Assembly: GCF_037975245.1 (NCBI RefSeq)
Contig: NC_092570.1
Coordinates: 7,049,001 to 7,113,000, forward strand
Direction: 5' to 3'
Source: Apostichopus japonicus
Taxonomy: Eukaryota; Echinodermata; Holothuroidea; Aspidochirotida; Stichopodidae
DNA length: 64,000 nt
Every line of letters starts with the position of its first letter. Within the stretch, counting starts at the first letter, position 1. This document shows, piece by piece, positions 1 to 64,000 of this stretch. Under the pieces are notes generated by a model, which was not told the DNA's origin, did no database searches, and saw only the letters and a program-made list of their open reading frames with translations. Position numbers and translations under genes: made by a program.

Positions 1-2670
1 TTCCAGGGAACCACATTTATTTTATTGTTTTCACTAAAATACACAGACACAGGTTTTTGATCATTTATTAATATGTGAATAGATGAAGGATTAATTAATG
101 AAGTTATTGATAAGAAATTTGTTCAAGTTATGATTAGTTTAAGGTCCCAAATGTCTTTTTAACCAAAGTGAACTTAATGTTCTTTAAAGTTTCACATCTT
201 TCTTTTCAGTACATGTAAATCTTGTGCTTGTCAAAGCAGCATATTATTTTCTTGCAAAATGTATTTTATTAATTTTAGGTCAGAGGGACATTCAAAGGCA
301 GGAAGCCTTTTCACCATATTCACAGTGCAATTTTATCTCTCGATTCTTTAAATCTTTGCTCGTGTTAGTCGTATTATAAATGGAAGTCTTTCAGACTTCA
401 CTTCAAACTTCAAGGAATTTTCCTTTTCCCTCCCCACTTTTCCGGACTTTTCCCATTTTCCAGACTGTGTGGTAACTATGACCAGAACACTAAAGCAATA
501 TGCTGATCTGATTTTACCAGTTGTGAGAAATTGCAGAAAATGACCCCAACCACATCGATTGTATTAGTACAGACATGGTTTGAAGCACCTAACTACGTAT
601 TTCAGGGTTATTCACGAAGAAACCAGAAAGGAAATCACAAAGCCAGTTGGCTATCATTCATATGAGAGCATTTTTAAATGTGAAACTTCACACAAAGATT
701 TTCAAAGTTTGACCTTTAACCTCAACAGAAAGGAGTAGTTGTAGTACTTACTAGGTGACTGCACACCAAATATGACATTTATACCAGATTTACTTTTGAG
801 TTATTATGGTTCATGAGATTTTCAGAATTTTGACTTGTTTACCTCAAATTACCTTTAACTTCCACAAAATAAGTAAAAATGACAGCAATGTGCATGAAAC
901 AGACGATTTGAAGTAGCTTCAGTAAGTTAATTCTTCTAGTGAAGAAGTACATCAGATGAGTGTGAGATAAGTTCAATCACCTGCGGTCACCATTCTTGGA
1001 AAAAAAGTTGACACCTTTTGAGAAATTTCTGCAAAACAACAGGCTGCTTTAATATGTGTAACATATCAGCATTCTACATAACAACTACAACAACAACTCA
1101 ACAATAAAAATGACAGAAAATTTTTTTTTTAAAATCTTGGCACAAATCTCAGCATCATGTTGGAAAAATTTGAGGAAAGACACGTAACCGAAATATGCAC
1201 CGAAACCAATTTGAAATTTTTTTTTTCTCCAATTTTTATAATTTTCATGTACATTTTTTATACTCTACTAAGTTACTTGAATACCAAGTAAACATTTTGA
1301 CTGTAAAGCACACATTTTACGATTACGATTTTACGTGTTTACGATTAATGCACAAAAATGTACAATTTCTAACCAGAAATTTAGGTGATATACAACATTA
1401 ACACTATTACTTACACTTGCAAACCATAATGCAGTTGTTGACACAATTATGATGATAGTTTTGTTTATTGAACATATCCATAACCTACGAATCAATTTCA
1501 CCGAGTTGAGGGGTCACCATATTTGTTAGTTTGAAAATGGGGCAGTGCAGCTCGCATCTAACTGACAACTCAGTACTAACTTGTTTTTACCGTACGGTCA
1601 ATTACACATTATATCTAACGTTACTAAAGTACTAATATTGCAAAATAGCTACAGAACGTTATGTAAGCACTTGTGGCAGCTATGTCACTCACGTTACACA
1701 GTTTTTTCCCAGCAAGCTAGTGGAGAAATGTTAAGCGGCGGTCAATCGTCTGTGTGTGTGTGTGTGTTGAAAACAATAACATCGTGTTTCCAAAATGGTT
1801 ACATATTAAAGTGTAATGCACGTAACTGGCTAGAATCAAATACAATGAAATGAACATATTTTTTCCCCTACCAAATGTAACAAAAGTTCATGAGGAAATA
1901 ATCTCTACTCAACGAACTAAAAATATGACTTTCAGAACACATGAGTAAGAAGGTGTACATAAATGGTCAAAGTTTGATATTCAAAGTAATATTTAGTATT
2001 AATAAATGTCAAGTAACTAATTACTACAATTACCACAAATATAAACACTTCAAAAAAATATTGCACAGAAAGTGTGATCCCTATCTACTACACAGCAAGA
2101 TAGATTTTATATACACTTATATATTAATCATATCTACGAATACACAGTCACCACGGCAACGAGGGATTATTGGTTAAACATTTGATTTCAGATTAAAACG
2201 TACGTTTCTACCCAAGAAGGTAAGTGTAATTTAGGGAGGAAGCAGCTGGAAAATTCCTCTTTCCTACCAAAACCATCCGTAGAATTCATAAACAATAATA
2301 ATACAATGTCAATATTTAAGGTTTGAACATTTTGAACATACGTAGCATGAAATGCCAAAAACCGGCATTTCAATCTTCGTGATGCCCGCCGGACTTACAA
2401 GTACATTCTCCTTGTCCCTATCAACAGCAGTACAAGGAGAACATAGTACTTCCCATCTTTCAGGTTTGCTCTATCATCTCTATCCTGCTCTACTTATTCC
2501 CTAGAGAACATTCTCTCTATCTCACCTTTTACCTTTAAGTACTCCCTCCTGCCATACCTCGGCACCAAAAAGTTGTAAATTTTCAGAGAGACTTGACCTC
2601 TGTATGACCCACATTGGTTAGTCATCCAAACAAATTGAGCAAGTCGACCAAAAGTACTGTTGTGTAAAAT
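1..2670. other. Intergenic, no gene recognised
   Basis: AT-rich sequence with no open frame resembling a known protein. It holds a short (TG)n run near 1750. Around 690-960 is a degenerate stretch with repeated 'tttgacctttaacctc'-like words, similar in style to the direct repeat at 61.6 kb. I see no splice-flanked conserved exon. Confidence 0.6.
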
Positions 2671-2676
2671 GGTTGC

Positions 2677-2880
2677 CTATACACAGGGATGCCAACCTCT
2701 GAACTCAGAAAACTGTACTCACAGACCCAAAAAACTGTATTTTGCCATACAAAACTGTATTTTTGCCTGTATTTTTGCCTATATTTTTGCCTATACACAG
2801 GGATGCCAACCTCTGAACTCAGAAAACTGTACTCACAGACCCAAAAAACTGTATTTTGCCATACAAAACTGTATTTTTAA
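2677..2880 (+). repeat. Tandem duplication of a transposon terminus (period 114 bp)
   Basis: The segment starting ctatacacagggatgccaac at 2677 recurs at 2791 and is identical over about 90 bp, through 'gccatacaaaactgtattttt'. Between the copies are short repeats of 'tgtatttttgcc'. The duplicated block is the left end of the element at 2684-4810. Confidence 0.85.
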
Positions 2881-4810
2881 TACGATGCCTTATTTGACTT
2901 GTAACTCTAAACCGAGGGTTTAAACTGACTTGTTTTTAAGTTTATGAGTTAAAAAATCTGTTATGCAGAATTGATACATCATGATTATAACATCTTATAA
3001 TGTGTACAATTGATGAAACTTACAAACATAGTGTTGTAATATACTACAGTAAATACTTCTCTTATTATATTCCATTGTGGCCTTTTTGCACTTCTGCAGG
3101 AGTTCCCAATTTAGTTCTCGTTTGTAACAGGGAACCCCTGGGTCTTAGGCTCTTAGGTATCCTTTTGTAGGCCTATGTACCAAATTACCTCTGGAGTTTC
3201 TCGGAAAGAAACCTTTTTTTTTTTTTTTACAAATTTCCAAAATACGAAAATATGACATCCTACCTAGTCAGCACTGTGCTAAGCGAATGGCCTAGCCACC
3301 TCGACGTGTATGTCACCTGTTCATGGCTTGAAATTGGCTATGAATAGTTACTCAAAATATCCATCTCAAAAAGCATCTCAGACAAACCATCCATCTTCAA
3401 TCTTTACCAAAGTGTAAACTTTAACTACATATTGCCTACATTCCGACATTATTGTGTACTTATTTTCAGTATTATACCGTTTATGAACAAATAGAAATGT
3501 TACGAACTTGAAGTTAAACATACCTATTCGTTACCTATTTAACTCCATTCAAGTTCAATTAGAAAATGTAAGCTGAGGCCAATCAAACTGAAAAGCAAAT
3601 TGTACCATCGTAACTTGTTTAAAATTACTCTAGAATGTTACCAAATTGATGTAAAGAATTAATAACAACTAGAAACTACTCCAATATAAAAAACAACATT
3701 CCCTCTTTAAGACATAGCACATACCTTCCAAACAAATGCCGATATCCAGCAAATTGAAAGTTGTAAACTAAGCTACGCCTTTTTTTTTTTTTTTTTGGCA
3801 AACCGATGGTTAGGCTACATTTCCCATTGAATTAGTGTGGTTGTTAGGCTAACATGTGGTCGAAGATTGCAGTTTCCATGGATATTTTTATTTTTTATTT
3901 GCGACACAACTAGAGCGAATTAACAGATGGCTAGGTTTGATTTCCATGTTGACTTAGTGTGAAGTAAGGCTACCATGTGGTCGGAGATTTGTGGGGATTT
4001 TAGGTTATTGTCCCGGTGATTCTGCTTCAAATTTGTTGCGGGATTGTGAGAACTGTTTGCGCGATTCGCGCTGCAACTGCAAACCTAGGTAGCTAAAGCA
4101 AACGCATGTCACAATTAATTTTACACAGACACCTGATATAACGAGGGCGATTTTCTTATATTTCTCTTCTTTTTCGCACCCGTAATTGTGCTTTAGGAGG
4201 GCTTTTTTAGCACTTGCGAGGGCGAATCGTTCATCGCCACCCGCTTATTTCCAACCCTGTCCAGCACATTCGTTAATTCGCGAAATTGGTATTGTTACCA
4301 TGCTTACTGTGCCGAGAAATATGAAGTCACGAACCACGAGGGAAGCAAAATTGGCGACCCTGGCAGCCTAATTTGATGAAATTACATCGTGAAAGACGTA
4401 TAGAGGGTGTCATTATTTTAATATTTCGTAGTAAAAGAACAAACCTTATACATAAGTTGATATTTTCAACTTCCATATGTTTTTGAATAATGATATTTTC
4501 ACCCTTCCATATGTTTTTGAATAATCGGTATGACATAACTGGTATTCCACGTAATTGTTCCGATTATGCAATAATCGTACCGATTCCGATTCCGATTCAG
4601 TTAATCGTTTGAACACTAATTATAACCCTAAGATTGGCATTAGTCTCATTTAGCAGCCGCCAGTCGTTTATTTTTTGTACTTATTTTTGATAATGGAAAA
4701 TCGCATTTTTGATAATGGAAAATCGTATTTTTTTAGAACAAAACGTAAAACCGTATTTTTGACAATTTTCCGTACAAAATACGGCAAAATCGTACTAGTT
4801 GGCATCCCTG
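2684..4810. mobile_element. Putative non-autonomous hAT-like element
   Basis: The left end CAGGGATGCCAAC (2684-2696) is matched by its exact reverse complement GTTGGCATCCCTG at 4798-4810. Subterminal sequence on both sides is rich in 'aaactgtattttt'/'aaaatcgtatttttt' words, also in inverted orientation. The left terminus is tandemly duplicated (period 114 bp; second CAGGGATGCCAAC at 2798). A CAGGG terminus is typical of hAT elements. I see no transposase frame in the 2.1 kb interior, which has imperfect internal repeats near 3805 and 3925 and oligo-T tracts. An 8-bp target duplication is not clear: the flanks share only 'ataca'. The class is an inference from the termini. Confidence 0.55.
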
Positions 4811-7187
4811 CATACAGCTCATACATCCCACAGAAATAACTAGTACGTATAAATGTGAAAACTATTCCACAGCGTGTTGAATATGTTACTGAAATTCAGT
4901 TAACTTCAACCCCATGTGAGACAAACAGACTATTGAGTGACCTTATATTAATCATGTGTTGTTAATGCCTTTTTGGAAATCCTTACTTTAAAAATTATTT
5001 GGGGGGAGGGGAACATGCCCCCCTCCATCCTGTCCCTACCACCAGGATCAGTGGCTCTACAAAAAATATAAAACCATATTTTGAATTTTCATAATGCTAA
5101 TGATTAGGAAAACAATTTTTAATCAGATGAGATAGGTGTAGAAACATTTCCCTGATATTTAGCAGTTTTGCCTTGTATTACGCTACAGATGGAACGGATA
5201 AAATATAAATCAATATAAATAAAGGTAGCACAGTCCCAACCTCAGAATGGCTAAGAAGCCCTTCTTTTGAAACCGTATGCAAAACAAAAACTTATCAATA
5301 GACAAAATTATGCCAAAACTTAGTTAAGATTTCCCAACCACACGAAATATAAAATAGGGACAGATTTTGGGTAAATTGGAATGAAATTAGTAGAACTGAT
5401 CAATTTTTGCACAAATTACACTGAATTTGTTCTAAACGTACAAGAAATGGAGCTAAAGGTACCCTTCTCATGATGATACAGAAATGAAAGGAGGGTAGAA
5501 AATGAAACAAATATTGTAAAAACAGAAATGTATCCAAAATTAATTTAAAGAAAAATTATACTATATATGAGTATTGGTAATAGTAAGGAACTGATAAGTC
5601 ATTGACATGGAATCCAGTGAACTAAAAAGAATTGTCCAATGCATGGCAAGGAAAAACCACAGACAATATTTGGCACATATATATCGGGGTGTAAAGATTT
5701 TTGATCATATCTTATACTTCTTGAGATGTGCTACTACAAGCATCGACAAAATAAAGCAGTTTCTCAGAGGAAACAACATTAACCAGTTCTTAAGATTAAA
5801 TGTTATTTATGGTGATGAGCAATGTGTCCTCCCTACCAATCCCCTCCCTCCCTACCCATCCCCTCCCTCCCTACCCATCCCCTCCCTCCCTACCCATCCC
5901 CTCCCTACCCATCCCCTCCCTCCCTACCCATCCCCTCCCCCACCCACCCAAAATAATGAAAGTTGAAGAAGGGAAGAGGAAGAAAGAATGGTTCAGAAAG
6001 TAACAGAAATTGAAAGAGCCTCATTTGTATACTGAATATCTGATTAGTACTGGCGATCCGGGATTTAATATTTATATTTTTGATATTTTTAATGTAATAA
6101 ATAATAATAAGCAGGAAATGAAAATCAAAAATTGTAAACGATTACGGCTAATAGTCTTAAATTTCTCCTTGAGTTACCCTCGGTTTTATACCTAAATTAC
6201 CATAGGTACTTGCTGGTGCAAACCTAAGTGAAATTTTCACTATTCCTCTATCATGAAATATTATATCTTGCAAAAATTAAATGGTCGATAAGGTCATATA
6301 TGTGGGGAAAAAAAATCCTCAGCCTTTGGGACCTTTATTAATATGAATGATGGATCAAAGATAACAGGTATTTTATTCTGATCATAGATCATTGGAAGAA
6401 TATTATGATTATTTTTTTTATCAAGATAATGGGATGTTCAAGTTATATAAAGGTGATTTCTTATGGGTTGTAATATTTCAATCTAATTCGGTCGTAGTAT
6501 TTCAATCTAATCGGGTAAAGTAGGCATTTTCGAAGAAGAAAAGATCTGAAACATTCAGAACCCTTTCATATGGTTCAAGTTTGATCAAACAGAAAATCTA
6601 GAATGGAACCATCATATTATTCACTATTGCGACAATCACTGGGTGAGACATTCAAAAAATATCAAGGATCATTCATATCGTCAAGGAAACCGCTCGGTTG
6701 TGGAAAGTAAGCATGCTTTGTAACAAATTCAATTTATGCCAAAATACTCTTTAACACTGAGAATTTGAGGCATAAAAATGTAGCATAAAATAAAAGAAAT
6801 CGGTACAAAACCATCCCCAATGTATACCAGGCTGGGTTTGCTTTGTCAGTCTCTAGATCTGTGCATCTAAGTATTTGCATATAAAATAAAAGCAGAATAA
6901 TAGAAAGGATGCCAGCTGTAAAATATGGTAGCATCACAAATCTTTTAACGCAAAATTTGGTTTCTCTCTACGAAGTTCTGAAATGTAGTCGTATCATGAC
7001 AGACACCCCCCCCCCCCTCCCACCAAAAGTACTGTAAACACTGGCTGACTTATCCTGACAACCCTGTTAATATTTGGATCATGAATGTTAAATGCCTCAC
7101 GATGCAGAAGCCAAAAGTTATGACTTGATTGATTGTTACCCTAATGGGTAATAAAGAAACAACTGGTAAAGTCCCTCAATAATGACA
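4811..7187. other. Intergenic, no gene recognised
   Basis: There is no supported coding sequence. The notable content is the C-rich minisatellite at 5822-5945 and poly-C at about 7006-7017. The small open frames across the C-rich tract are repeat translations rich in Pro, Ser and Leu. Confidence 0.55.
5822..5945 (+). repeat. C-rich minisatellite (about 19-bp CCCATCCCCTCCCTCCCTA unit)
   Basis: About six tandem copies of a CCCATCCCCTCCCTCCCTA-like unit, some shortened by one CCCT. The strand is almost pure pyrimidine. The complementary strand has dense GGG runs and could fold into G-quadruplexes. Confidence 0.9.
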
Positions 7188-7195
7188 GTGTTATA

Positions 7196-7638
7196 ATAAT
7201 AATAATAATAACAGAGATTTATAATGCGCACATATCCACCCTACAGGGTGCTCAAGGCGCAACAACAGTTCATATAAAGCGCAAGTACACACTTTAGTCT
7301 CAGTGCGCTGATTATTATTAACCCCTGGTCATTGGTAACTTGTCACACCCACACACCAAAGTGTGCACAATTCAATCAATCTCTCCTGGGGCACCACAGT
7401 GCACCACAACCACGTGTCCCCCGGGGGACTTCCCATAGGATGCAGCCACAAACCGGCGCAAACAACTATATTTACAAGTTACCTCGCAGGTCCCCATTTA
7501 TACACCTGGGTGAAGAGAGGCAATGGAGATAAAGCGCCTTGCCCAAGGACACAACGCAATGATCTGGCCAGGGCTCGAACCTGTAATCCTTAGATCACAA
7601 GTCCACTGCCTTAACCACTTGACCACAACGCCCTCAAC
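7196..7638 (-). mobile_element. tRNA-derived SINE with 8-bp target-site duplication
   Basis: Read on the minus strand, the element starts at 7638 with a tRNA-like head. Box A is TGGTCAAGTGG (7625-7615) and box B is GGTTCGAGCCC (7581-7571). A body follows with 'gtgtccttgggcaaggcgc' and 'cttcacccaggtgtataaa', a pattern widespread in invertebrate SINEs. It ends in a (TTA)n tail at about 7196-7211. The direct repeat GTGTTATA flanks it at 7188-7195 and 7639-7646, marking the insertion. I do not assign a named family. Confidence 0.8.
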
Positions 7639-7646
7639 GTGTTATA

Positions 7647-8490
7647 GTTAGTACTATAGTAGTGGTCCCTGATACAGTAACTATTAAAATACATTAAAAT
7701 ACACAAGTTGCCATAAACAGTTTAAAAAAATTAAAAATAGATTTACAAACTTGGCAGCACTGTTTTTATCAGTTAAAAATGAATCTTGTTAATAGCCTTC
7801 TGCAATTTTTTTCAATTACAGTACTTTCATGCATTTGCCACATAGCTTATAGATAGGTTGATAGTTTCAACTTTGTGCCCCAATTCTGATATTCAAATAA
7901 GACTTGACAATATACATCGGCTACCAGAGTGATATTTCAGGCTTTGGTGGAGATTTTCTTGGATAATTTTGGCAAAGGTTACACACTTTTGCACAATTGT
8001 TGACATATGTATGTGACCTACATTTTCTATTTCAAGAGTATTCTTGAAGGCAGAAACTCCGGGCTCCATACCCAGTCATTTCGCTTTAATATTCTGGTCT
8101 TGTTCAAATTCCCGAGAGCAAGAAACCAGAGTTTCATAGTAGAAAATCAAGAGTGATGAGTTATTCCTTTACTTATCCATTTCTTTTTTAAATTTTTTTA
8201 AATTAAATTTCTGGAACAAAGTGTACATTACTCCACATTCTCAGCGTCTTTGGACGGAAACGAAAAGTCACTTACGTAACTTCATTGTGGTGAATATTGG
8301 CTACTTTTTGCGAAGATATTTAGAATCTGTTTTTCACTGCTCTATTTATATACCTAGTAGTATATATGAAGACACTTTAACTTGTATTCAAGATGATGGT
8401 CTCACACTATTAAACACATATTATATACAACCCAGCTACACACGTCAGGGTGAGCTGAATCTTGGACAGAGAGACGACTAACAGATTTGT
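7647..8490. other. Intergenic, no gene recognised
   Basis: AT-rich sequence downstream of the SPRYD7 3' end. I see no conserved exon or RNA gene. Confidence 0.5.
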
Positions 8491-8494
8491 ATTT

Positions 8495-8500
8495 TTTATT
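8495..8500 (-). terminator. Candidate SPRYD7 poly(A) signal AATAAA
   Basis: TTTATT on the plus strand gives AATAAA on the minus strand, about 1.34 kb beyond the SPRYD7 stop codon. It is the first canonical signal I noticed downstream. The interval 8650-9000 is less AT-rich than its surroundings, as expected for transcribed 3' UTR. Placement is inference. Confidence 0.4.
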
Positions 8501-9835
8501 TTTATCGGTGCAACATTTAAGCAACATTTGTTCCCACTATGTATTTCAAACCGCTGTCGGCCTGAAAAGGACTTATCTACACTGTAACAATGTAAGCATC
8601 TTCACACAATGTTATTAACAGATTGTACACATGTATTAAAGAAACACAACTACATGTTCATCGCTTCTAAATACTCAAGGACGAATGTAGACCGACTGCA
8701 AACCGGAAAGGATTCGATACCAGTGCATCCGTCCGTCCACAACATCCAATGCCAATGAAGAGGAGACATTCACCAAATATTTTACCTTTGCAACAACATG
8801 TAAAAGCCACGAGAAACGGGTAGAATACAGAGGGAAAGCTGCGAGGATGACCATCAAAACTTCGGCATCTACTGGTCAATATTTGACAAAGTCAAGATTT
8901 CTTCCGTGGTGGAGAGGAGGAAGCAGACCTCAAACATCGCATGATGACATCACACGACAGTCAGGTGATAGCTGGTCATGGACCTGACAGAGAAATAGAA
9001 AATGGAAATTCTGTTATTAATATCTGAGAAAATATACCATGTAATATAAACATGTATGTAATGCCAGGGAAAAGGAGACATTCATTGTGGAGACAACCAG
9101 GTAGAACATCACCTAACTAACCTTGATCTGAGAAGCATTAACGGTAACTTATATTTGCTTTCCATGTATCACCATCTTCAGTTGCTATATTGAAATTATC
9201 CTACAAAGTGTTTGCCCTTTACAGGACCTTATGAGGAAACTATTGCTACATGATAAAATTTTGGGTGTAATCAGATGTACATTTAGATTATGAATGTACA
9301 CACTGACTTTTTCCTACATAACAAAACTTTATGGGGTGTCCCAGTTTGGAAAGAAGGGAACCTGAGGAATGCCAGAAAGGCAAAAATATGATTTATGCAT
9401 GGAGCCCTCTAATCTATTTCTTGAATTATCGACAACCTGGTGATACCTTACTCCACTGTTACAGAATAGGCAAAATACCTTACCACTCCATCTGTAAGTT
9501 TCAAAATAGTCCACAACAGCCCTGGCCACCGAGAATGTCGAAAGTAATGTACATAACATGACTACAAATGTTCAAATTACATCAACTTTGTGGGACACTC
9601 CATTTGGTTGTATTTAATCGTTAATAACTCACTTATTTGGAGTCATTAAATGGTTGGAACCCTTCGAAGAACATTGGAAAAGAATCCAAATATGGGTGAA
9701 ATAGACATGGCTTGATCAACATTGTGTAAGGTTCCTATATTACCCAATGCAAACTGTTATAAAATGTTCTCACTTCTCACAGAACATTAGGATTGAAACT
9801 TAACTGTCGTAATACTCACCAGACAACAACACATT
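8501..9835 (-). other. SPRYD7: Probable SPRYD7 3' UTR
   Basis: This stretch lies between the SPRYD7 stop codon and the first AATAAA. It has no conserved coding frame. The 8650-9000 part has more balanced base composition than flanking DNA. A separate non-coding transcript is equally possible from sequence alone. Confidence 0.4.
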
Positions 9836-9933
9836 TCAGAGCAAAGATTTCTCTATCATGATTTTGTCAAAGTTGTTTGGCGGAACGTGATAGAACTCGC
9901 TGAATTGGATGTCTAATATCGCGCTATCATCGA
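9836..9933 (-). CDS. SPRYD7: SPRYD7 coding exon 5 (terminal)
   Basis: Encodes VDDSAILDIQFSEFYHVPP and the C-terminus ending EKSLL, then TGA at 9838-9836. The acceptor is ...ctatag|TCGATG. The C-terminal tail differs from vertebrates, but the SPRY end is highly conserved. Confidence 0.93.
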
Positions 9934-12900
9934 CTATAGGGAAAAATGATAAGAAAGGAACAGTGAACTAACTCTTCCAAAAAAAAATGAAATTTAAACA
10001 GATTATATAGTAGCCTGTTTGATATTATAAATAGTAATGGTTTTCAATGCCTTCAATGCATTGACAGGATGCAATACTGTGTGTCTCCACTGTCAACCAT
10101 GTCTCTTACTGTCTGAAGACAAATAGTCAGCTTTTCCTATAAAACTACAGTTTAGTGGTCACAATATTCAAGCAATATTCAAGCAGCTAACTTAAGAGAA
10201 GTACAACAATGTGAACCCCTCGTTTGGAAGCAAATTATTCTACAAACAGCTATGTGAGATATCACCAATGATGTGCAGCGATTTGTCCAACATCTGTTTC
10301 TAATTTTTTATTCTTTTAAGTTTTTTTCCTAAATGCAACAGACCAAGAATACATTTGTGTGTGCACGTTAGAGATAACAGAACTAAATGCATTTACGCAG
10401 CTGTTTTGCATTTTATTCGTCAATTTACGGCAATCTTACTGAATATTGATCAATGTAAGATTTACAATTAAACAATAAGACATCCTTCTATATCTTCTCA
10501 CCAAATGACTGCATTAGAGAGTCATTATTACATCAATAATTTACATTCATATTTGTCACCCAGACACTTTTCATCTTTAATAGTGTACTAGTCTTTACTC
10601 AAATGTAACAAGCAAAATTAAGAAATTTCTAATTTCAAGTTGGAAATGAAATGTAATTCATTTAACAGAGCTCGAACAACTACCTGATCTGGCTTAATTA
10701 TCTGTAAGTTGTTTATGTAAGGGGAGGAGGGGGTGGGGGAGAGGCGGTAGTTTAAAAGAAGGGAAGTGGGATCACTTACCGTACAACGCAGGGTAGAGAG
10801 TTCCTTTGATACCAGTGACTGGACTCTGTAATGATTCGCCATTCTTGTAAAAATTCAGCTCTATGTGGTCATAAGTTACCCCCTATGTATCAAAAAAGGA
10901 AACAGAAGCTTGTTCAAGTACGAAAGCAAAATTTTAATCAACTTTGGACTCTTCAAAAGAAATACATGGATTGTTAAGGGGTTCAATATTGATAACATTC
11001 TACTTGCTCGGACTGTTATAAACACCTCCATCTAGGCTTTAGCAATATTTTTTGAGGGCGAATGATTTCGCCCTGTTATCGTTTCACTACAGGTTCCATA
11101 ATTAGACAAAGATTATTGTACCTTGCTGTCACAGTGTGACAGGAACACCAAAACTGCCAGACATTGTATCCATCCAATTAATAGAAAAATAAATTAACTA
11201 GAACATACAGGCTTTTTCCATAAACAAGATCCTTGATATAACAACTGATCCAATGAGATGGTAAATCAATTTGTCACTAACAAATGTTAAACAAAGCTAT
11301 ATCATACAAGTTTATGTGAATAGACACCTAGTGCTCAAGTTACATGAGAATATTCTAAGATGGGTAGAAATGTAATGGCTACTCCATGATATACATGTTA
11401 ACTACTGGGAATCACTTTATCAGAAATACAAACCAGTATGTCGCCCTCTTGAACTTCTATCCCCAGTTTTCGAATGCATTCCGACCCATGGTAGAGGGCG
11501 CCATCTGATCGAAGCATCCAGCATTCCGCGTCGGCTTGGTTGAAGCCCAGTGGTACTTTATTCAAATCAATCTTTCGAGTCGCTAGACCGATTCCCCAGA
11601 TTCCTGACGAGAAAAGAATGATGGGAAGAATAACAACATCAACAACAACAACAAATCTTTACTCTACAGGAATGGGTTTTTAAAGAGGTTAATGGAAGTT
11701 CCATGGACAAAAATGCAATTCTTTCAGCAAAATAGATTATCCAACGAGATCCAAGTATTGTTATGTGAACCCAGTATGACTAAGGCCTGTTTAATTACGA
11801 ATAGAAGACTAGATAGTATCAAAACTACAAATGATGTATATAGTTGAGAAGATGCTGACTGGTAATAACTGCTAAAAAACTTACCTGTGGATTGCACTTT
11901 CATTTCAAAGTAAGCTTTGTCTTGTACTAATGGAGCATTGGCAAGAGCGCCCCCAGTACCACATATTCTCCTCCCAGTCTTGACAATGACCACATCATTT
12001 CCTGCATTTGATGATACAAGGAAATCAAAAAAAATTATTGCACTAAAATCTGAGAAAAGTATACAACATGGTACAAAAATTGATTACTTGATTTGTTTTA
12101 GATCTCCAAAGATACAATATTAGGCAAGAGAGTCGTACCGGTTTACTGTGTACAGATCAGAAGCAATTAAGGAAAGCAGGCTTCACTGCCTTGCACATTC
12201 TCCCTCCCTCCATCCATCCTCCCTCTGTCCTGCATCCTCTGTCCCTCCACCCTGCATCCTCCCTCCCTCCCTCATCCTTCCTCTGGCCTCACCTTACCCT
12301 GGAACCTTTACACAGCTTTTGGGGATACTGTCTTGGATGTCATCAATCATTGAAACTTCAATGCAGCGTAAATATGCAAATATTCAATTTACCACTTTCT
12401 ATTTCCGGCAATGAATATATAACAAAGCTTACCTTAAAATGTTCACACTGCCATATGAGTCATTAAGTAGTTCAACTTTTCCTATTCCAGCTTTCCTCAC
12501 CACCCACTCACATATATTCAACGCAAGCCTTAACATTCTTTGAGGGAGACAAAGTAACATTGGTTTGGAGCAAAGAGGCAGACTGTTACCAAAATCTCAC
12601 TAAACCATCAGGAGATGGAGCTTAAGCTTTTTGCAGGGTAACGCTGGTAGGGTGCTCAAGTCTGAGGTCTTTAAGGGCCTGCCCATAACCGACTAGTGCG
12701 AGATTGTGGGAATTATTTTACACTAGATCAAATATCTGTTGAGGGGATTGACTGATGTGTAGGTTATTTATGTCTATTTACTGGACTGTTTGGGTCAGAT
12801 TTATGATTTCAATAAGACTACTCTTTGACTTGAAATGGAAGCAAAGGCATTTAGTAATGATGGACATATTATGTATAGTACATCAATATGAACATCCCCT

Positions 12901-15682
12901 GCGCCTTCCCCTACAGGCTACGACAACTCCCACCAATCATAGATATATATGCAACTAACATAGTTTGATGTTACACATTTCATACATCACTATGCACAGT
13001 GTATTATATGTCATGTTACACACAGTTATGGTAGACCTCGCTGACAAACCATACCCACACACTGAGGAGTCTGAGGTCCACATGGAGTACTAAAAAGCTA
13101 GTAGTTTGCATTAAATGTACACTTGCAAGGTAAATCTGTTTTACTTGCTGGAGGTTTGAAACTACAAATTGAAGCAAACAAGTATCTATATAACCCTGAT
13201 AAACAGAAAATTTGCAAAAAAATTCAGATTATTGATGTACACAAGTTTTAAGTTGAAGCCTATTTGAAGGAAGTTATAGAAGTAGCTAAAAAGGAAACAT
13301 GTTCAACATGTATATATCCTCCTGCTGTATAACTTGCCTTTCCTTGAAGCTTAAATCCTTGGTTTTAAGAAAGATGCCCAAGAATGTAAACCAAACAACT
13401 TCATCCACACACATCTCCATCCCAATCCTTATAGGTGAAATCCTATAACACTGAAGCAGTTCCATCCAGAATGAACTCTAGACAATTCAATGCTATAACC
13501 TAACTCCTAATAACCACATGACTGCAATGAGGTTTCATTAAAAAATGCCCTCAATTAGCACAATAATAAGTCCTTGTTGAATATTCTATGTGTATAAATA
13601 TTCAACAACTGCACAATAGTATCTTTGCCCATACCACCTGTTCCTAGTATGATGAACTATGCAAACCCAATTCATCATCCACAGCTTAGCCAAAATTCTT
13701 AGCCCATTCAATGTAACTACTTTGCACTCCATACCCCTTTGTTGCAAAATACATGTAGACATATAGCTACCTGTATTATAGTAACAGTATAAGTTTTAAG
13801 TGTATGTATCACTGTATCTGAACTGTTCAGCTCAGAGAATGGTGAGGCTGACTGCTTCTTGGCTGTGATTATATCCATACATGTAACAGTAATTCTGCAC
13901 TAGACATAACACTGATCACAGTCTCAGTAAGAGAAATCTGGTGCTGATCGTGTATTACAGACCTGTCAACCTGTTTGACCCCAAAATAGGGAGAATAACA
14001 TTTTTCAGGGCCAAAAAACCAGGGGAAAATAGGGAGGTTGGTAATTTTCAACTGAAATTACTCCTAAATAAATAGTCTACAGTACCGCTCATGTATAACT
14101 GGACATTAAAAAACCGGGAGAATAGAATATGAAACCGGGAGGCTGGGAGATTCGAGTAAAACCGGGAGTATCTCAGTAAAACTGGGAGAGTTGACAGGTC
14201 TGGTACACAGAACTTGTTATGGGGTATTATGTTGTTGTCGGGAATGGGTGGGGGGTTTGGCCAAAGTTGTATCATGGATCACAAAGGGGGCAAAGAGCCA
14301 AAGAACACCTAATGAAAATATAGATAAGAATTCTCTTCAAGGACAATAACTTACAAATTCTAAACCAGTTGGTTGTAAAACTGGTTGTCACCATTAACAT
14401 ACTAACAATATAGTAATCTAATGGACATACACTAATGTACACTGTGTACTGCATAATGCAGACAGACTAATCATATGGCTAACATTCTTTCCAAACCTTG
14501 CAAACAACAAGTGACTAATTGTTCTAACTGTCCTGAGCATTGCCTTACCCTGAGAAGACAATGATTTCAATTGGTTGACATATATAATAATCACCCAACC
14601 TATAAATGCCTAGTCCTACATAAAACATACTGTAATCATGTGCAAAAAGTATGCACTTTCATTAACAGTTGATAAAGTAGATGAATAGGTCATTGACCTT
14701 GATACAAAACTGTGCATCTTCAATTCTTTTAACTTGAAGTGAATGCCAGTTTGTCAAATTCTTGTCAGGTAAAATTAGGCTTAATGTTACAGTACATCAG
14801 TCCATGTCCCATTCATAGCTGGTTGTTTTATTTTAGAATATACCATTCCATAATAGGTTGGCATCAAGTTTAACAATGGTAAAAGGGTAGGGATTAATAA
14901 TAATATAAATAATCTTAATCCACTAAACTACAATTGATTCTGGATGTGAATTGTTTTCTCAAATAACTTGAGAGCGCCAAAACAACGCCTGTTTTAGATT
15001 GTACACGAATAAAAAACTGCCCAGGCTACTTAATAGAATGTTTCGATTGGTGACGAATGGGACATGATCCTAGAAATCAAATAGTTCTTGAAACCCAAGA
15101 AATCCTCACATTGTTTTATATTCAGAGGGTTTAGGCCTGTGTGATACAAGAACATCATGAGCAGGGTCATATTTGAGTGTCTCAAAGTAGCCTTAGGGTA
15201 ATATTAGCCTATCAATTAGGCTTATCCAGGCCTTTAATAATAGCCTAGGCCTACAGTATATGAATTTCATAGGTGCAAGACATGACAACATCCCCTGTAT
15301 CATCCTATGGTAGCGCTTATGCTTAATAGTAAGGTCGAAGGTTACTAGTTTATTATTGAGCATAGGCCTATAGTGGTGTATTATTAACCTGGAACTCAAG
15401 CTGTAAGATATTGGTAAATTTATTACAGCGGAGTAAAGCTAGAATCGGCAGTGTTACTGTTAGCCTAACATTAGACCCTGTGTAAGGCCTAACGTTACAA
15501 ATCGACTAAGAGTAGCATTGACGGAATATCGACTAATTAGCTGGCAACATCTTACCCATATGATTGGTGTCTAAGCAAACGACTGGAATTTCTTTGAGGG
15601 GGATGTGGCCAGTACCAAATCCTACCCTCCATGGACAGCAACGACACCTAAGGCAGCAGAAACAGCCCGACATTTTATCCAT
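9836..15682 (-). CDS. SPRYD7: SPRY domain-containing protein 7 (5 coding exons, 204 aa)
   Basis: Orthologue of vertebrate SPRYD7 (CLLD6), a small protein that is little more than one SPRY/B30.2 domain. Its molecular role is not established; SPRY domains usually bind protein partners. Coding exons on the minus strand are 15682-15556, 12001-11885, 11603-11434, 10882-10780 and 9933-9836. They sum to 615 nt, all GT-AG, all in frame. The N-terminus is Cys-rich (CFCCLRCRCC), followed by GTGHIPLKEIPVV. The SPRY core follows: GRRICGTGGALANAP, YFEMKVQST, GIWGIGLATRKIDL, SDGALYHG, VTYDHIELNFYKNG and VDDSAILDIQFSEFYHVPP, then a stop. Human SPRYD7 is 196 aa, so the model is full length. Two in-frame ATGs (15682 and 15673) are possible starts; I chose the upstream one. 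Intron 1 is 3.5 kb and carries a MITE. Confidence 0.94.
10780..10882 (-). CDS. SPRYD7: SPRYD7 coding exon 4
   Basis: Encodes GVTYDHIELNFYKNGESLQ and SPVTGIKGTLYPALY. The acceptor is catag|GGGG and the donor is TACG|GTAAGT. It continues into exon 5 by completing a Val codon. Confidence 0.93.
11434..11603 (-). CDS. SPRYD7: SPRYD7 coding exon 3
   Basis: Encodes GIWGIGLATRKIDLNKVPLG and a segment with SDGALYHG and VQEGDIL. The acceptor is cgtcag|GAATC and the donor is CTG|GTTTGT. Confidence 0.93.
11885..12001 (-). CDS. SPRYD7: SPRYD7 coding exon 2
   Basis: Encodes GNDVVIVKTGRRICGTGG and ALANAPLVQDKAYFEMKVQS. The acceptor is atgcag|GAAAT and the donor is ACAG|GTAAGT. Confidence 0.95.
12197..12290 (+). 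repeat. Pyrimidine-rich CCCTCC/CATCC low-complexity tract
   Basis: Irregular repeats of 'ccctcc' and 'catcctccctc' within SPRYD7 intron 1. Confidence 0.8.
12383..12483 (+). repeat. Dispersed repeat, arm 1 of an inverted pair
   Basis: This segment matches the reverse complement of 16023-16124 at about 85-90% by eye, including a long match around 'cactgccatatgagtcatta'. The pair straddles SPRYD7 exon 1. The family is not recognised. Confidence 0.75.
13958..14202. mobile_element. Short hAT-like MITE with perfect 13-bp TIRs
   Basis: CAGACCTGTCAAC at 13958-13970 is matched by GTTGACAGGTCTG at 14190-14202. The interior has repeated 'aaaaccgggag' and 'aggggaaaatagggag' words. At 245 bp with no coding capacity it is non-autonomous. 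The 8-bp flanks do not match clearly, so the target duplication has decayed or the ends are slightly off. hAT assignment rests on the CAG...CTG termini. Confidence 0.7.
15556..15682 (-). CDS. SPRYD7: SPRYD7 coding exon 1
   Basis: Encodes MDKMSGCFCCLRCRCCPW, then VGFGTGHIPLKEIPVVCLD. The donor is ATGG|GTAAGA. There are two ATGs three codons apart. The block of eight Cys residues near the start resembles, but extends, the CCLRCC of the human protein. Confidence 0.92.
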
Positions 15683-16937
15683 TGGCTGTGTTAATTAAAT
15701 TTCGGTGACTCATAAATTTTCGCTGAAAGGATACTGAGCCGATAATGTACATTCGGGTGTACGTATATGTACAAACCCCTTTCGGCGATCGTAAATAACA
15801 GAAATATGAATATGCAATCTCAGGAAAGAAAAACAACCAATCAAAAAAGTTTTCTTTATGGGGTTTCGCTTACTAAACGGTTGCTCATATGGGAGTTGAC
15901 AAGAGAAGAATGGAAGGTTCACTAGATCTTTCTGGTAAACATTTTCTAGCCTAGATGATAAAATTATAACTACCAGATACAAGAACAGGGAAACAGCAGG
16001 GTGGTGAAGAAAGTTGGGATCTAGGAAAAGTTGAAATACTTAATGACTCATATGGCAGTGTGCACATTTTAAAGGTAAGCTTTGTTATATATTCATTACC
16101 AGAAAAAGAAAGTGGTAAATTGAATTCACATAGCATCATGCTGTATCATGGGGAGGTACCATATGCCCCTCTCCTTGAGAAAGTTTGGTACGATCTGGGG
16201 TGTTTAGTTGGAAATAGGTGTTATATTTTGCAACTTTTGAAAGTAATTTATGTTCAAGAATGTTCCAATTATCATTTCCTTAATTAATGTCATTTTCCTT
16301 CTTTTTTTCTCTCCAATTCTTTGGTAACCCTCTGAATGCTTTTAGCAACCACTAATAGGTCGGACCCTCACTTTGAATACCAGGGTTATAGAGGATGGGA
16401 ATAGCTATTAAAAGCAGTCTTCAAGAAGATGAACTTCAAGAGGATACTACTGTAATACACAACCTGAAGCAGTCATTCATTGAAAATCATCCCTGAAGGT
16501 TAGTTCACAATAATACCCTTAATTTGTTTCTCTTCCCATAATTATGGTGCATACTTTATTACTTGATTTTTGTGATTTCATTTGTGCCATACTACCTGCA
16601 TTGGTGTGATCCTATCATAATAAGTGCCTATTCTAATACAAGAGATTTGATGAAACATGTGAACAAGGACTGTACAGAAGCTGAAACACAAATGGTATAC
16701 TTCGCTATTAGCATCTTTAATGTATCCATTCAAAAATCCCTTTATAGAGAGCCTTTATTGATATTATTCTGAAATGTTTTTCTTTTCTTGCTTCCATTTG
16801 TCAACAACTGTCCATCATTTTGCAAGAGTCTGACAAAGTGCAGAGAAGCAAGACCACCATGTGAAACTTATTTTTAAAACTTACATCCAATAATAAAATA
16901 CAATAACATAAATAAAAAGCATTTGTTGGAATATTAC
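15683..16937. other. SPRYD7 upstream region / ARMC3 downstream region
   Basis: A 1.25-kb spacer between the SPRYD7 start and the ARMC3 poly(A) signal, so the SPRYD7 promoter should lie here. It contains arm 2 of the inverted dispersed repeat (16023-16124). I see no TATA box I would defend. Confidence 0.6.
16023..16124 (-). repeat. Dispersed repeat, arm 2 of an inverted pair
   Basis: Reverse-complement partner of 12383-12483, about 340 bp upstream of the SPRYD7 start codon. Confidence 0.75.
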
Positions 16938-16943
16938 TTTATT
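16938..16943 (-). terminator. ARMC3: Candidate ARMC3 poly(A) signal AATAAA
   Basis: TTTATT on the plus strand, 722 bp beyond the ARMC3 stop codon. It is the first canonical signal I noticed downstream. Confidence 0.5.
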
Positions 16944-17664
16944 TCAAGTTTCCCAATTCTCTACAACACACGTATCTACATATTGAGGTTTTAAGTCGTT
17001 ACATTATTATACAGGTCAAGGAAACAAAACCAGAAGAGATGAGGGTTTACATAACTATATACTCACAACCAAACAAATGATTTTGCTAAAGGAACCCTTC
17101 CCCTCCCTTCCTCTTTTCACCTCACTAAATACCTTCCTCCCCCCCCCCCTCTCCTTCGTCTCTAAGGTAGAGTCTGTGTTCGCTTACACTTTCCCTGTCA
17201 AGAGCAGTAATATTACCACAGCATCTCAATCAGCATCAATGAATTACATTGAAATTGTAACTATTAGCTAATTAGATAACTAACGGTAACCAATAAAAGT
17301 AAAGCTGGATCAATACTCGTTAGGTCTGGTAAGATAACTGCAAACTAGCAAACTGAATGCAGATAGCTTCTTTTCAGGGTATTCTTACAAGAAACCACAA
17401 GATAGCAAAAAGAGAACATGTCACACAATTATAAATATGAAAACATCACAACAATTGAGGCACAAAATCACTTTTGGTATATTTCTCTAATGAATGTTAC
17501 ACTAATGTTTCTCCACACTTCTTAAAAACAATGTTTCCCAAAATATTGAAATATGGTTGATGTTTTGTGATCTTGTCCAGTTTATCTGATTCCCAAAGTT
17601 GTCCATGTTTTTTTCCTTCAGTCTTCAGGCAGCTTTAATTAATCTTGTGTTGATGCTTGTTTCT

Positions 17665-17775
17665 TCATATTTTCTGGTAATTGATGGCATCTGGTGAATC
17701 GGATAGAAACAGACTCCCTGGATGATGGATCAAATCTACGATGAACGGTTTTGGAGGAAACCTTGGTAACTCGGG
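17665..17775 (-). CDS. ARMC3: ARMC3 coding exon 18 (terminal)
   Basis: Encodes PELPRFPPKPFIVDLIHHPG, then a tail ending DAINYQKI and TGA at 17667-17665. It matches the vertebrate end (VIDLMFHPG, DLYRFI). The acceptor is tacag|CCCGAG. Confidence 0.93.
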   Translation of the reverse strand, partial: PELPRFPPKPFIVDLIHHPGSLFLSDSPDAINYQKI

Positions 17776-20700
17776 CTGTAATAATAGATGGAAGAAAATA
17801 AGCGATTCAGAATGAGTCAACATACATTTATTGATGAATAGAAGATTAGCAAAGACGAAATATGAATGAGCTACTAATTATAAATCTAAGTACAAGTTTT
17901 ATATTTGTTTGTTGTAATACTGAGGGTTTAAGCAGATCAAGGAGTGGGGACAGCTGTGAGACAGGTAGCTGTTGTGTGACATCACAGATTATTGTTTAAT
18001 CCATTCTTCTAAGTCCACAAAATGATTTTCAATGGTTTTTTACCCTTGGATGACATTCAAAACTCTTTTTCCTCCAATTATTCTTCAATGAATTGTAAAC
18101 ATTCCATTTGAAGCAATAAACGTCTTAGGATTTCCCATCGAGTTTGATTGTGCTGCATCTGAGAAACTAACCTTATGATCTGTGAACTAGACTACATAGT
18201 CCAGTCACTTTAACTGATGGACCACACTACTTTTTTCAAAGGTCATTTCTCAAAATTTAAAAAAAGTGTTATAAAATTCCAACCTGGACTGATAGCAATG
18301 TGTGTTTTTAATGGTCTACATTGATCAAATTCAATGTTGTGCCTAAAGTTATCCTCTCATACAAGAGAACCCCATCTCGATATGTTTGTCCCTAACTTTA
18401 GATTATGGTTGATTGCATGTAACCTAATTCGGCTAAAATCTTCCACAACTCCAGGAAGTGTATCACATAAGGTGGTCTATGATGTCATTATGGTAGATGA
18501 ACATCAAAAGCATGACATTTCTCAATTTCTTAAATTTTAATTTTAAAAATTTTAAAAATTTTAAAAATTTTAAAAATTTTAAAAATTAAAATTTTTTTTT
18601 TTTTTTTTACATTTTTTACATATTTTAAATTTTCTCAATTTCTTGTTAATTTATCCTTGAAATGAAATACATTTGGAAGTTTGCTTAACTCCATTACCAT
18701 GATGACATCATTCACCTTGCTGTTGCCATGTTGTGCATGTCACAAAATATCTCTACAATTGTGACCAGACTCTATCTGGTGAACACCACAAGCTGTCTGA
18801 TGCAAAGCATGATTTATTGACTATAAAATAATGATCATAATAAAGTTTCCAAATTCACACATAATTACAATGACAGGAACAACAAAAATTATGCTGGCAA
18901 TTAAAAACGATAGAATTTGGATGGAAATGAGATACTTACGTTGTCATCGTCATCTGTTAAGAGTACTTCGTTCCACGCTCTGTTGTACTCTCCTCTCACT
19001 AATGTGCACGCAAGACCGATCCTGTCTGCTAACACCTAAAAGAATCATGATAAGAAATTACGGATTACTTCTCTCACTTGTCTCCATATTGAATAATTAT
19101 GGTACTTTAAAAGCAACAGGTAAAGACCATCAAAAATGATATCATTTACTAAAGGAAATTGATCCCAGTCCACCTATTTTAGATGTGTCCCACAAGATCA
19201 ATTTTCTGTCCCCCCGCCACCCCCCACCCCAGCCACCGCCCAAGGTTTAGAGTTACCGTTTTTGTCTACCTTTCAGAGTAGTGCTCTGTGGTGTGAAACC
19301 CTATGATATTACCACCAAATTAATTTTATGTCACCCCACCCTCCAAACCCCACTCCTATGGCATAGTGATACTGTTGTCAGGTACCTTGAAGAGTAGTGC
19401 TGTGACAGTGGATCCCTCAGTCTATTCCCACTGGATTAGTCATCACACCCCTCTCCCCCCCCCAACTCCCCCCTCCATCTTAGCATAGTGTTATTGTTGT
19501 CAGATTACCGTAAGGAGTAGTGCTCTGTGATAGTGGATCCCTCAGTCCACTGATACTAGATTAATTTCACGTCCCTATCCCCCTCCCTTCCATCTTATCA
19601 TAGTGATATTGTTATCATATACCTTATATAGTAGTGCTCTGTGGTAGTGGACCCATAAGTCTATTCACACTAGATCAATGTCACACCCCTATCCCCCTCC
19701 CTTCCATCTTATCATAGTATTAGTGTATTCAGTTACCTTATATAGTAGTGCTCTGTGATAGTGGATCCCGCGGTCTATCCTGCCGATCGGAATGATGTTA
19801 TTCTTCAACTCGTACTTCAGCTGACTAATGGATAACTCGTAGCTGAAATTTGAAAGCTGCCCTCGCTCGATACTGCCTCCCATTTTCTGACTGACAAATC
19901 TGACGAAAAAGGGAAACGGTAAATGATCATAAGATGAATCCTTACAACAGGTTTACCTGCGACCGTACCTGTTTGCTAAAACTGACAGTGGCAACTACCG
20001 TGAGAGTGAATAGTGACAATTTTCTCTTCAACTGTCACCAGTAGTGTCTAACGAAGCAACTATTACTTCATATGAAACACTACTTCAACCATATCTATGA
20101 TCAATAGGATGACAGCCTAGCCATCTATTAAAATCCACATCTATTAAACCCACATCTATTAAACCCACATCTATATAAGACCCACATCTATTAAAATCCA
20201 CATTGCACTCTGAAATACTCTATATTTCCAACCCATGCTGTTTTACAAACTGAAATTACACTTCTAAAATGTAGTTATAAACTCTAAAATGATTTGAAGT
20301 TGTTAAATCAACCCAAACATGACATCAGGTGATTAGATTATATATAAAGTGTGATGTCAAAGGTCATTTGAGAACAAAACTCCACACAGTTAGCACAGAT
20401 ATGGGGAAATAATTTATCCAGTTTCACATTGCAAAATGCTACACAAAATGGTAAAATTTGCTATAAATATCACTATTCTTGTACACAGGAACCACAGTAT
20501 TTACAAAGAGACAGAAACCAGAACATCCAAAACAGCTACACAAAATTTGAAACACTGAGTTATTCCCTGTGATAGTGTTAACTGAGCAGTGTTTGGGGGG
20601 TGGGGATGGGGAATGGCATGTTATATACCACATACATATCTATACCATTAAATCTATATCCTGACATGATAGTGTCCTGCAGTTCATTGTTTGCTGAAAA

Positions 20701-23700
20701 TTTATCTTCATATTTAGGTCAATAACCAACATCCCAATTTAGCAAGTTTTGAAACCATGAAGATGCAAATCTTTTAAAAACTGGTTAAATATTATGAATA
20801 ATGCATCTGGCAACAAACAGAGTTAGTATAAATGTCATCATGTGCAATTTGAACTGAAAGTGAAAATCAATTTATCCACCGAGGAAAATAAAAATTCTTC
20901 AAATAAGTTTGCAAGTTAGTTAAACCTTTCTAAAAAGGAGGAGAACAATAACAACCAAGCAAAAATTCCAGATTTATCATATTTTAAGACAAAATCATAA
21001 CCAATAATATTACAATATAAATATAGCAATAAATATTATAATAAATTTTTCTTTGAAAAGACCACACCTACTATGACCCACTCCCTGATATAAGGCATTG
21101 TTGACATGGTTACACTATGTTTACATTCAAGCAACCATATCTCAAGTTAGGAACCAGATCTTTGAGATTTTGGGGCTTTCAACCAAACCAGTATAAGCCA
21201 TTTTGCTCTCTTTCTCCCTGTATGCGTGTAGCATTGTCTACCACCCTGATGTTAATTCCTTTTCAACTTTTCCTCACAGAAAGTCAACTTACTGTGCCAG
21301 ACAAATGACCTGTTCCTTGGTGGTCGGTAGCGGGTGTATTTCATCTGTGACGGCGTTGACGTACTCTTCTAGTTTGGAGTCCGACTGCGGTTCATACGGT
21401 GACTGTTGCTGTGACAACAGTGCCTGCTGCTCGGCTAATCTGTCCGCCTCTAATCTCTCCCGTAACTCTCGTTCTTCCCGCTCTCTCTTCGTCTCTCTTT
21501 TGCTGATAAAAAAATTGAAACCAAATAACAACTTCAAAAGGATTTAAAGATGTTGAATAAAACCTTTTGAGACAAAACAAACTGATATATTGAGATAGAA
21601 TCTGTCAGTGACTAATGTAGATATAGATTACCCGAATTAAATTATCTAACCTCTCCTCACCCACCATCTCCACACTTACCTCTCTCTCTCTCTCTATCCA
21701 AAGAAGAAAAAAGAAAAAAAGTATCCTAAGAAAGATCCTATTATATCCATCAGTCATTTCTATGCAAACTTTAATGCATAAATGGATGGAACTTGAAGGA
21801 ATTCTTCTTTGCAGGCGAGCAAATTAAATACATTCAATAAAATAAACAACAGAGAAATAATGTCATCAAATTATCTTTCCCTTTTGCCTTGTAATGGATA
21901 CTTTTTTGTTACATTCACTTTGCTAAGCAAGATTAGAAACTAGACCAGGTTTCCCTTATCGATGAGAAACATCACAAAATCTTTCCGGTCATTTCAACTT
22001 GGACACAGAGGACAAGTTTTATATGCCTGACTTGTAATGACTGACTTACAAAGTGTGACTTGATACAATCAACAATGACTTGATACATCTGACTATGTAT
22101 CACTTATTAGTGATTTGTATGAACTTTTAACATTGCCAATGTTTTCAATTGATAATTCTTCCCTTGACAACTTTACAAACTTTCAATACTTCAGAGACTA
22201 TATTATTTGGTTTATAATTGATACAAAAAGTAGTAAACAGCATTTCATTTAAAGGAAGGTGTGGACTTGGGTTGGTGAAAGGGGTTGTGCGGTGCAAGAG
22301 GTATTCCTGAATCCTACCTTTTTACAGAGGACTTTGAAGGTCTCATACTCGTTTTGGAATCCACTCTGATATCGCCATCGGAAGGAATGGTTGGGACTGG
22401 AGTTACCGTAGGGCTGCTGTTGATTCAAAAAGAGGAAAAATGGATCAGTAACGATATAAGCTTACATCAGCAAAAGAGAAAGTACAGAGTTTATATCAGT
22501 ATCAGTGACACAAAACATTGCCCGGGCCATCGGCTTACAAGTTTGCATTCTTAACTACAATTCAAGTTATGAGAGCACTGTTATGTATGAACATGACACG
22601 GGTGTTGTCATGACAACAGGGGCTAATGGTATAAATGAGCTACAAAACATGTGTCCTTTAGCTTTACCTACTATGGACTTATTCTTACCTTCTTGGCACT
22701 CCACAATTAACCAGTATGGCAGCTTTAGCTTTACCTACTATGGATCTATTCTTACCTTCTTGGCACTCAACAGTTAACCAGTATGACAGCTTTAGCTTGA
22801 CCTACTATGGACCAATTCTTACCTTCTTGGCACTCCACAGTTAACCAGTATGCCAGCTTTAGCTTTACCTACTATGGACTAATTCTTACCTTCTTGGCAC
22901 TCAACAGTTAACCAGTATGACAGCTTTAGCTTGACCTACTATGGACTATTTCTTACCTTCTTGGCACTCCACAGTTCACCAGTATGACTGTTTTAGCTTT
23001 ACCTACTATGGACTAATTCTTACCCTCTTAGCACTCCGCAGTTAACCAGTAACACAGCCTTAGCCTTACCTATTATGGACTAATTCTTACCCTCTTGGCA
23101 CTCCACGGTCAACCAGTATGACAGCTTTAGTTTACCTACTATGGACTAATTCTTACCTTCTTGGCACTCCACAGTTAACAAGTATGACAGGTCTCTTTTG
23201 GTTCACTTCCCTCTTGCTCAGTTCTTCGAGGGTTTGAAACTTTTCATCCGGTCGGATCTATATCAAAGGAATCAAGAAATTTTACAGAATGACATCTCTT
23301 ACTACGGATGAAAAGCAGATAGACAAACATAACATTCAGTTGGGAGATTTGAAAATGCAGTCGGGGAATATTTTGATTGCTCCTCTGAGATCAGATTGCT
23401 CTTCCATACATAGGTTCATGACTTTATGAAAAGGCTTTGAAGAATCGTGCACAAAGAAACGTCTCATGCCGGTAATCTGACCTAGTTTCCAATGAGAACA
23501 GAAGTGTTAGACACCACCATCGATCCCAGAAAATACACACACAGCTTGCTACCGTCGGTAATTACACACTGGTGTACAGTCAATACATGCAGCTATGGTC
23601 AATAACCCCAACACAGTGTACATAACAGCGATGAACATCTCAGGTCTATATAAAAGATAGCAAGGTATCACGTTTCATTACTGTCTGCATTTTGTAGCGA

Positions 23701-26700
23701 CAAGAAGAAAACTTCACTTGCAAGCAACGGACAGTTAACCTATTCAGATGGTGCCACTCGGTTTGGGGCGAATCTTGATCGCCTTTAAATGGAGAATTTA
23801 TAAATTGGCCTCTCCCTCCTCCCCCCCCCCCCATCTCGAAATCCTGTGCACATCACTGGAATGAGCCACAAAGTGCTCGTAACATTGAGACTACTCTTTC
23901 ATCCTGTTTCCATCAGCTTAATCCAAATTCAACATTTTGACTCCTCCTACCTTGCCAGCATCGTAGAATCCATCTGATATGATGTCCGTGACTGCCAGCT
24001 GTCCGGTCAGACTGTACTTGGCAGAGAGCATATTATCCAACAACCTCTCCAGGGCTGCCTCGCTGAAACTGTTCTGTCTGGTCGCTGATTGCTGGATCTC
24101 CTTCAGGACATCTAGACCACTGAACACACAGGAAATAATGGCAAATAGTAATATAAGTTATTTAATTTACCTAAATTAATCCATTGTTAGTCCAAACGTT
24201 GCATATTTTTCACAGGATGGGAACATTTCCTCATTTCTGACCAGGTCATGTATGACAGTGGTCCACAACCTTTAGTCCTAGACCCAGAAATTTCCATGGG
24301 GTCTGAGCCATGACCCACCAGACCCCCACTCCTCAGAATCAATGCTCAGAATACATGAAAGCTAGCTTGGAGTATGGACTTGTCGGCAAAATTCTGAAAA
24401 CTTTAGATAAATTATATGACACCTGGAAAATTTCCAGTAACCCATTGAAAATTGGGGCCTTCTTTTGGACCACATCCTTTGGAACCCATCAATCTACAAT
24501 TACTCAAGTACTCAATATTCTAATTTGTTAAATTAAGTCCCACCAAATTTATGTAGTGTTGTTTGGTTTGCTTGAAAACACCTCTAGATTTTATGGAATA
24601 ATTTCATATTTTCTAGTGCAATTTGGTGGACTAAAGGAACAAATTTACATACATTAAAATTACACTCGCTTTCCTTCAATAATTTAGCATGATACGACAT
24701 GAATGTGGCATATTCTATGCAAAACATTCATTAAGAGCCATCTTGTCCAATAAACAGCCAGTTGGGACAATTTCCTAATGCTAATACCTCTCTAAACTGT
24801 ACTCCAAAATCATGCACTCAAAGCACTGGTATTGTCAGTACAAACAGTTCCTAACCTTGATCTGATAGAAACATGATATTCATACTGCTCCTACTGACAA
24901 TACGAGTGCTTTGAAGTGGGACAGAACACTACAGTATAGAACAAGTTGTTTCAACTGGGTGCAATAAAAAATATTCAAGACATGCATATTCATAGCTCAA
25001 ATGACTAACAAAGCCACTGATATCAATTTTAATGTTAGGCTAGAAAGCCTAAACAGACTAGATTAGGAGACAGTCCTTACAAGTTTCTAATATACAACCG
25101 AACCATCAAAACAAAAAACATTACCCAAGCTTGCAGAATTCTGTAGCTGTGAGTGAGTCGTTGGCACAGACAACAATTGCCCAGGATGCTGCTCTCCGAA
25201 CCTCCTGGTTACCGGATTCCAGAAGCTTTAGGAGAGGAGGCAGACCACCTAGACCTCTCAACTAAACACAACAAGCATTAGAAGACAAAAAAATAATAAT
25301 AATAATCATCAGTCCTTTTTTGACAAAATTTTAATTCAAACAGAGAGAAATTGTAACTTAAAATACAAACTTTATCTATTGCATGCATATCTTTAAGGAA
25401 CTTTCCGAGAGTGTGTGTACCACTGTCCAGTGTAGATGATAAGTATAACACTAAACATTGAGGGAGACCAGGCATAGTAGTTCAAGCTGCAGGAGGATAT
25501 ATTTTCATTTGTCATTTGTTAATTATCAACTCCCAGGCAATCCAAACAACATTGGAAAAGCAAATTATTTTGTTAAATTTTGTGATATTTTGTTAACTTA
25601 TATTTGTTAACTTATATTTTGTTTTTTGTTATATTTTGTTATATTTTTATCTTTTGTTATTATATTTTTGTTATATTTTGTTAACTTATATTAACTTATA
25701 TTTTGTTGACTTATATTTTGTTAAATTCTCTTCCCTAAAGAGTCTTCCTCAGTCGGAGTTCAAAGTCATTCTTCGCACTCCAAGTTAAAAGTGTCTGCCC
25801 ATTTAAAGTAAATATGCAGGCGATTTCCCCTTTTTGAAAATAAGCCAGCACCCACTGAATTTGCATCAACATTGAATAAACATTGAATATTCATGATCAG
25901 CTGACAGGACACCAAAGTTGACTTTGGTGGTGCAAAGCTTTTTTTCAATTTCCTCATTAAATACAAGGTCTATAAAGGTTATTTCTAACAACAACTCTGA
26001 TTGGTTGATATTAGAATAATAGGCATTTGTAAAATAACCCACCTGATTCCTCGTATCTACATCACAAACAAAAGAGGCGAGAGCTATGGCAGCCTTAGTC
26101 TGTACCGTAGTGTTACTGTTGGTGGACGGAAAATAAGGAACATTTTCATGTGAATCGGATATTATGGATTCAGTCTAGAGCTTAAAGCTTTTAATACCAA
26201 ACCATCAATCTTAAAGAAAACAAATTACATATACATTGCATACTTGAGAAAATTTATTCAGTTAATTTTTTTCAAGGATGATTTCAGGCAACAATTTAAG
26301 TATTGATATGAAAATTGCAGGCAAAAGTTTCTGAATCTATTTTATATTCAATGATATTGTTTAGATGATCTCTCTTGAGTTGAACAATGTCTTGAATGCT
26401 CCTTTAAAGCAAATCTGAGGGTGCCACTGGATCTATTTAATAATAAATATAATAATAAATATTTTATTTTAACTTTTGAGGACAGCCAATAAAGAATGTC
26501 ACAATCAATCAATTTGGTTGACAAAGTTTTTGCATTTTAAATTACAGACACTAATATTAGTGGAAGATTCTTAAGCCTTATATTATATAGAGCCAAGTAC
26601 GTAAAAAAAAAAATTAAATTAAATTTAAATTTAAATTTTTTTAAACTTAATTTTTTTTTAAATTTAAAGAAATAGTATGCATATATAGGAAAATTGCAAA

Positions 26701-29700
26701 TAACATGACCATCACTAACAAACCTTGAGTGCAGTGGATCAATTAAAGCCCCAACAACTCCTTTCTTCTGTATATCCGCTCTCAAAATCTCGTCCGTCGC
26801 CATGTTAGTCAGAACCTGTGCTGCATTAGCCTGAGTGGCCTCTCTGGTGGAACTGAGCAGGCCAATCAGGGGTTCCACTCCGTTCCTATCTCCGATCTCT
26901 ACGCTGTTTTGTACCTGGCCAGAGGTGAGGTTAGCCAGGGCCAAGGACGAAGACTCGGCTACGTCCAGGTTATCACTGTTCAGAAGCTTGATGAGAGGGA
27001 CGATGCCGTCTTCCAGAGAAAAGTGTTAAAAGGAGAAATAAATTTGTACAAAAAGAGCAGAAACGTATTTATAATAAAGGAGAGGAATATATTTCGCAAG
27101 CGGATTTTTATCCGGAAAGTACTTACAGATTCGTTCGATAATAATCCGACTATTTAACGCAGAAATAATGAATAACGTCATCACTTAATGGTTATTATAC
27201 TGGAATTATCGTTACGATCATGAGAACTGTTAGCATTAGCACCATCAGGAGGTCAAAAACTTGTCTGTGTTGTAATTAAATGCTTGTTGATCGGTGGTTT
27301 CGTTTGTAATCATATTTATTGATTTCTTTTTAACAGTCACGTATAAAGCATGTATTTTGAATATGCAAACAATACTAATGCAGATGTATACACAATATAC
27401 CAAAACTCTAGCAGTTAACATTTATTCATCGCATTCCATACTGTTTGTGTATTGTTTGTCAAGTTATATGAACCATTAGAATATATATAATATATGATGT
27501 ATAAGATATAAGATATTATATACAATATATAATATATATATATAATAGATGATAAAGATATTTGTGGATCTGCATCACTGACATATGTCACATCTTAACT
27601 CATTGCTCAGAAAAATAACAACCAAAGTCCCCTTTTTATTCCCACCCCCTGGTCGATCACAAACCCCCCCCCCCCGGTCCAACATGCCTGGCTACCTACC
27701 AAACTCGGCAATGACACTCCTTGAGGCTGCAGTCTCTGCCATGATAGCCAGTGCCTGGGCAGCGGAGGCCTGGACGTCCTGGCTGTCCGATTCAAGCAGG
27801 ACAATTAACGTCCTCTCTCCTTCCTGCTCGTGAAATATCTTGCAATTCTCACCTGACCGGAAAGGAAAATTGTGTTATCACGAGTAAATACCTTTAAGTC
27901 AGCGCACAAATTAAAAAAAACAAAAAAACAATGCATCAATGTTCACTAAGAAATAAATAAAATCACAGCCTGTGAAAACTAACAGTTAAAAAATCAAAGG
28001 CAAAATCTCTGTACTAGCTCTTCCCGCCTCCGTCCTCTTACCCCCTCCCCCAACTCTGTGCCACCTCCAATCCTAATCCATGAAAGAAACAACAAGATAA
28101 GTCAAAACCATCTTAATTATTCTTCTTATAATGGATCATGTGATTAAATTTAAAGGGTGTGAAGACTCGCGCATCTAATGCCGGTAATTTGACCTAGTTT
28201 CGAATGAGGTGTAACAGAAGTGTTAAACACCACCATCGATCCCAGAAAAATACACACACAGCTTGCTACCGTTGGTAATTAGACACTAGTGTACTGTCAG
28301 TACATACAGCTGCGGTCAATACCCACAGCACAGTATACAAACCATACAGCGATGGACCTCTCAGGTCCAGCTAAAGATAACAATTAAGGAATCACATTTC
28401 ATTACTGTCTGCATTTTGTAGCGACACAAACAAAACGTCACTTGCAAGCAACAGAAAGTTAACTTTTTCAGATGGCCGCACGCGGTTTGGGGCGAGTCTT
28501 CAATGCCTTTAAAGGCCATAAGGATTATAGCAAAATTTTCTTACCATTTCTGGCCGCTCTGGCAATTGCCTTGGCAGAGTTCATCTGGATTTCAGGGATC
28601 GTAGATTCGGCTGCGAATGTCAGCAACTTTTGTAGCCCTCCTGTACTCTGTATCAATTCTAAACTTTCTATGTCTTCCAGGCAATTGGATAGAACAAGAA
28701 GGGCATGGACGTGAAGTTCTTCAAACTCCTGTATCGAAAAAGGAAAAGATGGATTTCATTTCATTTGAAAATACAACATCACATATATATGCAAGTAGAG
28801 AAATGAATAATCAGAGAATGAAATTTCCTGAATGAAAATAGTGAAATTGAAGAACCAACCCTTCTTGAAATTCGTAACTTGAGTCAGTGCTCCCAAAGCT
28901 TGACCTACTCTCAAAATATTGATGTTCTCTGACTTTTTAATGGAGGGGTGGGGGGGGGTGAGAGGGAGGCCTGCAGGGAGGGAAATGAAATCAGGTACTT
29001 AATATTGTTTAATTGAAGCAACCTCCAGAAGGAATGTTGCATGTACCAATATTTACTGCTCCAGAAGAGAGAGAATAAACTGAATATGTGGTTACCAAGT
29101 ATATATTTTAAAGGAAGCCATGGGGATGTCCCACAGCAAGAAGAGTTAGTATGCCAATGCTCCATACACCTACTAGGCAGGAAACAGCATGTCATGCAAT
29201 TGGTCATTTTAGTACATGGAGCTTTCCTTTATAACACTCCACATCACAATACAACCCCCCCCCACCTCATTCCCCCATCCCTGTCCCAATAAAAAGGAGA
29301 TATGATAACTTACTTTAGTTCCAACAAACTCCAACAGCTTTTCTAGTCCCTCCAACTCTCTGAGGGTTTCTCTGTTGTCTGGGTCCTGGGTGCACAGAAT
29401 CAGACTCTTGAGGGCCAGCTCCTGTATCACCGGGTACTCTGACTTCAGAAGATCTAACAGAGGCTCAAGGCCTTGAACATTTCTGCAAAAAAAAAGAGTA
29501 AAATTTTCAGGAAATGTTAAGAAATTTTCAAAATAACTCAACCAGCTGCTTGATATTCAGGGATGAGCCTGGGTTAAAAAAAAATCACGGAACTTTGCAA
29601 AATTTGCGGTATAGGCTCCAGTTTGCGTATGCTACAGTGTTTTAGGATAATAGTTTTTATCCTCGAGGCAGAAAAGAAATCACAGATATTCCGCTAATTC

Positions 29701-32700
29701 GAGGAAAAGCTCATGCCTGATATTCCATTAAAATCAATTCTTTTTGATAACTGCAACTTTTTTCTTAGGGAAATTTGAGAAATACTTTGTCTCCATTTTA
29801 CACATATAAATTTGTATTAGTTATTAACTATATATGAAGAGAAGTGGAGAAGAGTAAATGACAGATACTAACCAGCTACTTTAAATTAATTAATTAGTTA
29901 ATTTGACTCCTTTGATCCCTCTGGACAATTGGAAGACAACTGAGACTGTCTGATAGATATTACCTCTCTAAACTTTTGGCAGTTACAACAGACTACAGTT
30001 TTGGGTGTATAACACATACAGACATGTCTCTCAAAGTAAACATTCATCCTAGTTCCAATCACATTTCCGATAGTAACACAATCTTGTCATACAGTTCTTG
30101 CTTACAACTTATGTTTGGAAATTCTAGCTCACTAGCAGGGCTTCGAATGGTTAAAATAATGAGGGAGGTAATATTGAGTATTAAAAAGTTACACTAAAAA
30201 AAAAGAGCATACAATGGGAGGGGAGGTGTGAGTTTGAAGTGATGAGAAGGGGTTGGCTAGGGGGGGAGAAGGCTTAGGCATGAAGTAGAAATGACTACAA
30301 TTATTTGAAAGGAGCAAAATAAATAAATTTAAAAAATATTTTTTTTAAAAACGATCTTCACAGACCTGATAGCGATTCGACATTGATAATCTTCCAGGAG
30401 TAATAAGATGGCTTGAGTGACATTCTTTACGACATCAGGGTCCGGATCGGAGAGCAGATTAATCAGATGTGATAGGCCGTCTAGAGAGAGTATCTGGATC
30501 TTACTGGTGTACTCATGGGCCATACTGGATAGAGATAAGGTACTGAACTCATGGACTAAGGTCTCCTCTGTATTTAGATTTAAAAAGAAGAATATTAGTG
30601 ACTGATTGTTGACAAATGCAGAGTTGAAAAGTTGTATAATTTTCTTAGTTTTATAGCATAGTCCCCATTCCCACTCTAAAGGAAAATGTATGGTTGATTC
30701 CAAACAAGGCAAGGCAAGGGATGGGGGTGGAGGGATGAAAAAATGTCCAAAAATGATGTCCAGTGGTAAGTGGCCACTATATTTTCTGTTTGTTACAAGT
30801 TTCTATTTGTGCCAAAATTGTATCATCTTTAACAAACAGAAGTATTTACTGACAGAATCATATCATCCATCTTGCAATTAAACATATTCTGTCGAAACAA
30901 ATTCTGAATAGGTATCAATCGTACATGGAAAACTTTTTATAGTGATATGCATAGAACAGTCGGTAAGAGCACTGGATTATCCAATGGAGATAAATTGGTC
31001 CAATTCCAGTGCATAATTTATTTTTCCAATTTCCAAGGGTTGTTTTACAATTTCTTAATAAATTTTCATTTTACCCTGTAATCTGAATTTTTTAAGATAA
31101 TGTTGCTAATATGTTTTAGCATGAGACAGATAATTGGCTACAGCATGAAATAAATGTCTGAAAAGAAAGAGAACCAGCTCTCACCTTCCGGCCCTAAGAG
31201 TTTGATCAAGTTCGGCAGGCAGTCGGATTTACGGAGGGCTCTCCGAACATCGGCTAAGATGAGATGAAAATATCACAAATCATTCTGAAGTTGCCCATGA
31301 CATATACCTTCTACGGAGGAATTTTTGAATTTTTTTTTTGTCCTTCTAAATTTCCCATCAAAATACCATAAAAGAACATATGAGCCAAATAGTTTGCTAA
31401 TAACAATATTGTAAGAATTACCAATGAAAGAAATGGGTCATAGCGTACTTTCTGTTTGTTTTTAGGATACTGGGTTAAAATGTTTTAGGAAATCCTCTTT
31501 CCTTGCACTTTGTCCCTTAGTCTTTCTTAAGGGTGTGGGGTGAGTGAAACAGAAAGCTAGATTGCAAGCATGAGAAAACCTTAACCTGTGCTATGAATGC
31601 AGATTGTCGATAATTGACGGTCAAAGTCTTTCATACCAACCAATATGTAAACTGTCATTCATAAATAATCCCCAAAACATTCACTTGACATTAGCAATGA
31701 GGCCTCTAGCGAAATTGAACCTTTTTATTAGGAATGCACTGATATTACCTTGACCTTGAATTGACATCATATTGATAGCAACTTTCCCCATTTGCATTTG
31801 GAATTGAAGGGGAAAAAATGAGTCAAACAAAGAGGTAATCATAGAACTTTGAGGGAATTTGTAAACAACACACATTCAGCAACTTACGATGAGTAGAGAG
31901 AACTCCTAACACCATCACAGAATTTCTTCGGACAGTTTTCTCCTCTGAAGTGATATGTTTCAAGAGACGTTCTACAGCTCCTAACTCTAGTAGCATTGCC
32001 CTATTTTCATCACCTGCAAAAACCAAAAACAATAAACATTGTAACAAAACAAAGTATTGCTGCATCCAACCATGATGATGACAAAAGAATTTTTATCTAT
32101 AAAAAAGTTTATGTTTAATAATAATTGTAAGCAACATGCTTTTGATATCAGATGGCATAACTGGAAATATTTATTTGAAGTTTAATGATAAATTTGTTGT
32201 TGTTGATCATATTGACTAATGATCATATGTATATGTTATTATGAATTGTACATTGTTTGGACTCTTGATGGAATGATAATCAAAAATATAAAAATAAATA
32301 AAAATGATGATGACAAAAGTTATTTTGTCCAATCCCAAGTAACTACATTATCTTCAAAACTCACTCCCCAAATCATCTACTACACACAAAAAAAGAAATC
32401 CATTATCTTATATTGATTTTGTTGTAAAGATAAAACAAATATAGCTTTCCAGGAAACTTAATTTTTAAGCTAATTTGAAGTGAAACTAAATAGAAACTAC
32501 AACCTGCTAGTTATTGTCTAATTCCATCCAAAATTGTCTCCACTGATCTGCAAAATACTTTGTTTATTCCTTAGATATTACAAAATGCTAAAAAAAAGCT
32601 TTTCAGGTTGAGTTTTATCAATTTTACATGTCAAATATACTTTAATCCACTAGTATGGCTGGTCATATTTTAATCTGCCATGATTTTGTCATTATTAATG

Positions 32701-33627
32701 ATATCTGGGAGACATAACTATATGAACTGACTGGAATCATTAATTCCTTGATAATTATTTTTCACTTTGTAAACAAAATTTCTGAGGGAAACAAATGTCT
32801 GATTAAATGCCATCTTAAATGAGAGGAATACTTGCAGGGTTTGCAATACTTTCAAACTCATGACTAAACAAACGCAAAAAGCTGCTTTAACGTTATCGAT
32901 AAAACTTACATTTTTCTGCAAATTTGTAGAGTGCTTCACAAGCTTTGATGAGTATTTCATCTTCAGGGCTATCAAGCATCAACACAACTGTTTGAGCTTT
33001 CTTACTTTCGACTGCTAGTGGATCAAACTGAAAGAAAATGAACAGAAGCAACATTCATATTGCAGTAACTTCATCTTGTTAATTTTATCTACAAGATTTT
33101 TTTTGTTTGTGTCCGTGTAAGTGTGTGTGTGTATGTGTTAAATTAATCTGTTTGGTGCTTCATTTAACTCATAAACATTTAATAACAAATTATAAGCAAC
33201 ATTCACATTGTAATAACTTCTTCTTGTTAATTTTCTCAATGTTTTTTTTGTGTGTTTGTGTGTGTCCGTATTAAATTCCTCTGTTTGGTGCTTCATTTAA
33301 CTCATAAACATTTGATAAGAAAAATCCAAAAAGTTCAACGCTATTTTGAAAAGTTGTCTTTGATTAAAGCAAGTTTTGAGGTTCATCAAAATTTCAATGG
33401 CACAACATTTTATGCATTTAGGGCAAAAACCAGTGCTAAAATATTAAAGGACTCTTTGAAATCTTGGTGGCTCAACACTAATTCGAAAAAAAAAATTAAG
33501 TAGATTGCTGAAAACATGAAATAAAATATGTAAAAGAAACTATTTTGGAAAAAACTGTAGAAGAATCATAAAAACTTACGACATCTTTCGGAGGGGCCTC
33601 TGCTTCCTTCTTGACTTTCTTTCCCAT
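17665..33627 (-). CDS. ARMC3: Armadillo repeat-containing protein 3 (18 coding exons, 837 aa)
   Basis: Orthologue of ARMC3, a protein of motile cilia and sperm flagella. Vertebrate ARMC3 is needed for normal sperm motility; a role here is inferred. Eighteen coding exons total 2514 nt and every junction is GT-AG and in frame. Human ARMC3 is 872 aa. The start MGKKVKKEAEAPPKDVFDPL matches the vertebrate N-terminus closely. Residues from about 15 to 560 form about a dozen armadillo repeats (for example LLELGAVERLLKHITSEEKT and LLDLLKSEYPVIQELALKSL). A low-complexity linker with a charged coiled-coil-like segment (KRETKREREERELRERLE, about residues 646-663) follows. The C-terminal domain, about 690-837, is the EDR1/CTR1-like transglutaminase-fold domain typical of ARMC3 (GGSIERGQLSNFSYELSISQ, GIHYHRALLYK, VRGEYNRAWNEVL, VDLIHHPGSLF). 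Introns 13 and 16 carry junction-spanning tandem arrays, and introns 7 and 12 carry MITEs. Confidence 0.96.
17776..18939 (-). other. ARMC3: ARMC3 intron 17
   Basis: A 1.16-kb AT-rich intron containing the AAAATTTTT microsatellite at 18533-18612. Nothing else is recognised. Confidence 0.8.
18533..18612 (+). repeat. AAAATTTT(T/A) 9-bp palindromic microsatellite
   Basis: Tandem 'ttttaaaaa' units followed by oligo-T. The repeat is nearly self-complementary and can form hairpins. Confidence 0.9.
18940..19035 (-). CDS. ARMC3: ARMC3 coding exon 17
   Basis: Encodes VLADRIGLACTLVRGEYNRA, then WNEVLLTDDDDN. The acceptor is ttttag|GTGTTA and the donor is AAC|GTAAGT. Confidence 0.95.
19150..19770 (-). 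repeat. ARMC3: ARMC3 intron 16 array: about 114-123 bp x 5, spanning the exon 16 donor
   Basis: The 'tacc' that marks the donor recurs at 19734 (real), 19620, 19506, 19383 and 19267, with a weak sixth copy near 19150. On the minus strand each unit holds the last ~33 nt of exon 16 (ACTATCACAGAGCACTACTA region), the splice donor, and a ~75-nt intronic part with a C-rich tract on the plus strand. All four extra copies keep a GT at the junction. The exon part encodes the conserved GIHYHRALLYK, so the exon is the source and the intronic copies are derived. Confidence 0.9.
19737..19899 (-). CDS. ARMC3: ARMC3 coding exon 16
   Basis: Encodes FVSQKMGGSIERGQLSNFSY, then ELSISQLKYELKNNIIPIGR and IDRGIHYHRALLYK. 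This is the start of the EDR1-like domain. The acceptor is cgtcag|ATTTG and the donor is AAG|GTAACT. Its 3' end seeds the intronic array downstream. Confidence 0.95.
19900..21292 (-). other. ARMC3: ARMC3 intron 15
   Basis: A 1.4-kb intron. It has a small tandem repeat of 'cacatctattaaa' at about 20120-20205, of roughly five units. Nothing else is recognised. Confidence 0.75.
20120..20205 (+). repeat. Short tandem repeat (ATTAAAACCCACATCT-like)
   Basis: Five imperfect units of 15-18 bp within ARMC3 intron 15. Confidence 0.85.
21293..21502 (-). CDS. ARMC3: ARMC3 coding exon 15
   Basis: Encodes the charged helix KRETKREREERELRERLEAD, a Gln-rich stretch, then YVNAVTDEIHPLPTTKEQVI, which aligns with the vertebrate segment before the C-terminal domain. 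The acceptor is atcag|CAAAAG and the donor is GCACA|GTAAGT. Confidence 0.94.
22318..22416 (-). CDS. ARMC3: ARMC3 coding exon 14
   Basis: Encodes a Ser/Pro/Thr-rich linker (SPTVTPVPTIPSDGDIRVDS). The donor is AAAAG|GTAGGA. The acceptor is a tandem CAGCAG, so the exon may start at 22416 or 22413, adding or dropping one Ser. Confidence 0.88.
22652..23190 (-). repeat. ARMC3: ARMC3 intron 13 array: 67 bp x 8, spanning the exon 13 donor
   Basis: The junction word cttacc recurs at 22684, 22751, 22818, 22885, 22952, 23019, 23086 and 23152. That is six steps of exactly 67 bp and one of 66. The last copy is the genuine exon 13/intron 13 boundary. On the minus strand each unit carries the last ~33 nt of exon 13 (GTTAACTGTGGAGTGCCAAG), a GTAAGAA donor, and ~33 nt of intron. 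Five of the seven extra copies keep the exact AGAAG|GTAAG junction; the other two read AGAGG|GTAAG. Confidence 0.96.
23157..23257 (-). CDS. ARMC3: ARMC3 coding exon 13
   Basis: Encodes IRPDEKFQTLEELSKREVNQ, then KRPVILVNCGVPR. It aligns with the vertebrate INPGTKLLPLKELCLQEP region. The acceptor is atatag|ATCCG and the donor is AGAAG|GTAAGA. Its 3' end lies inside the 67-bp array. Confidence 0.92.
23429..23789 (+). mobile_element. Dispersed ~365-bp TIR element (MITE), copy A
   Basis: Same family and orientation as 28149-28513. Shared words include 'caccatcgatcccagaaaa', 'acacacacagcttgctaccg', 'tactgtctgcattttgtagc' and 'cacttgcaagcaac'. The ends are degraded TIRs ('aaaggctttgaagaatcg' and 'gcgaatcttgatcgccttt'). 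It lies in ARMC3 intron 12. Confidence 0.88.
23951..24119 (-). CDS. ARMC3: ARMC3 coding exon 12
   Basis: Encodes GLDVLKEIQQSATRQNSFSE and AALERLLDNMLSAKYSLTGQ, then IISDGFYDAGK. It aligns with the vertebrate NNNLSLKYSQTGYL and INDGFYDYGR segment. The acceptor is gttcag|TGGTC and the donor is AAG|GTAGGA. Confidence 0.95.
24120..25124 (-). other. ARMC3: ARMC3 intron 11
   Basis: A 1.0-kb intron. Around 24247-24500 the text 'cagtggtccacaaccttt' resembles a hAT terminus, but I found no inverted partner. Nothing else is recognised. Confidence 0.7.
25125..25261 (-). CDS. ARMC3: ARMC3 coding exon 11
   Basis: Encodes LRGLGGLPPLLKLLESGNQE and VRRAASWAIVVCANDSLTAT, the last clear armadillo repeat. The acceptor is tttag|TTGAG and the donor is TTGG|GTAATG. 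Confidence 0.95.
25262..26042 (-). other. ARMC3: ARMC3 intron 10
   Basis: A 0.78-kb intron with an AT-rich tandem tract of 'ttttgttaacttatat' at about 25565-25725. Confidence 0.75.
25565..25725 (+). repeat. TTTTGTTAACTTATAT-type tandem tract
   Basis: Irregular repeats of 'ttgttaacttatattttg' and 'ttatattttgtta' over 160 bp. Confidence 0.85.
26043..26115 (-). CDS. ARMC3: ARMC3 coding exon 10
   Basis: Encodes NTTVQTKAAIALASFVCDVD and TRNQ. It matches the vertebrate NTVVQSKAALAVTATACDVE segment. The acceptor is caacag|TAACA and the donor is CAG|GTGGGT. Confidence 0.94.
26116..26723 (-). other. ARMC3: ARMC3 intron 9
   Basis: A 0.6-kb intron with an A/T homopolymer-rich stretch at about 26600-26665 ('aaattaaatttaaattt'). 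Nothing else is recognised. Confidence 0.75.
26724..27009 (-). CDS. ARMC3: ARMC3 coding exon 9
   Basis: The largest exon (286 nt). It encodes GIVPLIKLLNSDNLDVAESS, SLALANLTSGQVQ, GVEPLIGLLSSTREATQANA and AQVLTNMATDEILRADIQKK. The acceptor is ctggaag|ACGGC and the donor is CAAG|GTTTGT. Confidence 0.95.
27480..27550 (+). repeat. AT-rich (TA)n-like microsatellite
   Basis: 'atatataatatatgatgtataagatataagatattatata' style low-complexity DNA within ARMC3 intron 8. Confidence 0.8.
27700..27852 (-). CDS. ARMC3: ARMC3 coding exon 8
   Basis: Encodes ENCKIFHEQEGERTLIVLLE and SDSQDVQASAAQALAIMAET. It matches the vertebrate ENRKLFHEQEVEKCLVALL. The acceptor is ggtcag|GTGAG and the donor is TTTG|GTAGGT. 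Confidence 0.95.
28149..28513 (+). mobile_element. Dispersed ~365-bp TIR element (MITE), copy B, best preserved
   Basis: It starts TTTAAAGGGTGTGAAGACTCG and ends CGAGTCTTCAATGCCTTTAAA, giving imperfect ~20-bp terminal inverted repeats with TTAA/TTTAAA at both outer ends. It has no coding capacity. It lies in ARMC3 intron 7 and its right end is only 31 bp from the exon 7 splice donor. The superfamily is not determined; TTAA at the ends would fit a piggyBac-type target but could be part of the TIR. Confidence 0.9.
28545..28728 (-). CDS. ARMC3: ARMC3 coding exon 7
   Basis: Encodes EFEELHVHALLVLSNCLEDI, LIQSTGGLQKLLTFAAESTI and PEIQMNSAKAIARAARN. It matches the vertebrate LNDLHIEALAVIANCLED. The acceptor is tacag|GAGTTT and the donor is AATG|GTAAGA. 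Confidence 0.96.
28729..29313 (-). other. ARMC3: ARMC3 intron 6
   Basis: A 0.58-kb intron. It has a G-rich run at about 28945-28960 and a C-rich run at about 29255-29275. Nothing else is recognised. Confidence 0.75.
29314..29482 (-). CDS. ARMC3: ARMC3 coding exon 6
   Basis: Encodes NVQGLEPLLDLLKSEYPVIQ, ELALKSLILCTQDPDNRETL and ELEGLEKLLEFVGTK. The block LLDLLKSEYPVIQ is identical to human. The acceptor is tgcag|AAATG and the donor is AAA|GTAAGT. Confidence 0.96.
29483..30365 (-). other. ARMC3: ARMC3 intron 5
   Basis: A 0.88-kb AT-rich intron in which I recognise nothing. Confidence 0.7.
30366..30567 (-). CDS. ARMC3: ARMC3 coding exon 5
   Basis: Encodes EETLVHEFSTLSLSSMAHEY, TSKIQILSLDGLSHLINLLS and DPDPDVVKNVTQAILLLLED. 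It matches the vertebrate EYTSKVQIFEHGGLEPLIRL and SPDPDVKKN. The acceptor is atacag|AGGAG and the donor is ATCAG|GTCTGT. Confidence 0.95.
30568..31184 (-). other. ARMC3: ARMC3 intron 4
   Basis: A 0.62-kb intron. On the plus strand, 30950-31012 has a degenerate tRNA-like pair of boxes (see the rejected items). Nothing else is recognised. Confidence 0.7.
31185..31253 (-). CDS. ARMC3: ARMC3 coding exon 4
   Basis: A short 69-nt exon encoding DVRRALRKSDCLPNLIKLLG. It aligns with the vertebrate DVKKLLRELDVMNSVIAQLA. The acceptor is tcttag|CCGATG and the donor is GAAG|GTGAGA. Confidence 0.92.
31254..31887 (-). other. ARMC3: ARMC3 intron 3
   Basis: A 0.63-kb intron in which I recognise nothing. 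Confidence 0.7.
31888..32013 (-). CDS. ARMC3: ARMC3 coding exon 3
   Basis: Encodes DENRAMLLELGAVERLLKHI and TSEEKTVRRNSVMVLGVLST. The acceptor is ttgcag|GTGATG and the donor is CATC|GTAAGT. Confidence 0.95.
32014..32909 (-). other. ARMC3: ARMC3 intron 2
   Basis: A 0.9-kb AT-rich intron in which I recognise nothing. Confidence 0.7.
32910..33027 (-). CDS. ARMC3: ARMC3 coding exon 2
   Basis: Encodes FDPLAVESKKAQTVVLMLDS and PEDEILIKACEALYKFAEK, nearly identical in pattern to the human FDPLMIESKKAATVVLMLNS. The acceptor is tttcag|TTTGAT and the donor is AAAT|GTAAGT. Confidence 0.96.
33048..33322 (-). repeat. ARMC3: Tandem duplication, period about 147 bp, in ARMC3 intron 1
   Basis: 'agcaacattcatattgcagt' at 33048 is repeated with few changes at 33195. 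Both units contain a (TG)n-like run and then 'ctgtttggtgcttcatttaa' and 'ctcataaacattt'. There are two copies. Confidence 0.9.
33580..33627 (-). CDS. ARMC3: ARMC3 coding exon 1
   Basis: Encodes MGKKVKKEAEAPPKDV, with ATG at 33627-33625. The donor is GTC|GTAAGT. Upstream on the minus strand is a strong acceptor (ttctcatcag, exon edge at 33666), so this exon probably begins with ~39 nt of 5' UTR spliced from a further upstream non-coding exon. Confidence 0.95.
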
Positions 33628-33666
33628 GATTCAAACACTATGAATATTCAACACTTCTAAGTTAGT

Positions 33667-35689
33667 CTGATGAGAAAGTAAAGAAGAATAAAATTTCAAA
33701 GGATACTGTGAAGCCTACATATGATACTTTCTGTGCAACGATGACGACAATGATTATGAATTTGGTTGAGCAAGGCAAACACATTGCTCAAGTGTTCTGA
33801 TAGACACATGCATCACTGTTATAATATTTCACTAGTCTCATACATCACACAGTGAATGACAATGAGTAATGCATGGTGACAAATGTCAATCTCTATGATT
33901 TTCCTTTGTGATATGCTTTTCTCATCCAATTATGTGATTTCCTTGAAAGTTCTAGCTGCCAAATTGAGGTACAGTTTCCTTAACTGTAAACAGGCCTTCA
34001 ATTTGATTGCAATTTTTTACTATCTACTAACTAAACAGCGACAGTCGGCATCATTCATAGGCCGATCAACAAGTAATAATTCATATTTTTCTGATTCATG
34101 AGCAATCACCAATTATATATTTAACTACAAACCAATACTAAATGGTTAAGTGACATGCTGTAGTGTCTTTTCATAATTTCATTTCAATAGTCCAAAGGTT
34201 TTTCTAACTTTAGTTCAAAATAATACCTTGATTGCAATACAATAGTTCTTATGACATCACAGGGGACAGCAAAAAAGCTCCATAAAAATTAAGTTCTGCA
34301 CAAGATACAGTACATATGGAAACTTTTGAGAGCACAGTAAATCAGTGCTTACAACAGACCATAACAGAATTTCAGAGAAAAGTTACTGAAAGGAGGCTGC
34401 TACAATTTCACATTGTAATAAGACGATGAAAATGTTATTCCCCCCCCCCCCCAAAATATTTGTATATGCTACGTATATCATGCGTACTCTTTGTGCTCTA
34501 TGAACAATTTTATAATGGCTACAGACTGGTAATTAAGGCTAGCCTTAGTTAGCCTAGGCCAATATTAGTCTTAATACTGGCAGTAGGCCAAATAGATTTT
34601 GATATTAGTTAGGTAAAAGAAAACGCCAATAGAAGACTGGTATAGTAAAGGCTTCATAATTGACGCACCTTCAAATATAACTAGCAACGACACAGCAGGC
34701 CACCTAAACTTTTTGCAGTCAAGCAGAATAACATATTTCATGAGTTTGAATCTGTTTCAGCTATTTTGCTGACTAATTGCTGAAATTGTTTTTTTTAAGC
34801 TTTTAACACCCTCCCCACAGTTTTGCACATATTGTGGGCAATTGGAAATCTTACACCCTAAAAATAACCAACATTACCTCAATATGATACCACTATACTC
34901 TCTGGAACCTGACCTGTCTGAGCTTAGAGTCTCAGAGCATATCAAACAGCATCCAAAGTCAATGGATGTATACTACGGCCTACACTACAGTTAGTTTATT
35001 GACGATGTGTCAATTTAGGGGTAAGAAAGAACTTGACATGGCAGACATTTTGTGATCAAATTTCTGCTCAATTGTATGGTGCATAAGCACAGAACTTTAA
35101 ATATTTTGAGATCATTACATTTCTGAGGAACTACACATTTGAAAAACACATACAGTTGAGTGATTTGGATTTTTCCTTGATAGACATCATTGATCAAATC
35201 CTTAAGTGCGTAAATTATAAGCCCACCATGCTACTCAATGCCAGTCAGAATTAGTGAAGGATCCTCAACCCGAGTAGGCCTATCTTGCATACTGTTCAGA
35301 GCTACAAACGTACCGAGCAAATTGCATTTTGGCGCATACATATTTTTTGTTATGTTTTTTTTAATTTCCCCATCCGATTACACATCCCTAGCCTACATAA
35401 CTTTGCAGTGCCCGGCATAAGTGTACAGTACTAGGCCTAAGCAGTAATACTAGTCTACCTAGGCCTAATAATACTTAATAGGCCTACACACAGTGCAGCT
35501 TTTAAATATTAACAACAGAAAAACGCAACAAAGATTTCTTAAGAAACTAGCTGTTCCTACCAAGTTTTCTTAGGTTACTTCAACACAAATGACAGGAGGT
35601 TAATCACCTTACACTATCACTAGCCTAACGTTAGGCCATGTAAAGTTGTGTGAACAGATGAGTACTTGGACGCACTAATTCCTGGGCAT
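33667..35689. other. ARMC3 upstream region (probable 5' UTR intron and promoter)
   Basis: A 2.0-kb non-coding stretch between ARMC3 and the SDHAF2 promoter. The acceptor at 33667 implies that the ARMC3 transcript starts inside this interval. I could not choose a donor; candidates on the minus strand are near 35558 (TTG|GTAGGA) and 35606 (AAG|GTGATT). Confidence 0.5.
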
Positions 35690-35722
35690 GTTGTTTACAC
35701 CTGTTGCTACGGCCGGAAAGTA
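35690..35722. promoter_or_regulatory. Candidate promoter motifs of the ARMC3/SDHAF2 divergent interval
   Basis: Three motif-like words occur in 30 bp: TGTTTAC (forkhead core, 35692-35698), GTTGCTA (RFX half-site, 35703-35709) and CCGGAAAG (ETS-like, about 35713-35720). They lie 190-220 bp upstream of the SDHAF2 ATG and 2.07 kb upstream of the ARMC3 ATG. Forkhead (FOXJ1) and RFX factors drive motile-cilium genes in animals. The link to ARMC3 is speculation. Confidence 0.3.
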
Positions 35723-35911
35723 ACTATTATTTTTGTTGCATCCTGAAACTTAATTGGTAAGCTTTCATCAGCAAATTGATAATCAAAATTTAAAAATGTA
35801 ATTAATATTTCATTAAAATATTAACTTTTAACGAAAATAACATGATTTTGTTTCTCAAATGTAATTTAAGTTTCTACGATTAAATTACAATCTTGTATCT
35901 GCCTAATCAAA

Positions 35912-35944
35912 ATGGCAGCCTCCGTTGCCCGACTACTTCCTAAA
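35912..35944 (+). CDS. SDHAF2: SDHAF2 exon 1
   Basis: Encodes MAASVARLLPK, the start of the presumed targeting peptide. The donor is AAA|GTAAGT. Confidence 0.88.
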
Positions 35945-37894
35945 GTAAGTCGTGATGGCTTTCACCTATTTCCTGGCACTTATTCGGTAAGCTGACTTTC
36001 CGTGTTATGTAAATGAAATTTGAAAGATGTATATGTATCTTTTTTGGGGTATATTTCTTTCATGTTCTTTATAGCTCAATATAGGTGGTATATGACAACA
36101 GTACGTTGTCTTTCTATCTGTCCGTAGCCTAACATATAGAGAAGGTGTACTAATAATAGCCTAGCTATCCATAATTACGTAACTTCGAAACGACAATGAT
36201 AATTGATCAAAACATTGTAGAGAAATGTTGGAAAAAGACCTGTAACTCTATTGCAAGCAAGTTATATGAACTTAGGTGAGAACTCAGGAGGAGAATCGTG
36301 CAAGGGTGGAGAGTATGCATAGCCATGGGGTTGTGTGACATAATTTAATTTAAATCCACTTTTCAAATTACAGAGCACATGCACAAATAGACCAATATCA
36401 GTACAGTATGTATTTCAGGGGTGAGATAGTGAAGTTCACTTTTTCTGTACAATGTTTTTATTAATATAAATATTAATAGGACGGGTTAAAATGTGATTCC
36501 GCAAGATGGGTGTTCTATCCTCTTTCTGCGGTTTAATACCATGTAGATTATAAATTTATCAGTGAATCTATTTAAAAAATAAGGCCTAGTTGTCACAATG
36601 TATTGCGGTAATATACAAAGCTAGACTATCATGTTTCAGTATAATTAAGTACTAGAAATATCAGTGATAGCTTGAAAGCATGGTAAATGTATTTAAATCT
36701 CTTCCAGCTTTTATGCTTAGAAATTATGACCTACATCACATATCTTCAGCCATTGTGTATATGGTTGTTAACAGTCATTTTCATGTCGAAATTGAGACTT
36801 CATTTTGTTCTGTTTTTCTTTACTGACAGCTAGTGCGAAAGGAGGCCGTATTCACGTGCAAAGTCAGATGGTTATCGGATGAAGTAAAAGAACCTCCGAT
36901 ACCAGACTGGGAGAAGCCAAAAAATGAATCAGCTGAATTGACGAAAGCTAGACTGGTGTATCAGAGCAGGAAGAGAGGCATGTCAGAAAATGGACTTATT
37001 TTAAGGTGAGGACAGATTTTAAAATTTACTTGTTTGCAAAATTTTGCTTTTTCTTCTTTATGACAAATTTTAAGTTGGTCACATTTTGTTTGAGATATAT
37101 CTTCAATTCTATAATTCATCAGAATCTCTATCATATTGTAAAGATACATGTTTTTCTTTCTGTTGTTTCTTCAGCAACTTTGCTAATAGGTTCTTGAGTA
37201 CATTCACAGAGGATCAGTTGCATCAGTATGACCTCCTTATTAACAAACCAAATAATGACTGGGATATATTCAATTGGGCAACAGGTTTGTACTCTTCCTT
37301 AAAAGTTCATAGACACCTATGAACAAAAATAAAAATAGCTGCAATTCCTGTTCAAATCCATCCAAGACTGAACATTTTACAACTCTTTTTTAATTCTAGT
37401 TTAATTTATGAATCAGCATCAGTAATTATGCACATTTCTGATGTAAAGGGAGGCAAGATTGACAGGAATTTTCTCCTTGAAGCTTTTGTATGCACATTAG
37501 GTTAAGCAAAGCTATTTCTACTGAGAAAGTGCCAGAGATACTGTATGATAAACTGACTTATATTTTTTAAACATAGTCTATTATGAACTGGTGGCTGTAA
37601 TGTAACTGCACAACAGTGTATTCCAGTGCTCAACTCTCTTGCATTGTGTAAAAAAACAAGCTTCAAAACTAGCAGCTTTCCTTTGCACTTTCTCATGTTT
37701 TACAATTTAATACATGTATATATTCCACAACAATTTTCAAAATTAATCACAAACTGTCACACTTTCCTCTCCTCACAGGTAATAAACCGACACCCCCAGA
37801 GTATGACAATGAGATGATGAAATTGCTGAAAGAATTTGTTAGTAATCCAAATATGGAATCCAGAATCAGACAGCCGGATTTGCAAGAGAAGTAA
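35912..37894 (+). CDS. SDHAF2: Succinate dehydrogenase assembly factor 2, mitochondrial (4 exons, 144 aa)
   Basis: Orthologue of SDHAF2 (yeast Sdh5), the mitochondrial matrix factor that promotes covalent FAD attachment to the flavoprotein SDHA of respiratory complex II. Exons are 35912-35944, 36830-37005, 37175-37284 and 37779-37894. They sum to 435 nt, with GT-AG junctions in frame. The N-terminus MAASVARLLPKLVRKEAVF is basic and hydrophobic without acids until about residue 15, as expected for a matrix targeting peptide. The conserved core follows: PPIPDWEKP, ELTKARLVYQSRKRGMSENG, FANRFLSTFTEDQLHQYDLL, NKPNNDWDIFNWATG and EMMKLLKEFV. These are the RKRGM and NDWDIxxWATG signatures of the family. 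Human SDHAF2 is 166 aa; this one is shorter at both ends and stops soon after RIRQPDLQEK. The start has an A at -3 and G at +4. Confidence 0.95.
35945..36829 (+). other. SDHAF2: SDHAF2 intron 1
   Basis: A 0.9-kb AT-rich intron in which I recognise nothing. Confidence 0.7.
36830..37005 (+). CDS. SDHAF2: SDHAF2 exon 2
   Basis: Encodes LVRKEAVFTCKVRWLSDEVK, then PIPDWEKP, TKARLVYQSRKRGMSENGLI. The acceptor is tgacag|CTAGTG and the donor is TTAAG|GTGAGG. Confidence 0.95.
37175..37284 (+). CDS. SDHAF2: SDHAF2 exon 3
   Basis: Encodes NFANRFLSTFTEDQLHQYDL, then NKPNNDWDIFNWAT, the family signature. The acceptor is cttcag|CAACTT and the donor is ACAG|GTTTGT. Confidence 0.96.
37285..37778 (+). other. 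SDHAF2: SDHAF2 intron 3
   Basis: A 0.49-kb intron in which I recognise nothing. Confidence 0.7.
37779..37894 (+). CDS. SDHAF2: SDHAF2 exon 4 (terminal)
   Basis: Encodes NKPTPPEYDNEMMKLLKEFV, then SRIRQPDLQEK and TAA at 37892-37894. The acceptor is ctcacag|GTAATA. Confidence 0.94.
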
Positions 37895-38884
37895 TCAAAG
37901 CTTGGAATTGGAAGTTAAAACCATTGTATGAAGTTTCATTCTTAAAATACACACCTGGCAGATAGAGGTTGTCATCAGCTTGATGTAACAAATACTAACC
38001 ATTTCCTTTGTCTTTTGAAGTATCATAATGCATTAAGGATGAAGCATGTCTAGCATCAAATATTAGAAGGGCTTTGGTTGGGCCGTTCATGTGGCTCTTG
38101 GGATTAACGAGAAATGGTTATCTTGTCTGTCTGTCTTTAACTGCTGGATCGAATGTGACCCTACTCACTGCTGCATCCTGGATTGTTTTAATTTGTCCTC
38201 AATGCAATCATATAAAGAAGAGACGGTGTGCACAGACAAGAAATTTCAACAGTTTTAAGGGTAGCTAATAGCAACTATCTTTAAACATCATAATTACAAT
38301 AGTATTACCTTAAAGGCAAGAAGACTAGCCCAAAGTGCAGCCGTCTGATAAAGTTAACTTTCCATTGTTTGCAAGTGAAGTGTTTTGGTGTCACTACAAA
38401 ATGCAGACAGTAATGAAACGTGATACCTTGTTATCTTTAGCTGGACCTGAGATGTCCATCGCTGTATCATTTGTACACTGTGCTGTGGGTATCGACCGCT
38501 GCTGTATGTACTGACTGTACACTAGTGTCTAATTACCGACGGTAGCAAGCTGTGTGTGTATATCTGGGATCGATGGTGATGTCTTACACTTCTGTTGCAC
38601 CTCATTCGAAACTAGGTGAGATTACCGGCATTAGACGTTTCTTTTTTTTTGCGAGTCTTCACACCCTTTAAGATTCTGGTCTATCATAAAATACTGAAAG
38701 ACTTGGGCTGTTCAGTTGGGGGTGTTTATGTGATGCTTTGGATTTACAAAAATATATACCTTTGCAGCCTGCCATTAGCTGCCAACTTTACTGTTGCATT
38801 ATTACAATATTGTGTCCTAGCTGCAATCATATAGGGTGATGGTGGGATCGGTTTTACAATTTATATTTTCATATGCAAGGAAAT
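37895..38884 (+). other. SDHAF2: SDHAF2 downstream region / possible 3' UTR
   Basis: I noticed no canonical AATAAA before 38885. If that signal is used, the MITE copy at 38310-38671 would be inside the 3' UTR. Confidence 0.35.
38310..38671 (-). mobile_element. Dispersed ~365-bp TIR element (MITE), copy C
   Basis: Reverse-orientation copy of the family at 28149-28513. The ends are TTAAAGGCAAGAAGACT and GCGAGTCTTCACACCCTTTAA. The interior words match in reverse complement ('gctacaaaatgcagacagta' type, 'ggtagcaagctgtgtgtgta', 'gggatcgatggtg'). Confidence 0.9.
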
Positions 38885-38890
38885 AATAAA
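38885..38890 (+). terminator. SDHAF2: Candidate SDHAF2 poly(A) signal AATAAA
   Basis: AATAAA about 1 kb after the stop codon. A nearer non-canonical signal is possible. Confidence 0.3.
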
Positions 38891-39512
38891 AAAATAGATA
38901 AAAGGAATAGTTAATGGTTCTCTTTAACCATCACAATTATTCCCTCAGTGGAGAAATGTCATTCATTCCCCCAGTGTACTTCAAAAACTTGGACTTGAGT
39001 TGAATCAATCAATGGGAATTTTGTATAGCCATCCATCATATACCTCCATTATTAAGTATTATCAAACTAACATTTGGTCTTGGAAGTCATTTTTGAAATT
39101 AGTGCACAAACCCAACATGTAAAGATTGATATTGCTATCTATATGATAAAATACAGAGTATATTTGAAAGTTTCTCCAAGTGTGATTTCTTTCTTTACCA
39201 CATGTGAAACATCAAAGTATCAATTAATCGCTACTTCGTCTCCTAAGTCTATAGCAAGAATGAGTATGAATTGCCCTACATAAAATTGTTTGCATAAAAT
39301 TTGCTGATCGGCACTTCGATGGTATTACTTTAGAAGTCTTTGTTTAGCAACAAAGTTTTGACCTCAAGGCTTCATCAGAATTTTGATTGATGTACATTTT
39401 CTTTATGTGGCACCACAGACACCCACTGAGAACCTGCTGAGTGAATTGTGTGAAGTAACCAAAGACAATAAATGCAACAACTATAAGTCTAGCACAAGAC
39501 AAAGTCATTAAA
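38891..39512. other. Intergenic, no gene recognised
   Basis: AT-rich spacer between SDHAF2 and the SINE. Nothing is recognised. Confidence 0.6.
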
Positions 39513-39757
39513 GGAGTGTTAGCTCAGTGGTTAACGCCAGTGCCTTTCAATAATAAGGTCCCCAGTTCGAGTCACTCCCAGATTAATATATGTCGTCCAG
39601 TTACAGAGTTGTTGAAAATTGACAATTTATAATCATGGACGTTAATTTTGAATCTAAGAGACTGACTTGGGTCAGCTTGCGGCTTTGATAAGCCAATGAG
39701 GCTTCTTCACGAGTTCCTGCTTGCAGGAGGATCTAAAATACATACATACATTCTAAC
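39513..39757 (+). mobile_element. tRNA-derived SINE
   Basis: A tRNA-like head spans 39513-39580. Acceptor-stem-like GGAGTG pairs with CACTCC at 39573-39578, box A is TAGCTCAGTGG (39520-39530) and box B is AGTTCGAGTCAC (39564-39575). A non-tRNA body follows with 'gcttgcggctttgataagcc' and 'gagttcctgcttgcaggagg', ending in a CATA repeat tail at 39739-39757. The internal sequence and tail argue against a functional tRNA gene. I found no clean target duplication. It differs from the SINE at 7.2 kb. Confidence 0.75.
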
Positions 39758-42037
39758 AGTGGGTCACAATATTTTGGGGGCTTTCCTAGATATTTCTTAG
39801 GTATATGCATTTGTGGGATGAAAGAAGAAAGTTTGTGTCTGAATCAGTTATGGGGAATCCTGCAGGAATTGGGAGAATGAATAAGTGGAAAGAGGATGGT
39901 GTGGTGGAGGGGTTAGAGGTGGGTAACAGAACGGTTGGTTGTAGGGGGTGGGGGGGGGTTAGGAGTATACAGAATGTACAATTCATGGGAAAAGCCTTTA
40001 AAAGCGGTAAACGATGATAACCAAGAAGAAGAGAGGAAAAAACATTTAAATAATAAAGGCAGGTTTATATTTAAAATCACAAAGGATTATAGGGTATTAT
40101 AACAAGTTTACCAACACCAAACTATAATCACAAAGGTTCAATACTAAAACAGAGGAACATGTAACAATTGAGTTTTTAACATGAAAGAGTAAGGGAACAG
40201 TTTTGACGATATCTTAACGTGAACATATTTAAAAGATGTTTGCATCAAATTATATAAAATCTCACATTAAGGAAATTAATAGGATCATAAAAGGGTCCCC
40301 CTTTAATCCTCTTTTTCTGTGCATTTCCCAATTTTCTGTAATTCATATATTTGGGGTCCAAATATCTGTTTACAAGGAGGGGAGAGGGGAGGAACAATTT
40401 GAGATTTTCACATCTGTTCCAGGGGTTTTTGAAGGAAACAATAGATAAAGTTTGGAACTGAATGTGTCCCATCAAGATAATCAATACAGGTGATACCAGA
40501 AAATATTAAATTTTCAAAAGAACCTTGTTTTCCCACTGTAACCTTGATTTCTTGGCTTCCACCAAGAGCGCTAAATAATAATGTAAATAAGATGAATATT
40601 CAGATATGAAAGGTCAAAAAAAAAAGGAAATTAATAAGAGAAAAGTACTATAACTAGCTGCTGAAGTTCTCAAGTGGCAAGTCCAAAATGATTTACTAAC
40701 TAACATAAGTAAGAGTTGAAAGGTATGGACGTACTACACTAGTACCAGACTACTAGACTAGCCTGTTAACTTAATATTATGATGCATACCTATATACAGT
40801 AGCTTGGACTTAATTCATAATGCCTCTGTTGGTGCTTGGAGAATAAATGCTTGTCCAGTCCATCAGATCACTTGCATAAAATACCACTTTTAACACCATC
40901 TTCAATGACAGAGGCACAACATTGGTCATATCCCTTCATTCCCAATAATGGGGACAAATTGCATCTATTGATGGGTTGGACAATGCTAGGTCAAGTCTAT
41001 CAGATCCCTTGTGTCAAAATACCCTGTAACAACCAGGTGATCGCTAAGGGAGGTGCAAAAGTGGTCCTCCTACTCCCAGTTCACCACACACAGACACCCA
41101 CATTCGCTAACATGCTGAATAAAAGGAATTTCGTGTAGGCTTGGAAAATGCTAGTGCATCAGATCTCTTATGTAAAATACCGCTAAACACCAACAGATCA
41201 CCCAGGTGAGTGTGTAATATGAATAACGAGACTCTCCCACAAGGGAACAATGATTAAGCTAAACATGCCAAATTGTGTCCAAGCATAGAAGTGACCAGAG
41301 ACGTGACAAAAAGCTTGCAGTTTAAGCAGCCTTTGTGTATTTAATACTAAAAAGAAAACATAATATTGCATGAACCCTACATAAAGAACATTCATGGAAA
41401 ATGGTTCAAGGTGTACATCAGTAAATTCCAGTATTTATGATTTTTGCACTCGTGCAAATATTTTTTTGTTTCTCATCAATTACTAGTACTTTACGTTGGC
41501 CAATGAACTCTAGCTACATCCAATACCGAGAGAAAAGTTTTGAATTTGAAAGTCTCTCATTTTCAACAAAAAGAAAAGAAACAAATCTTTTCTAATTTAA
41601 CGTTTTTTTACAGATCTGCCAAAAGAATTTACAAAGAGATCATGAAAGTTGACTCATCTCGGATCCCCTCTTATTAACAATGAATATTTACATGATGTTA
41701 AGCAAACATGCCAGGCAATTGCAAATTTTTACAAACTAATTAAATTAGATTCCTCCTCGAAGTACAAGAAAGAAAAAGCGATCAGCTATTAAGAAAAAAA
41801 AATCATTAAAAAAAAATAACAAAAGATATAATAAGCTGAGCTTTGTCTGCGTATTTTTAATTAACATAAACTGTACTGACACCAATTAACAAATTTAATC
41901 AAAGTTAAGATAGAAAATTGTTTCGTTAATTTTGATACACCGTATGTAAAACTGATATTCCAATAACAATGAAATTTTAGTGACAAAATGTCTAGTTCTT
42001 TTTTCGTTTTTCCTTCTTCCATGTCAATTTGCACCGT
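39758..42037. other. Intergenic / ACSL 3' region
   Basis: The stretch includes a G-rich run (about 39900-39960) and the three-copy repeat at 40830-41215. The ACSL 3' UTR should run down from 42037, but I saw no canonical AATAAA on the minus strand close by. Confidence 0.5.
40830..41215 (+). repeat. Three-copy imperfect tandem repeat, period about 138-159 bp
   Basis: 'atcagatc(a/c/t)cttg...aaaatacc' recurs at 40862, 40999 and 41159, with 'aacaccaacagatcaccc'-like text following in each unit. The small open frame across it is not a convincing gene. Confidence 0.7.
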
Positions 42038-55498
<13,461 letters not shown>

Positions 55499-55562
55499 TT
55501 TGAAGGTGCGTAGGGCAAGATGCCACTCAGCTGCTAACAATGTTTAAGGACTTCTCTCCCTC

Positions 55563-58500
55563 CTACAAGATAAACAAGAAAGAAATGATGAAGAAAATGA
55601 GTGTGTGTATTAAACATACTACAAACATTGAAATATATGAACTTGAAAGTTGAAATAACTCTGGAAAAAAATCACCCCTTAAATACCAACTACTTACTCT
55701 TCATCTACATCAATCATTAAAAGTTAACCACACATAAATAAATTCACATAAAAATATGATATGAATTCACTGTCAATAAACAGTTCCTTTTTACTGTAGC
55801 TCACAGAAACCCTCTTCAGTCGTGTATATCCTGCTGACTGTTTCACTTTCTACTGAACAAGGTGAAAAGGTAAATTCCCATTTCCCAATAAGCATTATGA
55901 CATTTCTCTCCTAGTGAATCCTACAGCTTTTTCACATAGAGCTCTACTTTGCCTACCAGAGTTGAGTTTTAATTAGTATTCTGTGTCCTTTCTCGTTTTT
56001 GTTATGCCTCATCAGAATAGGAGAGGTTGTTGGCATTTGGAAATTAACTAAGGGTATCCGTAGATAGAATCAGAAGTCTCGACCAAATCTCCATTGACTT
56101 AAGTGTGTCGATAACTGTATACGTCGCTGCATACATGCCCGCGCACAAAGGTGTATAATAAACGTTGTACTGTTTGAACATATGTTGCAATTGGAATGGA
56201 CGATATCATTGTGAATCATCAGTATTATATCTTTGCTTCCGTTATTGAAGTTTTCTGTTTATTTTGCAACTGTCGAGATTCGATGCCAAATAAAAACTTC
56301 ACGTTTGCATGTAGTAACGTTGGGGATATAACCAGGCACCATTTACTAACTGTCGCCTAGTTACATGTTTCAGAGACAAACCAGACGCAAAATCTTTGAG
56401 ACCAGGGGGTACAATAAAAAACCTGGCGCTTGCTAAACGTACTACTTGTAGGCGTACCACATTGAGTAGAGGAAGCCTGTTGTCTTTGGTAGAGATCAAT
56501 GTGAATGTTGAATACAAGAAAAGTTTTGATCTCAGTCATCAGCTGCCAATATGTATACATATATTGTTTGTCATATCTCAATGTTTTTTTCTGGACTTTG
56601 AAGTATGTTGTTCAGCCTGGCTATACCCTACAGCCTAGAATGTCACATTCACATTATAAGAGTATTCTCGTAGCATCGTCGAAACCACACTGCGGTTTTA
56701 CTTTGTGGTTACTATATATATTTGTATACCTCAACCTGTATGATTATTGTACAGTATATAAGATATGAGACCTTGAAAAAGAGGAAGCTAAGATCCAACA
56801 AACTGTAATGCCAGAGTTTACAATTTACAAGCCACTTTTCCTTTCCGTGTTCCTCCTTCAATTGAATTCTCAAATTCCAGGAAGGCTCAAGATCACTTTC
56901 ACTTCAGTGATCAACAAAAACTAGAGAGGTGAAGCATTGTTGACTTGGATTCCACAGACATGCCAATGATGTCACTATATATATATATATATCTACATAC
57001 ACAGTAGCTCCTAATTATCATCTATCTTACTATAGTGGCCTTCAAGTGAGTAACTGGTCTTAAAAAGTTTAAGGAGTAACTTGAGTTTACATTGAGTTCA
57101 TTTCCAAAATATAAATAGTGCAATGGAACATTTAAAACTTTCCAAGGATGTGGAGGAGGAAGGAAGAGGGAAAGCTCTTATCAACAGTACGTCACCCACT
57201 CCCATCCCACCCCCCCCCCACTGGCCCCCTCCTTCTCAAAAGGCAAATGGCAAGGAATAAAGGCAAAAAGAATTTACAGATAAAAGGAAAAAAAAGAGAA
57301 AGACAACAGTTTTAATGGCTCTTTGCCACATTGCCATGGAAGTTGGAACCATTTGCTGTAACCCTAGTATGCAGAAATGCAACTTTAAGTGTCAGGATAC
57401 ATTTTGTATAGACCTGTGTAAACTTCAAAATAAACATTTGAAGCTACATAATTTGGTGTATACATAATACAGATATTGATATAGGAATTTTGGGATGATC
57501 AAAAACGAATGTTTCTGCTTAGAAAAAGTGTAATTTTTATGATAATACATCTTCAAACTTTTGCACAACAATTAATTGGCTATTCTGTGTAAGTTTTGCA
57601 TTTGCTACATAAGACAAATCAATCCCTGCCTTATTTATATCCTCTTCTTCTTTCAATTTATTCTTATATTTTAATTTTCCTTTTTATGTCTTTTTTTTTA
57701 GTAAAAATTGTGTTTCATCCAAGGTTCAAATTACTGTACTACAGTAGTCTGCTCATAATAACTTAATACTCTGCAATATCCCATTTTCTTTGTGGAACAG
57801 GGGAAGGGCATGGGGGTCCTGGGGGAGGGGGTGGGAGTGCTCAAAGTAGCCCATTGTCAGTCATCCTTTGAGGACTATTGACTTGATATATCACCTGATG
57901 GCATGATTTTTTTTTTTTTGTTGTTGGTAGATTTGACAAAAGCACCTTGACATCTTAAGACAGTGATTCATGTTTTCATGTCATCAAGAGATTTATGGAT
58001 GACAGTGATCGATATAAGAAAAAAGGTGCAAATATATTACAATGGGACAAAAAGGTTACAAGTTCACTATAATAAATAGACAGAAGATGGAGACAACAAT
58101 GGATAAACAGGATCATTAAAACTAGTTTGGAAGTAAACTTCCAACACTGTATGGAGACTGAAATACACTTACAGTCTATGTCTTTGTCAAAGTGACCTTG
58201 ACATTCCTATCTGCCAGATCTTCTAGAGTCACCACATGTGTAAAAGACCTTCCTATCACCTGATTACCATACTAGTTAGTTAGCATTCTTAGGTAAGCAT
58301 TCTTATCCAGGGGTTGCCTCTAGGGTAAACATACATGTTCATTACATAATTAGTAATTCTATATAACTTTATGAGTATTCACATCAGGATCATGCAGCTA
58401 CTGTTAAATTGGTCTTTAAAACAAAATTCAACTTTATGAAACAATTTATATGATGGGTACATTCACGAACATTGCTTATTAATTTGTTCATTGACGGAAT

Positions 58501-59060
58501 ATATGTTGTTCTTTAATATTGACTGAGCGCTATACCACCAGAGTGAGGTGAGGCTTCCATATTTGAAAAAGCAGAAATATCAAGGACATAGTTATGATAT
58601 ATGCAGCTAGCAGCTGTCATGCATGTACTATTTATATTGTTATATTGCGAAAAATATATATATACAAACACATACATATATGCTGGTACAGCAGCATGCC
58701 AGCAGAGTTTGAACCGTGTCACATGGGCACTAAACATGGATGGTTCATAAATAAATTATGGAAGTTCCTTTCCACTAAAGCTACTGTCAGAACCAGGGAT
58801 CTGTTGTTTATTCAAACACAGACCATTTATGTGAACTGAAAAGCTAGATTGAATGTTGCTGACTTGCTGTCCAATGTCTACATTAAATTGGAAAATGTGA
58901 AATAATTAGGATTTGTGATCAAGTTATAAACACAGATAATCCAGAATTACATTAATGTTGAGGGAGCTCCCTGTGAGGAGAAATTACTCCGGAATCATCT
59001 CATCCGGACCACCTTACCCCCTTCCCTCTCTTCCCCCTAAAAAACTTGTTTCAAATTTCA
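55563..59060. other. ACSL upstream region or 5' UTR intron; no gene recognised
   Basis: Non-coding, AT-rich sequence. It holds an (AT)n run at about 56975-56990 and C-rich tracts near 57205-57220. I could not place the ACSL first exon or promoter. Confidence 0.5.
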
Positions 59061-59068
59061 ATGATATA

Positions 59069-59578
59069 CAGAGCTCCCAACTGACCCGCAATTCGCGGGT
59101 TGGACCCGCATTCTAACACCCAAACCCGCTGACCCGTGCAAGCGTCTGAAAAACCCGCATTGTAATTGTCAAGTAAACATAAAAAAAAATTGCAACAAAT
59201 TTTGACTTACAGTAGCAACAATCACTTCTTTAGCATTTAGCATAATCGAGTATAAAACCTCCTTTACAGCATCATTTGAACCTCAAATTAGCCTGTACTG
59301 TATATTTCTTTCCATTGGGGCGAGCAGCAACATTTTCATGCCACGGGAAAGAATGAGTTATCACCTACTATTCAATTTATTGATGTTACACACAAAAAAT
59401 GCATATTTCTCAGAAAATTTTGGGTGACAAAAGCCTTTCTAAGTGCCACCATTTTACATGTACAGTAGGCATCACCAGGATTCCAAAAAAATTCAAAAGG
59501 GGAGGAAGACACCCCCTCCCCTTATACCCCTCCCCCAGGACGGCCCAGCATTTGCCTTCTCAAGAGTTGGGAGCTATG
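59069..59578. mobile_element. Non-autonomous hAT-like element
   Basis: CAGAGCTCCCAACT (59069-59082) is matched by AGTTGGGAGCTATG (59565-59578), a 14-bp TIR with one mismatch. Subterminal text has 'gacccgcaattcgcgggttg' repeats on the left and a C/G-rich tract on the right. Flanks 'atgatata' (left) and 'atggatata' (right) suggest a decayed 8-bp target duplication. It has no coding capacity. Confidence 0.7.
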
Positions 59579-61620
59579 GATATAATTCTATAATCTAAAT
59601 ACTCCAACATTCACCATTAGTCGTCAGTAATACGTACCATGGCATACAGTACCAACATGCATCTATACTAAGTATATACTGTACTAGCATTACACACATA
59701 CAGTATAACTCTGTGAAAATGACCTTCTCCAATTGGCTGCAGGGACATGCATAGTAATATATTAGTCACACTACTCACAAGTTGTTACTCCTGTTGTATT
59801 TGATGCTATGTATGCCCCATGGATTTAGTGAAGAAAACAATTATCTGTTTTTCATCGCTGGCTTCCCTAGACTCCCCAAAATAACAATTTAATGCCAGTA
59901 GCATAATTCTAGTAGCATAATTCTAAGTATAAGGATTTTCAAATTTTAATATATATGATTATGGAGAATAAAAGAATCCCTAGAGGTAAATGGCTCTAGA
60001 GTGCTTTTCACAACCAGCTGACTGAAACAGTAATCAGAAATGTTGTACCCTGGTTCATGTCGCTCATAAAAGGGCATTCAAGATGATTAAATACAATTTC
60101 GTTTCAAATTCTTAATTATCAATTATATACCAAGCTCTGCAAACTGTGATTAAAAGAATGTGCTCAATATTTAACCTTAAAAAATTAAAACACACACACA
60201 CAAACAAACACACTCAAAAGTGAAAATATACCGTATTGGTTTGATTAATGTGCAATTTGTCTCAGAAGCTCTTTAATTTGCCTTTTATTCATTTAAAGTA
60301 ATTTTAATCATGCAACAATTTTGGGGCCAATTCTGAATACCTTTGAGCCTCAAGTCTCAAAGGAAATGTTAGACAGACACTTCACGGAAATCCTTTTAGA
60401 TCCTTTTAAAAGTTAGTTTCCTGCTAAGGCTTTAAAACAGAAAGCGAAGTGTGTGAAATTCTGGGAAGAGCAGTGTAATCCATGGTGCTAATTCTTGAAA
60501 CGGTATTTTATATTGTACTGTATCAAATCCACTGCAACAAACCGTCTACAGGTGCATTAATATCCTCAAAGTCATTTTCAATTCACTATGTGTATCCATG
60601 ATCTATGAAAGTTGCTATTCTGCAATCTTCCTCTTTAGGAACAGACCATTTGAACCTTCTGTATATAACAGAACACAATTCGATGGCATGTTTGATCTGT
60701 AATGTTTACAAGTTGATTACTGTGGTTCGTTTATTGACTTTTGTTGGCAGTATTATCCCAGGTACGTACTGCTGCACAAGTAGCCTACTGTTTTACCTGA
60801 TATATATAAGAGATGCCATTTTGTACAATAGGATTTTGTCGATGAGTGTTTGCAGTGAGACAGATAAATCCAAACATTCATTTGAAATGCTCAATTTGAC
60901 CAAAACGCCATTTGGCTTTGTAAATATTTACCATATAAATTGCTCAATATTCAAAACAACTATCTGACTAATGTAGACCAAGTGAGTTAAACTTGTCCAA
61001 GAATTAGGTGAGAACCAGAAAAGATCAGAGATTCCACCTCTCATTTGTAGCGCTCCCATGTGGGTATCAACACTTTAATTCACTGGTAAGAACTTAACAG
61101 TATAAATGTTTTCTTCCAAAGTGTTTCAATATGCAGAAAGAACATGTGGAATATGGATACATGTATGACGAAGGCATTTTCATTTACCAATTTTGAGCTA
61201 GCAAATCAGTTCCGCCACCAACCATCCCTTTAATTATTGTTAATTAATGCATGAGAGTTTCATGACATTGTTGATACACTGTGAAATATTTTCTCAACCT
61301 TAACCAAAGCCAAAGTCATGTAATGTAAATCACAGAAAAAATGGCAAATTTTTTGCACCATTTGAGATAACCTGTCAACCCCTTGAAGCTCAGAGGGTGA
61401 AAACTGATAACCTTGGCACCATTGAGTGCACATGTTTAAAGCAAGACTATCAACTCTTTGAAGCAAATCTCATATCCTGGATGACTGCATTTTTTTTGGA
61501 AGACCCATAGAGCCCCTTCACAAAACTAGACTGAACTGAATTTGACCAAACTATGTTCACCAAAAGAAAATTGTAGCAATAGAGAATTTACAGATTAATT
61601 AGCTTTAATTTTGGAGTTAC
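59579..61620. other. Intergenic, no gene recognised
   Basis: AT-rich sequence with a (CA)n-like microsatellite at about 60189-60215. The 120-codon open frame at 60605-60967 has no recognisable domain, no splice context and AT-driven composition. Confidence 0.55.
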
Positions 61621-61628
61621 CATGTATA

Positions 61629-61880
61629 CAAGATTTTCAGACTTGTTGACCGCAAATGACCTTTGACCTCCACCAATTTCACTAGGGTTCTTGTACTTAC
61701 CAAGCTGGCTCTGTATACCATGTATGAAGTTGAACAAAGATTTACGTTTACAAAGTTTTAAGACTTTGACCTCTGTTGACCCCAAATGATCATTGAACTT
61801 TACAGAAAAGAAAAGGGTTCTTGTACTTAGTAAGACAGATCCACATACCAAGCATGAAGTTAATCCACCATGAACTTTTT
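61629..61880 (-). repeat. Imperfect direct repeat, period about 122-130 bp
   Basis: Two units, 61629-61750 and about 61751-61880. Each reads 'aca(a)ggttttnagacttt', 'gttgaccccaaatgatc', 'agggttcttgtactta' and 'ataccangnatgaagttnan'. A TGACCTTTGACC word occurs at about 61659. The 108-codon open frame across it is not a gene. The pattern resembles dispersed invertebrate repeats. Confidence 0.75.
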
Positions 61881-64000
61881 TAGTTACAGTTTTTACAACG
61901 CACCCCATCAACATGGCATACGTACAGTAGTCTACGTAGAATCCTTCTGCCTCTGGCGAGGAACCAAAAACGCAGACTTTTCCTAGGCTAAACTATCTTA
62001 CTTTTTGTTCTTCTTATCAATTGCATTTTTTGTTGCCTTAAACATGTGTGTACCACTTCAGTTTAGTGGGTAAAAAGTATGTTGAGCATTGCAAAGTGTA
62101 TCAAAGAATCACTATATACTTGTTTCAGTTCATTTTTCATAACCTGTAGTTTAATGTCACAGTTCAAAGCACTATCTTAAGAGAATAAGCAGAATGACTA
62201 CATGTATATTTGTAACTTATTTGCATCATCAATATCAATATGATTGCTTTGTTGCATGACATGGAAGTACCATTATAGGGTAGTACTACTAAGTACTATC
62301 ATTAGAAAATTGGACGGATTGGTTGCTAATGAAACAAATTAGATTGGTCTCACTCTCCACTGCTGAGATGTAGAAGAGTTTCACTTTATTGCAACGTGCA
62401 TTGCACAATAGTCTATGATGTCATACATGAAAAACATCAATAAGTGGGTTTGTTTGTCTTAAAAATTGAAATGATTATATAGTAAATAATCTTGCAGAAT
62501 AATTTCAAATATTTGTGTGAGGGATTATTATATTTTGTTGATAAAGTATCATTTTTAAAGTGATTTATTCAAAATTACAGTTTATTCAGTTCTAGAGGGG
62601 TTCTCATTGCAGCTCAGTGAAAATAATTTCACACAAAGACGGTCTGAACTCTAATATTGGTGTTCTTGTATCACATCAAACATTATTGCACATTGTACCT
62701 ACATACCAAATATATGCAAATTTTCCTCCTTTAAATCTAAACAATGGAACAAGCTATCAAGACTGGGGTTGGACCAAACTGTTTCATGTTGTTTTATATC
62801 TCAGGACTTTTTTCATACCAATTCAAGAATGGCATAAATTTATATAAACTACATTCAATAATAAATATTCAATTTACCATTTCGTCAGTGCTCATGGCCT
62901 AATTGAAAAACCTGAATGCAGAGATTGAAAACATTGACAATTTAATTTTAAAAAAAATTTCTACGATCTCTATGTTGTGAACAGGGACAGAGAAATTTGT
63001 AAAAAGAATTCTAACAGACTGCAAACAAGGATTTAGAATTGTGCCAAAAGATCAATCCACTAATTTCGAAGGAAGAACATGACATTGAATCTTCACTTGT
63101 ATGCATGTACTATACATCAAATAAATAATTATCAGTGGGCACCTTAATCATTTAACGTCATATATTAACAGGTATTCCAAAAAATTTCTACAAGATTTCT
63201 ACAACCTCTCATATCAACATGTAAGTTACGAACAAAACTAAAAATTTCTTAACAGAGAAATGCAGTCTGCATTTTGGACCGGAGATGAGTGGGATGGGAT
63301 TTCTACAAGCAACGAAAAAGCTTCGAGTCGAAACCTTACATATCGAAAGAAGGAATGATTTTCATTACAACTTTGATTCCTTTTTTTCCGCTGTTCTCTA
63401 ATCTGAGTTTTATGTTTCTCTTCCCTATGTTTTGTAACTTTGTGATTGTACTAGTTATACTGTCATAAGTTGCAAACGGTTTAGGCTAACTTTTATTTTA
63501 ATGAAGGTCTGTGGATTGAAATGTTGGTCATAAAATGGCAACAGTAAACAGAAGCAAATGATATTGAACTTCTACAGCAAGTAAATAAAAAAAGGTAAAT
63601 TGCCAGAAAATCAGCCAAATGGAAACATCTTCAAACTTACAACAGGAGAAGAAAAAACCATGCAAGATAGGTTGTAACATTAATTTTATTCTTATAGATT
63701 AATTGAAAATGCAATTCTCATTCAATTTGTTTACAATGATCTAGAATTTGGGAACTTAATTTTCAAATCAATGTCTACAAAGTATTAAGGTCTTAGGACA
63801 CAAGAAACATAATGTAATGTTAATAAAAGCTAGTAATTGTAGAAGAAAAATGTGACAAATATGTATATTAACAAACAGACTATAATTTCACAAGTTCTTT
63901 TCATTCAACTATGACTGAACATAAAGTTAATGACAAAAGAAGATACCGTTTTTACAGGCTTAACATTGAATTTGAATACATGCAGTCTACATAATTTATT
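61881..64000. other. Intergenic, no gene recognised
   Basis: AT-rich sequence to the window edge with no conserved exon, RNA gene or strong repeat. Confidence 0.55.

Follow-up and report, generated by a model that had tools for sequence, protein, structure and literature searches.

An ARMC3-like gene of the sea cucumber Apostichopus japonicus carries, in its intron 13, a minisatellite whose units each span the junction between exon 13 and the intron, leaving seven near copies of the real 5' splice site downstream of it. Junction arrays of this kind are common in this sea cucumber genome, and the ARMC3 array is an ordinary case of a known class, the "mirages" of amphioxus. We consider it likely that the array is a neutral minisatellite of the mirage type, that it arose by tandem duplication across the junction, and that the first donor, the one attached to the exon, is normally used.

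The ARMC3 gene and its reading frame

The gene lies on the minus strand of the window, i.e. the whole 64,000-nucleotide stretch of DNA that was analysed. When its exons were joined, Pfam matched Arm repeats (E 3.1e-39) and, downstream of the exon 13 junction, the EDR1/CTR1/ARMC3 domain (E 2.8e-25), which bears out the gene identity proposed in the first-pass annotation. Exon 13 (23157-23257, minus strand, 101 nt) is defined by a frame in phase with exon 12, an AG acceptor and a GTAAGAA donor. It starts in phase 0, its final two bases are AG, and its sequence ends ...GTGCCAAGAAG|GTAAGAA; this 3' end and the donor form the first unit of the array. The real 5' splice site of intron 13 is at 23150-23156 (minus strand). 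Intron 13, with its acceptor assigned by eye, extends from about 23156 to 22417 (minus strand), so that the array occupies most of it. Exon 14 (22318-22416, minus strand, boundaries by eye) has two open frames, one of which extends exon 13 via the first donor and then runs on into exon 15. In an 802-residue ARMC3 join, which was partly hand-written, exon 13 ends at residue 612 and the EDR1/CTR1/ARMC3 match covers residues 685-788.

Since exon 13 ends on two bases, reading through its donor gives AGG TAA, and the use of any later donor would bring this stop into the message. Because read-through stops immediately, exon 14 can be reached in frame only from the first donor. The immediate TAA past the real donor had been noted at the first pass, together with the expectation that use of a downstream donor would truncate ARMC3 before its C-terminal domain; both hold, the stop lying upstream of the EDR1/CTR1/ARMC3 domain.

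The 67-bp array in intron 13

TRF placed the array at 22656-23190 (minus strand), with a period of 67, 8.0 copies, 89% matches and a score of 872; each unit comprises about 34 nt of exon end and 33 nt of intron. The earlier span of 22652-23257 did contain the array, but overshot it, 23257 being the start of exon 13 in a gene that lies on the minus strand. On this strand GTAAGAA starts at 23156 (the real donor) and again at 23090, 23023, 22956, 22889, 22822, 22755 and 22688, with spacings of 66 once and then 67 six times; the last seven of these starts mark the decoy donors (22682-23090, minus strand). The description of eight units at an almost exact 67-bp spacing, derived from the end of exon 13 and its donor, was thus correct, and the first unit is the real junction. 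Correct, too, were the counts of GTAAGAA in 7/7 extra copies and of the exact junction in 5/7: five of the seven read AAGAAG|GTAAGAA and the other two AGAGG|GTAAGAA. The decoys had also been called identical or nearly identical to the real donor, and this agrees with their pairing to U1: the real donor and five decoys pair at -9.5 kcal/mol, the other two decoys at -8.9 kcal/mol. A second donor-like site within the units, TAG|GTAAAG, falls short of the main donor in strength in every unit but U2.

A DNA search of the species' own 671.6-Mb assembly with the whole array, in which very common words were skipped, returned a single place, and a dispersed origin of the 67-bp unit was rejected on these grounds. 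The array DNA had no match in phage records, as expected.

In a gapped alignment of the units 23/67 columns are variable, 13/34 on the exon side and 10/33 on the intron side, and thus the exon-derived part of the unit shows no special conservation. Measured against the consensus of this alignment, the first unit (the real junction) departs by a single substitution and the loss of one base, U2 and U3 by six changes each, and U4-U8 by one to four. Pairwise identity to the other units is 85-90% for U2 and U3; within U4-U8 it is 88-96%. Variants are shared by alternate units (U4 and U6, U5 and U7), which suggests past multi-unit exchange, as if blocks of two units had been copied. As judged from the sequence, the pattern resembles that of ordinary minisatellite turnover, and nothing points to protection of the copied exon part. 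The seven GTAAGAA columns are invariant over all eight units, a weak signal with an uncorrected chance of 0.044.

ARMC3 contains a second junction-spanning array, of 114 bp x 2.7, at 19470-19778 (minus strand; TRF and sequence). Its first donor, GTAACTG at about 19736, follows ...HRALLYK, and its two further donor copies are altered to GTATATG and GTAATCT.

Junction arrays across the genome

The first-pass annotation had regarded junction-seeded minisatellites as unusual. This view was not upheld: 22/51 donor-motif arrays were judged junction-seeded, two such arrays occur in ARMC3 itself, and mirages are known in amphioxus. The genome was searched for three AAGGTAAG or three CAGGTAAG at set distances, the counts being of overlapping places and not of arrays. 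The AAGGTAAG triple gave 275 overlapping places vs 180 for the reversed motif, the CAGGTAAG triple 456 vs 168, and the AAGGTAAG triple at wider spacing 230 vs 198. The matches listed comprise 51 arrays (22 of AAGGTAAG, 22 further of wider-spaced AAGGTAAG and 7 of CAGGTAAG), the ARMC3 array itself being outside the 51. Arrays were called junction-seeded on the basis of an open frame, an acceptor, a coding score and inspection by eye, and an uncertain case (L017) was counted as not junction-seeded. By this judging, which was not blind, 22 of the 51 arrays among the matches listed begin at the donor of a coding exon: 12/22 in batch 1 (L001-L005, L008, L009, L011, L012, L020-L022) and 10/29 in batch 2 (L024, L031, L033, L034, L035, L037, L038, L041, L048, L051).

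Exons of 18 of the 22 judged arrays were sent to Pfam, those of the talin-like and LDHD-like genes with neighbouring exons, and 11/18 had a match at E <0.001, including an oxysterol-binding match (L004) that is below Pfam's own cut-off. The families found were AAA/NTPase, talin, FAD-linked oxidase, Bcl-2, BEACH, KRI1, beta-CASP, gp78 G2BR, DUF4461 and Rubicon. A weak condensin match in PDB was found for L038 (E 0.0039). Genes with junction arrays presumably include LDHD, NCAPD2, WDR81 and TTC17.

Read-through, copy number and exon part were tabulated for ARMC3 and 18/22 judged arrays, the remaining four (L008, L035, L041 and L048) having been judged from sequence alone. Donor-like copies per tabulated array range from 3 to about 29 (for batch 2 these are at-least counts), periods are both in and out of frame, and the decoys mostly match the real donor in strength. 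In five arrays the ungapped exon part is short or zero (L002, 0 nt; L031, 6 nt; L022, 8 nt; L033, 9 nt; L020, 10 nt, from a degenerate first copy), and their junction calls therefore rest more on the first donor.

Junction arrays were also encountered outside the motif searches. At least 1 of 28 kinase loci, which were collected by a family search using no donor motif and inspected for arrays at three loci (L154, L160 and L161), has one: at L161 (1501-2354) a kinase exon ends ...VGVICYTL|GTAAGT, and from this donor runs an array with a 31-bp period and about 16 units. In the LDHD-like gene (L011) the following exon bears another junction array (donor-strand 3192-3401, donor TCT|GTAAGTC), with at least five GTAAGTC donors at 45/46-bp spacing. 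Within the motif-search set, a Bcl-2 family exon at L020 (donor-strand 1262-1500) has a donor of its own, GTTATATTA, that pairs weakly with U1, and a strong copy lies further downstream; donors may be turning over within this array.

Arrays at donors and acceptors

As a control, 60 single AAGGTAAG sites were taken, two of which (L125 and L126) were dropped because the stretch taken lay on the opposite flank of a minus-strand site, giving n=58. Six AAGGTAAG sites in close pairs were left outside the samples of singles, together with two TTTTCAGG sites from the beginning of C1, and among the singles only L068 was sent to Pfam. By score and eye, 10/58 single sites were judged to be coding donors, or 13/58 when doubtful ones are counted. 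The 22/51 junction-seeded arrays differ from both figures (p = 0.0035 and p = 0.025, respectively; judging not blind). For batch 2 alone, 10/29 vs 13/58 gives p = 0.30. With a score-only cut, 15/51 arrays vs 8/58 singles gives p = 0.06, where the array score is the best of several copies and was obtained via a slightly different routine from the final scoring of the singles. A modest excess of junction arrays over singles is possible, but is not established because the judging of exons was not blind.

Expressed as places per motif occurrence, the AAGGTAAG triple reaches 1.04% and its reversed form 0.43%, and the acceptor-like TTTTCAGG triple 0.10% and its reversed form 0.42%. All 13 acceptor-motif arrays among the matches listed were inspected, with the sequence of L095 and L104 ending at the last copy. 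A coding-like exon follows the last copy in 2-3/13 (L092, L103 and perhaps L099), and junction arrays are thus not confined to donors. The corresponding figure for single TTTTCAGG sites is 1/20; a second site by score, L116, is reverse transcriptase-like by eye. The raw place counts for AAGGTAAG and TTTTCAGG lean toward an asymmetry between donors and acceptors, these being places and not arrays. An asymmetry in which the first site wins and acceptor arrays are purged is unsupported, the comparison of 3/13 arrays with 1/20 singles giving p = 0.28 (the far side is lacking for L095 and L104). At L092 and L103 the last TTTTCAGG unit abuts a coding-like exon, and these two are candidate acceptor-side mirages.

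Probable use of the first donor

Homologue joins in two other genes, read-through stops and RT-PCR in amphioxus indirectly favour use of the first donor. In the LDHD-like gene the first-donor join aligns gap-free to a solved homologue, D-lactate dehydrogenase (E 5.4e-34). For the talin-like gene, the first-donor join covers 195 residues of talin-1 with 196 of its own (E 1.2e-75), an agreement by span. Read-through meets a stop within at most 24 codons in 17/19 tabulated arrays; it stays open for 68 codons in L003, and L034 is without a stop in the stretch examined. The L003 array (donor-strand 2506-2700) has a 33-bp period and, given its open read-through, use of a downstream donor would add in-frame 11-residue repeats.

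In amphioxus, RT-PCR suggests that mirages leave regular splicing undisturbed (PMC3087553). Two downstream repeat units of the human IFI6 gene are reported as splice donors (PMC4526556), and leakage to the ARMC3 decoys is therefore possible. Selection on decoy donors is unsupported: in batch 1 a comparison of 12 junction with 10 non-junction arrays, sets that share an ascertainment of at least three perfect motifs, gave no difference in the ratio of mismatches in decoy donors to those in their flanks (p = 0.82). Decoys show neither more retention nor more loss than this motif does in arrays away from junctions.

Comparison with known systems

The name "mirages" comes from amphioxus Adh3 (Canestro 2002, cited in PMC3087553) and globins. 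The amphioxus examples (Adh3 and the globins BflGb6 and BflGb9) are described as minisatellite-like duplications over an exon-intron boundary, with many units carrying copied splice signals, homogenised inner units and regular splicing apparently kept (PMC3087553). The ARMC3 array likewise consists of tandem minisatellite-like units (67 bp x 8), each made of exon end and adjoining intron with its splice signal, and an open frame leads on from its first donor to exon 14. It differs in belonging to another phylum and another gene, in its position at a donor, in its 67-bp unit and in being one of many arrays in the genome. Length polymorphism is a reported feature of the amphioxus mirages (PMC3087553), whereas the ARMC3 array is known from one assembly.

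A search of the open-access literature, which left most subscription papers outside its scope, found no echinoderm mirages. New here is the abundance of junction arrays in a sea cucumber genome; the class itself is known. Mirages, reported in cephalochordates, are extended to an echinoderm, and the ARMC3 locus becomes one case of a common process. The choice among identical neighbouring donors has mostly been studied in artificial minigenes. Here, one genome supplies many natural arrays, several of them in conserved genes, for tests of donor choice by RNA-seq, and the value of the ARMC3 array is as part of this natural set of identical sites.

The minisatellite of human IFI6 (6-16) was reportedly treated by Turri et al. 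1995, and De Grassi and Ciccarelli are said to be the authors of a study on exon-intron boundary repeats in human segmental duplications. Whereas two downstream units of IFI6 are reported as used donors (PMC4526556), the ARMC3 decoys are candidate donors whose use would truncate the protein. In human segmental duplications, splicing is reported to be altered by internal tandem repeats or minisatellites located at exon-intron boundaries; these repeats are described as recent, variable, present in paralogues and linked to new introns (PMC2812944). The ARMC3 array, in contrast, is found at one genomic place, and no new intron is indicated. Intron gain via duplication of an AGGT site was rejected as an origin: besides its exon part the unit holds about 33 nt of intron, and in the gene model exons 13 and 14 have just one intron between them.

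Origin of the array and alternative explanations

The account that we prefer builds on the structure of the array, its frame and stop, the near-equal strength of its donors, the recurrence of such arrays in the genome and the first-donor joins of two other genes. A tandem duplication would have captured ~34 nt from the 3' end of ARMC3 exon 13 together with the ~33 nt of intron that follow, and unequal exchange or slippage would later have led to eight units. The spliceosome would normally take the first donor, the one that adjoins the complete exon and the acceptor upstream of it, so that exon 13 would not be enlarged. The intronic copies would be spliced out along with intron 13, and the array would be tolerated, not used. 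Actual donor use and neutrality are the parts of this account that we infer. The excess of 22/51 arrays over 10/58 singles counts against it, junction arrays being not obviously neutral in this respect, and so does the intact GTAAGAA of all eight units.

The same excess (p = 0.0035) is what would be expected if minisatellites were not placed at random but preferentially born or kept at donors, e.g. through co-transcriptional exposure of DNA or an advantage conferred by additional U1 binding. Such a preference, which we hold to be unlikely, is also in line with the rates for triples (AAGGTAAG above and TTTTCAGG below their reversed forms) and with the place counts for CAGGTAAG and wider-spaced AAGGTAAG; however, these are overlapping places dominated by a few long arrays, and the reversed motifs differ in base order. 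Moreover, exons were not judged blind, the score-only cut and batch 2 alone give p = 0.06 and p = 0.30, and acceptor-motif arrays are also found at acceptors (2-3/13), so that donors may not be special. A larger claim, that the genome holds a large set of donor mirages in conserved genes, that the spliceosome is routinely confronted with runs of identical 5' splice sites, that arrays are preferentially born or retained at donors and that use of some decoys is regulated, is in our opinion unlikely.

For ARMC3 itself, regulated use of the decoys could yield a truncated protein (Arm repeats to ...VNCGVPRR*, without the EDR1/CTR1/ARMC3 domain) or mRNA decay, the array thereby tuning ARMC3 output. 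This would fit the near-equal strength of the seven decoys and the real donor, the same immediate stop from every decoy, the invariant GTAAGAA (uncorrected P 0.044) and the downstream units of IFI6 reported as donors (PMC4526556). It appears distinctly unlikely, however, as decoy motifs are no more conserved in junction than in non-junction arrays, amphioxus RT-PCR suggests no interference (PMC3087553), and the further donors of the second ARMC3 array have changed to GTATATG and GTAATCT. It is highly improbable that the copy number of the array was inflated or collapsed in assembly. Tandem arrays are prone to such error, and an aberrantly assembled mirage is reported from the amphioxus draft (PMC3087553); against this, the eight ARMC3 units differ from each other (85-96% identity) and hence are not a single unit multiplied in error, and the published A. 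japonicus genome is a HiFi assembly (PMC10344927), a point that is relevant if it is the same assembly.

Other repeats in the window

Similar peptides, with a ...QRWTSQVQLKIT... motif, recur in the list of open reading frames at about 23424-23674, 28150-28540, 38305-38528 and 44033-44245 of the window, and also at L002. These recurring peptides point to a dispersed repeat within the window.
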